A stretch of DNA of 42,808 bases from a virus. Location: positions 1 to 42,808 of IMG/VR virus record IMGVR_UViG_3300005608_000010. One strand, 5' to 3'. Shown in pieces: positions 1 through 42,808 of the stretch; within the stretch, counting starts at the first letter, position 1; each line of letters begins with the position of its first letter. The translations under genes were made by a program, and so were the position numbers. Below the pieces are notes generated by a model that was not told the origin of the DNA, did not search any database, and saw only the letters and a program-made list of their open reading frames with translations.

Positions 1-1358
1 AAGGATTCTTCAACATCATTGATTGAAATACTTGAAGCACCATAATAAATTGTACCTATAATTATTGAAGGGTCACTTTCCAAATATACATTTTCACCTT
101 CTAAGAAGTCACCAGAGATACCATATTCATTTAGGACAATCTCATATACAAAATATCCACCTCTTTTGGTGCTTGATATGGTTTCAACGTAAGCACTTAC
201 ACCAGAACTTTGACCAACTATTTTTTGAGAAGCAATTTCTGGGATAGTTGTTATATCGTTCGGATTCACTGTTATTGTTTTTGATTTTGAAAAGGTATTA
301 TCAGATGGTTTTAAAACATTATCTTTTGGATAACTTACTCTTACATCTTCATTGAAAATTGTTCTAAAAAAGTATTTAAAAGAATCCTCAGTCCCTTTTG
401 ATTGATAGAACTCTCTGGAATGTTTGACTAAAAACTTTTTAAATTCGGAAACGTCAATGTCAGTGCTCTGAAATTGGTTAGGGAATGATAATGGGAACCC
501 TTCTAGATATTCCTTCATAAAGAAATCAACATAATCATCAAGAGTTCTGTCAATGTCTTGCAAGTTCCATAGATTTTTTGATGACAACGTTGCATTCTGA
601 ATGTAATCAACAACTTTCAATTCACCAGTATACCCATTATCACCTGTAAGGATTTCAACCGAATCACCGGATAAAAAACCCCTTGTTGATGTAGAGTCTT
701 GAGATTTAACATCAAATATTGGAATTGAATTTGCCCCATTTTCTAAATTAAAAGTATTATTCCCTGTATTGGTTACATCAAAAATACCAAAATATTCTTT
801 CTCATTTTCAGATGTAACGTTATTCAATACAACTATTTTATCAATAAAGGTATAATCAACATCAACTTCTTTACCATCAACAATCTCTTTTACAGTGACT
901 GTTTTATTTGATATATGTAATATCTTACCCTTAACAATCTTACCATCAGGTTGTTCTTGGGATACATCGTCCCCAACATTAAAATGTCCAACATTTGGAT
1001 TTAGTGAAGGGTGAACATCCGAATCAGAAACACCCAAAACTTGGATTTGCTGATTATTCTCTTTTATATAAAAAACATAATTACCATTTTCTAGAAGGTA
1101 GGAATTGAGAACTTCGGCATAAACATGTTTAGTGTGTTCAGATCCATCTATTTGTTGACTTGCTCTTATTTTAACACTTGGTGTGTTAGAAGAGAAAATT
1201 AAATTTAACTCCTCATTAGAAGAGACTTCTAATTTCGAAGTCTCCATAAATTCATAATATTTCTCTACAAATTTGACAAATTTCGGACCTTCCTCTTGTA
1301 AAAAATTGGGAAGTTGCTCCTCTATTAGTTCAGATATTTTATTATTTTGATATGTCAT
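1..1358 (-). CDS. Large baseplate/tail structural protein, gp7 position (partial, C-terminus beyond window)
   Basis: The frame is open without stop from its ATG at 1358 down to base 1, so at least 452 residues are present and the 3' end is missing. It begins two bases after the gp6 stop, in the position of gene 7 in the T4 order 25-6-7. The N-terminus (ISELIEEQLPNFLQEEGPKF, then a VKFVEKYYEF segment) resembles an N-terminal segment I recall from structural proteins next to gp6 in marine T4-like phages. The rest is rich in short beta-type, Ser/Asn/Asp-rich segments typical of baseplate proteins. I infer a baseplate wedge protein; identity with gp7 rests on position, not on recognised motifs. 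A late box on the same strand lies at 1411-1418 inside gp6. Confidence 0.6.
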   Translation of the reverse strand, partial: MTYQNNKISELIEEQLPNFLQEEGPKFVKFVEKYYEFMETSKLEVSSNEELNLIFSSNTPSVKIRASQQIDGSEHTKHVYAEVLNSYLLENGNYVFYIKENNQQIQVLGVSDSDVHPSLNPNVGHFNVGDDVSQEQPDGKIVKGKILHISNKTVTVKEIVDGKEVDVDYTFIDKIVVLNNVTSENEKEYFGIFDVTNTGNNTFNLENGANSIPIFDVKSQDSTSTRGFLSGDSVEILTGDNGYTGELKVVDYIQNATLSSKNLWNLQDIDRTLDDYVDFFMKEYLEGFPLSFPNQFQSTDIDVSEFKKFLVKHSREFYQSKGTEDSFKYFFRTIFNEDVRVSYPKDNVLKPSDNTFSKSKTITVNPNDITTIPEIASQKIVGQSSGVSAYVETISSTKRGGYFVYEIVLNEYGISGDFLEGENVYLESDPSIIIGTIYYGASSISINDVEES

Positions 1359-1360
1359 TT

Positions 1361-3196
1361 TTAAAATTCATTTTGAGTCAGAAATTGCTCTGATATATTA
1401 TTCATACTAATATTTATAGAACCCAAATCTATTTCCAATATCTGATTTCTCAAAGGTGATAGATCAGAACTTTTGGGTGTTAGTATCAAATCTATATAGT
1501 CATCACCACTTGTTATTTCTGTTGGTGAAAATCCATTTAATGATATAGAACCTTTGTTGTAATCAATTATACCAACATTAGATTTAACTGATAATTTCAC
1601 ATTACCAGAAAAACTAACCACATTAATATTCCCATTTGAGTCATCTTCCAATAAACAGTTAGAAACACCATCATAAGTGAAATTTGAACTAGTTAAAGTT
1701 GCAGGATTTACTTCTGCATTAAATTTACTAACATATGATGATGATATACCCAATATTGGAACCAATCTATTTTTTATTTTAACAGTTGATATATTTGATT
1801 TTATTGCATCAGATGCACTGTCAATTTTAGCAACCAACTTCGAGAATCTAAAATACGAGTCAAACTTACCAAGATTATCTTGATTGAAACTTTGTATTGA
1901 ACTTAACACCAAATTTTTAACATATTCTTCACCTTGAGGAACTTCTCTGAGGTTATATTTAACTTCTGACCTAAGTTCTATGAAGGTGTATTCTGGTTCT
2001 ACTATTTCTGCATCAATAGTAACAACATTATAATCTTTTACAATATCATTAATGATACTTTGTTTAGCAGTGTCAGTTATAAAGAATCCAGTTTTTGGTT
2101 TTAGAGAAATAAACACCCTACCATAATAAACTGGATCATTATCTTCCCCACCCCAAGTTTTAATACTTTCGATATTCTGATATTTCTTTTGTACTAGGTA
2201 CTTGTAATCTAGTGCTGTAACAGTCCTATTTTGCATTTCATAGTACTTGGGTGATGTAAACCTTATTTCCTCCAAGGATTCCTTCTCTGCCCCTCCAAAT
2301 GATGCCGAGGTTCTTGATATAGAACTAAGTTCATAACTTGAAGTGTCTGTAGTGATTACATCAGAGAAAGTGAAACCAGTATCTATATTATTACCTATAG
2401 AACCAGAAGTTGTCAAGTACTGAATTTTTATAAGTGTACCATCTGTCAACTTTTTACCAATTCTACCATTACCAAAAAATAATTCATACTTACCAGATTC
2501 ATTCTCATTCACCCAGTAAACATTATCATTTGGTCCAAGTTCGACAACATTTTCAGCCAAAGATGATACAGCATAAGTGGCATTAACATCTTGAGGATTC
2601 TGTTTAACACTGACAATTAAAGTTGAGATGTCAACATTGAGGTTGTCTAGAATAAATCTCTGATTTGGATCTTCTTGAAACTTAACCTCAAAGTTTTGTT
2701 CAACCATAATACCTTGCCTGATTGTAAAAGTATCTGTATATATTTTCCTACCACCACTATCAACTTCCCCAGAATCAGATAAATTGTGACCTTCTGTATT
2801 CTGAAAAATATAAGTCACTCCATCTTTTGAAGCAGAGAAATTTGAGAATGCTGGTAAAGCAACACTTGCTGGTTGCTCTAGATAAGGGTCTTTTTCAACA
2901 ACATTTAAAGTGACTTCAACTTGTGCAGATTTAATTGAACTTGGTGTATATCCTAATGCTTTTGACCTAGAAACTACACTCTCTCTTAAAACAGCAGAGT
3001 CTAAGAACATCTCATTTGCAACCATATTTTGATAAATTGCATTGTAGTGTGTGTTTGCTGAAAGTATGTCAAGCAGTATTTGTAATCCACTCCCATCAAA
3101 ATCATAATCTTGAAACTCTTCTTGACCTCTTAAAAAATCTTTTAAATTCTCTTTTAAGATATCAAAATCTAAATCTGTTACTTTAATATTTGACAT
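1361..3196 (-). CDS. 6: Baseplate wedge protein gp6 (BaseplateJ-like)
   Basis: Protein of 611 residues, close to T4 gp6 (about 660). In T4, gp6 dimers join the wedges and form the inner baseplate ring around the hub. The N-terminal segment with ILLDILSANTHYNAIYQNM and then MFLDSAVLRESVVSRSKALG is the characteristic start of gp6/BaseplateJ proteins. A central beta-rich region and a conserved run near YYEMQNRTVTALDYKYLVQK follow, as in phage J-type wedge proteins. It lies between gp25 (14 bases upstream) and a gp7-position protein (2 bases downstream), the same order as T4, so it is probably co-transcribed late on the minus strand. Confidence 0.9.
   Translation of the reverse strand: MSNIKVTDLDFDILKENLKDFLRGQEEFQDYDFDGSGLQILLDILSANTHYNAIYQNMVANEMFLDSAVLRESVVSRSKALGYTPSSIKSAQVEVTLNVVEKDPYLEQPASVALPAFSNFSASKDGVTYIFQNTEGHNLSDSGEVDSGGRKIYTDTFTIRQGIMVEQNFEVKFQEDPNQRFILDNLNVDISTLIVSVKQNPQDVNATYAVSSLAENVVELGPNDNVYWVNENESGKYELFFGNGRIGKKLTDGTLIKIQYLTTSGSIGNNIDTGFTFSDVITTDTSSYELSSISRTSASFGGAEKESLEEIRFTSPKYYEMQNRTVTALDYKYLVQKKYQNIESIKTWGGEDNDPVYYGRVFISLKPKTGFFITDTAKQSIINDIVKDYNVVTIDAEIVEPEYTFIELRSEVKYNLREVPQGEEYVKNLVLSSIQSFNQDNLGKFDSYFRFSKLVAKIDSASDAIKSNISTVKIKNRLVPILGISSSYVSKFNAEVNPATLTSSNFTYDGVSNCLLEDDSNGNINVVSFSGNVKLSVKSNVGIIDYNKGSISLNGFSPTEITSGDDYIDLILTPKSSDLSPLRNQILEIDLGSINISMNNISEQFLTQNEF
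1411..1418 (-). promoter_or_regulatory. Possible late promoter box TATAAATA (minus strand)
   Basis: The plus strand reads TATTTATA, which is the exact T4 late consensus TATAAATA on the minus strand. It lies inside the end of gp6 and about 52 bases before the ATG of the next minus-strand gene at 1358. It could also be chance in AT-rich coding DNA. Confidence 0.35.
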
Positions 3197-3209
3197 TATA
3201 ACCTCAAAC

Positions 3210-3599
3210 TTATCTCACTCTAGAAACAAACAATTCTACTTCTAATGGTTCTAAAGTATTTATCATGGAAAAAATAATTTTTATTATATATCTATTTTCA
3301 TCTGGTATTGGTTGAACAAGAACATCAATCAAGTTTGCTCTTGGTTCTCTATTTGTAATCACATCTGTAATTTCTTTCTTTAGTAAATCAGCACCATCAT
3401 CTGTAATTAAGTCAAACAATATTTGCCTAACTCTGGTCCCTTTACCTTTTTGAAAAGGTGGTTCAAAGAATTCTGTCAAAACTAATGTCTTGATTGATTG
3501 TTTAACAGCAATATCGTTTTTTACTTTTACTACATCATTTGTTACTGGGTTTTTTTCAAAGGACAATGATATATCACTAAATTCTCTTTTTCCACTCAT
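3210..3599 (-). CDS. 25: Baseplate wedge protein gp25 (GPW/gp25 family)
   Basis: Protein of 129 residues, the usual size of gp25 (T4: 132). The family signature is visible: an NDIAVKQSIKTLVLTEF segment, then the RVRQILFD block before an alpha/beta C-terminus ending in FVSRVR. In contractile tails gp25 binds gp6/gp53 and helps anchor the sheath at the baseplate; homologues occur in type VI secretion systems. It is the first gene of the minus-strand wedge operon, followed by gp6. Upstream the mRNA would contain an AGGTGG ribosome site, and a TATAAATA late box lies about 110 bases upstream at 3709-3716 on this strand. Confidence 0.92.
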   Translation of the reverse strand: MSGKREFSDISLSFEKNPVTNDVVKVKNDIAVKQSIKTLVLTEFFEPPFQKGKGTRVRQILFDLITDDGADLLKKEITDVITNREPRANLIDVLVQPIPDENRYIIKIIFSMINTLEPLEVELFVSRVR

Positions 3600-3760
3600 A
3601 AGTAGGTTCCACCTTTTCCTGCAAGGAAATATACTAAAGTATTATATATAAATAAATATAATATATAAATATATAATAATATATATTAATAAGATCTTAA
3701 TATAATATTATTTATAATAAATATTAATAATAATACTTAGTATATTTTTTTTCTTTTCTA
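3600..3760. other. Divergent AT-rich intergenic region with late-promoter boxes on both strands
   Basis: No open gene is seen here. From about 3640 to 3750 the sequence is almost pure A/T, made of overlapping TATA/ATTA runs. Exact TATAAATA boxes occur on the plus strand at 3647-3654 and 3664-3671, and on the minus strand at 3709-3716. It separates the minus-strand wedge operon from the plus-strand operon. The small hairpin TTTCC-TTGCA-GGAAA lies close to gp25. Such AT density makes some box matches likely by chance. Confidence 0.6.
3709..3716 (-). promoter_or_regulatory. Late promoter box for gp25-gp6 operon
   Basis: The plus strand reads TATTTATA, giving TATAAATA on the minus strand about 110 bases upstream of the gp25 ATG. 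It is the best late-type candidate for the wedge operon, although the surrounding sequence is nearly pure A/T. Confidence 0.45.
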
Positions 3761-3791
3761 TTGACATTCTATCTTTTATGTGGTATAAATA
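3761..3791 (+). promoter_or_regulatory. Combined sigma70-like and late promoter
   Basis: TTGACA at 3761-3766, a 17-base spacer and TATAAA at 3784-3789 form a near-consensus sigma70 promoter. The -10 box is also a complete T4 late box, TATAAATA (3784-3791). The ribosome site GAGGTG and the ATG at 3809 follow at normal spacing, so this promoter could serve the downstream genes both early and late. Confidence 0.7.
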
Positions 3792-3808
3792 AACTACGAG
3801 GTGTTAAA

Positions 3809-4018
3809 ATGAGTAAATTACAAAGACAAATGGCGATATGGATCGTCGGTATATTTTTATTATCCATGGCAGTTAAATATTTTGGATACATTGCAATGTG
3901 GGGATTGACTATTCTTTTGGTTTGGTCTTTAATTGATGCAAAGTTTGCTGCAAAACTAGAAACCAAATATGAAAAAGTAAAAGATGAATTAGACAAATTT
4001 GAAGACAACTTGAAATGA
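3809..4018 (+). CDS. Small membrane protein with cytoplasmic charged tail
   Basis: Protein of 69 residues. I chose the ATG at 3809 because GAGGTG precedes it and the promoter 3761-3791 would leave the longer reading untranscribed. Two hydrophobic stretches, about residues 8-22 and 27-42, suggest a two-pass membrane protein. The last 25 residues are a charged helix with heptad-like spacing (KYEKVKDELDKFEDNLK). It is first in a tight operon; its stop overlaps the next ATG (ATGA). No family is recognised. A holin-like or envelope role is possible but nothing shows it. Confidence 0.7.
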   Translation: MSKLQRQMAIWIVGIFLLSMAVKYFGYIAMWGLTILLVWSLIDAKFAAKLETKYEKVKDELDKFEDNLK

Positions 4019-4563
4019 AATACTCCATCAAAACTTTTGTAGAAAAAAATCATGTTCAAGAAGCTATTGAGTTTCATATTGAAAATGAAGTTCCATTCAC
4101 AGAGAATATCTTCAGAATGGGTTCGAAAGAATATTTTAACTTCTTTATTGAAGCAAGAAGGATGATGTTCAACGGTGAATTAACTGAACTTCAATATTTC
4201 GACAAAGAAATTCTTGAAGGTGATTTGGGTAAGTTTGCGATGTATGAAGGTGAAGAAATACCTTTGGATTTCCCTTTAGTTGAAGAAGATGAAAAAGTTG
4301 AATTGAATAAACCTAAAAGAGGTGGTTCAAAAAAATATTATGTTTATGTGAAGAATGATAAGGGTAATGTAATTAAAGTTGAGTTCGGAGATACAACTGG
4401 ACTAACAGCAAAAATAAATGATCCAGAAGCAAGAAAAAGTTTTGTTGCAAGACATAAATGTGAACAAAAAAAAGATAAGACTAAACCAGGGTATTGGGCA
4501 TGTAGATTGCCTAGATATGCAAAAGCATTAGGTCTTAAAGGTGGAGGAAATTTCTTTTGGTAG
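4015..4563 (+). CDS. Conserved T4-like phage protein with C-terminal RHKC...KPGYWAC...GNFFW motif
   Basis: Protein of 182 residues. An N-terminal helical part includes FRMGSKEYFNFFIEARRM. The C-terminal domain begins with KKYYVYVKNDKGNVIKVEFG and ends with RHKCEQKKDKTKPGYWACR and LPRYAKALGL. I recall this C-terminal pattern from many T4-like marine phages, always without assigned function. The conserved Cys residues near 144 and 158 with nearby His could bind metal. Its start overlaps the previous stop by four bases, and its end overlaps the next gene. Confidence 0.75.
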   Translation: MKYSIKTFVEKNHVQEAIEFHIENEVPFTENIFRMGSKEYFNFFIEARRMMFNGELTELQYFDKEILEGDLGKFAMYEGEEIPLDFPLVEEDEKVELNKPKRGGSKKYYVYVKNDKGNVIKVEFGDTTGLTAKINDPEARKSFVARHKCEQKKDKTKPGYWACRLPRYAKALGLKGGGNFFW

Positions 4564-4847
4564 AAAAATCTTGGTATCAAAAACCATATAGTGATACTTA
4601 TATTGATGAAAAAACATTTTTAAGAAGTTTTTTCTACTCCGATAAAGAAAAATTTATATGGCATTCAGATTTAGTTGACAGGAAAGTTGAAGTTCTACAT
4701 ACCCATTATTGTTTTTTTCAATTTGATAATCAGATGCCTTTCGAATTAAAACTTGGAGATGTCATTGAAATCCCTAAAGGTCAAATCCATAGAATAATTT
4801 TATCAAAGGGTGGTCTTATTTTAAAGATAAGTGAGGTTAAATTATGA
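4557..4847 (+). CDS. Cupin-like small protein
   Basis: Protein of 96 residues starting at TTG 4557, which has GGAGG nine bases upstream and overlaps the preceding stop. The core WHSDLVDRKVEVL, then FFQFDNQMPFELKLGDVIEI and PKGQIHRII, is the beta-strand pattern of a small cupin barrel, including the G-D-x-I-x-I-P-x-G turn and a possible metal His in the IHR segment. Similar single-domain cupins of unknown role occur in T4-like phages. I assign fold only, not substrate. Confidence 0.6.
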   Translation: MVEKSWYQKPYSDTYIDEKTFLRSFFYSDKEKFIWHSDLVDRKVEVLHTHYCFFQFDNQMPFELKLGDVIEIPKGQIHRIILSKGGLILKISEVKL

Positions 4848-4999
4848 AAGAAAGATTCAAAAACAGTTTTAAGTATGTTGCAGACCATTTAGAGATATTT
4901 TTCAGATGGTTCTTTATCATCTACATCACAATAGCAATGTTGATGTCACCATTCTTCTTAATGTGGACAGGTGATATATTATTAGGAGCTTGTGGATGA
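4844..4999 (+). CDS. Small membrane protein (51 aa)
   Basis: Short gene starting at ATG 4844, overlapping the previous stop by four bases. The product has a basic N-terminus and a hydrophobic helix RWFFIIYITIAMLMSPFFLM, so it is probably a single-pass inner-membrane peptide. Its stop overlaps the next ATG (ATGA at 4996). No family is recognised. Confidence 0.6.
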   Translation: MKERFKNSFKYVADHLEIFFRWFFIIYITIAMLMSPFFLMWTGDILLGACG

Positions 5000-5334
5000 A
5001 ATCAATAGAAACTTCGAAGGAAGAGACAAGAGCAGATAAATATCTCAAGATATTAGAAATACTATCCAAAATTCCAGAGGACAGACTTGAAAGATTGGTC
5101 AGTTTTCTATCCAAACTTGATTTTGATGAAGACACTATTTCTGAAACAAGAGATACATTGACGTATGATAGGGATTTGAGAATTCTGATCATGGGTGATT
5201 TGAATATGAAAACTTCTGAGGAATTATATCTCACAAGTAATCACACATCGAAAAATCCAAGAACTGGTGAACCATTTTCTGTTAGATTTAATGACAATCT
5301 ATCCCCAACAATAGAAGAAGAGAATGACAACTAA
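4996..5334 (+). CDS. Hypothetical acidic helical protein
   Basis: Protein of 112 residues. The start at ATG 4996 is favoured by stop-start overlap with the previous gene. The N-terminal half is charged and helical (LKILEILSKIPEDRLERLVS); the C-terminal part is polar. It overlaps the structural gene that follows by 11 bases, so the two are probably translationally coupled. I do not recognise it. Confidence 0.6.
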   Translation: MKSIETSKEETRADKYLKILEILSKIPEDRLERLVSFLSKLDFDEDTISETRDTLTYDRDLRILIMGDLNMKTSEELYLTSNHTSKNPRTGEPFSVRFNDNLSPTIEEENDN

Positions 5335-6532
5335 CCAGAATTCTGTAAATACTACTTGGGAATGGAGTGGGGATTTTGAAGAAGAAGGTCAAGAAATATA
5401 CATACTTGAAAATGAAGCCGATAATCTTGACCAGTATAATTTCGAAAATGTTGGGAAAGTTGCCTTAGAATCTTTAAACTTCAAATCTGAAATAAATCTG
5501 AAGTATAATCCACCACAACAATCTACAGGAAGTGGAAGTCAGGGTGGAACTAGTGGTACTTCAACCACTTCATCCGAAGATTCTTTCACTCCTATTTTTT
5601 CTACAGTTAAGACGGAAGTTATATTTTCTGGAATAGAAATTAAATCTTCAGAAGTTAATGTTACAAATATAGATAAGTTTGAAACTATTGATGAGGGTGG
5701 AAAATCGGTCAATATATTACTGAAAACTTACACTAAACTAGACGATGATGATCCAAGAAGTGAAGGGTTGAATTTTTTATCTGAATATGTTGATAAATTT
5801 AAACTCCCTGACAATTTCACTTTTGATAAGTATGACACAGAAGACGGTTATTATAAATCTGGCCACAGTTTGATAACTGCTGGTGGGAATTTTCATCAAA
5901 TACAAGACCAAGGTAACTCTCATGAGGTTGATGTTGTAGTTAATATAACCTTTTACGATAAAGACCCTTCAACACCAGGAAATGAAGATTTTGAAGAAAT
6001 GACAATCTCAAGAACTTTTAAAATAACGGTTAGAAGAAATTATTCATCTATAAGAAATCTATTCATAACTAAATATTTGGATGAGCAGATATTGAGAGGT
6101 GATGTCGAATACTTCACTTTTAATGGTGTTAAGTTTTATGATGGAATTTCTTATTTACGTCATTTAGGTGAATTTGAAAATGGAGTTCCAAAAAATTTAA
6201 AAGTTACCAAAATTATAGGTGTTAATTTAAAAAGCATTAATGGGAGTTTGTTAAATATCACAAAAGAAGTTAAAAATAATAATAATGTGGTTGTGGGGAG
6301 AGTAGTTGAGAAAGGGACTTATTTTGAATCCGATGATTTTAGTTCTGATACATATTCTTCGGGTTACTTGCAGAATCTAAATCAAGAAAATGAAAATATA
6401 ACTTTATATTTAAAAAATGTTTTGGGTAATATAAATACTAATGACATTATTAAATCAGATGGATTGACGTTTCTAGTAACTAATGTTTTCCCTGCAACAG
6501 TGAATGAACCATACTTCAATTTAGCTTTTTAA
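5324..6532 (+). CDS. Putative virion structural protein
   Basis: Protein of 402 residues, acidic, rich in Ser, Thr, Asn and short beta-type segments. A low-complexity linker of Ser/Gly/Thr lies near residues 66-85 (GSGSQGGTSGTSTTSS), which is common in baseplate or fibre-associated proteins. It sits in the same operon as the PAAR spike tip, 10 bases upstream of it, and faces the spike/hub operon. I infer a tail or baseplate-associated protein; no family is recognised. Confidence 0.5.
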   Translation: MTTNQNSVNTTWEWSGDFEEEGQEIYILENEADNLDQYNFENVGKVALESLNFKSEINLKYNPPQQSTGSGSQGGTSGTSTTSSEDSFTPIFSTVKTEVIFSGIEIKSSEVNVTNIDKFETIDEGGKSVNILLKTYTKLDDDDPRSEGLNFLSEYVDKFKLPDNFTFDKYDTEDGYYKSGHSLITAGGNFHQIQDQGNSHEVDVVVNITFYDKDPSTPGNEDFEEMTISRTFKITVRRNYSSIRNLFITKYLDEQILRGDVEYFTFNGVKFYDGISYLRHLGEFENGVPKNLKVTKIIGVNLKSINGSLLNITKEVKNNNNVVVGRVVEKGTYFESDDFSSDTYSSGYLQNLNQENENITLYLKNVLGNINTNDIIKSDGLTFLVTNVFPATVNEPYFNLAF

Positions 6533-6541
6533 AGGATAGAT

Positions 6542-6829
6542 ATGCCAGCAGTTCATAGAAAAGGTGATATTTGTACAGGTCATGGTTGTTTTCCCCCAAG
6601 ACCCAACGCACAAGGAAGTCCAAATGTCTTCTGCAACTCAATACCAGTTCATAGACAAGGTGATAGTTGGAATGTGCATTGTTGTGGAATCCCCTGTCAT
6701 GGTGGCAGTTTGGCAGCAGGGAGTTCTTCTGTAAACTCTAATAGTAAACAACTTGGGAGAATATCAGATCCAGTTTCCTGTGGCTCGGCAGCTGCTAATG
6801 GTAGTGGTAATGTTTTTGCAGGTGGTTAA
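6542..6829 (+). CDS. PAAR-domain spike tip protein (gp5.4-like)
   Basis: Protein of 95 residues with the PAAR pattern: MPAVHRKGDICTGHGCFPPR at the N-terminus, then PVHRQGD, HCCGIPCHGG and the closing DPVSCGSAAANGSGNVFAGG. PAAR proteins form a metal-bound cone on the tip of the gp5/VgrG spike and sharpen it for membrane penetration. It has more Cys and His than usual, consistent with metal binding. The ribosome site AAAGGA precedes its ATG. Its stop overlaps by four bases, tail to tail, with the stop of the spike protein on the opposite strand. Confidence 0.9.
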   Translation: MPAVHRKGDICTGHGCFPPRPNAQGSPNVFCNSIPVHRQGDSWNVHCCGIPCHGGSLAAGSSSVNSNSKQLGRISDPVSCGSAAANGSGNVFAGG

Positions 6830-8136
6830 TTTAGATTTATAGTTGGAGCTCTCAAGGTCATCTCTCCAGCACTATCCGAAACGTGAGTTCCGTCAACAAC
6901 TTCGGTATGTCTCCCATTAACCTCTTCCAACCTATTACCCTTAACAGTTTCAGTGTGATCTTTCTCAACAACCTCAGTCCTATCACCTCTTACAGTTTCT
7001 TTCTTATAATTTTTAGTTGAATCTGTACCTATGGTCTGTTCCCTGTTTCCTGCTGTTGTATAGGTATCATTCCCTAAAATCTCTACATGAGAATCTTTAT
7101 CAATCTTCAAAGACCTTTCTCCATTGATATGAATGAATATATCACCCTCAACACGTTCACCTTTGTTTTTCTTTATAGTGACTTCATAATTCCCTAGATT
7201 TAGTTTATATTCGTTCTGTTGGGTAATATGAAAATTGTCTGCCATGACCTTTTCAACTTTTGAACCATCAGGATGTATCTCTTGAAAAGTTCCTGACCTA
7301 TGCTGTTGATGTATCCTTTCAGCACCTTTTGTATCATCTACCTCAAACACATGTCCTGATTCAGTTTGTTCAGTTTTGTTATAAGGATATGAGGATTTAT
7401 AATCAGTTTCTTTCTCTCTCCAAACCTTACCATCATCAGTCTCTTCTATGGTGTTCTCTGATTTTCTATCAATATTTTCTTTTTTAGAATATGCTGAATT
7501 TTCTCCAACAGTTTTTTGAGAAAGTGCTTTCTCTATACCTTTTGTTTCATAATTATCTCCACCAATTCTCCATTCTTTGACTTTATCAATATGAGTATCT
7601 TTTGGTAGATTTGTCTTCTCATTCAAATATTTCTTGTCTTGATCATTCCTTGAAACTCTTGGAGTGTCAGGTTCATCAGTGGGTTGTTTAAGATATCCCT
7701 CATTTTTTGAAGGGTAGTAATCAGACTTACCCTCTTTTATTTCAAGTTTCTTTCCATCAGTTGTGTAGGTTAAACTCTCTGGTGGAAAAGGTCTCTCACC
7801 TTTGTCAGATGCCTTATCATAAAAACCTTGATTCTCAGATGAATCCTCCGATGAGAATGTCGGTATTCCAGGAATCAATGAAACAATCATAGGTTCTTGA
7901 CATTTTTTACCGTCTTTGAAAAAACCTAAAACCCAAGAACCTTCTTTTGGTGGTTTAATTTCATTTTGACTGTTTGGTGGTATTAGCAATTGAGCCCAAG
8001 GTAAGTCTTTAATTGGTAATTCTGAAATGTTTTGCTGGTGAAAACCTAAACATCTAACTTTACATCTACCAACTTTCAAAGGATCTTTCCTATCCTCAAC
8101 TACACCTATAAACCAAACTGGGTCAAAACCAAACAT
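6826..8136 (-). CDS. 5: Central spike protein, gp5-like, without lysozyme domain
   Basis: Protein of 436 residues. Residues 1-95 look like the gp5/VgrG OB-fold (DPVWFIGVVEDRKDPLKVGR, PWAQLLIPP, SWVLGFFKDG). A polar linker follows, then a VgrG-like block SGHVFEVDDTKGAERIHQQH and a C-terminal beta-helix with repeated T-V-x-G-x-R/T-E-V-V units, ending MTLRAPTINLN. T4 gp5 has a lysozyme domain between OB-fold and helix; none is seen here. It caps the hub operon on the minus strand and is transcribed convergently with the PAAR tip gene, its probable partner. Confidence 0.85.
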   Translation of the reverse strand: MFGFDPVWFIGVVEDRKDPLKVGRCKVRCLGFHQQNISELPIKDLPWAQLLIPPNSQNEIKPPKEGSWVLGFFKDGKKCQEPMIVSLIPGIPTFSSEDSSENQGFYDKASDKGERPFPPESLTYTTDGKKLEIKEGKSDYYPSKNEGYLKQPTDEPDTPRVSRNDQDKKYLNEKTNLPKDTHIDKVKEWRIGGDNYETKGIEKALSQKTVGENSAYSKKENIDRKSENTIEETDDGKVWREKETDYKSSYPYNKTEQTESGHVFEVDDTKGAERIHQQHRSGTFQEIHPDGSKVEKVMADNFHITQQNEYKLNLGNYEVTIKKNKGERVEGDIFIHINGERSLKIDKDSHVEILGNDTYTTAGNREQTIGTDSTKNYKKETVRGDRTEVVEKDHTETVKGNRLEEVNGRHTEVVDGTHVSDSAGEMTLRAPTINLN

Positions 8137-8137
8137 A

Positions 8138-9520
8138 TCACTTTATCTCACTTTTATATGAATCTTTCATCAATGTGACAACCATATTCCAACTTTTTTG
8201 ATCAATACTTGATATTACATGTTGAATAGAGATTACAATATAGTTTCCACTAAAATATTTATCATCTCTATAATCTTTTTTATTACTCTCTCTTTGAAAA
8301 CTCGGAAACTTTAAATCGATAACATCACAAACATTTAGATTGATATTAGAAGGGATTGTCATCTCAACAACCAAACCATTATTAAACCTTTCCTGTTTTG
8401 TGTTTTTCAACAAATCAACCTCATCTTCTCTACAATAGAAAATTTCATCTGTTGTATGGTCCTTTATGTAATTCTTCTTATCATCTGCTCTACCTTTGTT
8501 TGTACATAGAGACAAAATTAAAGTCTTCTCTGGTTTTTTATTGAAGATAAATTCGTCAGTGTTTGTGTTGTTCTTATCCAAATGAGACATATCATCAAAC
8601 TTCTGGTTGTAATTCAGTTTATATTCATGTAAAGTTTTTGTTAGTGAATCATAAGCAAAGTTAGTTCCACCATAGTAACCGTTATTTGATGAACTGAAAT
8701 TGTCATAAAAATTTAGTAATTTGTAATCAGAAGCAGTGTATATATCAGTCTGTTCAACAACAACTGATTCGTCTTTTATGAATAAATTATTAATTAGGTT
8801 ATATTCATGTTTTACATCTTTAGATCTTTCTTGTATCAAGTTCTCCATCGATTGGAAAAAGAAACCTTGTCTAGTCTGGAAAAAATTGAAAGTTGTGTTG
8901 AAAGGGTTTTTATCTGACTTACTACCTTTTGAATATGAAAAGTAGTCGGAAAGGAAATCTATTGAATCTAACGGACTCATATTTGGAATGTTTATCTTAT
9001 TCTTATCCATAGTGTCTTCGATTACAATTGTGGTATAAGGTTTTGGGTTTTCCTCATCAATCTTCTTTATTCTTTCAAGTTCAAAATATTCTTTACTTAT
9101 TTTCTCAATTGCTTCTGATACAGTTCCATTATAAGTTTTGGAAACCCTCTTAACTTGATTTATCAAAGCACTTTCAGTGATGAAATCTAAATCATAGTAT
9201 TCAACTTTCTTTGTCGGGTCTTTCGTTCTATTTGATATTCTATACACGGAACCTTTAACTTCGAAGTATTTTTTATCACCACTTTTCTTCTTTAACTTGA
9301 AGGTGATAGTCTCTTCTCCAATAATTGGTAAGTTTTCTATAATCCCATTTGTATCAACTATGGATATTGTTCCGTACATGAATGGGAAGTTAATTCCCTC
9401 ATTTATGGTTATCTGTTTGTAAAGATATAGTAGTTCAAAGAATCTGTCATTAACATTTGATTTCAGTTCAACTGAATCGATGTGATATTCAGATGGTAAA
9501 TTATATAAAGTTTCACTCAT
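8138..9520 (-). CDS. 27: Baseplate hub protein, gp27-like
   Basis: Protein of 460 residues. I chose the ATG at 9520 with GAGGAAG upstream over a TTG at 9535. It lies directly before the gp5-like spike gene (one base between stop and ATG) as expected for the hub protein that holds the spike. Segments such as FPFMYGTISIVDTNGIIENLPIIGEETI and YYDLDFITESALINQVKRVSKTYNGTVSEAI (given in parts of the same region) match the barrel domains of hub proteins in marine T4-like phages. The C-terminus contains a barrel segment with IPSNINLNVCDVIDLKFP. Its start overlaps the gp53 end by eight bases. Confidence 0.75.
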   Translation of the reverse strand: MSETLYNLPSEYHIDSVELKSNVNDRFFELLYLYKQITINEGINFPFMYGTISIVDTNGIIENLPIIGEETITFKLKKKSGDKKYFEVKGSVYRISNRTKDPTKKVEYYDLDFITESALINQVKRVSKTYNGTVSEAIEKISKEYFELERIKKIDEENPKPYTTIVIEDTMDKNKINIPNMSPLDSIDFLSDYFSYSKGSKSDKNPFNTTFNFFQTRQGFFFQSMENLIQERSKDVKHEYNLINNLFIKDESVVVEQTDIYTASDYKLLNFYDNFSSSNNGYYGGTNFAYDSLTKTLHEYKLNYNQKFDDMSHLDKNNTNTDEFIFNKKPEKTLILSLCTNKGRADDKKNYIKDHTTDEIFYCREDEVDLLKNTKQERFNNGLVVEMTIPSNINLNVCDVIDLKFPSFQRESNKKDYRDDKYFSGNYIVISIQHVISSIDQKSWNMVVTLMKDSYKSEIK

Positions 9521-10082
9521 TGAAGACTTCCTCAACTAAATTTATGATTAGGGACAATTGACTTACATCTAAAAGTTTTAAAGTTCTTTTACTTTCATTT
9601 AAACCAAGTTCGTAATCTAAATTAGAGACTGATAATCTTTCATCTGGTAGTAGTGTGTCATACTTTTCTTTACTTATTATTAATGGTGGGTTTAAATCAG
9701 CAACTTTCAAATTAGAACCATTGGAGTCTCTGTATATAGCAACTCTTTCATAGTGGTGAACACCCCTAACAACATTATCCCAAGTCCCATATTTATTTAT
9801 CACATATTTCTTAAATTCATTATCTGGTTTTGGGATTTCAAATTGAGGATCAATAATATCATTTGCTAGTATTATAACCCAAACATACTTACTATCACCA
9901 TAGTACATGTCAGCTAGATGGTCTAATCTCTCACCGTCTTTAAGAGTGTAATCGTAAAAGTTGTAAATATTTTTAGTCAGGTTTTGTTTAAACTTATATC
10001 TCAAAGTGATGTTGGTCAAGTTAAACACTTTACCTGACAATTCATAATCTGTTTTTTTATAATATTCGAAAAACTTAGACAT
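9513..10082 (-). CDS. 53: Baseplate wedge protein gp53
   Basis: Protein of 189 residues (T4 gp53: 196). The family pattern is clear: a short N-terminus, then YDYTLKDGERLDHLADMYYG, DSKYVWVIILANDIIDPQFE and a HHYERVAIYRD block. This LysM-like 'rate the tube with a unit that is displaced' domain is typical of gp53 and related wedge proteins. gp53 joins wedges into the complete baseplate. The gene overlaps the stop of the tube-cap gene by one base (TAATG) and the next gene by eight. Confidence 0.85.
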   Translation of the reverse strand: MSKFFEYYKKTDYELSGKVFNLTNITLRYKFKQNLTKNIYNFYDYTLKDGERLDHLADMYYGDSKYVWVIILANDIIDPQFEIPKPDNEFKKYVINKYGTWDNVVRGVHHYERVAIYRDSNGSNLKVADLNPPLIISKEKYDTLLPDERLSVSNLDYELGLNESKRTLKLLDVSQLSLIINLVEEVFNE

Positions 10083-11374
10083 TAGTAATTACCTCCGTTG
10101 GTGTAAGAAGTTCCAATATCATCCCTTAAAATATAAGCATTCTCCACAAATGATAATGATATTTTAACAGAGGTTGGTTTATTGTTAGATTTAAATAACA
10201 TATATCCTTCTGAACTACCGTAAGAAATTTCAACTTTTTGGCAATAGCAATGTTTAGTTTGAAATGAAACACCCGCACTACCACCAGAACCATCATTGTA
10301 ACTTATTTTCCACAAATTTGGATATCTCAAAAATAAACCAGCATCACCTGATTTAGAAGGTGATGAAAAATATTTAAACATATGAACAACTCTATCTAAA
10401 TGTTCAGACTCTTTTTCATTTTTTGGGAAAACTTCAAACTCAAATGCCAAATTTCTAAAATCAACACTACTGAAAACCTGCTCTTGATTTGGATTAATAG
10501 CAACACCCTCTTCCCTAAGAGCCGCATCTCCAATTGCACCCGCCTTGTTCATTGCCTTACCTAGAAAAGATTTAGACAGTTTTGTGGTAATGGATTCAGC
10601 ATCAAATCCAATTTTTTCTTGTGCATCATAAACAAATCCATAAGAAGTTTGTAATCCACCTGCTGATATTGGGAATGCTACTTTTTTAAGTGGGTCTACC
10701 CCACCCTTTTTAGATTTAGAACTATTACCACCAGATGCTTTATTACCTTGTGAATCCTCAGTATCGATAGACCTTAAAGTGGAAACTTCAAAAATAATTT
10801 TAGGTTGACCTTCAGCAACAAATTTGAAATATTCTGCTTTTGATTCGTAAGCATTAATTTTTGTTTTGTATGCTGGGTTATTTTTGACATTAGGGTTTTT
10901 ACTATCAAAAGCATTCTTCAAACTCTTAGGTGCTTTTGAAATTTTCTTTTCAACTTTATCATTTACAGTTTGAATTGCTTTCGACTTAGCTTTTGAAACA
11001 AGGTCTTCCATTTTAGAGGATACTTGTTCTTTTAGATGTTCCATGATTTGTGGAGAACCACCCATTCCAATTTCAGAAGCACTTTGTAAAATTTCTGATC
11101 CATTCTCTTTTTCAAAGTTTTTTATTTCTGATTTTGTTTTTGGGGTTGAGAATTTTGGTACTTTTATATTTTGTTTTGAAATTTTTTCTAAACTTCTATC
11201 ACTTACTTCAATTTTACCATTCTGGATTGAATTTTTTATATCATTCTGAATTCCGTAGTCCATATTATTTTTGATTAAACTGTCTCTCAGATTTTTCTCA
11301 GCTTTATTTCGAAGTCTGTTGGAAGTTTCTATACCAACACTTTTTAATTTATTTTTTAAGTCTTTTAAACCCAT
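10082..11374 (-). CDS. 48: Baseplate tail-tube cap protein, gp48-like
   Basis: Protein of 430 residues starting at ATG 11374, preceded by GGGGAGA and by a late box 23 bases upstream; a longer reading to 11461 would cross that promoter. The N-terminal 170 residues are Lys-rich and helical. The C-terminal half has the gp48/tube-fold pattern: NPNQEQVFSSVDFRNLAFEF, EVFPKNEKESEHLDRVVHMF, then FLRYPNLWKISY and a CYCQKVEISYGSSEG block before PTSVKISLSF. In T4, gp48 sits on the hub and starts tube assembly. It is the first gene of the minus-strand hub operon. Confidence 0.75.
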   Translation of the reverse strand: MGLKDLKNKLKSVGIETSNRLRNKAEKNLRDSLIKNNMDYGIQNDIKNSIQNGKIEVSDRSLEKISKQNIKVPKFSTPKTKSEIKNFEKENGSEILQSASEIGMGGSPQIMEHLKEQVSSKMEDLVSKAKSKAIQTVNDKVEKKISKAPKSLKNAFDSKNPNVKNNPAYKTKINAYESKAEYFKFVAEGQPKIIFEVSTLRSIDTEDSQGNKASGGNSSKSKKGGVDPLKKVAFPISAGGLQTSYGFVYDAQEKIGFDAESITTKLSKSFLGKAMNKAGAIGDAALREEGVAINPNQEQVFSSVDFRNLAFEFEVFPKNEKESEHLDRVVHMFKYFSSPSKSGDAGLFLRYPNLWKISYNDGSGGSAGVSFQTKHCYCQKVEISYGSSEGYMLFKSNNKPTSVKISLSFVENAYILRDDIGTSYTNGGNY

Positions 11375-11396
11375 ATATGTCTCCCCAATTACTATA

Positions 11397-11404
11397 TATT
11401 TATA
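11397..11404 (-). promoter_or_regulatory. Late promoter box TATAAATA for the hub operon
   Basis: The plus strand reads TATTTATA; the minus strand is an exact late box followed by a leader with GGGGAGA and the ATG at 11374. The box ends on the first base of the oppositely transcribed gp4 ATG, so the two genes are packed head to head. Confidence 0.75.
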
Positions 11405-11844
11405 TGCCATTGACAGGAAAGTATAAAATAAAAAATAAAAAAAAGTATAGGGGAAACTCAAACAACATAGTTTATAGATCTTCTTGGGAGAGGAAGTTCA
11501 TGGTTTTCTGTGATGAACACCGTTCCATAATAGAATGGAGTTCAGAAGAGTTCAGTGTCCCATACAGATCACCTGTTGATGGAAAAGTTCATAGATACTA
11601 TCCAGATTTTATAGTTAAGAAGTTAAATCGTGAGGGTAAAATAGAGACTTTGATGATAGAGATAAAACCAAAATCGCAAGTGAAAAAACCAAAAGGTGGG
11701 AAATTTGGAATTAAACATAAAAAAAATTTAAGAGAAAATGTGACTTGGCAAATAAATAATGCTAAATGGACATCTGCTCAAAGATTTTGTGAAAAGTATG
11801 GGTGGAAGTTTAAGATAATTACTGAAAAGGAATTGAATATATGA
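11404..11844 (+). CDS. 4: Head completion nuclease, gp4 (gp50)
   Basis: Protein of 146 residues (T4 gp4: 150). The pattern is that of gp4: GKYKIKNKKKYRGNSNNIVY, RSSWERKFMVFCDEH, IIEWSSEEFSVPYRSPVDGK, then VHRYYPDFIVK and MIEIKPKSQV. The YPDF...IEIKPK segment is the PD-(D/E)XK active site. gp4 acts after packaging to finish the head before tail joining. I chose ATG 11404 because homologues begin a few residues before GKYK. No ribosome site precedes it, and the ATG abuts a minus-strand late promoter. Confidence 0.9.
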   Translation: MPLTGKYKIKNKKKYRGNSNNIVYRSSWERKFMVFCDEHRSIIEWSSEEFSVPYRSPVDGKVHRYYPDFIVKKLNREGKIETLMIEIKPKSQVKKPKGGKFGIKHKKNLRENVTWQINNAKWTSAQRFCEKYGWKFKIITEKELNI

Positions 11845-12437
11845 GTCTATCTAATTTTTTTAAAAAGGATGATTCCAGAAAAAAATCAATTATCGATAAG
11901 TCAATGGAATGGATGAGGGATAGGAGTCAGGCAATATCCCAAAATCTGGTAAAAGAATCATCAGTTAGAACGGAAAAAAGTGCTAGGTGGGGTCATATAT
12001 ATCAGTTTGCTTATGATGCTAAAACCAAATCTAAGTTGAAATATTACGATTATTTTCCAATGTCGATTGTCATAGAAAAATATAAAAATGGGTTTCTTGG
12101 TCTAAATCTCCATTACTTACCTGTGACAATGAGATTCGCATTTATGGATCAACTTTGGAATTATATATCATCACCAACTGGTCAATTAGATGAAGATACT
12201 AGAATCATATTGAGATACAATATGCTAAAATCTATATCTGGGAAGAAGTTTTATAAACCTTGCCTAAAAAGGTATTTATATTCCCAATTGAAAACTCCAC
12301 TATATCACATACCCTCTGATAAGTGGATATATGCAATGGTTTTACCAAGTGCTAAGTTTTTTGATAGTCAAGGTAGTGTAGTTTTACCAAGAAATATCTA
12401 TCAAGACTCTAGAAATACTATTATAAATAATAAGTGA
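11841..12437 (+). CDS. Conserved T4-like protein, possible DNA end protector (gp2-type)
   Basis: Protein of 198 residues overlapping gp4 by four bases. The central block KLKYYDYFPMSIVIEKYKNG, then FLGLNLHYLPVTMRFAFMDQ and YKPCLKRYL, matches a family I recall from marine T4-like phages, annotated sometimes as DNA end protector gp2 and sometimes only as a virion protein. In T4, gene 2 also neighbours gene 4, which fits. gp2 binds the ends of packaged DNA and shields them from RecBCD. The assignment rests on context and memory of the family; confidence in the function is low. Confidence 0.5.
   Translation: MSLSNFFKKDDSRKKSIIDKSMEWMRDRSQAISQNLVKESSVRTEKSARWGHIYQFAYDAKTKSKLKYYDYFPMSIVIEKYKNGFLGLNLHYLPVTMRFAFMDQLWNYISSPTGQLDEDTRIILRYNMLKSISGKKFYKPCLKRYLYSQLKTPLYHIPSDKWIYAMVLPSAKFFDSQGSVVLPRNIYQDSRNTIINNK
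12422..12429 (+). promoter_or_regulatory. Late promoter box TATAAATA before tube-like gene
   Basis: Exact late box inside the end of the upstream gene. With T4 spacing, transcription would start about four bases before the ATG at 12439, giving a nearly leaderless mRNA. Confidence 0.55.
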
Positions 12438-12438
12438 T

Positions 12439-12999
12439 ATGCAAGATTTAAAAAAGTTTCAAACAAGTTTAAGTGGTGGGTTGGCAAGAGCTAATTTAAT
12501 GGATGTTGTGATTCAACCACCCTTACTATCAAGTAAAGAAGATGTTTTTGGTTCAGAATTCCTAACTTTTAGGTGTGAGAATGCGGAAGTTCCTGGTAAA
12601 AATATCACAACTAATGAAAGAAAAGATTATGTTGTATCATCGAAACATCCGAATGGTTTAACTTTTACAGATCTTACTTTGACCTTTGTTTGTTCCTCAT
12701 CCATGAAAGAAAGAATATTTTTTGATAAATGGATGGAAAAAATTATAGGTACTGGTGAATTGAAAAGTGAATATTATGACAAATTCATTTCACCAAAAAT
12801 AGATGTTAATTTATATACAGCTGAATCGGTTGGTGAGGGTGCTATGAAGTCAGCAACTTTCACTTATCATAAAATATTTCCAATTGCTATTTCTGCACAA
12901 GATGTTAATTGGTCAAATGAAGATATTTTAAGACTAACTGTCGGGTTTTCATATGAATATTGGTCTGTACAATATTTTGGGAAAACTAAAAATAAATAA
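12439..12999 (+). CDS. Tail tube-fold protein (gp54/gp19-like)
   Basis: Protein of 186 residues. The tube-protein pattern is visible: an ARANLMDVVIQPP start, FRCENAEVPGKNI, a GLTFTDLTLTFVC strand pair, then FFDKWMEKIIG, INVNLYT-like strand and IFPIAISAQDVNWSNED before LRLTVGFSYEYW. This is the gp19 fold shared by tube, tube cap and initiator proteins. Being next to gp26 and away from a sheath gene, it is more likely the tube initiator gp54 (T4: 320 residues, so this one would be short) than the main tube protein, but I cannot separate the two. Confidence 0.65.
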   Translation: MQDLKKFQTSLSGGLARANLMDVVIQPPLLSSKEDVFGSEFLTFRCENAEVPGKNITTNERKDYVVSSKHPNGLTFTDLTLTFVCSSSMKERIFFDKWMEKIIGTGELKSEYYDKFISPKIDVNLYTAESVGEGAMKSATFTYHKIFPIAISAQDVNWSNEDILRLTVGFSYEYWSVQYFGKTKNK

Positions 13000-13014
13000 T
13001 AGGAGAATTATATT

Positions 13015-13734
13015 ATGAGTACAAAACTACCAATTCTAAATGCGCCAAGATTTAGTGACACATTACCTTCCAGTGGGGAAACTTTCACATATAGACCTTT
13101 TCTAGTTAAAGAAGAGAAATATATCCAATTGACTAAAAATTCAGAAGATATCAATGTTATTCAAGATTCTTTGAAGTCTTTGATTTCTTCGTGTACCAGT
13201 ATTAATGATGTTAATAAATTACCCCTCTTTGATATTGAGTATGTATTTTTAAGGTTGAGAGAAAAATCTGTTGGTGATGTTATAGAGTTGAAGATGAAAC
13301 ATGTTGAAGTTACAGATTGTGACCACGTTGAAACCGTTTTTATGGATTTGAAAAAAATTAGAGTTCAGAGAAGTGAGAATCATTCAAACACAATTCTTTT
13401 AGATCCTGAGAGAAATATTAGTATAAAAATGAGATATCCAAAATACGAAGATGTTTCTAAAATGTCGAATGAAGATGATTTCTCATCCATCTTGAATGTT
13501 TTGACAGAGTGTGCAGAAATGGTGACTCAAGGTGAAGATGCTTTCATGATGAAAGACTTCTCAACACAAGAGAAAAAAGATTTTTTCTTAAATTTTAGTT
13601 TAAAGCATATGGAAAGTGTCAAAGAGTTCTTTGATACTATGCCAAAAATATGTTATGATTTAGAATGGACTTGCTCTAAGTGTGGTAAAACCGAATCCCA
13701 CACCATAGAAGGAGTTCAGTCTTTTTTATCATAG
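13015..13734 (+). CDS. 26: Baseplate hub assembly protein gp26 (T4_baseplate family)
   Basis: Protein of 239 residues (T4 gp26: 208) with AGGAG before the ATG. The family pattern is LPILNAPRFSDTLPSSGETF, TYRPFLVKEEKY, a cysteine-containing SLISSCTSINDVNKLPLFD segment and FLRLREKSVGDVIELK. Residues near 105 (DCDH) and the C-terminal CSKCGK form a probable zinc site. In T4, gp26 helps build the hub around the tape measure. The final codons contain a U UUU UUA slippery heptamer (13722-13728), two codons before the stop, so part of the product is probably extended into the -1 frame. Confidence 0.85.
   Translation: MSTKLPILNAPRFSDTLPSSGETFTYRPFLVKEEKYIQLTKNSEDINVIQDSLKSLISSCTSINDVNKLPLFDIEYVFLRLREKSVGDVIELKMKHVEVTDCDHVETVFMDLKKIRVQRSENHSNTILLDPERNISIKMRYPKYEDVSKMSNEDDFSSILNVLTECAEMVTQGEDAFMMKDFSTQEKKDFFLNFSLKHMESVKEFFDTMPKICYDLEWTCSKCGKTESHTIEGVQSFLS
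13722..13728 (+). promoter_or_regulatory. Programmed -1 ribosomal frameshift site U UUU UUA
   Basis: The heptamer T TTT TTA is in the correct register: zero-frame codons are TTT (13723-25) and TTA (13726-28). The zero-frame stop TAG follows at 13732. The -1 frame is open from 13689 to 13910 but has no ATG, GTG or TTG before residue 33 of the extension. A weak stem TATCA-CACGA-TGATA lies at 13738-13752, nine bases downstream, and could act as stimulator. Confidence 0.75.
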
Positions 13735-13910
13735 GGCTATCACACGATGATATAGAAAACTATTATAGAACCAATAGTGTTTTAGTCTACAACAACAGGT
13801 TTACTTTAACTGAAATTGAAAATATGTTTCCATTTGAAAGAGAAATATACGTATCTCTTCTAATATCTCATATAGAAGAAGAGAATGCCAAAATGAAGAA
13901 TTATAAATAA
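13728..13910 (+). CDS. gp51-like -1 frame extension of gp26 (tail-assembly-chaperone type)
   Basis: About 60 codons in the -1 frame relative to gp26, encoding IIGLSHDDIENYYRTN and later FPFEREIYVSLLISHIEEEN. The short helical product with an E-R-x-x-Y-x-x-L-L-x-x-H pattern resembles the small proteins that follow gp26-type genes in T4-like phages and the extension (T) part of G-GT tail chaperones. It has no usable start codon at its 5' end, the first ATG being at 13824. The simplest reading is a 298-residue gp26 fusion made by -1 slippage at 13722-13728. The tape measure gene follows directly, as in G-GT systems. Confidence 0.7.
   Translation: MIGLSHDDIENYYRTNSVLVYNNRFTLTEIENMFPFEREIYVSLLISHIEEENAKMKNYK
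13902..13909 (+). promoter_or_regulatory. Late promoter box TATAAATA before the tape measure gene
   Basis: Exact late box covering the last codons of the gp51-like frame, eight bases before the ATG at 13918. The predicted transcript would have only about three leader bases. No ribosome site is seen between box and ATG. Confidence 0.55.
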
Positions 13911-13917
13911 GTTTACT

Positions 13918-16509
13918 ATGGATACTACTGAAAACAACTCCTTACCTAAAATGGAGGGTTCTGAATCTGAAAAAACCCTTAAAAATATACTAGATACTAA
14001 TGTTGAAGGTTTTTCTGAATATGTTTACGAACCTTTATTGAATATTGATAGTTCTATTAATACTCAACTTCACGAATTAGTTTATGAACCTCTATTTGAG
14101 ATTTATGAATGTTTGGTGAAAGGTTTCCAAGGAATATCAGAGAATAACTTCAAAAGTAGAATTGAAGAGGAAATTAGATTAAGAGAAAAAAAATCAGCAG
14201 AAGAAAAACTTAAAAAAGCAGAAGAATCTACCAAGAAAGAAAAAGATCCAAAGAAAACAGATAGAAGTGATATTAGTAAATTTCTAAAAACAGGGAATAT
14301 ATTTCAAGATACCCTAACAGGAATCACAAGAGGTATTAAAGATGATATTATGGATTTCACTGATATGGAAGTTGTTAGTGGAATTAAGTTGAATCAGATT
14401 ATCACACCACTTGAAAAACTAAAAGATTCCCTTGATGCTAGGTCAGAAGACCAGATTCTTAATGATAAGATTGTTGATAAATTGGATGAGATAAAAGGGT
14501 TTCAAGAAGCATTAGATCCAGATAAGGGAAAATCATTCACCGATGAGGAAAGAAAAATAGCAGAAAGTAATTTAGAGGTTGCAAAAAAGCAATTGGAATT
14601 ACTTGAAGGTCAAAAGAAATCTCAAACCAAATTACAAGAAGAGTCATTATTTAAAACTGATTCTGAAAAAGTTAAAGATGCTGTTGTATCAGAAGATGGT
14701 GAAATGAAAGGTTCTGAATTAAAAGATGATGCAGAATCTTTTAAATTACCCACATTTCAAGGAATAAAAGATAAATTTCAAGCTATAAGAATGGGAATTT
14801 CAGCAATCTCCACAACTCTTACCAGTTTATCAAGTGGATTTATATCTCTTTTAGGACCATTCGCTCCAATAATAGGAACAGTAGCAGCAATAGCATACAT
14901 AGGGTATGCATTATACAAATCAGTCACATCTATGTTTGATGTTTTTAAAGAGACTGGTTCAGTAATGGAAGCTTTAAAATCTTTAATTTCCACATTCTTT
15001 GGAACACTGATTGCCCTCCCATTTGATTTAATAAAAGGTGCTATTAGTTATATTGCTGATTTTTTAGGGTTTGAACGATTTTCCAAAATTTTAGATTCTT
15101 TCAGTTTTGTTGAAATTCTTACAAATATATTTCATAAAATTCTTGATTTTATTACATATCCATTTGAATTAGCTTTTGGTGGTATAATGAAGATATTTGA
15201 AGGTGACTTTAAAGGTGGATTGAAGGATATTTTTAAAGGTATACTGAGTAATGTGTTTGCACCATTCAGACTTCTTGTTAATTTGGTAGATTCTATATTT
15301 GGAACAGATATATCAGGAACCATTGCAGGTATATTTGATAAAATTTTTGATTTTATTACATATCCATTTGAATTAGCTTTTGGTGGTATAATGAAGATAT
15401 TTGAAGGCGACTTTTCTAATGGATTGAAGGATATTTTTAAGGGTATATTGAATTTTGTGTTTGCACCATTCAGACTTATTATTGATTTGGTAGATTCTAT
15501 ATTTGGAACAGATATATCAGGAACCATTGGAAGTATATTTGATAAAATTTTTGATTTTATTACATATCCATTTGAATTAGCTTTTGGTGGTATAATGAAG
15601 ATATTTGAAGGCGACTTTTCTGGTGGATTGAAAGATATTTTTAAGGGTATACTGAGTTATATGTATTCACCATTCAGACTTCTTGTTAATTTGATAGATT
15701 CTATATTTGGAACAGATATATCAGGGACCATTGGAAGTATATTTGATGGATTTTGGGATATGGTCACTTACCCCTTCAAAAAAATAGGTGAGGTTGTAAA
15801 AAGTATTTTTGAATTTAACTGGTCTAGTCTTTTACTTAAAATACCATTCTTGGGCCCTGTATTGGAAAAAATGGGGATTGGTGGAAAAGAAGAAGGTGGA
15901 TCAAAAGGTGGACCAAAACCTGAGAAAGATTCTGGGGAATTTGTTTCTGAACAAGATAGAAGACAAAAAAGACTCTCCATGACTAGAAGTTCTAGTATGA
16001 AAGATACTATTAAAAAAATGGACCTACTATCAGATTTGGCAAAAAATGATAAAACCCATTCTGGTTATGAGGGTGCAGAAAAGGATCGTGTTGAGTACGG
16101 TAGAAGTTTAATTGAAAATGCAGATGTTAAGGATATTGACAAATTTAATTTTTCTAAAAAATTTAACATTCCTGTTGATGAAAATTTAGAAAGAAAAGTC
16201 ACTGCAGATATAGCAGCAGTAAAATCACTCATCGGTGATATTCAAAAACCAGAGAAATCGGAAGTTATTACAAATGCTAGAAGATTTTTTCTTGATAATC
16301 AACATCTTTTACCAAAAAAGAATTTGGGTGCGAATCTGAATGAAAAAGAAGGTGCTTTAAGGGAGTCTAACATGGAAATGAATTCACCAAAACAATCTAA
16401 AGGTGATGTTGCAGTAATAAGTGATTCATCCACTAAATCAAATTCTCAAATTAATATAACAAAAGAAATAAAAACCCCATCTATTGGTAGAGGTAGATTT
16501 ACAAGATAA
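13918..16509 (+). CDS. Tail tape measure / length determinator (gp29 position)
   Basis: Protein of 863 residues. Residues 1-280 are charged and helical with coiled-coil character. About 290-345 is a hydrophobic Ala/Gly-rich segment (SLLGPFAPIIGTVAAIAYIG). Residues 404-607 hold three near-identical 68-residue repeats with FITYPFELAFGGIMKIFEGD and SIFGTDISGTI, plus a partial fourth. A polar C-terminal tail follows. This architecture, and the position right after the gp26/gp51-like chaperone pair, indicate the tape measure that fills the tail tube and sets its length; T4 gp29 has 590 residues. No sequence match to gp29 itself is claimed. The repeats amount to about 30 nm at 0.15 nm per residue. 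Confidence 0.75.
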   Translation: MDTTENNSLPKMEGSESEKTLKNILDTNVEGFSEYVYEPLLNIDSSINTQLHELVYEPLFEIYECLVKGFQGISENNFKSRIEEEIRLREKKSAEEKLKKAEESTKKEKDPKKTDRSDISKFLKTGNIFQDTLTGITRGIKDDIMDFTDMEVVSGIKLNQIITPLEKLKDSLDARSEDQILNDKIVDKLDEIKGFQEALDPDKGKSFTDEERKIAESNLEVAKKQLELLEGQKKSQTKLQEESLFKTDSEKVKDAVVSEDGEMKGSELKDDAESFKLPTFQGIKDKFQAIRMGISAISTTLTSLSSGFISLLGPFAPIIGTVAAIAYIGYALYKSVTSMFDVFKETGSVMEALKSLISTFFGTLIALPFDLIKGAISYIADFLGFERFSKILDSFSFVEILTNIFHKILDFITYPFELAFGGIMKIFEGDFKGGLKDIFKGILSNVFAPFRLLVNLVDSIFGTDISGTIAGIFDKIFDFITYPFELAFGGIMKIFEGDFSNGLKDIFKGILNFVFAPFRLIIDLVDSIFGTDISGTIGSIFDKIFDFITYPFELAFGGIMKIFEGDFSGGLKDIFKGILSYMYSPFRLLVNLIDSIFGTDISGTIGSIFDGFWDMVTYPFKKIGEVVKSIFEFNWSSLLLKIPFLGPVLEKMGIGGKEEGGSKGGPKPEKDSGEFVSEQDRRQKRLSMTRSSSMKDTIKKMDLLSDLAKNDKTHSGYEGAEKDRVEYGRSLIENADVKDIDKFNFSKKFNIPVDENLERKVTADIAAVKSLIGDIQKPEKSEVITNARRFFLDNQHLLPKKNLGANLNEKEGALRESNMEMNSPKQSKGDVAVISDSSTKSNSQINITKEIKTPSIGRGRFTR
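15127..15738 (+). repeat. Three tandem 204-bp coding repeats in the tape measure gene
   Basis: Copies lie at 15127-15330, 15331-15534 and 15535-15738, with a diverged partial copy from 15739. Each encodes 68 residues. The first 60 bases of each copy are nearly identical in DNA, so the duplication is recent or kept uniform by recombination. Confidence 0.9.
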
Positions 16510-16521
16510 AGGAAATTAAAA

Positions 16522-16857
16522 ATGGCAAAGCAAATATTGAAAAACACAGCAAATGAATTAGCAGTTAAGATTGTATCAGAAGTTTCTGAAACTATAACAT
16601 TATCGGATGGAGATTATAGTGGTGTAATACCTTCTGGGTATTCTATACTTTCTATTAGATGGGCAATTTCAGACGGTTACATAGCAATCGAAAGAGATTC
16701 AGATTCTCTTTATGAATTATCTGGGAATGGTCATTGGAATTTGACAGGTTTAGCTGATTACAAAAATTCAACAGATACAATAGATATTGTATATTATGGT
16801 GGAGAAACATCAATTGATGTTTACACCTTAATTATACACTTATCCAAAATTTCTTAG
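16522..16857 (+). CDS. Small beta-rich protein, possible virion protein
   Basis: Protein of 111 residues with ribosome site AAAGGA and ATG at 16522. It alternates short hydrophobic and polar segments (ITLSDGDYSGVIPSGYSILS, IDIVYYGGETSIDVYTLIIH), which suggests an all-beta fold such as a decoration or tail-surface protein. It is placed just after the tape measure. No family is recognised. Confidence 0.5.
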   Translation: MAKQILKNTANELAVKIVSEVSETITLSDGDYSGVIPSGYSILSIRWAISDGYIAIERDSDSLYELSGNGHWNLTGLADYKNSTDTIDIVYYGGETSIDVYTLIIHLSKIS

Positions 16858-16866
16858 AAACACCTC

Positions 16867-17127
16867 ATGGGTAAAATTTATAGATTTAAGGATGGTAAAA
16901 AATTAACCAATGGAAAACCATTAAAGTTTTTCGACTATTCCTTAAAGGTCATCTATAAATGCCCAGAAGGGCATTATTTTGCAGAGGAATACTACTCAGA
17001 ACAAATAATGCAACACGGTGTTGATAATTGCCTAAAAGACTCCATCAACATTAACGAAAAGAAGTTTTGTCCAGAGTGTGATGAAGTTGTTGAGATTGGG
17101 AGAAGACCAAGAGAAGAACCTAAATAA
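16867..17127 (+). CDS. Small zinc-ribbon-like protein
   Basis: Protein of 86 residues. A first knuckle-like half (YKCPEGHYF) and a second CPECDE near the C-terminus could form a split zinc ribbon with Cys 36, His 41 and Cys 73/76. The N-terminus is basic. The function is unknown; it may be a structural or regulatory zinc protein. It is followed after four bases by the next ATG. Confidence 0.55.
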   Translation: MGKIYRFKDGKKLTNGKPLKFFDYSLKVIYKCPEGHYFAEEYYSEQIMQHGVDNCLKDSININEKKFCPECDEVVEIGRRPREEPK

Positions 17128-17131
17128 TAGT

Positions 17132-17653
17132 ATGATAGAAAAACAATACTTTTACCATCTACATTTGGTTAGAACAAAAGGTTTAAAATCTATAATTTAT
17201 AGAGTTTTACACAATTCTTATTTTGATTCTGTTGCCTTCATATCAGATCATGGGTCTGTTATAGGAATAGATAGACGAGGTGTTTTTTTAGATTATTTGG
17301 ATGATTATAAAAGAAAACAAGATGTCATAGCATTTAAAAGAGTTGATTCTTTTTTTGTAGAAGAGGGTATTGCTTTTGAGAGATTTCTGAAAATAAAGAG
17401 TGTTAGAAGAACTAAATTTTTTGATTATAGAAATATAGTTCAAAAATGTATTAATAAAATTGGCGAGAAATTAAGAATAAATTGGGTTCAAAAATTTGAA
17501 ATTAGAAACAAAAAACGTATCTGTTCAGTAGAATTTATTATAAATATGTTTGACGTATCGAAAGATATAAGTTATAATGATAAAAGTATTGATTGGTTTT
17601 TAGATAACGATATATACGATTTCTTGAACCTACCTAAAACATTTGGGGTGTAA
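17132..17653 (+). CDS. Possible diverged permuted papain-fold (YiiX-like) protein
   Basis: Protein of 173 residues. I chose ATG 17132, after the previous stop, over a longer reading that overlaps that gene. It resembles the protein at 27049: a strand pair with FDSVAFISDHGSVIGIDRRG, and a later ICSVEFIINMF that matches the NCVEFIEEMF of the other. In permuted NlpC/P60-type enzymes a His sits in the first block and a Cys in the second. Here the first block has Ser 33 where the other protein has His 28, so activity is doubtful. The Cys is at 131, one residue off the paralogue's. The relationship is my inference. Confidence 0.45.
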   Translation: MIEKQYFYHLHLVRTKGLKSIIYRVLHNSYFDSVAFISDHGSVIGIDRRGVFLDYLDDYKRKQDVIAFKRVDSFFVEEGIAFERFLKIKSVRRTKFFDYRNIVQKCINKIGEKLRINWVQKFEIRNKKRICSVEFIINMFDVSKDISYNDKSIDWFLDNDIYDFLNLPKTFGV

Positions 17654-17654
17654 A

Positions 17655-17906
17655 ATGCCAGCATATGATTACAAATGTAAAAATTGTGAAAATATATTTG
17701 AACAATTTAGAACTATCGAAAAAAGAAATGAACCAAGTGAATGTCCAAAATGTGGATCAGCAGAAGTTGAGATGTCTTTCGGGAGTAGTTCAGTTAAAAT
17801 TGGAGACCCTGTACATTTAGGTGTTAAAAAAATTGATGATGGATTTAAACAACTTCTTAAAAACATAAAGAAAAACCATCCCAATGGTGGTATGAAACTA
17901 AGATAG
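17655..17906 (+). CDS. FmdB-type zinc ribbon protein
   Basis: Protein of 83 residues starting at ATG 17655. The N-terminus MPAYDYKCKNCENIFEQF and the CPKCGSAEVE knuckle are the FmdB/CxxC regulatory ribbon (M-P-x-Y-x-Y-x-C-x-x-C). Four cysteines at about 8, 11, 31 and 34 bind zinc. Such proteins are common in T4-like marine phages and are presumed regulators, with no proven role. The gene follows the previous stop by one base and precedes phoH. Confidence 0.8.
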   Translation: MPAYDYKCKNCENIFEQFRTIEKRNEPSECPKCGSAEVEMSFGSSSVKIGDPVHLGVKKIDDGFKQLLKNIKKNHPNGGMKLR

Positions 17907-17910
17907 ACAA

Positions 17911-18720
17911 ATGCCCAAAAAAGCAAAAACAATAATAAAAACAAAAACAACTCCTAGAGAGAAACCTAAAATGGATTTACGATTGTCTGATATTCAACCC
18001 AAAACTGAGAAACAACAAATAACCTTTGAACAATATCACAAAGGGAAAAACTTTTGCCTACACGGAATGGCTGGAACAGGTAAAACTTTCATGGCAATGT
18101 ATCTATCATTGAATGAGGTTCTTTCTAAAAACTCAAAAGCAAGAAGGATTATCATTATCCGTTCAGTAGTTCCAACAAGAGATATCGGATTTCTTCCAGG
18201 AAATATAGAAGAGAAAACAAATGTATATGAAATGCCATATAGCAATATCTGTACAGAACTTTTCATAAACAAGAATGCTTATGAGGATTTGAAAGATGCA
18301 GGTAAAGTTGAATTTGCTACTACTTCTTTTGTTAGAGGGTTGACTTTTGAGAATGCAATTGTTATTATTGATGAGTGTCAGAATATGACCTTCCACGAAT
18401 TAGATTCTATTATCACAAGGTCTGGGAATAATTGTAGGCTACTTTTTTGTGGTGATTTTAATCAGTCCGATTTAGGAAGGAAGTCTGGAATAACCGAATT
18501 CATGGATATCCTCTACAAGATGAAATCATTTTGTATGATTGAATTTGACCAAGATGATATTGTAAGGTCTGGGTTGGTGAGAGAATATATCCTTGCTAAA
18601 AACGACTTACCAGACGAATACTCCGAGTTCTGGAGAGATAATACAGATCATTATCAAGAACAGTTCGAAGAGCAGGAGCGAGAGTCAGAAGGTTTTCTAG
18701 ATAAAATAAATTTATTTTAA
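17911..18720 (+). CDS. phoH: PhoH-like ATPase
   Basis: Protein of 269 residues. Walker A GMAGTGKT at 52-59, the RSVVPTRDIGFLPGNIEEK block at about 84-102, and Walker B IIDECQN at 152-158 are the PhoH family pattern, followed by GDFNQSDL. PhoH proteins are superfamily-1-type ATPases with reported links to RNA and phosphate stress, and are widespread in marine T4-like phages. Function in infection is not established. A basic N-terminal 20-residue tail precedes the domain. Confidence 0.92.
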   Translation: MPKKAKTIIKTKTTPREKPKMDLRLSDIQPKTEKQQITFEQYHKGKNFCLHGMAGTGKTFMAMYLSLNEVLSKNSKARRIIIIRSVVPTRDIGFLPGNIEEKTNVYEMPYSNICTELFINKNAYEDLKDAGKVEFATTSFVRGLTFENAIVIIDECQNMTFHELDSIITRSGNNCRLLFCGDFNQSDLGRKSGITEFMDILYKMKSFCMIEFDQDDIVRSGLVREYILAKNDLPDEYSEFWRDNTDHYQEQFEEQERESEGFLDKINLF

Positions 18721-18721
18721 G

Positions 18722-18916
18722 ATGGAAAGAGTTTATAAATTTAAAAAATCATTAGAGTTTTTAGCTAAAGTTTTAGTAGATGCTGGAACCTTTATTGTTG
18801 ACTTAATAAAATGGTCGATTTTAGTAGTTCTTATAGTTGGTTGGACATTTTGTGTGTTTGTAGTTATATCCACAATGAGATTTTTAGAAAAAAAGTTGAC
18901 AATCGTTAAAAAATAG
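18722..18916 (+). CDS. Small single-pass membrane protein
   Basis: Protein of 64 residues. A hydrophobic helix (WSILVVLIVGWTFCVFVVIS) lies at about 30-50 with basic residues at both ends. ATG 18722 is one base after the phoH stop. No family is recognised. The promoter for the exonuclease gene lies inside its last codons. Confidence 0.6.
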   Translation: MERVYKFKKSLEFLAKVLVDAGTFIVDLIKWSILVVLIVGWTFCVFVVISTMRFLEKKLTIVKK

Positions 18917-18924
18917 TATATACT
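18896..18924 (+). promoter_or_regulatory. Sigma70-like promoter for exonuclease gene
   Basis: TTGACA at 18896-18901, a 17-base spacer and TATACT at 18919-18924. Exactly six bases separate the -10 box from the ATG at 18931, so the expected +1 is the A of the start codon and the mRNA would be leaderless. No GATC is present. Confidence 0.75.
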
Positions 18925-18930
18925 TAATAT

Positions 18931-19605
18931 ATGAAGATATTTAACCACCAGAATGTAGATTTAGGATATTCCGATCTTGAATCTATAACAAACACAGACG
19001 GAAAAAGACAATATTTAACCCCAGAAGGTAATTCATACCCTTCAATCACCACAATCCTTTCATCAAAGGTAAACCCAGCAATTGAAGCATGGAAGAAAAG
19101 AGTTGGTGAAAAAGAAGCAGAGAGAATATCCAGAGTTGCTAGGACAATTGGTAATAATCTACATGACAATTCAGAAAAGTATTTGAAGAATGAAATGACT
19201 CATGATCATATTTCCAATCTATCTAATATGGATAAGTGGATGTTCAAGAGTTTCAAAAACCTTTTAGATAGAATTGATAACGTTATTGCTTTAGAAACTG
19301 CTTTATACTCAGATAATCTAAAAATTGCTGGAAGGGTTGATTGTATTGCTGAGTTTGATGGTGTCCCTGCAATAATAGATTTCAAGAATGCAAAGAAACC
19401 TAAAAAAGAAGAATGGATTGAAGATTACTTTCTACAAGCTACATTCTACTCTTACGCATTCTATGAGAGAACTGGTAAGATAATAGACAACATAAGAATC
19501 CTTGTATGCGTCAGAGATGGTCAAATACAGGTGTTTGAAAAAAATGTAAAGGATTATGTCAAAAAACTTGACAATCGGATTAAAGAGTATTATAATCAAT
19601 CCTAG
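18931..19605 (+). CDS. MGME1-like PD-(D/E)XK exonuclease
   Basis: Protein of 224 residues. The family pattern is visible: YPSITTILSSKVNPAIEAWK at the N-terminus, the GNNLHDNSEKYL helix, LKIAGRVDCIAEFDGVPAII with the active-site Asp, DFKNAKKPK with the Lys, and YFLQATFYSYAFYE with Gln/Tyr. These are the motifs of RecB-family exonucleases of the mitochondrial MGME1 type, common in marine T4-like phages, where they probably process DNA ends in replication or recombination. It has its own promoter and lies upstream of the Dam-type gene. Confidence 0.85.
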   Translation: MKIFNHQNVDLGYSDLESITNTDGKRQYLTPEGNSYPSITTILSSKVNPAIEAWKKRVGEKEAERISRVARTIGNNLHDNSEKYLKNEMTHDHISNLSNMDKWMFKSFKNLLDRIDNVIALETALYSDNLKIAGRVDCIAEFDGVPAIIDFKNAKKPKKEEWIEDYFLQATFYSYAFYERTGKIIDNIRILVCVRDGQIQVFEKNVKDYVKKLDNRIKEYYNQS

Positions 19606-19614
19606 AGGTGGAAT

Positions 19615-20466
19615 ATGAAACAATATCCATATAAGACTTGTTTGAGATATCCAGGAGGTAAATCAAAGGCATTGAAAACTCTTGCTCCTTGGTTTCCATC
19701 TGGTATGAGTGAATATAGAGAACCTTTTATTGGTGGTGGTTCAGTTGCACTAATGGTTTCTCAAAATTTCCCTCACATGCCTGTCTGGGTAAATGATAAG
19801 TATGTGTATTTGTATAACTTCTGGACACAATTAAGAGATAATGGGAATGAACTTTCATATAAACTTTTAGATATTAAAAAGAGTGTTGAAGGTGATGATA
19901 TTGCACACAGGAAACTTTTTGATGAACACAAATTGAAAATATCTCAATCGGAAGGTGTCGATCAAGCAGTTTCTTTTTTCATTCTGAATAAATGTTCATA
20001 TTCTGGACTTACAGAAAACTCTACATTCTCAGTTCAAGCTTCGAAGAGTAATTTCTCTCAGGTTGGAATTAAAAAACTTCCAACATATTCTAGTATAATA
20101 CAGAACTGGAAAATAACAAATCTTGATTATTCCGAATTGTTAAAAGCACAAGGAGAGGATGTTTTTGTTTTTCTTGACCCCCCATATGACATTAAATCAT
20201 TTCTATATGGTACAGGTAGAAAAATGCATTCAGACTTTTGTCATATAAGATTTGCTAAAGATGTTGAAGAATGTAAACACAAATTTATGATAACTTATAA
20301 TGTTAATGACTGGTTAGTTGAAAGGTATAAGAACTTCCACCAAAAAGAATTTCTTTTACAGTATTCAATGGTTCACAGAAAAAATAATAAGAAGACTGAA
20401 CTTCTTATATCGAATTATGAGGTTGCTCCAAAAGCAAACTCTTTACAATCTTTTTTAGAAAAATGA
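19615..20466 (+). CDS. dam: DNA N6-adenine methyltransferase (D12 class, Dam-type)
   Basis: Protein of 283 residues with GAGGTG before the ATG. Motif X/I regions are RYPGGKSK (11-18) and EPFIGGGSVAL (36-46), and motif IV is DPPY at 188-191. This is the D12 class that includes Dam, whose members methylate adenine, many in GATC. As in T4, it precedes gp33-gp59-gp32 (T4 dam is elsewhere, so the order is not conserved exactly). GATC specificity is likely but not shown by sequence. It would protect phage DNA from GATC-specific nucleases and could modulate GATC-containing promoters at 30.8-42.4 kb. Confidence 0.9.
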   Translation: MKQYPYKTCLRYPGGKSKALKTLAPWFPSGMSEYREPFIGGGSVALMVSQNFPHMPVWVNDKYVYLYNFWTQLRDNGNELSYKLLDIKKSVEGDDIAHRKLFDEHKLKISQSEGVDQAVSFFILNKCSYSGLTENSTFSVQASKSNFSQVGIKKLPTYSSIIQNWKITNLDYSELLKAQGEDVFVFLDPPYDIKSFLYGTGRKMHSDFCHIRFAKDVEECKHKFMITYNVNDWLVERYKNFHQKEFLLQYSMVHRKNNKKTELLISNYEVAPKANSLQSFLEK

Positions 20467-20472
20467 GGTAAA

Positions 20473-20706
20473 ATGCGACAAAACAAAACATTACAGGAAA
20501 ACATGGAAGACTTCTTCCAAGAAATTGAAAACCGAGTATACCAACATGACATCGGGTGGTTAGAAGCTATCCTAGAGTATTGTGAGGATACAGGACTAGA
20601 ACCTGACAGGGTATCTAAATTAGTATCCCCAAACCTAAAAAGTAAATTGGAAATGGAAGCAAAGAGTTTAAACTTTATTAAGAAGAGTTCTAAACTTCCT
20701 GTATGA
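20473..20706 (+). CDS. 33: Late-transcription coactivator gp33
   Basis: Protein of 77 residues. The pattern FFQEIENRVYQHDIGWLEAI, LEYCEDTGLEPDRVSKLVSP and KLEMEAKSLNFI is that of the gp33 family of late-transcription coactivators. gp33 bridges the sliding clamp and RNA polymerase so that the gp55 sigma factor can use TATAAATA promoters, many of which are present in this window. It lies directly before gp59 with a four-base overlap, the same order as T4 (33-59-32). Confidence 0.8.
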   Translation: MRQNKTLQENMEDFFQEIENRVYQHDIGWLEAILEYCEDTGLEPDRVSKLVSPNLKSKLEMEAKSLNFIKKSSKLPV

Positions 20707-21332
20707 TTGAACAAAACAAGTATCGAAACCTTGAAAAATATTTCAAACTATACCATTCGTTGAGATTACACTTTACTACAAACTATTGTTTTTTTAAGTA
20801 TAGAGGTAAGACCAGAAAGTTTGGAGATATTGATCAGAAAAGAGGAAAGAACTTCATATTCAGACTTGAAAAAAAGTATGGTGATGAGTTCGCAAATTTC
20901 CTTGTATGTATGTTCACACACTATGAGAAAAACAATTTTAGATTAGACCAATTTATTGGAGTTGAGAATGACAAGATATACAGTCAATGGAGATCAAGGT
21001 TGGGTTCTTTACCGTATCATTTTGAACAAGATTTGAATTTTCTAAAAGATTTAGATGTTCCCTTCAATGATATGTTCAAGTGTTCTGTTGTCAGGAATGG
21101 TGTTAAGTCTAAATCACACCCATTGATTCTGAAACACTACATCAAAGATGACATCTGTTTAGAGACTTTGATTATAATTGATATTGTCTTAGGTTATTTC
21201 CAACACTGGGATAAGAGTATGGAAAATGATTTTATGTGGAAAGAATTACACTTTAAGATAAAGAAGTATAAACCATTCTTGTCCATATCAAAAGAGAAGT
21301 ATAAAAAAATATTAAAAAAAGTTTTTATTTAG
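20703..21332 (+). CDS. 59: Helicase loader gp59
   Basis: Protein of 209 residues (T4 gp59: 217). All-helical, basic. It carries the family layout of an N-terminal KYFKLYHSLRLHFTTNYCFFKYRG, then FIFRLEKKYGDEFANFLVCM, WRSRLGSLPYHFEQDLNFLK and the C-terminal HFKIKKYKPFLSISKEKYKK. gp59 loads the gp41 helicase on gp32-coated forks. Flanking gp33 and gp32 supports the call strongly. The ATG overlaps the gp33 stop. Confidence 0.9.
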   Translation: MIEQNKYRNLEKYFKLYHSLRLHFTTNYCFFKYRGKTRKFGDIDQKRGKNFIFRLEKKYGDEFANFLVCMFTHYEKNNFRLDQFIGVENDKIYSQWRSRLGSLPYHFEQDLNFLKDLDVPFNDMFKCSVVRNGVKSKSHPLILKHYIKDDICLETLIIIDIVLGYFQHWDKSMENDFMWKELHFKIKKYKPFLSISKEKYKKILKKVFI

Positions 21333-21334
21333 TA

Positions 21335-21363
21335 TTGACGAATTATAAATTATGTGTTATTAT
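21335..21363 (+). promoter_or_regulatory. Sigma70-like promoter for gp32
   Basis: TTGACG at 21335-21340, a 17-base spacer and TATTAT at 21358-21363. A leader of about 28 bases with AAGGAGA precedes the ATG at 21398. No GATC is seen at the -10 box, unlike the right-hand promoters. Confidence 0.75.
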
Positions 21364-21397
21364 AGATGTAACACGATTTCTAAGGAGAAATAAAATT

Positions 21398-22273
21398 ATG
21401 AGTTTTGCAAGTTTAAAGAAAAAAAGAAAAAGTAACTTTGACAAATTGAAATCACAACTTGAAACGATTTCAGCAAAAGGTGGAAATAACGAAGAAGAGT
21501 ATTGGAAACCTGTCTTTGATCAAGATGCTGGTATTGGTTCGGCAGTGATTCGATTCCTTCCATCAAAAGATAGTGATGAACTTCCTTGGGTTAAGGTTTT
21601 TTCTCACTACTTTCAAGGTCCAGGTGGGTGGTATATTGAAAAGTCATTGACTACTATTGGGCAGAAAGATCCAGTTTATGAATTTAACGGAACTCTATAC
21701 AACTCTGGTGATGAAGCATTAAAAGAGCAGGGCAGAAAACAGAAAAGGAATGTTTCGTATTATGCAAACATCTATGTTGTAAAAGACCCAGCTAATCCTC
21801 AGAATGAGGGTAAAGTCTTCTTGTATAAGTTTGGTACAACAATCTTTAATAAAATTACAGAAGCAATCTCACCTAAGTTTGAAGATGAGGAAGCAATTGA
21901 CCCATTTGATTTGTGGTCTGGTGCTAATTTCAAGATTCGAATGAAAATGAAAGGTGACTATCTAAACTATGATGATTCTGCTTTTGATAGAACAACTGCT
22001 TTACATGATGATGAGGACTTCTTAGAAAAGGTTTACAATGAGATAAAACCACTATCAAGTTTCACATCACCAGATTCATTCAAATCATATGACCAACTTA
22101 AAGCTAGACTTGATAAAGTTTTAGGTAGAGGTCAAACAGTAACAAGAAATAATGACGCAACTCAGGTAGTTGAAGTTGAAGATGTTCAAGTCTCTTCAGT
22201 TTCTGAAACGGTTGAAGAAGTAGTGTCTGATCCAGATGATGCTTTAGCTCTGTTCGAACAACTATCACAATAA
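21398..22273 (+). CDS. 32: Single-stranded DNA-binding protein gp32
   Basis: Protein of 291 residues starting at ATG 21398 after AAGGAGA; an upstream in-frame start would lie in the promoter. N-terminal FASLKKKRKSNFDKLKSQLE is the basic LAST-type cooperativity region. The core has AVIRFLPSKDSDELPWVKVF, HYFQGPGGWYIEKSLTTIGQ and FGTTIFNKITEAISPKF. The C-terminus is acidic (DPDDALALFEQLSQ), as needed to recruit other replication proteins. No Cys is present in the region of T4's zinc site, as in marine T4-like relatives. Confidence 0.95.
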   Translation: MSFASLKKKRKSNFDKLKSQLETISAKGGNNEEEYWKPVFDQDAGIGSAVIRFLPSKDSDELPWVKVFSHYFQGPGGWYIEKSLTTIGQKDPVYEFNGTLYNSGDEALKEQGRKQKRNVSYYANIYVVKDPANPQNEGKVFLYKFGTTIFNKITEAISPKFEDEEAIDPFDLWSGANFKIRMKMKGDYLNYDDSAFDRTTALHDDEDFLEKVYNEIKPLSSFTSPDSFKSYDQLKARLDKVLGRGQTVTRNNDATQVVEVEDVQVSSVSETVEEVVSDPDDALALFEQLSQ

Positions 22274-22285
22274 AAACTCATAATG

Positions 22286-22307
22286 GGAGTGGAGTTATCT
22301 CCACTCC
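22286..22307 (+). terminator. Strong hairpin after gp32
   Basis: GGAGTGGAG-TTAT-CTCCACTCC is a perfect 9-bp stem with a 4-base loop, beginning 12 bases after the gp32 stop. A TAAATACTATTATG follows rather than a U-run, so it may act as an mRNA stabiliser or weak terminator. Confidence 0.6.
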
Positions 22308-22318
22308 TAAATACTATT

Positions 22319-22546
22319 ATGAAACCTATAATATTGATAGATGGATATGTTGATCAGGATGAAACATTAACATTACCTTTTGAAATTCTAAATCCATATG
22401 TTATAGAGGTTTTTTTAGATGACGATATTCAAACACCAGTAGAAAACGTATATGTTCAAGGTAATAGATTGTATTTTAGAAAGTTTTATGAAGAATATAA
22501 TTATCCAACCAAAGTTTGGGTGAAATATATAACTAAGGATTTCTAA
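22319..22546 (+). CDS. Hypothetical small beta protein
   Basis: Protein of 75 residues. I chose ATG 22319, downstream of the gp32 hairpin, because a longer reading would pass through the hairpin. The sequence (PIILIDGYVDQDETLTLPFE, VYVQGNRLYFRKFYEEYN) suggests a small beta sandwich. Its stop overlaps the next ATG (TAATG). It is not recognised. Confidence 0.55.
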   Translation: MKPIILIDGYVDQDETLTLPFEILNPYVIEVFLDDDIQTPVENVYVQGNRLYFRKFYEEYNYPTKVWVKYITKDF

Positions 22547-22926
22547 TGGGGGATTCTAAGAAAAATCTTTCAGAAGAAGTCGAACAACTGGAAAAAGAAC
22601 TCGTAGAACATATAGTTAGAAATATTGAAGATATGAGTATTGACATCAATATTACGGAAACTAAAGTAACCAGTCAAGGTAAGTTTAAGAAGTATATTGA
22701 AGATAATCCTAGACTTCAGATAAGGTATGAAATACATTACTTAGATGAAAGTTTAAGTATAGATCCTATAGATAAAAAAATATTTTACAGAAATGATAAA
22801 ATAGGTTATAATATAATAGAAATATCGAATATACATTATATTAAATTAAGAATGTCAATCATAAGTAGAAAAAAATATTTTGAGATGGTTGATAAAAAGA
22901 AAATGTTACAAAAAATATTGAAGTAG
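22546..22926 (+). CDS. Hypothetical protein (126 aa)
   Basis: Charged, with an N-terminal helix (EEVEQLEKELVEHIVRNIED) and later beta-type segments (DINITETKVTSQG, RLQIRYEIHYLDESL) ending in a basic helix. It is coupled to the previous gene by a one-base overlap. No family is recognised. Confidence 0.6.
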   Translation: MGDSKKNLSEEVEQLEKELVEHIVRNIEDMSIDINITETKVTSQGKFKKYIEDNPRLQIRYEIHYLDESLSIDPIDKKIFYRNDKIGYNIIEISNIHYIKLRMSIISRKKYFEMVDKKKMLQKILK

Positions 22927-22934
22927 GAGTTATT

Positions 22935-23075
22935 GTGCCAGTTAAAGTTAGTTATGCATATTGTGATTGGTCTGATAGGGAAGAAGTTAGAAAAAAAATA
23001 AAAAATTGTGATAAACAATCTATGAATATTAGTAAAGAAGATAAGGTTAAACAAGATGAAAGAAATGTCAATTAA
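22935..23075 (+). CDS. Small basic protein, GTG start (46 aa)
   Basis: GTG at 22935 is preceded by AGGAG at good spacing. The product begins MPVKVSYAYCDWSDREEVRK and is basic and polar. Its end overlaps the start of the next gene by 20 bases. Supported only by ribosome site and position; no family is recognised. Confidence 0.45.
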   Translation: MPVKVSYAYCDWSDREEVRKKIKNCDKQSMNISKEDKVKQDERNVN

Positions 23076-23487
23076 GGAACATATTTCAGAAATATTTGCC
23101 CAAGATATTGATATGTGTCTTGCTTTAGAAAAAGACCTTTTAAAGAAAGCTAAAAATATGGAAAAATTTGGTTTATCTTCATCTCAGGATTATAAAAGAT
23201 TGATCAAAGCTAAAACTGAACAAAGTTATTTTATTGCTTATCTGTATAGACTATTTGACCTTCTGATTGTTAAAAATCCATCTTTGATTCAAAATGTGAA
23301 ACCTTCCAACTTTAGAATTAAAAGTATGATAAATGTTTGGAAAAAATCAGATGTTGATAATATCAGAAAAATGAGAAAAGATATAGGTGATGATGGTGTC
23401 AAACTAATGAAAGTTAGTGTAGACAATAGTATTAATAAGCTCAATGTTTATATAGAGGCATTAGGTAAACGTATAAAGGAATTATAG
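23056..23487 (+). CDS. Hypothetical helical protein (143 aa)
   Basis: Mostly alpha-helical and basic (ALEKDLLKKAKNMEKFGLSS, IKSMINVWKKSDVDNIRKMR). A later ATG at 23065 is an alternative start. It overlaps the small GTG gene upstream, and the next gene starts one base after its stop. No family is recognised. Confidence 0.6.
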   Translation: MKEMSIKEHISEIFAQDIDMCLALEKDLLKKAKNMEKFGLSSSQDYKRLIKAKTEQSYFIAYLYRLFDLLIVKNPSLIQNVKPSNFRIKSMINVWKKSDVDNIRKMRKDIGDDGVKLMKVSVDNSINKLNVYIEALGKRIKEL

Positions 23488-23488
23488 T

Positions 23489-23683
23489 ATGGAGTGGGAT
23501 TTTTTAAGTGTTTTTCTAGTTATTTATGCAGCAAATTTTGCAGCAGAGTTGACTTTTTTTAGTATTAGTTTTATAATGCAATATTATAGAATGAGAAAAT
23601 CTAAAAAGAATATGGATCTTTTAAGGCAAAATTTAGAAGCACAGTTAAAAGGTATTAGTGATAAAAATGATGGAGGAAAGTGA
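23489..23683 (+). CDS. Small membrane protein with basic tail
   Basis: Protein of 64 residues. A hydrophobic helix at about 5-28 (FLSVFLVIYAANFAAELTFF) is followed by a basic and charged cytoplasmic-type tail (YYRMRKSKKNMDLLRQNLEA). Coupled to the next gene, whose ATG overlaps its stop by one base. Function unknown. Confidence 0.6.
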   Translation: MEWDFLSVFLVIYAANFAAELTFFSISFIMQYYRMRKSKKNMDLLRQNLEAQLKGISDKNDGGK

Positions 23684-24063
23684 TGATTAGTAATTGTGAA
23701 TCCTGTGGTGTTGAATTTAATTCTGGAGACTTTGTAACTGGAAGAGAATATTACTCATGTCCAAGATGTCGAAAATGGAATAGGAAAACTAATGGATACA
23801 CCCCTTTTGAATTTTTAAGAAGTTTGAAAGCAAAAATGAGAGACTCTAAATTGGTTAATCAAATTTGGGATAAAATTCACCACACAGTTCTCGATATTTC
23901 CAATGGGGATGTTTTTGAATTATCTTGTTATAAAGAAAAAGATTTTGATAAAATGATCTCAATTCAAAATAAAAATAGAGATTATTATAAAGAATTTAGT
24001 AGTCATACGGATAAAGTTACTGTAAATGACCAAACGTATTTTTGGACTGTTTACTATAGATAG
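23683..24063 (+). CDS. Zinc-ribbon protein
   Basis: Protein of 126 residues, start ATG 23683 after GGAGG. The N-terminal CESCGVEFNSGDF and CPRCRKW form a CxxC...CxxC zinc ribbon, about residues 5-29. The rest is polar and alpha/beta with no recognised domain. It could be a regulator or a nucleic-acid-binding accessory protein. Confidence 0.6.
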   Translation: MISNCESCGVEFNSGDFVTGREYYSCPRCRKWNRKTNGYTPFEFLRSLKAKMRDSKLVNQIWDKIHHTVLDISNGDVFELSCYKEKDFDKMISIQNKNRDYYKEFSSHTDKVTVNDQTYFWTVYYR

Positions 24064-24072
24064 GGATTAGAT

Positions 24073-24312
24073 ATGCCTAAAAAACAAGAAGACATATACG
24101 TTTATGTTCATTATGTGGATATAGGTGCTTCAAGTTCACCTAGAGCGAATATGTTAATGATTGAGAGGCAGGACATTATAGACATGTTTGAAACTTCAAC
24201 ACACACCGAAACTATTGCATATGAACTTTCAGAAATGGATCCTAAAGATTTCTTTCCTATGGATGGTGCGATTGATGATGAAGAATCTACTTACATTTTA
24301 TTTAGGATTTAA
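24073..24312 (+). CDS. Hypothetical acidic protein (79 aa)
   Basis: Begins MPKKQEDIYVYVHYVDIGAS and ends with an acidic half (EMDPKDFFPMDGAIDDEEST). Likely a small alpha/beta fold. It is in a tight plus-strand operon. No family is recognised. Confidence 0.55.
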   Translation: MPKKQEDIYVYVHYVDIGASSSPRANMLMIERQDIIDMFETSTHTETIAYELSEMDPKDFFPMDGAIDDEESTYILFRI

Positions 24313-24315
24313 TTT

Positions 24316-24519
24316 ATGATTTTAAATTTAGGAAAAACCGATGTTGGTGAATTAATAGTTGAGTGTTCAACCCCGATAGTTGGTTGTGAAGCATGTTTTG
24401 TATTAATTCATAAAGCAGATGGTGTTGCTGGTGAGTCTGTAATTTTAGGTCAATATAAAAATTTGGAAGAAGTTAGAGAAGCAGCAAATAAATTTCTGGA
24501 AGAGGAGATCCCTTTCTAA
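24316..24519 (+). CDS. Hypothetical protein (67 aa)
   Basis: Small acidic alpha/beta protein (VGELIVECSTPIVGCEACFV, EEVREAANKFLEEEIPF). Three cysteines near residues 18-28 could be functional. Its stop shares one base with the next ATG. No family is recognised. Confidence 0.55.
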   Translation: MILNLGKTDVGELIVECSTPIVGCEACFVLIHKADGVAGESVILGQYKNLEEVREAANKFLEEEIPF

Positions 24520-24755
24520 TGGAAACTTTTATACAGTATTATATTTTAAACATTGTCATTTGGGGATTATTTCTCAGGTGGCAACTTTTTATAAAACAAG
24601 ATATCAGAAATGATATGATTGAAAGATTAGAGATGACACCAGAAGATGTTGATACAGCATTGTTCAAAAATTGGATAGTGTTAACTTTGTTCTGGTGGTT
24701 TACTATTATTATGGTTGTTGTTTACACCATAAAGATGAAATGGGATAATCGGTAA
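24519..24755 (+). CDS. Two-pass membrane protein (78 aa)
   Basis: Hydrophobic segments at about 5-22 (IQYYILNIVIWGLFLRWQ) and 52-72 (VLTLFWWFTIIMVVVYTI) flank a polar, charged loop with an acidic patch. It is coupled to the aldolase gene by a one-base overlap. Function unknown; a holin or envelope role cannot be excluded. Confidence 0.6.
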   Translation: METFIQYYILNIVIWGLFLRWQLFIKQDIRNDMIERLEMTPEDVDTALFKNWIVLTLFWWFTIIMVVVYTIKMKWDNR

Positions 24756-25372
24756 TGTTAAAAACTTGTTCAGAGTTGATGCAAAAAGCATATCAACTTA
24801 ACTGGATAACTTCAAGAGATGGAAACATATCTGTCAGAAATAGGGATAGGGAGCACTTTTGGATAACACCAAGTGGAATTCGAAAACCTATGCTTGATCC
24901 TGATATGTGGAAAAAAGTATCTCTTTATAAAGATAATGGTGAGTTTGTGTGTTTAGAACATACAAATTTGTCCTCTAATTTAGAACCTTCTGGTGAAACT
25001 CCATTACATTATGGTATCCAGAAAAATATTTCTGGTGACTGTAGTAGGGTTGTTGTGCATTTACATCCAACTTATACTGTAGCTGCGATGCACAGAGGTA
25101 TAGAATTGGATAAACTTGTTTTACAGTTCCCAGAATTAGGTAGGTATACAAAAGTTGGTAAGTCTGTTCCAGACGTTCCACCGATATCTCAAGAATTGGC
25201 AGATAAATGTCATGAGAATCTTGGGTTGAAGGATGACGGAACTATGGAATATGATATTATAGGTATTAAAGGTCACGGTGTTGTCTCTATCTCAGAAGCA
25301 CCATGGCAAGCATTTGAGCATATAGAAAGACTAGAACATATTTGTAAGATTGTATTAGTCAGTGGTATATGA
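24755..25372 (+). CDS. Class II aldolase/adducin family protein
   Basis: Protein of 205 residues, the usual size for the fuculose-phosphate aldolase/AraD/MtnB fold. Visible motifs: GNISVR (23-28), PSGETPLH (78-85) with the catalytic-type Glu 81, the metal pair H-L-H-P at 102-105, and the third His in GHGVV (about 174). Enzymes of this family use Zn for retro-aldol cleavage, epimerisation or dehydration of sugar phosphates. The substrate cannot be read from sequence. As an auxiliary metabolic gene it could serve sugar or thio-sugar salvage or a modified-base pathway, being next to the Mom-like gene. Confidence 0.8.
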   Translation: MLKTCSELMQKAYQLNWITSRDGNISVRNRDREHFWITPSGIRKPMLDPDMWKKVSLYKDNGEFVCLEHTNLSSNLEPSGETPLHYGIQKNISGDCSRVVVHLHPTYTVAAMHRGIELDKLVLQFPELGRYTKVGKSVPDVPPISQELADKCHENLGLKDDGTMEYDIIGIKGHGVVSISEAPWQAFEHIERLEHICKIVLVSGI

Positions 25373-25378
25373 TATAAT
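25350..25378 (+). promoter_or_regulatory. Extended -10 promoter before the Mom-like gene
   Basis: TTGTAT at 25350-25355, 17 bases, then TGATATAAT with TATAAT at 25373-25378 and the extended TG. Six bases separate the -10 box from ATG 25385, so +1 should fall on the start codon and the mRNA would be leaderless. Confidence 0.65.
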
Positions 25379-25384
25379 AGTATT

Positions 25385-26287
25385 ATGAGTTTAAAAAAAG
25401 TTAACTTCTCAATTGAAGAAGTGTCAAAAGAGTTCGTCTATACGTTTGTTCAAAAGTATCATTATTCGCCAGTATTTCCAGTGTTGACAAAACACTGGTT
25501 AGGTGTTTTTCTTGATGATAATATGGTGGGAGCTGTTACTCTGGGTTGGGGTACTCAACCAAAGGGTACTATTCGAAAAATGTTCCCTAATCATGAATTT
25601 GAATCTGGTGATTATTATGAGATTGGTAAAATGTGTATGTCTGACGATTTACCTAAAAATTCTGAATCACAAATGATCAAGAGTGTTGTCAATTGGTTGA
25701 AAACAAAAGATAGGAATCTAAATAAAGAACAAGACAGGAAACTTTTTCTTTACACTATGGCTGATGGGATAATGGGTAAAGTTGGATATGTTTATCAAGC
25801 ATCCAACTTTTATTATGGTGGTAAGTATTGGACTGATGTTTATATGTCAAATACAGGTGAGAAGATACATCCAAGAACTTCAAAACAATTGTGTATAGAT
25901 AATGCTAAATTTCTTGGTAATCCTGATAAAAGAATATTTTGGTTGACTCCTGATTTTTTAAAAGAAAAGAAAATGTACAGAGTTAGAGGTAGAATGTTTA
26001 GATATATTTTCCCATTAACAAGAAAAGCAGAGAACATTCTTCTCGAATATGGGTGGAATAAAGATTATCCGAAAAATAATGATCTAGAATGGCAACAGCA
26101 GTCTTGGGAAAAGAATTCCAGTGGAAGATGTGTTTGGAATTTTGTAGATGAGAAACCTGCATTTTGTTATGATGAGATAGAACACAATAAGAAGAATGTT
26201 GAAAAGTATAAGAGGAAGGTTTTTTCTGAAACAGATTGGTCTAAAAGTAATGTTATGAAAACGGATTTGCAAAGGTTTTTTAAATGA
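25385..26287 (+). CDS. Mom-like GNAT-fold DNA modification protein
   Basis: Protein of 300 residues. The Mom/GNAT pattern is seen: KYHYSPVFP near 25, a VGAVTLGWG strand near 50, YEIGKMCM near 79, DLPKNSESQMIKSVV, and YTMADGIMGKVGYVYQASNF with FYYGG near 125-145. Phage Mu Mom converts adenine to a carbamoylmethyl form that resists restriction; related proteins act on DNA in other phages. The extra C-terminal 150 residues are basic and of unknown role. It has its own promoter and is followed by small membrane and Lar-like genes. Function is inferred from motif memory only. Confidence 0.6.
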   Translation: MSLKKVNFSIEEVSKEFVYTFVQKYHYSPVFPVLTKHWLGVFLDDNMVGAVTLGWGTQPKGTIRKMFPNHEFESGDYYEIGKMCMSDDLPKNSESQMIKSVVNWLKTKDRNLNKEQDRKLFLYTMADGIMGKVGYVYQASNFYYGGKYWTDVYMSNTGEKIHPRTSKQLCIDNAKFLGNPDKRIFWLTPDFLKEKKMYRVRGRMFRYIFPLTRKAENILLEYGWNKDYPKNNDLEWQQQSWEKNSSGRCVWNFVDEKPAFCYDEIEHNKKNVEKYKRKVFSETDWSKSNVMKTDLQRFFK

Positions 26288-26424
26288 AAAAGTATTTTTT
26301 AAAGTTATTAGGTTTTTACATTGAAGTTGTTGGTTTTCTGGCAGCAGTTATATTTTTCTTACTAGCATTTCCAGTTATGATTTTTGTAAAACTTACTGGT
26401 CAAACTATAGAACTGGAATGGTGA
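26284..26424 (+). CDS. Small membrane protein (46 aa)
   Basis: Short gene at ATG 26284 overlapping the previous stop by four bases. Its product is hydrophobic (GFLAAVIFFLLAFPVMIFV) with a basic N-terminus, so it is probably a single-pass membrane peptide. No family is recognised. Confidence 0.55.
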   Translation: MKKYFLKLLGFYIEVVGFLAAVIFFLLAFPVMIFVKLTGQTIELEW

Positions 26425-26426
26425 AT

Positions 26427-26645
26427 ATGGGCAACAATTTACAAAATTGTAAATGCGGTAGCAGTAACCTTGAAGTTGAATGGGAAGAGCTTGAAGAACA
26501 AGTCGGATTCACAGGTTCAATCTCATATTTAGAATATTATGTTGAATGCTATGATTGTGGTGCGACTGGAAAATCAGCACCCTCATACGATTTAGCAGTT
26601 AGGAATTGGAATAAGGATTGTACGAATACAGAGTTACAAACATAA
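26427..26645 (+). CDS. Lar-like restriction alleviation zinc protein
   Basis: Protein of 72 residues. The layout KCGSSNLEVEW, then YYVECYDCGATGKSAPSYDL and AVRNWN, fits the Lar family (C-x-C-GS, C-x-x-CGA-x-G, A-x-x-x-WN). Lar-type proteins reduce host type I restriction. The ATG at 26427 is chosen; another at 26418 would overlap the previous gene. Its neighbour is a Mom-like gene, which supports an anti-restriction cluster. Zinc binding is inferred. Confidence 0.6.
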   Translation: MGNNLQNCKCGSSNLEVEWEELEEQVGFTGSISYLEYYVECYDCGATGKSAPSYDLAVRNWNKDCTNTELQT

Positions 26646-27040
26646 GAGTAGTTGACGGTGATACTGTTGATGTTGATATTGACTTAGGGTTTGGTGTCTG
26701 GATGAAAAAACAGAGAATCAGACTTTATGGTATTGACACGCCAGAATCAAGAACCAAGGATAAGATTGAAAAAGTTTTCGGACTTGCTGCCAAAAAAAGA
26801 CTTGAAGAAATATTGTCAATGAGTGATGATATTGTTCTGAGAAGTGTGAAAGATATTAGAGGTAAATTTGGAAGAATTCTTGGAGATTTTGTTGTATATG
26901 ATTTGGCAGGGACTTGTGGTGATCTTCTATGTGCTGAAGGGCATGCTGTTAGGTATCTAGGGCAAAGTAAAAAAGAAATTCAAGACGAGCATGAAAAGAA
27001 CCGTCAGAGGTTGATATCAGAAGGTAAAGTTGTATTATAA
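26618..27040 (+). CDS. Thermonuclease-like (SNase) protein
   Basis: Protein of 140 residues. It begins at TTG 26618 (MYEYRVTNIRVVDGDTVDVD), the usual N-terminus of this family, and overlaps the previous gene by 28 bases. Active-site residues are seen as R35, D40, E43 (LYGIDTPE) and a later Arg near 80, with R-G-K-F-G-R. Secreted or intracellular SNase-type nucleases degrade DNA or RNA without strong specificity. Possible roles are host DNA breakdown or anti-competitor activity. No signal peptide is seen, so it acts inside the cell. Confidence 0.85.
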   Translation: MYEYRVTNIRVVDGDTVDVDIDLGFGVWMKKQRIRLYGIDTPESRTKDKIEKVFGLAAKKRLEEILSMSDDIVLRSVKDIRGKFGRILGDFVVYDLAGTCGDLLCAEGHAVRYLGQSKKEIQDEHEKNRQRLISEGKVVL

Positions 27041-27043
27041 ATA
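27036..27043 (+). promoter_or_regulatory. Late promoter box giving a leaderless mRNA
   Basis: Exact TATAAATA, five bases before ATG 27049. With T4 late geometry (box at -13 to -6) the +1 is the A of that ATG. Confidence 0.6.
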
Positions 27044-27048
27044 ATTCT

Positions 27049-27513
27049 ATGGAATATGGAATTGTGACAGTATCCGAAAAAAGTTTATTTGCTAGATTGA
27101 TTCAGTTGTTCACTAGATCTAAATGGAATCATGTTGCTTTTTATTTCAATCACAATTCATATAAAAACATCATTATAGAAATGAACGGTAATGGTATTCA
27201 ACTATTCGAACTTGAAAAATATATAAAAGGTAAGGATGTAAGAATACATAGAAATACACCAAAAATAGATTTAAGGAAAACTTTATCATTTGTTTTCAAA
27301 AATATGCATAGAAAATATGATTTAATCAGAACTGTTTTCTTTTTATATAAAAGAAAGGACATTAATGATTACAGTAAATGGAACTGTGTTGAGTTTATTG
27401 AGGAAATGTTTAAAGACCAAGGTATAGAACTATTTGACGGTGAAAAATTAACACCAGGACAAATTAATAAAAGACTGTCCTCCGATGAGGATTTAATATT
27501 TTTAAGAAAATGA
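27049..27513 (+). CDS. Permuted papain-fold (YiiX/NlpC-P60-like) hydrolase
   Basis: Protein of 154 residues. A first strand block has KWNHVAFYFN (His 28), and a second has SKWNCVEFIEEMF (Cys 113, Glu 115). That His-then-Cys order is the circularly permuted NlpC/P60 fold of YiiX/YebB-type enzymes. Such proteins cleave lipids or peptides, and phages could use them against peptidoglycan or membrane-associated substrates. It follows a late box at 27036-27043, so late expression and a lysis or injection role are possible. A weaker relative lies at 17132. Confidence 0.6.
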   Translation: MEYGIVTVSEKSLFARLIQLFTRSKWNHVAFYFNHNSYKNIIIEMNGNGIQLFELEKYIKGKDVRIHRNTPKIDLRKTLSFVFKNMHRKYDLIRTVFFLYKRKDINDYSKWNCVEFIEEMFKDQGIELFDGEKLTPGQINKRLSSDEDLIFLRK

Positions 27514-27890
27514 AACCATCAACTTTTTTTGCAAAATTATCGAAAAAAATAGCTTTACTTGGACCAGAAAAGAAAAAGGAACTCTTTTCTAAATCTAATC
27601 TAGGGGTACTCAAAAAAATTTCTGACTACTGTAGAGATGGTAAGAAAGTTATAGTTATAACTGATAGGGATGAACGAGCTGAATTCTTTAAAGTTATGAG
27701 AGAGTTTGATTTGAGTATATATTATACGAGAAGAGGATGGGCAATATTTTTAACAAATTTTGATAATAAGAGATTTACTAGAATTAAAGATGATAGATAC
27801 AGGTTTCTTAAAAAAGCATATCCAAATTGTAACGAACTTAAAAGATTAAAAAAAGTTAGAAATAAATTCTTTCAAGATGTGTTGAGGTGA
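27510..27890 (+). CDS. Hypothetical basic protein (126 aa)
   Basis: ATG overlaps the previous stop. Basic, alpha/beta (GKKVIVITDRDERAEFFKVM, WAIFLTNFDNKRFTRIKDD). Rossmann-like strands are possible but not diagnostic. Its 3' end overlaps the convergent minus-strand gene by 45 bases. Not recognised. Confidence 0.55.
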   Translation: MKPSTFFAKLSKKIALLGPEKKKELFSKSNLGVLKKISDYCRDGKKVIVITDRDERAEFFKVMREFDLSIYYTRRGWAIFLTNFDNKRFTRIKDDRYRFLKKAYPNCNELKRLKKVRNKFFQDVLR

Positions 27891-28244
27891 AGAAGTAATA
27901 TAAACCAATAATAAATAAGTTCCATAATGTAAAATCTGATCAAACGTTTGAAACAACCAATAAACCATAGAAGAATTTGAAATTTTAAATAATTTCATAA
28001 CTTTGGTTTTAATGTAATCGATATGCCAGTGTAAAATATAATCAATACCTGATAATAAAAAACAATATTCAAGAGGGACAAGAAACAAATATGAAACTAT
28101 AAGAGTTAAAATAGCATGGTCAAAATAGTGTAAATGACACTCACCTAAATATCTAGTTTTATCAAGTGGAACTTTTTTGAATTGTAGATATAGGTCGCAA
28201 AAAGCATGTTTGACTAATAATGCGAATAGAAATAATGTATCCAT
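27846..28244 (-). CDS. DUF3307-like membrane protein (lone minus-strand gene)
   Basis: Protein of 132 residues with several hydrophobic segments (LFLFALLVKHAFCDLYLQFK, HAILTLIVSYLFLVPLEYCF, MVYWLFQTFDQILHYGTYLL). The arrangement L-x-x-H-x-x-x-D-x-x-L-Q near the N-terminus and the later HWHIDYIK resemble DUF3307 membrane proteins of phages and bacteria, whose function is unknown. It is a single minus-strand gene among plus-strand genes, overlapping its convergent neighbour by 45 bases. It has its own late box five bases before the ATG. Confidence 0.65.
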   Translation of the reverse strand: MDTLFLFALLVKHAFCDLYLQFKKVPLDKTRYLGECHLHYFDHAILTLIVSYLFLVPLEYCFLLSGIDYILHWHIDYIKTKVMKLFKISNSSMVYWLFQTFDQILHYGTYLLLVYITSSPQHILKEFISNFF

Positions 28245-28249
28245 TTTAC

Positions 28250-28257
28250 TATTTATA
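28250..28257 (-). promoter_or_regulatory. Late promoter box giving a leaderless mRNA
   Basis: Plus strand TATTTATA, i.e. TATAAATA on the minus strand, followed by five bases (GTAAA) and the ATG at 28244. The predicted +1 is the first base of the start codon. No ribosome site is present upstream. Confidence 0.65.
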
Positions 28258-28270
28258 ACAGGAGTTAATT

Positions 28271-28537
28271 GTGAATAATATTAATATTGATGAGAAGGAA
28301 GAATTGTTAGTCATCTTTATGGAAGAATGTGCAGAAGCATCTGTTGAAGCTTCAAAAATTATTAGGTTCGGGCAAAATGATGAAGAGGTTGGAAGTTTAG
28401 TAAAAGAAGTTGGTGACCTTATGTGTATGATAAATTTATTAGAGGAATATGGAATAATAAATAGAAATCAAATAAATCAATATGCTCTAGCTAAAAAAGA
28501 AAAATTGAAAAAGTGGAGTAATTTAAATTTATCATAA
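28271..28537 (+). CDS. MazG-like nucleotide pyrophosphohydrolase
   Basis: Protein of 88 residues starting at GTG 28271 after AGGAG. The all-alpha NTP-PPase metal motif is present: E18-E19-x-x-E22 and E46-x-x-D49 (EECAE, EVGDL). MazG-type enzymes hydrolyse NTPs or alarmone-like nucleotides to monophosphates plus PPi; small phage versions are common in marine phages and are thought to influence nucleotide pools. It ends with a typical KKEKLKKWSNL tail. Confidence 0.8.
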   Translation: MNNINIDEKEELLVIFMEECAEASVEASKIIRFGQNDEEVGSLVKEVGDLMCMINLLEEYGIINRNQINQYALAKKEKLKKWSNLNLS

Positions 28538-28551
28538 ACGGTGGTGAAAAG

Positions 28552-28725
28552 ATGTCTTACAAATATGATTTTGATCAAGAGGAAGTTTCCGATTTACACA
28601 AAGAAGTTCATAACATAAGACCTACTTATGAATGGTGGGAAATGTGGCATGATGCAAACAAACATGAAAAACAAAGAATGTGGAATGAACTGATAAGGAA
28701 ATCAATAAGGAGATATAAATGTTAA
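28552..28725 (+). CDS. Small polar protein (57 aa)
   Basis: ATG 28552 has a GGTGG/AAAAG context upstream. The product is charged and aromatic (MSYKYDFDQEEVSDLHKEVH, then YEWWEMWHDANKHEKQRMW). Its stop overlaps the next ATG. No family is recognised; the frame is supported by position and tight coupling. Confidence 0.5.
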   Translation: MSYKYDFDQEEVSDLHKEVHNIRPTYEWWEMWHDANKHEKQRMWNELIRKSIRRYKC

Positions 28726-29039
28726 AACCACCAGAATCTAAAATTTTAGGTAGAGTGTTGGAACATAAACCAACGAGTAGGACTACAATATTTACAACAA
28801 GATTTTCTAATGTACCTGATATCAAATTTGCAACTTGGGTTCATGAAAAAGATGAAGAGTTGACAATTTGGATAGCTAAACCGAAAAAGTGGTTTGGTAC
28901 AGAAACAAAATCACCCCCATTTGTTTTTGTATTTTCAAATTACATTAAAGGTTATATGAATACTCTTAGTGTATCTGTTCAACCTTACAGTAATGAGTTT
29001 TTCGAAAAAGAAAACAGTTTGGGGTTCCATAGTCTATAA
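28719..29039 (+). CDS. Hypothetical protein (106 aa)
   Basis: Small alpha/beta protein (ILGRVLEHKPTSRTTIFTTR, WIAKPKKWFGTETKSPPFVF). It overlaps the previous gene by seven bases and ends just before the tRNA. A late box (29035-29042) lies over its stop. No family is recognised. Confidence 0.55.
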   Translation: MLKPPESKILGRVLEHKPTSRTTIFTTRFSNVPDIKFATWVHEKDEELTIWIAKPKKWFGTETKSPPFVFVFSNYIKGYMNTLSVSVQPYSNEFFEKENSLGFHSL

Positions 29040-29042
29040 ATA
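29035..29042 (+). promoter_or_regulatory. Late promoter box just upstream of tRNA
   Basis: TATAAATA spans the stop of the preceding gene. The expected start near 29048 would give a tRNA transcript with only about six extra bases. It is the rightmost exact late box in the window. Confidence 0.5.
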
Positions 29043-29053
29043 TAAATGAGAAC

Positions 29054-29140
29054 GGAAGATTGTCCGAGTGGTTTATGGTGCTTGCTTGGAAAGCAAGTGT
29101 GGAGTAATATCCACCGTAGGTTCGAATCCTGCATCTTCCG
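29054..29140 (+). tRNA. tRNA-Ser (anticodon GGA)
   Basis: Acceptor GGAAGAT pairs with ATCTTCC (29133-29139), discriminator G at 29140. The anticodon arm is CTTGC-TTGGAAA-GCAAG with anticodon GGA, decoding UCC/UCU serine codons. A long variable arm with GTGGA/TCCAC stem marks it as a class II tRNA, and the T-arm has GTTCGAAT. CCA is not encoded. Flanking GAAC/GTTC would extend the acceptor helix by four pairs, followed by a T-rich tail. Confidence 0.95.
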
Positions 29141-29169
29141 TTCTTTTTTAAATTTTTTAAAAAAACCTC

Positions 29170-29198
29170 TTGACATCCAATTAATAATACTGTATTAT
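29170..29198 (+). promoter_or_regulatory. Sigma70-like promoter for DUF262-HNH gene
   Basis: TTGACA at 29170-29175 (context AAACCTC upstream), 17 bases, TATTAT at 29193-29198. A 44-base leader with AAAGGA precedes the ATG at 29243. No GATC at the -10, unlike the following nine promoters. Confidence 0.8.
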
Positions 29199-29242
29199 CA
29201 TTATAACGATTAGATTTATTTAATAAACCAAAGGATAAAATT

Positions 29243-30799
29243 ATGTGTTTAATTGAAAATTTAGAAGATGAGTCAAATGAACAAGTTGATGAAAAACTAC
29301 CACCATCTATAACTAAAAATATATACACTGACATTAAACATGTTAGTTTAAATTTTTTATACAAGTTGTGGAGTAATGGAAAAGTTGTATCTTTCTCTAA
29401 ATGGCTTCAAAGAATTGTTCAAAAAGATAAGTGGACTTCTGATGAATATAAGACTTCCAAAAATTATTTAGAAGGTGTTCTTCATTCGAAAGGTGTAGCT
29501 ACTCAAGGTTTTGTAATTTGTGACATTAATGTTTTAATTCTTAGTTGTCAATCAAAATTGCAAGATGGGGATGAATTGAGTTGTCTTTGGACTGAAATTT
29601 TAGAATATTTAATGGACCAAAAAGAATCAGGTGTTTTATATATATCTCTCGATGGTCAAAATCGGATGGAATTTGCAATTTGCGGTTTTAAGGATCTTGA
29701 GTATGAAATTACATTAAGAATTGATGGGAAAAGACAAACTGGGAAGTATTCTGATTTTTCGGAAAGTGTGAGGGATGAGATTGATAGTGCTCTGTTTACA
29801 CTTACTATTATTTTGGACGCTGATATTGAACAGGTTGTCGATGAATTAATTACTAGTAATGAAGGTGAACCTTGGTCACAAAATGAAAAAAGAAGTGTTA
29901 AATTTACTCCAGTTTCATTTAAGATAAATGAAATAGCATATGATACAATATGGGTCAGTTTTTTCAAAAAATTGGATAAAGCAGGTCTGGTTAAAAAACC
30001 CTACCTTATATCCAAAAAGGGTGATGCTTTGTTTATAGCTGAATATTTACATTTTATTAGGAACGGAAATAAAGGTAGTTCTTCAGATTTGGACGCAATG
30101 TACAAAACTAAAGATGAAAATATTTCTAAGCAATTAGAATATCTTAAAGAGATTCTTTTTTGGTTGGCTGGAAATTTTCCAAAACAATTTCTTAATAAAA
30201 AGAAACTTAAATGGGAAGTGTTAAGAAGTTTTTTGATTTTTAGTCAGATGATTTTATATAAAGGGGATTCTCAGAGATATGATAAAAAAATAAATTTAGA
30301 AAAAATAACCCTAAGTGACATAGATGATCCAGAAAAGTTTATAAAAGAAGTTTTAGAATCTATAGAAAAGCACAGGTCTGATATTAAACAAATAGAACCA
30401 AGTTTAAATTCTAAAGGTCAAACAGTTTACTTGACAAAAAATGTTAAACCGAACACTTTCATGAAAGCTCATAAATCTTCTAGTTCGGATGAACTTAGTT
30501 TGAGAATGGAATTATATGAACCAATATTTGCAGACCTTATTGATGATTTTATATCTAGAGGTGTTATTAAGCAAAATAAAAGAATTAGTGTTAGTCAACC
30601 TGTAAAAGATTATGTGGCATCTGAATTTATAGAAGATGAGTATGAAAAATATACTGGTAGGAGTTTAAAGGTACTAAATGATGATTTTGAATTGGACCAT
30701 ATAAATCCAATTTCTAAGGGTGGGGACAATAGTATAGAGAATTTACATTACACTTCGAAGAAAAATAATAGGAGGAAAGGTAATAAGATAATTGATTAA
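29243..30799 (+). CDS. DUF262-like/HNH nuclease (GmrSD-type)
   Basis: Protein of 518 residues. Near 137-141 the D-G-Q-N-R motif in YISLDGQNRMEF is like the DGQQR core of DUF262 (GmrS-type) domains. At the C-terminus, residues about 480-515, DFELDHINPISKGGDNSIEN and NLHYTSKKNNRRKGN form an HNH nuclease motif with DH, P, GG and N. DUF262-HNH fusions include type IV restriction enzymes that cut modified DNA. In a phage, it could attack competing or host DNA, or be a homing-type nuclease. It stands alone, just right of the tRNA, with its own promoter. Confidence 0.7.
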   Translation: MCLIENLEDESNEQVDEKLPPSITKNIYTDIKHVSLNFLYKLWSNGKVVSFSKWLQRIVQKDKWTSDEYKTSKNYLEGVLHSKGVATQGFVICDINVLILSCQSKLQDGDELSCLWTEILEYLMDQKESGVLYISLDGQNRMEFAICGFKDLEYEITLRIDGKRQTGKYSDFSESVRDEIDSALFTLTIILDADIEQVVDELITSNEGEPWSQNEKRSVKFTPVSFKINEIAYDTIWVSFFKKLDKAGLVKKPYLISKKGDALFIAEYLHFIRNGNKGSSSDLDAMYKTKDENISKQLEYLKEILFWLAGNFPKQFLNKKKLKWEVLRSFLIFSQMILYKGDSQRYDKKINLEKITLSDIDDPEKFIKEVLESIEKHRSDIKQIEPSLNSKGQTVYLTKNVKPNTFMKAHKSSSSDELSLRMELYEPIFADLIDDFISRGVIKQNKRISVSQPVKDYVASEFIEDEYEKYTGRSLKVLNDDFELDHINPISKGGDNSIENLHYTSKKNNRRKGNKIID

Positions 30800-30815
30800 A
30801 AGATTTAAAAACCTA

Positions 30816-30844
30816 TTGACACACACCCAATAATATATTAAGAT
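30816..30844 (+). promoter_or_regulatory. GATC-type early promoter 1
   Basis: TTGACA (30816-21), 17-base spacer, TAAGAT (30839-44) continuing into GATCATAA. The leader contains GAGAGGAG before ATG 30867. Confidence 0.85.
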
Positions 30845-30866
30845 CATAATATAGAGAGGAGTTTTT

Positions 30867-31931
30867 ATGTCACCAAAAAAGAATCTAGACTATAAAGATA
30901 TTGTTGGGAAGTTAATGTCCCAAGAGAATATATCAATTGTTCATAAACCTGATTATAAAACAGCTAGTTTTGATTTAGAATCTAGAACCTTATTCCTACC
31001 AGAATTTGCGAACGTATCAGAAGATGTTTATGACCTTCTGATAGGTCATGAAGTTTCTCATGCACTAAACACACCAAAACAAGGTTGGCACAAGTCCACA
31101 GAAAAAAGAGGTGCGAACTTTAAAACCTTTCTAAATGTTGTGGAAGATGCACGAATTGAGAAGATGATTCAACGAAAGTTTCCAGGTCTTAAATCCTCAT
31201 TCAAGAAAGGGTACAAAGAACTTTATGATATGGACTTGTTTGGTATTCGTGAGAAGTCAAGAAAAGAACTTGACGATATGTTATTAATTGATAGGTTGAA
31301 TCTATATTTCAAACTCGGTCAGTATCAATCAGGTGTCTCTTTCAAGGAAGAAGAATATCAATACATCGAAGAGATGGAAAATCTAAAAACTTGGAAAGAT
31401 GTTGTAAAACTTGCTGAAAAACTCTTCGAGTATTGTAAAGAAGAGATGAAAGAAAAAGAACAAGAACAAGAAGATGGTGAACCGAAATCTCAAACAGGTG
31501 ATAATGATTTACAGGGTGATTTTGAACAGTCTTCCTCAGAACAAGACCAGAATGAAAAATCGGAACAAGAGAAGTCTGAGGAATCTGATTCGGAAAGTTC
31601 AGATAAGTCATCTAATCAAAATGAAGATATTGATGGTGATTCTGGTGACAATCAAAATATAGATGAAGAATCATCATCTGAAAATAGTGCGGATGGGGGC
31701 GGTTTTAATAATTCAGAACCTATGTCACTGACTGATAAAAACTTTAGGGAAAACGAGGAAAAGTTAAATTATAGTGAGGATAGAGACAAGAACCCTTGGA
31801 ATAAAAATGCAAGTTCATCTTTAGACTTACCTATAATAGAAGAAGAATTTTTCTATGATGATTGGAGAAAAATTGAGAGTGATGTGAAAAAATGGAGAAA
31901 GAAAGTTGAACTTAACGGTTGGGGTGTTTAA
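30867..31931 (+). CDS. CobT-like N-terminal half: metalloprotease-like with acidic tail
   Basis: Protein of 354 residues. The HExxH zinc motif HEVSH (61-65) in LLIGHEVSHALNTP is followed by NVVEDARIE (90-98), with a probable third-ligand Glu. The last 160 residues include a low-complexity acidic Ser/Glu/Asp stretch. In related phages, as I recall, this domain lies in the same protein as a vWA domain; here that domain is encoded by the next gene. The C-terminal EEEFFYDDWRKI segment continues the fused form, so this looks like a split gene. It probably acts with the downstream MoxR/CobS-type AAA protein. Confidence 0.7.
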   Translation: MSPKKNLDYKDIVGKLMSQENISIVHKPDYKTASFDLESRTLFLPEFANVSEDVYDLLIGHEVSHALNTPKQGWHKSTEKRGANFKTFLNVVEDARIEKMIQRKFPGLKSSFKKGYKELYDMDLFGIREKSRKELDDMLLIDRLNLYFKLGQYQSGVSFKEEEYQYIEEMENLKTWKDVVKLAEKLFEYCKEEMKEKEQEQEDGEPKSQTGDNDLQGDFEQSSSEQDQNEKSEQEKSEESDSESSDKSSNQNEDIDGDSGDNQNIDEESSSENSADGGGFNNSEPMSLTDKNFRENEEKLNYSEDRDKNPWNKNASSSLDLPIIEEEFFYDDWRKIESDVKKWRKKVELNGWGV

Positions 31932-31946
31932 TTTTTTTATAAACTG

Positions 31947-31975
31947 TTGACATTGTTTAAATAGTGCGTTATGAT
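31947..31975 (+). promoter_or_regulatory. GATC-type early promoter 2
   Basis: TTGACA (31947-52), 17-base spacer, TATGAT (31970-75) forming the palindrome TATGATCATA. GAGAGG and ATG 31996 follow. It lies in the gap between the two halves of the CobT-like module. Confidence 0.85.
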
Positions 31976-31995
31976 CATAGTGAGAGGTGAAAATT

Positions 31996-33090
31996 ATGTA
32001 CAACGAAAAAGAGTATAAGAAGTGGAACAAAAAATATAAAAAGTTCCAAAAAGCAAATAAACAGAGTATCACTAAAATGGTTCTAGATTTCAATCGTAAG
32101 AAGTCAGCAAATATTGCAAAGAGAATCAAGAAAAAAGACACTGGAGTGATTGATGAAAGACTCTTACACTCCTATCGTTGGAATGATAGAATCTTCAAAA
32201 CAAAGAAGATAGTTCCAGAGGGTAAGAATCACGGATTAATAATGTTGGTTGACTGTTCTGGTTCCATGCAAGAATATGAGAAGTTTGAGAGTGCTATTAA
32301 ACAAGCATTAATTCTTGTTGATTTTTGTAGGAAAGTTGGTATCAAATATAAAGTTGTAGGTTTCGGTAATGGAAAATTTAATGCAACCTCAGACCAAATT
32401 AAATATAAAAACGATTCATCAAAAAGACATTTAGAAATAAAATATGTACCTTTATTAAGAGAATGGTTCAGTCATGAACAAACATTAAAACAACATGATT
32501 TCATGGCAACTTACATGATGTTCAAGACCAAGAAACATAGAGCTGCATTTACTTGTGATGGACCCAATTCTGGAACACCATTGATTGACAGTATTTTTCT
32601 TTTAAGGCAAATTGCTCTTAAATTTAAAGAAGATGAAAAGATTGACATACTCAACACAATAACATTAACTGATGGTCTATCCAATAATGCAACTTTTTTA
32701 GATTGGGATAAAGGGTTGGTCACTAAATTGTCATCATATGATCCTTTGACTAAATCTGTTTACAGAACTTCTGATTCAGATGACTTGAAAAATATTTTAA
32801 AGTTTTATAAAAAAGTTGTTGGTGGAAATATTATTGGTTTTGATATAACGAACAGTGGATATTATGGGCTCCCTAGAAGGTCAATTGAAGTTCGTGAAGA
32901 TTGGCAGGGTTATGACCATCATTATAAATTTTCATTCAAGAGTATATATGATGATGTAAAGAAAACAACTAGACAAGATAAGGAAAAACCTAAGAGTGTT
33001 GAAGAGTTGAGTTCTAACTTTAAGGAAAAGGGTGTTTCTAAAAATAATGAAAAAATACTTTTGTCAAAATTTATTGATATTATTTCATAA
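31996..33090 (+). CDS. CobT-like C-terminal half: vWA domain protein
   Basis: Protein of 364 residues starting at ATG 31996 after GAGAGGTG. A helical KMVLDFNRKKSANIAKRIKK segment precedes TGVIDERLLHSYRWNDRIF. The MIDAS metal site is complete: DCSGS (86-90), SGTPLID with the Thr, and LTDG. vWA proteins of this type work with AAA+ partners (CobT-CobS, RavA-ViaA), positioning substrates for remodelling. The gene is an independent transcription unit 65 bases after the protease-like half; the AAA gene follows. Confidence 0.85.
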   Translation: MYNEKEYKKWNKKYKKFQKANKQSITKMVLDFNRKKSANIAKRIKKKDTGVIDERLLHSYRWNDRIFKTKKIVPEGKNHGLIMLVDCSGSMQEYEKFESAIKQALILVDFCRKVGIKYKVVGFGNGKFNATSDQIKYKNDSSKRHLEIKYVPLLREWFSHEQTLKQHDFMATYMMFKTKKHRAAFTCDGPNSGTPLIDSIFLLRQIALKFKEDEKIDILNTITLTDGLSNNATFLDWDKGLVTKLSSYDPLTKSVYRTSDSDDLKNILKFYKKVVGGNIIGFDITNSGYYGLPRRSIEVREDWQGYDHHYKFSFKSIYDDVKKTTRQDKEKPKSVEELSSNFKEKGVSKNNEKILLSKFIDIIS

Positions 33091-33096
33091 AATCTA

Positions 33097-33125
33097 TTGA
33101 CAAATGTTGTCATATTGATTATGAT
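33097..33125 (+). promoter_or_regulatory. GATC-type early promoter 3
   Basis: TTGACA (33097-102), 17-base spacer, TATGAT (33120-25), continuing as CAAGATCG, so two GATC sites lie within nine bases. The leader reaches ATG 33172. Confidence 0.85.
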
Positions 33126-33171
33126 CAAGATCGAAGGGTTAAGTAAGAAACCTAAAAATGAGAGGATTATT

Positions 33172-34452
33172 ATGAAAGAGGAAAAATTAAACAGATTTAG
33201 AGAGTTTGTAAATGTTTTGTATAAATCAGCTTTACCACTAGATGTTTATTCTAAAAAAGGTTTAGTGGACATTGCTTCAACATTAAATCCAAAACTATCG
33301 AAACCACAAATCAATAACATGATTTATACTCTTTGGGGTATTGAAAATGTTGTTAAATTTGGTGATGGTAAGTTTGAGATTCCAGAAATGTCAGTCTTCG
33401 AAGACTACATTGCGTCAGTATCAACTAGTAAGAAAAGTGCCAAAAAGGTGAAAGGTAAGAAAGTTAAAATGCCTACAAAAGCAAAAGGAACTAAGGCAAC
33501 TAAAAAAGTTGTAGATGAAAACCAAGAAGTTAGTTATGTTCCAGAAGCGGATAAAAACTACGTGAAGTGGGGTGACTACAAGACTATAGATCAAGTTATC
33601 AAGTCTAAAATGTTCTATCCTATTTTTATCACTGGGTTGTCTGGCAATGGTAAGACGATGATGGTAGAGCAAGCTTGTGCGAAGAATAAGCGTGAGATGT
33701 ATCGTGTTAATATCACTTGTCGTACTGATGAGGACGATTTACTGGGTGGATTTCGTTTAGTTGATGGTCAGACTATCTGGTTTGACGGTCCAGTCGTAAA
33801 AGCAATGAAAACAGGTGCTGTGCTACTTCTTGATGAGATTGACTTAGCATCTGATGAAATTATGTGTCTTCAACCTATCCTTGAAGGTAAAGGTGTATTC
33901 TTAAAGAAGATAAACAAGTTTGTAAAACCTTCTGACGGTTTTCAAGTTTTTGCCACTGCTAACACAAAAGGTCAAGGTGATGAACATGGAAAGTTCGTCG
34001 GGACTGGATTTCTAAATGAAGCATTCCTTGAAAGATTCCCTGTAACAGTGGAGCAAGTATACCCAAAGAAAAATGTTGAGACTAAAATTCTAACAAAGTT
34101 TTGGCAAAGTCTAGAAACTGAAACTCCTAGTGATGTTGAAAGTATTGAAACTTTGATAGAGCAGTTAGTCACTTGGGCTGACATAACAAGAAAGTCTTAT
34201 AGTGAGTCCGTATTGAGTGATTTGATTACCACTAGAAGATTAGTATTCATAATGAAAGCATACAGTATCTTTGGAGACATTCAGAAGTCAATAGAGTTGA
34301 ACTTGAACAGATTTGATGATATGACTAAGATGAGTTTTATGGACTTATTTAAGAAGGTCTCAGCGATTGAAGATATGCAAGAAAATGATGTATTGAAAGA
34401 GGAAGAAAATACAACAGAAGCTTCCTTTGATTATAACAAATTAAATCACTAA
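33172..34452 (+). CDS. MoxR/CobS-type AAA+ ATPase
   Basis: Protein of 426 residues; ATG 33172 has GAGAGG upstream. A small N-terminal helical domain and a basic linker (KKSAKKVKGKKVKMPTKAKG) precede the ATPase. Walker A is GLSGNGKT at 155-162, Walker B LLLDEID at 218-224, with a sensor-type FATANT near 262. The closest known arrangement is CobS or MoxR, partnered by vWA proteins; the two preceding genes provide the protease-like and vWA partners. Marine phages often carry CobS-like genes. The substrate is unknown, as phage versions are not shown to insert cobalt. Confidence 0.85.
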   Translation: MKEEKLNRFREFVNVLYKSALPLDVYSKKGLVDIASTLNPKLSKPQINNMIYTLWGIENVVKFGDGKFEIPEMSVFEDYIASVSTSKKSAKKVKGKKVKMPTKAKGTKATKKVVDENQEVSYVPEADKNYVKWGDYKTIDQVIKSKMFYPIFITGLSGNGKTMMVEQACAKNKREMYRVNITCRTDEDDLLGGFRLVDGQTIWFDGPVVKAMKTGAVLLLDEIDLASDEIMCLQPILEGKGVFLKKINKFVKPSDGFQVFATANTKGQGDEHGKFVGTGFLNEAFLERFPVTVEQVYPKKNVETKILTKFWQSLETETPSDVESIETLIEQLVTWADITRKSYSESVLSDLITTRRLVFIMKAYSIFGDIQKSIELNLNRFDDMTKMSFMDLFKKVSAIEDMQENDVLKEEENTTEASFDYNKLNH

Positions 34453-34473
34453 ACCGAGTGAAAGGAAAAACGA

Positions 34474-34785
34474 ATGTCAACAAATGTACATGTAATACCC
34501 AAGAAAAGAAAAGCAAGTAACAAAGTCGAACACTACGTAATCTTACCGATAAGTCGAGATCAATTACGAGACAGATCTGAAAAGGAAACTCAGAAAGCTT
34601 TCCTTCTAGATAACGTGTGGTATCCAAAAAGTTTATTAACTTATGAAGATGGTATGTTAGCAATGCCATTATGGTGGGTGACGACAACTAGAAAAAATAT
34701 ATCACGAATCGGTGGAGATGTTTCCAATGTTCTCTCTCCTCTCACTCTTACACAACTGAGAAACATCGTAACAAACACCGAGTAA
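34474..34785 (+). CDS. Hypothetical protein (103 aa)
   Basis: Basic N-terminus (HVIPKKRKASNKVEHYVILP) and a later TTTRKNISRIGGDVSNVLSP segment. AAAGGA lies upstream of the ATG. It follows the AAA gene by 21 bases and precedes a strong hairpin. Not recognised. Confidence 0.55.
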   Translation: MSTNVHVIPKKRKASNKVEHYVILPISRDQLRDRSEKETQKAFLLDNVWYPKSLLTYEDGMLAMPLWWVTTTRKNISRIGGDVSNVLSPLTLTQLRNIVTNTE

Positions 34786-34819
34786 AAGCACTCCTTTTAG
34801 TGCACCCTTTCACTCTCAT

Positions 34820-34847
34820 ATGGGGGTGGCTTAAATACCACCCCCAT
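34820..34847 (+). terminator. GC-rich hairpin terminator-like
   Basis: ATGGGGGTGG-CTTAAATA-CCACCCCCAT is a perfect 10-bp stem with an 8-base loop in a 36%-GC context. A short TTCTATC, not a long U-run, follows. It probably stabilises or terminates the AAA operon transcript, as does the similar hairpin after gp32. Confidence 0.65.
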
Positions 34848-34865
34848 TCTATCAAAGGATTTGTA

Positions 34866-34979
34866 ATGAATATATTTTTATTGATTGTGAGTATGAACTG
34901 TTTCTTGTTATGCTTCCTATGTTTTGGGATGGCATTTCTAGACTTAATGAATATAAATGAGGATTATGATGCAGAGTAA
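34866..34979 (+). CDS. Small membrane protein (37 aa)
   Basis: ATG 34866. The product is a hydrophobic Cys-rich segment (MNIFLLIVSMNCFLLCFLCF) with an acidic C-terminus. It overlaps the next gene by 11 bases. Support is the coupled arrangement only. Confidence 0.45.
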   Translation: MNIFLLIVSMNCFLLCFLCFGMAFLDLMNINEDYDAE

Positions 34980-35316
34980 TGAAATCGAAAATGCTTGGGT
35001 AAAAAATTTCTTGGGTAAGTATATACTAGTCAGATCAAATATGGCAGGCGTGTTTGTTGGACTACTTTCTAATATTGGGGCGCAGGGAAATATACTTGTA
35101 CTTGAGAATTCTAGAAGAATTCGAAGATGGGTTGGGGCAGTTGACTGTTCAGACTTATCTGTAAATGGTATGTCGAACCCAGCAGAAAGTACTGTAATGC
35201 TCCCAGAAGAATATAAGGTGATAAATGGATGGGAAGAACTAGGCCCACTAACAGAACAAGCAAGGGATATTATTTACTCTTGTAGGGAATATTCCCATGA
35301 GAACTCTAATGGTTGA
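34969..35316 (+). CDS. DUF6948-like phage protein
   Basis: Protein of 115 residues. ATG 34969 has GAGGA five bases upstream; two earlier ATGs are possible. The pattern YILVRSNMAGVFVGLLSNIG, NSRRIRRWVGAVDCSDLSVN and a later VINGWEELGPLTEQ fits a phage family known as DUF6948, of unknown function. It overlaps the next gene by 20 bases. Confidence 0.7.
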   Translation: MQSNEIENAWVKNFLGKYILVRSNMAGVFVGLLSNIGAQGNILVLENSRRIRRWVGAVDCSDLSVNGMSNPAESTVMLPEEYKVINGWEELGPLTEQARDIIYSCREYSHENSNG

Positions 35317-35584
35317 TTTATTGCACTTAGGTAATATCTGTTGGTATGATGGAATGTTTACAACCTCTGGTGTGGGGTCCGCTCTAGGTTCTGGATCAGA
35401 AAATGGTTCTGAAGAATGGGGTCATGGGTTGTCTTGCGGTGAAGGGTATTATGAACACTTCTCCTATACCACAGGATATGTCCATACAGGTGCTGGAGCA
35501 GGTCATGCCACAGGAGCAGGAAAAGATTTTTATTTTTTGAATGAACCCGAATGTGATGCAGTTCCCTATATGAAAGATATTTGA
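35297..35584 (+). CDS. Glycine-rich protein, copy 1
   Basis: Protein of 95 residues with AGGGAA before ATG 35297. Gly-rich runs alternate with Ser, Ala and Tyr (GSALGSGSENGSEEWGHGLS, TGAGAGHATGAGKDFYF). It is the first of three adjacent Gly-rich genes. Related Gly-rich proteins occur in many large phages without known function. Low complexity forbids fold prediction. Confidence 0.55.
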   Translation: MRTLMVDLLHLGNICWYDGMFTTSGVGSALGSGSENGSEEWGHGLSCGEGYYEHFSYTTGYVHTGAGAGHATGAGKDFYFLNEPECDAVPYMKDI

Positions 35585-35585
35585 T

Positions 35586-35798
35586 ATGGATATATTTGAT
35601 CCAACATGTGATGATGATGACAACATTGAATATATTGGTTGGGGTGATGGAAATTCGACAGGCTATGGGACAGGTCGCCCAGACGGATATCACCCGATCC
35701 CAAAGTGTGAAACTTTTCTCTATGGTGATGAATGGGAAAAAGATGGATGTGGTGCTGGAGTAGCAAAAGGTTCTGGTGTAGATTATTATGATGACTGA
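35586..35798 (+). CDS. Glycine-rich protein, copy 2
   Basis: Protein of 70 residues, one base after the previous stop. Acidic N-terminus (MDIFDPTCDDDDNIEYIGWG) and Gly motifs (GNSTGYGTGRPDGYHP, CGAGVAKGSG). Its composition and the aromatic-Gly pairs resemble both neighbours, suggesting tandem duplication and divergence. Confidence 0.5.
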   Translation: MDIFDPTCDDDDNIEYIGWGDGNSTGYGTGRPDGYHPIPKCETFLYGDEWEKDGCGAGVAKGSGVDYYDD

Positions 35799-36093
35799 TG
35801 AACTGGATTATGAATTAGGTGAAGGTTATGGTAGAGCCTCTGGAAGTGGTTTTGATTTTGGATATTCTTTAGGACCATCCTCTATGGGATATGGTCATGG
35901 GTGTTCTGAAGGTTATGGTGATATGGTCTCTGAAGGTACTGGTTCTGGTAAGGCATCTGGATTTGGTTTAGAATGGAAAGATTTGTATCCAACTGGTTGC
36001 GGATATGGAAAATCAACTGGTCTTGGCGGATTCAATGGACATAATGGTTGGGGTTATGGTACAACTGGAGGAACATATAATAACGAAATATAA
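35788..36093 (+). CDS. Glycine-rich protein, copy 3
   Basis: Protein of 101 residues overlapping the previous gene by 11 bases. It is the most regular copy: repeated G-Y-G, G-S-G and G-F-G units (GEGYGRASGSGFDFGYSLGP, STGLGGFNGHNGWGYGTTGG). About 35% is Gly. No ribosome site stands out, so coupling to the upstream gene is likely. Function unknown. Confidence 0.5.
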   Translation: MMTDELDYELGEGYGRASGSGFDFGYSLGPSSMGYGHGCSEGYGDMVSEGTGSGKASGFGLEWKDLYPTGCGYGKSTGLGGFNGHNGWGYGTTGGTYNNEI

Positions 36094-36114
36094 AAAATAA
36101 TTTTAAAAAACCTC

Positions 36115-36142
36115 TTGACTTTTCCTGTGTATATGTTAAGAT
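36115..36142 (+). promoter_or_regulatory. GATC-type early promoter 4
   Basis: TTGACT (36115-20), 16-base spacer, TAAGAT (36137-42) continuing as CAGATCGTAGG. Two GATC sites. Leader of about 48 bases to ATG 36191. Confidence 0.85.
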
Positions 36143-36190
36143 CAGATCGTAGGGGTGAGAGAGAAGTCCCAAAAACTAAAGGAGATTAAA

Positions 36191-36664
36191 ATGGCTTGGA
36201 TTACAACAGATCAAGTAAAGGAAATCAGAGTTGCGTTGAAGGAAAAATTCCCAGAGATAAAGTTCTCTGTTAGAAGGGAACGTGGATCATCGGTTCATGT
36301 GAATATATTAAAGTCTCCGTATGACTTTAGTTATGTAAATAGGTTCAGACCTGATGGTCACACATCAATCAACCGATACCATCTGCCAGAAGGTCCACAC
36401 AAAAATTTGTTTGAGGAAATTCTAGAGATAATCTTGTTCGGTTCATCGAGAAAGTTTTACGATAACTCTGATGCACAGATTGATTATTTCGACACTGCTT
36501 TCTATGTCAATCTGGGTATAGGTGATTGGGGAAAAGGTTATGAAATGATTCCTTGGGAGGCTGTCAAGAAAAAGATTGCTAAAAAGAATTCTAAGAAAAA
36601 AACCAAAGGTATCAGTAAATCTAAAGCAAACCAACTTGCCAGTGATTTCATATCTTCTATATAG
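36191..36664 (+). CDS. LPD29-like domain protein
   Basis: Protein of 157 residues. ATG 36191 follows AAAGGAGA; a longer reading from 36155 would include the leader. The N-terminal VKEIRVALKEKFPEIKFSVR and RERGSSVHVNILKS pattern resembles LPD29, a small alpha/beta domain of phage and mobile-element proteins. The C-terminus is Lys-rich (KKKIAKKNSKKKTKGISKSK), which suggests nucleic-acid contact. Own promoter. Function unknown. Confidence 0.65.
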   Translation: MAWITTDQVKEIRVALKEKFPEIKFSVRRERGSSVHVNILKSPYDFSYVNRFRPDGHTSINRYHLPEGPHKNLFEEILEIILFGSSRKFYDNSDAQIDYFDTAFYVNLGIGDWGKGYEMIPWEAVKKKIAKKNSKKKTKGISKSKANQLASDFISSI

Positions 36665-36675
36665 ATATAGATACT

Positions 36676-36843
36676 ATGGAAAAAATTGACGAAAAAAAAT
36701 GTGGTGATGTATTATTAAACTCAAACTGTTTTGATGTCAAAGATGGGGTAGTCCGCCAAATGAGGTATTGTGAAAAAGTAAAAGATTACTATTTTGATAA
36801 TCCTTGTAGGGGTTGCCCCAACAAAAGAGGGAACAGAAGATGA
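36676..36843 (+). CDS. Small Cys-rich protein (55 aa)
   Basis: ATG 36676; product has Cys at 9, 18, 32, 44 and 47, the last two in CRGCPNKRG, which may bind zinc. Basic C-terminus. The stop overlaps the next ATG (ATGA). No family is recognised. Confidence 0.5.
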   Translation: MEKIDEKKCGDVLLNSNCFDVKDGVVRQMRYCEKVKDYYFDNPCRGCPNKRGNRR

Positions 36844-37055
36844 ATGAATCTTTCATAGAGAATATGAAAAATCTTTATAAAAGATATCCGCAGTATAGAC
36901 CACTATTTAATAGAGTTATTAAAAAGTTAGAAGAGGGTGACAGAAAAGGTGCAATCAAAACCTTGAACTCATCTCTCGGTATAGCTTTGTGTGGTGGAAA
37001 TCCAGACATTAAGGCAGATATTTACAAAGTTCTAAAAGAGGAACAAAAAAAGTAG
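36840..37055 (+). CDS. Hypothetical helical protein (71 aa)
   Basis: Start ATG 36840 with stop-start overlap. Two or three helices (ENMKNLYKRYPQYRPLFNRV, KLEEGDRKGAIKTLNSSLGI) with a C-terminal KVLKEEQKK. It is too short and too common in pattern for assignment. Confidence 0.55.
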   Translation: MNESFIENMKNLYKRYPQYRPLFNRVIKKLEEGDRKGAIKTLNSSLGIALCGGNPDIKADIYKVLKEEQKK

Positions 37056-37063
37056 ATAGAAAT

Positions 37064-37261
37064 ATGCTGAAAGAAACTATATATAGTTGGATTAAAAAAG
37101 TAGGAGAAAAACAAACTAATCCAAACTTTGACGACATTATGATAAAATTCTCAGACGATTATGAAATAAAGGATATTGAAAATGCTTTGGAAGAGCTTAA
37201 AGAAGAAGGTAAGATTTCAGAAACTGACCTTTGTGGTATCCTTTATTACGAAGCATGGTAA
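37064..37261 (+). CDS. Winged-helix-like small protein (65 aa)
   Basis: Three-helix layout (MLKETIYSWIKKVG, FDDIMIKFSDDYEIKDIENA, LEELKEEGKISETDLCGILY) resembles small winged-helix domains: helix, helix, EEGKI turn and beta-wing. DNA binding is only a suggestion. It ends inside the hairpin at 37256-37277. Confidence 0.5.
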   Translation: MLKETIYSWIKKVGEKQTNPNFDDIMIKFSDDYEIKDIENALEELKEEGKISETDLCGILYYEAW

Positions 37262-37277
37262 AATTTTAACTTTACCA
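37256..37277 (+). terminator. Hairpin over the stop codon of the winged-helix-like gene
   Basis: TGGTAAA-ATTTTAAC-TTTACCA is a 7-bp stem with an 8-base loop that includes the stop codon TAA. No clear U-run follows. It may be a weak terminator. Confidence 0.4.
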
Positions 37278-37320
37278 TTAATTAAATTTTGTATTCTAAT
37301 TATAGTATAAGGTGTAAAAA

Positions 37321-37377
37321 ATGAATGAAAATGAAAAATCTTGGTCTTGGTTCGTTTGGTCGAGTCTCCCAAGGTAA
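37321..37377 (+). CDS. Possible 18-aa Trp-rich leader peptide
   Basis: AAGGTG precedes ATG 37321. The frame encodes MNENEKSWSWFVWSSLPR, with three Trp in 18 residues. The stop is at 37375-37377, three bases before the next gene's GTG. Trp clustering recalls attenuation leaders, but no clear attenuator stem is seen. Confidence 0.35.
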   Translation: MNENEKSWSWFVWSSLPR

Positions 37378-37380
37378 ATT

Positions 37381-37512
37381 GTGAAAAAAAAGAAATCTTT
37401 ATTTTTAAGAGATAATCAAATCCCAACATTTTACGGAGTTGGTATATTCGAATGGGCTGCTGTCTTAGGAGTCCTTGGTGTAGTATTAGGTGCATTATTA
37501 AAAAATTTATAG
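37381..37512 (+). CDS. Small membrane protein (43 aa), GTG start
   Basis: GTG 37381 with AAGG upstream. The product is MKKKKSLFLRDNQIPTFYGV followed by a Gly/Leu/Val/Ala helix (AAVLGVLGVVLGALLKNL). A basic N-terminus and one hydrophobic helix suggest an inner-membrane peptide. It follows the Trp-rich peptide and precedes a long hairpin. Confidence 0.5.
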   Translation: MKKKKSLFLRDNQIPTFYGVGIFEWAAVLGVLGVVLGALLKNL

Positions 37513-37585
37513 AGTGTTTCGAGATGTTATCCTCTCTCCTTTAACCTCTCTCTTACCTTACATAAAGGGTAACATCTCGAACACT
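37513..37585 (+). repeat. Long imperfect inverted repeat with pyrimidine-rich loop
   Basis: The left arm AGTGTTTCGAGATGTTATCC (37513-37532) pairs with the right arm GGGTAACATCTCGAACACT (37567-37585), with one bulged T and one G-T type mismatch. The 34-base loop is almost all pyrimidine at its start (TCTCTCCTTTAACCTCTCTC). It lies between the small membrane protein and the next promoter. Terminator, RNA stabiliser or binding site are all possible. Confidence 0.7.
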
Positions 37586-37600
37586 TCTCAAAAAAAACTA

Positions 37601-37629
37601 TTGACAATCAATCTCAAATAATTTAAGAT
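37601..37629 (+). promoter_or_regulatory. GATC-type early promoter 5 with leaderless geometry
   Basis: TTGACA (37601-06), 17-base spacer, TAAGAT (37624-29), then CGTAGT and ATG at 37636. Six bases between the -10 box and ATG place +1 on the start codon. The -10 box overlaps GATC (37627-30). Confidence 0.8.
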
Positions 37630-37635
37630 CGTAGT

Positions 37636-37842
37636 ATGAAATTAAAAGAATACTATTATGAATGGAACCCTTATAGGGAGGAAATTGTTTTGACTACAGA
37701 GAAACTTCAAGAACTCGTTTTAGAGTATAAAGAAAAATACAAAAAAGCAAAGACAGATGATGAACGACAGAGAGCCATGTGGCATCTAAACTCTTATCAG
37801 ACCGAATTGATGATGAGGGGTGAAGATTTTAATGTGAGGTGA
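37636..37842 (+). CDS. Hypothetical charged protein (68 aa)
   Basis: Charged helical product (MKLKEYYYEWNPYREEIVLT, TEKLQELVLEYKEKYKKAKT). No ribosome site precedes its ATG; the promoter geometry suggests a leaderless mRNA. Not recognised. Confidence 0.55.
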   Translation: MKLKEYYYEWNPYREEIVLTTEKLQELVLEYKEKYKKAKTDDERQRAMWHLNSYQTELMMRGEDFNVR

Positions 37843-37844
37843 TT

Positions 37845-37928
37845 ATGAAAGATTATGATTTTTTGTTTTTATTGAAAGCTATCAAGAAATTGAAGGAAGT
37901 TAGGGAGAAATTAAATGAGAAAGAATAG
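37845..37928 (+). CDS. Very small basic helical peptide (27 aa)
   Basis: ATG 37845 after GAGGTG. It encodes a basic helix (MKDYDFLFLLKAIKKLKEVR). Its end overlaps the next start by 14 bases. Support is weak: ribosome site and coupling only. Confidence 0.35.
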   Translation: MKDYDFLFLLKAIKKLKEVREKLNEKE

Positions 37929-38106
37929 AAGAACCATAAACGATAGTGATACAATTGTTAGTGAATATTTTACAAGTGTTTACAAGTTCTGGCCGGATGG
38001 TAGATTTAGATTAAAATACTTGTATGATAATGATGGTAATTTATTGAATGTGTTTAATTACAAATATGAGGAGAATGAAAATGCAAACGATGGTAAGCAC
38101 TTCTGA
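37915..38106 (+). CDS. Hypothetical protein (63 aa)
   Basis: Polar protein with aromatic beta-type segments (VSEYFTSVYKFWPDGRFRLK, YDNDGNLLNVFNYKYEENEN). ATG 37915 is preceded by AGGGAG. It overlaps both neighbours, as is common in this dense early region. Not recognised. Confidence 0.5.
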   Translation: MRKNRRTINDSDTIVSEYFTSVYKFWPDGRFRLKYLYDNDGNLLNVFNYKYEENENANDGKHF

Positions 38107-38230
38107 TTTTGAAACTTGGGATGATTATGTAAGGTATCGTGAGATTAATGGTTATACCGAACATGAATTAGATTGTATGTATGAAATGGAACAGGAGGAT
38201 CTTTATCATGGATATGATGAACTTAATTAG
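38081..38230 (+). CDS. Hypothetical acidic protein (49 aa)
   Basis: ATG 38081 after GAGGAG. The product is acidic (STSDFETWDDYVRYREINGY). Overlaps the gene before by 26 bases and the gene after by 23. No family is recognised. Confidence 0.5.
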   Translation: MQTMVSTSDFETWDDYVRYREINGYTEHELDCMYEMEQEDLYHGYDELN

Positions 38231-38462
38231 ATTTTTAATTCTTTTTACGGTCATGTTACTTCTATACATTTACTCTCAGATGTTGGCGGAGTGGCTTGAT
38301 ACTGATACTAATACAAAATACACTGTACATGCTGAAGGTGATGTATATTACTGTGAGAACGTACAAAAGACATCTCTCGACTTGATAGGATACCACTGCA
38401 ACGGTAAATACCCTGTTGTGGAGTTCAGAAGTCCACATGTCGTCGTTCATAGGGGTGAATAG
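38208..38462 (+). CDS. Membrane-anchored small protein with two Cys
   Basis: Protein of 84 residues, ATG 38208 with AGGAGG. N-terminal hydrophobic segment (MDMMNLIRFLILFTVMLLLY) anchors it. The rest is soluble, probably outside, with Cys in VYYCENV and GYHCNG that could form a disulfide. It may modify the envelope during infection. Not recognised. Confidence 0.55.
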   Translation: MDMMNLIRFLILFTVMLLLYIYSQMLAEWLDTDTNTKYTVHAEGDVYYCENVQKTSLDLIGYHCNGKYPVVEFRSPHVVVHRGE

Positions 38463-38463
38463 T

Positions 38464-38640
38464 ATGGTTACACTAGAACAGACTAGAAAGTACGATAAAA
38501 TGAATCTAGAGCAGTTAGAAGACTTATACACTGCAACAATCAAATCAATGAGGAAAACGGACGACATACAAAGTCAAATCAACTTAAACTCAAAATTGAA
38601 TTATCTTTACTCAATAATAATGGAGAAAAAAAATGCGTGA
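38464..38640 (+). CDS. Hypothetical helical protein (58 aa)
   Basis: ATG 38464 after AGGGGTG, two bases after the previous stop. The product is helical and polar (LEQTRKYDKMNLEQLEDLYT, QSQINLNSKLNYLYSIIMEK). Last gene of the unit that begins at promoter 37601. Not recognised. Confidence 0.5.
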   Translation: MVTLEQTRKYDKMNLEQLEDLYTATIKSMRKTDDIQSQINLNSKLNYLYSIIMEKKNA

Positions 38641-38656
38641 TATTTTATAAAACCTC

Positions 38657-38685
38657 TTGACAAGTGCTTGAATATCCTTTATGAT
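38657..38685 (+). promoter_or_regulatory. GATC-type early promoter 6 (perfect palindrome)
   Basis: TTGACA (38657-62) preceded by AAAACCTC, 17-base spacer, TATGAT (38680-85) inside the perfect palindrome TTATGATCAGATCATAA. GAAAGG follows before ATG 38716. Confidence 0.9.
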
Positions 38686-38715
38686 CAGATCATAAGAATG
38701 AGAAAGGAATAGATT

Positions 38716-38967
38716 ATGGCTAAGAGTGAAACAAATTTCAAGAGTGGTTTTGTAAAAGGTGAGAAGGAATTCGGAATGAAGAAGGTCAACGACTGTGGCA
38801 AAGTCACTTGGTATGTTGGATACTTCAAAGGTGATTCTTTCGAAGAAACCTATGTGTCAAGGTTTCGAAAGTTTGCTTGGATGGCTTATGAAAGAGCTTT
38901 CGACAATCCATATGGTCTAGGTTTGACTAAGGAAGGTGAAGAAGAAATATCTGTAATTTATTCCTAA
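38716..38967 (+). CDS. Hypothetical early protein (83 aa)
   Basis: Basic N-terminus (FKSGFVKGEKEFGMKKVNDC) followed by aromatic segments (WYVGYFKGDSFEETYVSRFR) and a WMAYERAF helix. GAAAGG precedes the ATG. A single-gene unit between two near-identical promoters. Not recognised. Confidence 0.55.
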   Translation: MAKSETNFKSGFVKGEKEFGMKKVNDCGKVTWYVGYFKGDSFEETYVSRFRKFAWMAYERAFDNPYGLGLTKEGEEEISVIYS

Positions 38968-38973
38968 AACCTC

Positions 38974-39002
38974 TTGACAAACCCTCACATATCAGTTATG
39001 AT
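38974..39002 (+). promoter_or_regulatory. GATC-type early promoter 7 (perfect palindrome)
   Basis: Same as promoter 6: AAAACCTCTTGACA (TTGACA 38974-79), 17-base spacer, TATGAT (38997-39002) in TTATGATCAGATCATAA, followed by GGGTGAGGAGAG. Confidence 0.9.
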
Positions 39003-39029
39003 CAGATCATAAGGGTGAGGAGAGAAGAG

Positions 39030-39299
39030 ATGAAAATGACAGAAGAAAGAAGAAAAGAACTAAGAGAATGGAATGAGAAAGTAAAAATTGCTAGAAAGAA
39101 AAAGCAAGAAGAACAACTTGCGAAATGGAGGTCTGAAATGGACAAGAGAGATGCTAAAATAAAATCAAACCCTAAGAAATCAACAACTAAAAAAGTAACA
39201 CCAAAGACATACTATTACAAGTATGATACAGATCCACTAGGGTATCAGACAGGTGATATGCCAAGGGATGATTGGTTCAAAGACAGAAACGACTATTAA
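39030..39299 (+). CDS. Charged coiled-coil-type protein (89 aa)
   Basis: ATG 39030 follows GAGGAGAGAAG; ATG 39036 is an alternative. A long Lys/Arg/Glu helix (LREWNEKVKIARKKKQEEQL) precedes a basic linker and an aromatic tail (YYYKYDTDPLGYQTGDMPRD). Likely nucleic-acid or protein binding by charge; no family is recognised. Confidence 0.5.
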   Translation: MKMTEERRKELREWNEKVKIARKKKQEEQLAKWRSEMDKRDAKIKSNPKKSTTKKVTPKTYYYKYDTDPLGYQTGDMPRDDWFKDRNDY

Positions 39300-39323
39300 T
39301 ATTTGACATAAAAGGAGAGAGTT

Positions 39324-39548
39324 ATGAAAAACATTAAACTAGAAATTTTGAATGTGTTGGTTAAGGACTTGGAAGATAGAGGACAGATTGTCCCAAACTA
39401 TGGTGGGTATCAGTACAATGACTTACTCACGGTTATTAAAAGTCTGAAAGATGTAGGTGCTGTGTCTGTAACCCCAAGGGCAATCAAATTATTGAACAGG
39501 GACAGGTTAGAACATAAAGTTGAACTAGTTAAGAATTATTACTTGTAA
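39324..39548 (+). CDS. Hypothetical protein (74 aa)
   Basis: AAAGGAGAGAG precedes ATG 39324. Helical product (IKLEILNVLVKDLEDRGQIV, LLTVIKSLKDVGAVSVTPRA). It precedes the HD hydrolase pair in one unit. Not recognised. Confidence 0.5.
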   Translation: MKNIKLEILNVLVKDLEDRGQIVPNYGGYQYNDLLTVIKSLKDVGAVSVTPRAIKLLNRDRLEHKVELVKNYYL

Positions 39549-39558
39549 GGAGAGAAAA

Positions 39559-40149
39559 ATGTCTTCGGTAGGAAAGAAATTTCTGAACACCCCAATTGGA
39601 GAGTCTGCTTTGAGATTCGCAAAAGAATGTCACAGGGGACAAGTCCGTAAGGGTACGACGATACCATATATTACGCATTGCATGGAAGTCGCAAGGATAT
39701 TACACAATCATGGATATTCAGAAGAAATCGTAATTGCAGGATTATTACACGATACTGTAGAAGATACGGAAGTTACCTTGGAAGACTTGAGAATAGGTTT
39801 CGGGGAAAAGGTTTCGAATCTTGTGAAGTACGTGTCAGAAAATAAATCACCAGAACTTTCTTGGACTGAAAGAAAGGTGGGGTATATCAAAATGTTGTCT
39901 GAAGCACCAGAAGGATCGATAGCTATATCTGCTGCGGATAAGTTGCATAACATCACTGAAACACTTGAACAATGGTTGAAACTCGGAGATGAAGTATTTC
40001 TGAAATTCAATTCTGGGAAAGAGAAGCAGAAATGGTTTTATAGAAGTTTGACGGAAATTTACTCTACAAGAGGATTGTTCTTCAAAAATAAAGCATTACT
40101 AGGTGTATCGAAAAATATCGGTGAAGTGTTGACTAAGATGGGCATGTGA
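39559..40149 (+). CDS. HD-domain hydrolase, SpoT/Mesh1-like ((p)ppGpp hydrolase-type)
   Basis: Protein of 196 residues, AAGGAGAG before the ATG. The alarmone-hydrolase HD pattern is complete: HRGQVRKG (25-32), PYITHC with His 40, LLHDTVED with H64-D65 and E68-D69, and SAADKLHN with D127 and N131. Family members remove pyrophosphate from (p)ppGpp with Mn2+. No synthetase domain is present. In early infection it could lower ppGpp or another signal to keep transcription active. A diverged copy follows one base after its stop. Confidence 0.85.
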   Translation: MSSVGKKFLNTPIGESALRFAKECHRGQVRKGTTIPYITHCMEVARILHNHGYSEEIVIAGLLHDTVEDTEVTLEDLRIGFGEKVSNLVKYVSENKSPELSWTERKVGYIKMLSEAPEGSIAISAADKLHNITETLEQWLKLGDEVFLKFNSGKEKQKWFYRSLTEIYSTRGLFFKNKALLGVSKNIGEVLTKMGM

Positions 40150-40150
40150 A

Positions 40151-40753
40151 ATGGGTAAACTACAATTATCCAAGGACAAGAGATTTCTAACAACACAAAA
40201 AGAGAAAGATGCTTTGACTTTTGCTAGACAAAGACACAAAGGTCAAATTGGTATAAACGGCACGACGCCTTACATAAACCATTGTATAGAGGTTGCAAGA
40301 CTGATAAACAAGTATGGGTATTCTGAAAATGCTGTAATTGCTGGACTAGTACATGATACTATAAACAAGTCTGATGCAACACTTGAGGACATTGAGAATG
40401 TATTCGGTGAAGATGTTTCGAATGTTGTAGAACCTCTTGTCGAGTCTTCGGACCCTACATTGACTTGGCAACAGAAAAAATTGCAATACATTCAGAACAT
40501 CACAAACGCACCAGAAGAGGTTGTTATTGTCTCAGTGGCAGATAACCTTCAAGTGGTGTCTGAAATATTTCAGATCTGGGCAAGAATTGGTGACAGTGTG
40601 TTTCTAACGTTGAACACTAGCAAAGAGAATTACAAATGGTTTTTCAGAAGTCTCTCCGAGATGTACTTCATAAGAGGTTTGTTTTTCGAAAACCAAGGTA
40701 TTCTAGAACTGAGTAGAAAGTTTACCAAAGTTATATCGGATATGAGGATGTAG
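40151..40753 (+). CDS. Diverged HD-domain copy, probable pseudoenzyme
   Basis: Protein of 200 residues, clearly a tandem paralogue of the previous gene (TPYINHCIEVARLINKYGYS versus IPYITHCMEVARILHNHGYS, and similar C-terminal FFRSLSEMY). The HD pair is kept (H68-D69) but the catalytic E-D is replaced by N72-K73 (VHDTINKS), RKG is lost (GQIGING), and ADKLHN becomes ADNLQV. It therefore probably cannot hydrolyse alarmones. It may bind them, or pair with the active copy. Confidence 0.8.
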   Translation: MGKLQLSKDKRFLTTQKEKDALTFARQRHKGQIGINGTTPYINHCIEVARLINKYGYSENAVIAGLVHDTINKSDATLEDIENVFGEDVSNVVEPLVESSDPTLTWQQKKLQYIQNITNAPEEVVIVSVADNLQVVSEIFQIWARIGDSVFLTLNTSKENYKWFFRSLSEMYFIRGLFFENQGILELSRKFTKVISDMRM

Positions 40754-40863
40754 TGTTTCGAGAACTTTTTGAACTTCTACTGGACACTTTGAATGATTTG
40801 CAAATGATATCAAAGATGTTTGTAGAGAATGTGCTCGAAATAATTGAAAGGTATCGAAAATGA
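40753..40863 (+). CDS. Small peptide (36 aa), GTG start
   Basis: GTG at 40753 overlaps the previous stop by one base; its own stop overlaps the next ATG. The product is a helical peptide (FRELFELLLDTLNDLQMISK). Coupled on both sides, but no ribosome site or family supports it strongly. Confidence 0.4.
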   Translation: MFRELFELLLDTLNDLQMISKMFVENVLEIIERYRK

Positions 40864-41378
40864 AAATAGAAAGAGTTTGGTCAATGCCCAATAAATGGAC
40901 CTTCACTATCAAACCCATCAAGAGATTGCTTCTCGAAGAAGTTGATGAAGGGTTGTGGTGTGATCCTTTTGCTGGAGAAAACAGTCCTGCACAGGTTACG
41001 AATGATTTGAACCCAGAAAGAAAAGCAACTTACAGTATGGATGCTTTGGCATTCTTAAAGACCATGGAGACAGATTCCTTTGATGGTGTTCTGTATGACC
41101 CTCCATACTCCTCCAGACAGGCAACAGAATGTTATAAGGGTTATGGTATGGAACTATTAGAAGTTAAACCAACTATGTCTCACTATTGGAAGTATTGTAA
41201 AAATGAGATTGACAGAATTCTAAAACCTAATGGTAAGGTTATTTGTTTCGGGTGGAATTCCATGGGTATGGGTAAGACTAGGGGATTTGATATGACAAGG
41301 ATATTGATGGTTCCCCATGGTGGATGCAGGAATGACACCATATGCACAGTAGAGATTAGGAAACCAAGTTTGTTTTAA
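40860..41378 (+). CDS. DNA methyltransferase-like protein with DPPY motif
   Basis: Protein of 172 residues. CDPFAGENSPAQ (about 34-45) matches SAM motif I, DALAFLKTM a motif II/III region, and LYDPPYSSRQA (about 78-88) motif IV. ILKPNGKVICFGWNSMG supplies the later strand. The DPPY order suggests amino-methylation of DNA (adenine or N4-cytosine). It is short, with no target-recognition domain visible. A second methyltransferase in the window besides Dam. Confidence 0.8.
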   Translation: MKIERVWSMPNKWTFTIKPIKRLLLEEVDEGLWCDPFAGENSPAQVTNDLNPERKATYSMDALAFLKTMETDSFDGVLYDPPYSSRQATECYKGYGMELLEVKPTMSHYWKYCKNEIDRILKPNGKVICFGWNSMGMGKTRGFDMTRILMVPHGGCRNDTICTVEIRKPSLF

Positions 41379-41386
41379 GGAGTAAA

Positions 41387-41500
41387 ATGATTAGAGTAAT
41401 TGTATTAGTAATAGTGGCGATAGTAGTGGTGAGTGCTTTGGTAAACTTCGAAGTACTGTCCATTGAAGGAATTAAAAAAATACTTGGAAATCTTTGGTAA
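41387..41500 (+). CDS. Small membrane protein (37 aa)
   Basis: ATG 41387 after AAGGAG. N-terminal helix of Ile/Val/Leu (MIRVIVLVIVAIVVVSALVN) and a polar tail. A single-pass inner-membrane peptide. Last gene before the MutH-like unit. Confidence 0.55.
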   Translation: MIRVIVLVIVAIVVVSALVNFEVLSIEGIKKILGNLW

Positions 41501-41505
41501 ATCTA

Positions 41506-41535
41506 TTGACTTTTAGATCTGAAATGTGTTATATT
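41506..41535 (+). promoter_or_regulatory. GATC-type early promoter 8
   Basis: TTGACT (41506-11), 18-base spacer, TATATT (41530-35), immediately followed by GATCATGTAAT. AAAGGA and ATG 41567 follow. Confidence 0.75.
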
Positions 41536-41566
41536 GATCATGTAATTAAAACAAAAGGATAACAAA

Positions 41567-42313
41567 ATGAGTATTAAAAAAATTAGTGTTGAACAAGGTG
41601 CAATAAATGCAAAAAGACTTCTAGATGGTAGGAAAGTAATAGAAGTAATTCCAAGTCTTGAAGAAGAGGTTGATCTTGAGAAGGGTGAAATAAAGAATAA
41701 AGGTTTCATTGGAACTGCGACTGAAAATGCAATTGACTGTTTTTACGTTGACCGAGGTCCAGATTTCAGTAACGGTGATGCTAAAACCATAAAGATTGAG
41801 AAAGGTGTGGTAAAAGAATCCTGTAGCATAACTATGTTGCAAGATATTCTTCCGGAAATTATGGAAGGTGTGAATTTCTACAATAGTTATGTATATAAAA
41901 AAATCGGAAAGACTCTTTTTATGCCGATTAATCGTGACGGTGGGGTTCCGAATTATAGAAACTGGACATACGCAGAATCTTTTGTGTTCTCTAGAGAAAA
42001 TTATCAAGAATTCTTTGATGAGATGGAACGTGACTGGATTCATATATGTTCCAGAATCCAGTATCTAGTCAAATCTGGTCAGTACATAGGTTGTGGAGTG
42101 GTCAATCAAAGATCTAATGTCTCTACTCTAGAACTTAGAACTAAAGGTTCTGGAGGGAGTAATTATAATCATTATAATGGTGTCCGAATATCCAACAAGA
42201 CCCATTCATTATACTTCAAAGAAAAAGGTTTGAAAAAAATATATAAGAAGTTTTTGAAGCTGAAGAATGCGAACAAAGGGTTATCAAACTTTATGCAAAT
42301 AAGTCTAGCATGA
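41567..42313 (+). CDS. MutH/Sau3AI-like endonuclease candidate
   Basis: Protein of 248 residues. Residues 45-80 read KGFIGTATENAIDCFYVDRG then PDFSNGDAKTIKI: Gly-rich turn, Glu 53, Asp 66 and Asp 71-Ala-Lys 73. This is the MutH/Sau3AI pattern (MutH E56-D70-E77-K79; Sau3AI PDFPEAGVELK), although the D-to-DxK gap is two residues shorter and Asp replaces Glu. Members cut GATC, unmethylated (Sau3AI) or hemimethylated (MutH). With a phage Dam, it could cut unprotected host or rival DNA. Controlled by a promoter that itself contains GATC. Function is inferred from motif pattern; specificity is not shown. Confidence 0.55.
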   Translation: MSIKKISVEQGAINAKRLLDGRKVIEVIPSLEEEVDLEKGEIKNKGFIGTATENAIDCFYVDRGPDFSNGDAKTIKIEKGVVKESCSITMLQDILPEIMEGVNFYNSYVYKKIGKTLFMPINRDGGVPNYRNWTYAESFVFSRENYQEFFDEMERDWIHICSRIQYLVKSGQYIGCGVVNQRSNVSTLELRTKGSGGSNYNHYNGVRISNKTHSLYFKEKGLKKIYKKFLKLKNANKGLSNFMQISLA

Positions 42314-42331
42314 ATTATTTTTAAAAAACGC

Positions 42332-42361
42332 TTGACTTTCACTAGTCAAATTTGTTATAAT
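42332..42361 (+). promoter_or_regulatory. GATC-type early promoter 9
   Basis: TTGACT (42332-37), 18-base spacer, TATAAT (42356-61), followed at once by GATCTTGTAGG. The leader contains AAGGAGAGAG before ATG 42394. Confidence 0.85.
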
Positions 42362-42393
42362 GATCTTGTAGGTGGGAAAAAAGGAGAGAGAAA

Positions 42394-42582
42394 ATGGAAA
42401 AGCAAGAAATTGAAAAGATTAAGACCCAGATTGAAAAAGCACAGAAGTACTTACTGTCTTTTAGTGGGAATGAAACAAAGACATATGCAGTCAAGCAAAG
42501 AATATTTAAATTGAAGGATAAGATTGGGGATACTTCTCCAACTTATCAACTAGGTCCGTATGGTCCTTTTGAGGCAAGGTAA
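42394..42582 (+). CDS. Hypothetical charged protein (62 aa)
   Basis: GGAGAGAG precedes ATG 42394. A charged helix (MEKQEIEKIKTQIEKAQKYL) is followed by a small polar tail (TYQLGPYGPFEAR). Not recognised. Confidence 0.5.
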   Translation: MEKQEIEKIKTQIEKAQKYLLSFSGNETKTYAVKQRIFKLKDKIGDTSPTYQLGPYGPFEAR

Positions 42583-42599
42583 ACAAAGGAGAGGGTGAG

Positions 42600-42808
42600 A
42601 TGGAAAATATTATAAAAGGTTTCGAACTTCACGGTGTAATCCCAAACAGGGTGGAAACATATCACGATGCCACTAGTGGCGATTTGGTTGCTTCCATCAC
42701 ACCAATCCATGCAGACAAGTATGCTGTGAAGATATCTAAGATGTCTTTCGAAACCCCAACTATGGAAGGTGCTGAACTTTTGGTTCAGTCTTATTTGAAA
42801 AGGAGAGT
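42600..42808 (+). CDS. Partial protein at window end
   Basis: ATG 42600 follows AAGGAGAGGGTGAG, and the frame is open to the window end (69 codons). The product starts MENIIKGFELHGVIPNRVET. It is truncated by the window; no family is recognised. Confidence 0.5.
   Translation, partial: MENIIKGFELHGVIPNRVETYHDATSGDLVASITPIHADKYAVKISKMSFETPTMEGAELLVQSYLKRR

Follow-up and report, generated by a model that had tools for sequence, protein, structure and literature searches.

Making two forms of the tail-assembly chaperone (TAC) through a -1 slip is usual in long-tailed phages. The G and GT proteins of lambda are reportedly produced in this way, two chaperone forms arising when ribosomes slip into the -1 frame shortly upstream of the tape measure gene, and the locus described here is predicted to do the same. 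Lambda has a siphophage tail, and its slippery sequence differs from the one found in our locus. No lambda-type TAC family was detected in Pfam or PHROGs scans of gp26 or of the frame that overlaps its end. Two references on the lambda system, Levin 1993 and Xu 2004, are among those given in PMC12859696.

The closest described systems are those of T4-like phages. T4 gp26 and gp51 are listed as hub assembly chaperones (PMC3004832), and T4-like gp26/gp51 are already treated as TACs in two papers (PMC10885494 and PMC12846349) that cite Vladimirov, Gautam and Davidson (2022, Virology 566:9), a study whose content we take through them. The PRFect paper (PMC10885494) cites it for T4-like phages that use one short and one long TAC gene with no frameshift, and PMC12846349 cites it on the point that T4-like phages have slippery poly-T sequences in their TAC-N genes. 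As relayed by these two papers, the frameshift mechanism is therefore already known: frameshifted gp26/gp51 has been reported for T4-like phages and the present locus adds a member, with the same gene families (PF12322/phrog_150 and phrog_634), short and long forms and a poly-T site. What we add here, relative to what those papers convey, is the breadth of conservation, a Shine-Dalgarno (SD)-like element, a positional structure signal and an explanation for gp51 genes that appeared truncated or missing. A -1 frameshift has also been proposed, from sequence only, for the TAC locus of Vandenendeviridae and Andersonviridae, which carries a conserved GTTTTT motif at the TAC-N end (PMC12846349); the location at the TAC-N end is common to both cases, whereas the motif and the phage families differ.

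The whole stretch of viral DNA that we analysed (42,808 nt) is referred to here as the window. Its relevant features are as follows.

12439..12999, + strand, tail tube gene, upstream (phrog_45, E 2e-32; PF23849, 7e-9)
13015..13734, + strand, gp26-type gene (T4_baseplate, PF12322), TAC-N short form, 239 aa, stop TAG at 13732-13734
13689..13910, + strand, -1 open frame, gp51-like C-terminal extension, 73 codons, stop TAA at 13908-13910 (phrog_634, E 8e-22)
13708..13714, + strand, GAAGGAG, SD-like element, 7 nt before the heptamer, may stimulate frameshifting
13722..13728, + strand, slippery heptamer T TTT TTA, 0 frame, in register, canonical X XXY YYZ
13734..13788, + strand, possible downstream stem (13734-13745 pairs with 13777-13788), 5-nt spacer
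13918..16509, + strand, tape-measure-like gene, downstream (phrog_4200, tail length tape measure, E 5e-9), beginning 7 nt past the -1 frame stop

Gene 26 and the overlapping -1 frame

The gp26-type gene matches PF12322 (E 1.4e-51) and phrog_150 (E 2e-55) and is the only copy of PF12322 in the window record. Because it ends in TCT TTT TTA TCA TAG, the heptamer T TTT TTA lies in the 0 frame, with a single sense codon (TCA) between it and the stop. The -1 frame contains no ATG, GTG or TTG before an ATG at 13824, approximately halfway through the conserved gp51 region. Its best-matching family is phrog_634 (E 8e-22), annotated as "baseplate hub assembly catalyst", and it further aligns with positions 231-276 of the 282 in phrog_150, near the C terminus of that profile (E 3e-8). 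A Pfam hit to GtrII was below threshold (17.8 bits, cut-off 30) and was rejected. After a slip, the part of this frame that is used would be 13728-13907, comprising 60 codons with three predicted helices (pLDDT 81), and reading through a tandem slip yields a computed gp26-gp51 fusion of 298 residues. An earlier reading of the DNA, made from the sequence alone, had proposed the identity of gp26, the exact register of the heptamer, the lack of a start codon at the beginning of the -1 frame, the gp51-like identity of that frame and a predicted fusion length of about 298 residues, all of which our analysis confirms.

Gene order (tail tube, gp26/51, tape measure) places the locus where TACs sit. 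The sequence-only reading was thus right about the tape measure gene that follows and about a G-GT type of arrangement in a T4-type setting; this arrangement is not, however, peculiar to the phage at hand, given its occurrence in the Kyanoviridae and Straboviridae described below and the published treatment of T4-like gp26/gp51 as TACs. In the translation of the tape-measure-like gene (13918-16509), we noticed a block ...FDFITYPFELAFGGIMKIFEGDF... in approximately three tandem copies; assignment of this protein to Jak1_Phl (Pfam) was discarded as a match below cut-off.

The heptamer is T-rich in an AT-rich genome, and T-rich heptamers are frequent in the window, where G+C is 32%. When ORFs of at least 120 codons were considered, TTTTTTN occurred in register at 28 sites in 43 window ORFs, yet at no site other than the one in gp26 does the -1 frame outrun the stop of the 0 frame by more than a single codon; there it does so by 58. 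A second in-register TTTTTTA (20451-20457), located 13 nt from the end of ORF 19615-20466, is probably nothing, since the -1 frame there gains only one codon. The only tRNA gene found in the window encodes tRNA-Ser (GGA), at 29053-29141.

We hold with high confidence that a programmed -1 frameshift at 13722-13728 would yield a major gp26 of 239 residues (TAC-N) and a minor gp26-gp51 of 298 residues (TAC-NC). Slippage itself very probably occurs, judging from the site, its register, the open frame, homology, conservation and selection, all of which are read from the sequence. At the slip, the tRNA in the P site (on UUU) and that in the A site (on UUA) would shift jointly onto UUU UUU. Base pairing between 16S rRNA and the GAAGGAG upstream would help, as might a weak downstream stem, and gene 26 would give mostly gp26 and, as a minority product, the gp26-gp51 fusion. 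By analogy with T4 genetics and lambda-type TACs, we infer that both forms work jointly as a tail-assembly chaperone, in which the tape measure protein, encoded immediately downstream, would be coated by gp26 domains and the minor form would use its helical gp51 tail to recruit tail-tube or hub subunits. In structural models, with gp26 and the extension built as two separate chains, gp26 reached a pLDDT of 88 (AlphaFold). Its fold had no significant Foldseek match in the PDB, the hit of highest probability being the HK97 TAC 2ob9 (probability 0.57, E 0.58, TM 0.25/0.47), and a PDB sequence search returned no match.

Conservation of the slippery site and frame overlap

We compared 234 distinct gp26 ends, obtained from four gp26-query scans of viral contigs, one Ackermannviridae-type scan and GenBank phages. 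T TTT TTN was present in register near the gp26 stop at 224 of them, mostly 10 nt before the stop, and the ten loci without TTTTTTN were T4 and nine of Ackermannviridae type. The last base of the heptamer was C at 154, T at 54 and A at 18 of the 226 sites counted, with A in the clade of the window and C or T in most others. In a subgroup of loci (L006, L046, L052, L055, L060, L066, L069 and L100) the heptamer start and the gp26 stop that follows it are 31 nt apart, and the short form there should therefore be about seven residues longer than usual.

Codon choice was analysed in 116 diverse representatives (<70% identity), which were picked after requiring the heptamer, a requirement that excludes only T4 and the Ackermannviridae-type loci. 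In these representatives the -1 frame is open for 55-73 codons past the heptamer. The codon before the heptamer Phe is always NNT, although eight different residues are encoded there (S, D, N, T, G, A, R or F). TTT serves as the first Phe codon in 116/116 cases, compared with 71% TTT elsewhere in the genes. If independence is assumed and phylogeny ignored, the joint chance of NNT and TTT among the representatives is ∼10^-48. The combination of heptamer and -1 frame is far beyond chance, and both protein parts are conserved across the frameshift-type relatives. Conservation of the heptamer and of the frame overlap, which had been suggested as a check, is thereby established. Relatives that have a normally started second gene and no slippery site, the kind of case named as counter-evidence, are limited to the T4/KARL-1 type, where this is a second full-length gene, and in part to Ackermannviridae.

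Heptamer and -1 frame were general in the Kyanoviridae examined. The same type occurs in Straboviridae outside the T4-type group (Aeh1, AS-szw, AsFcp_1, nt-1, S13, Ci1 and VmeM-32), in Vibrio phage D485, in Sinorhizobium phage phiN3 and in Rhizobium phage IC12. The Kyanoviridae cyanophages S-RIM8, P-SSM4, S-RSM4 and ACG-2014d/f share with the window the genes, their order, an in-register site (T TTT TTC) and the -1 gp51 frame, although their gp26 is only ∼30-36% identical to that of the window and their records show a separate gp26 with a truncated gp51, or leave gp51 unannotated. More generally, the annotated public records that we viewed (L012, L016, L025, L288, L293 and L295) either omit gp51 or give a short, internally started CDS (S-RIM8 and S-RSM4), and none of them joins the two frames. 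Cyanophage gp51 has been reported to be without its first ∼200 residues and gp51 to be missing only in Aeh1 (PMC3037559). In Aeromonas phage Aeh1 (L293), gp26 carries an in-register TTTTTTC and we found gp51 in its -1 frame; gp51 would thus have seemed truncated in cyanophages and missing in Aeh1 because it is the -1 frame of gene 26. Annotation could be corrected accordingly: in cyanophages and many T4-like phages, the short "gp51" would be merged with gp26 into one frameshifted gene.

Elements flanking the slippery site

Family-wide, pairing with the anti-SD sequence peaks in 8-nt stretches whose ends lie 6-9 nt upstream of the heptamer. The best anti-SD energy averages -6.6 kcal/mol, compared with -5.0 kcal/mol in synonymous shuffles (standard deviation of means, 0.11), and corresponds to an element of the GAGGG, AGGAG or GAAGG type at a fixed distance upstream of the heptamer. 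Downstream, RNA structure across the family is strongest when the 60-nt stretch begins 5 nt past the heptamer (mean z of -1.49 against dinucleotide shuffles and -1.57 against synonymous codon choice), while flanking 60-nt stretches give mean z values of -0.4 to +0.2 against shuffles. Both the SD-like element and the family downstream structure, at ribosomal spacing, are under nucleotide-level selection. The structural claim is a positional one only, since the helices differ between subgroups, and no single strongly covarying consensus helix was found among 115 ungapped loci. In the clade of the window, a six-sequence alignment supports a stem between 13734-13745 and 13777-13788 with 11 pairs and 92% of cells paired, showing no compensatory changes or covariation; the window's own sequence breaks two of the 11 pairs, and its downstream structure is weak (z of -0.5 to -1.3).

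The SD-like element could also serve a different purpose. A separate gp51-like gene might start inside or just after gp26, either coupled to gp26 translation or using a rare start codon (ATC at 13728 or ATA at 13731), aided by GAAGGAG, which lies 13-16 nt upstream of these two codons. Such a start would fit the ATG that overlaps the gp26 stop (TAATG) in nt-1, D485 and LIMEstone1, as well as the many GenBank records in which gp51 is a short separate CDS. However, no ATG, GTG or TTG is found near the beginning of the -1 frame in 51 of the 116 representatives, the window among the phages without one, and the heptamer, its register and the NNT and TTT codons are kept even in phages that do possess an ATG. 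Moreover, the distance between SD-like element and heptamer is constant while start codon positions vary, and T4 gp51 holds both parts in one chain. We therefore regard a separate start as improbable.

Still less probable is transcriptional slippage, in which a base lost or gained in the mRNA at the T run would join the two frames. Every frameshift-type relative does have a run of 6-8 T at the site. The run is mostly of six T, since TTTTTTC or TTTTTTA accounts for 172 of the 226 sites, and six T is short for slippage by RNA polymerase; a fixed codon register, together with selection on the SD-like element and downstream structure at ribosomal spacing, likewise speaks against it. A sequencing error or decayed gene, with the -1 frame as an assembly artefact or relic, would account for the frame break itself and nothing else, and is refuted by the relatives: over 220 distinct loci, some of them in finished GenBank genomes, show the identical break and conserve both parts.

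T4 gp51 and possible routes to the long form

T4 indeed has separate genes 26 and 51, as the sequence-only reading stated; the window appears to have one gene and a slip instead. The match of T4 gp51 (249 aa) to phrog_150 spans positions 13-280 and so includes both the gp26 domain and the extension; an end-to-end alignment was also obtained with a profile of the predicted fusions (46.6 bits). Because T4 gp51 combines a complete gp26-type domain with this same tail at its C terminus, its counterpart is the fusion and not the extension alone. The -1 frame was therefore correctly recognised as belonging to the gp51 family, but it is not equivalent to the whole of T4 gp51. T4 has two occurrences of PF12322, and 11 frameshift-type records have a single one each. 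Given this and the collinearity of gp51, T4 gp26 would be the equivalent of the short product, and T4 gp51 of the long product, of the single gene in the window. On these matches, T4 carries two gene copies where the predicted frameshifting phages carry one. In both T4 and KARL-1, gp26 lacks the heptamer and gp51 is a separate full-length gene. Phages with the frameshift and phages with the duplicated gene within one family would offer a clean comparative set for why the ratio of chaperone forms matters.

A further variant was observed at Ackermannviridae-type gp26 ends (L021, L270, L286, L287, L020 and L022), where a -1 frame of gp51-like length and with the gp51-like motif is open. No X XXY YYZ heptamer is present at these ends, which read GAR ATT TTC ATT TAA or contain CTT TTC, and neither Vi01 nor Klebsiella phage May has an ATG, GTG or TTG near the start of the -1 frame. 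We tentatively suggest that the T4 superfamily might have three routes by which these two parts yield the long chaperone. These would be a -1 frameshift, probably ancestral, with a selected SD-like element and downstream structure (the window, Kyanoviridae and Straboviridae of the Aeh1/nt-1/S13 type); gene duplication with in-frame fusion (T4 and KARL-1); and, in Ackermannviridae, an open -1 frame with no canonical heptamer and often no start codon. If this is true, translation of the Ackermannviridae -1 frame would call for a recoding signal of a kind not yet recognised.
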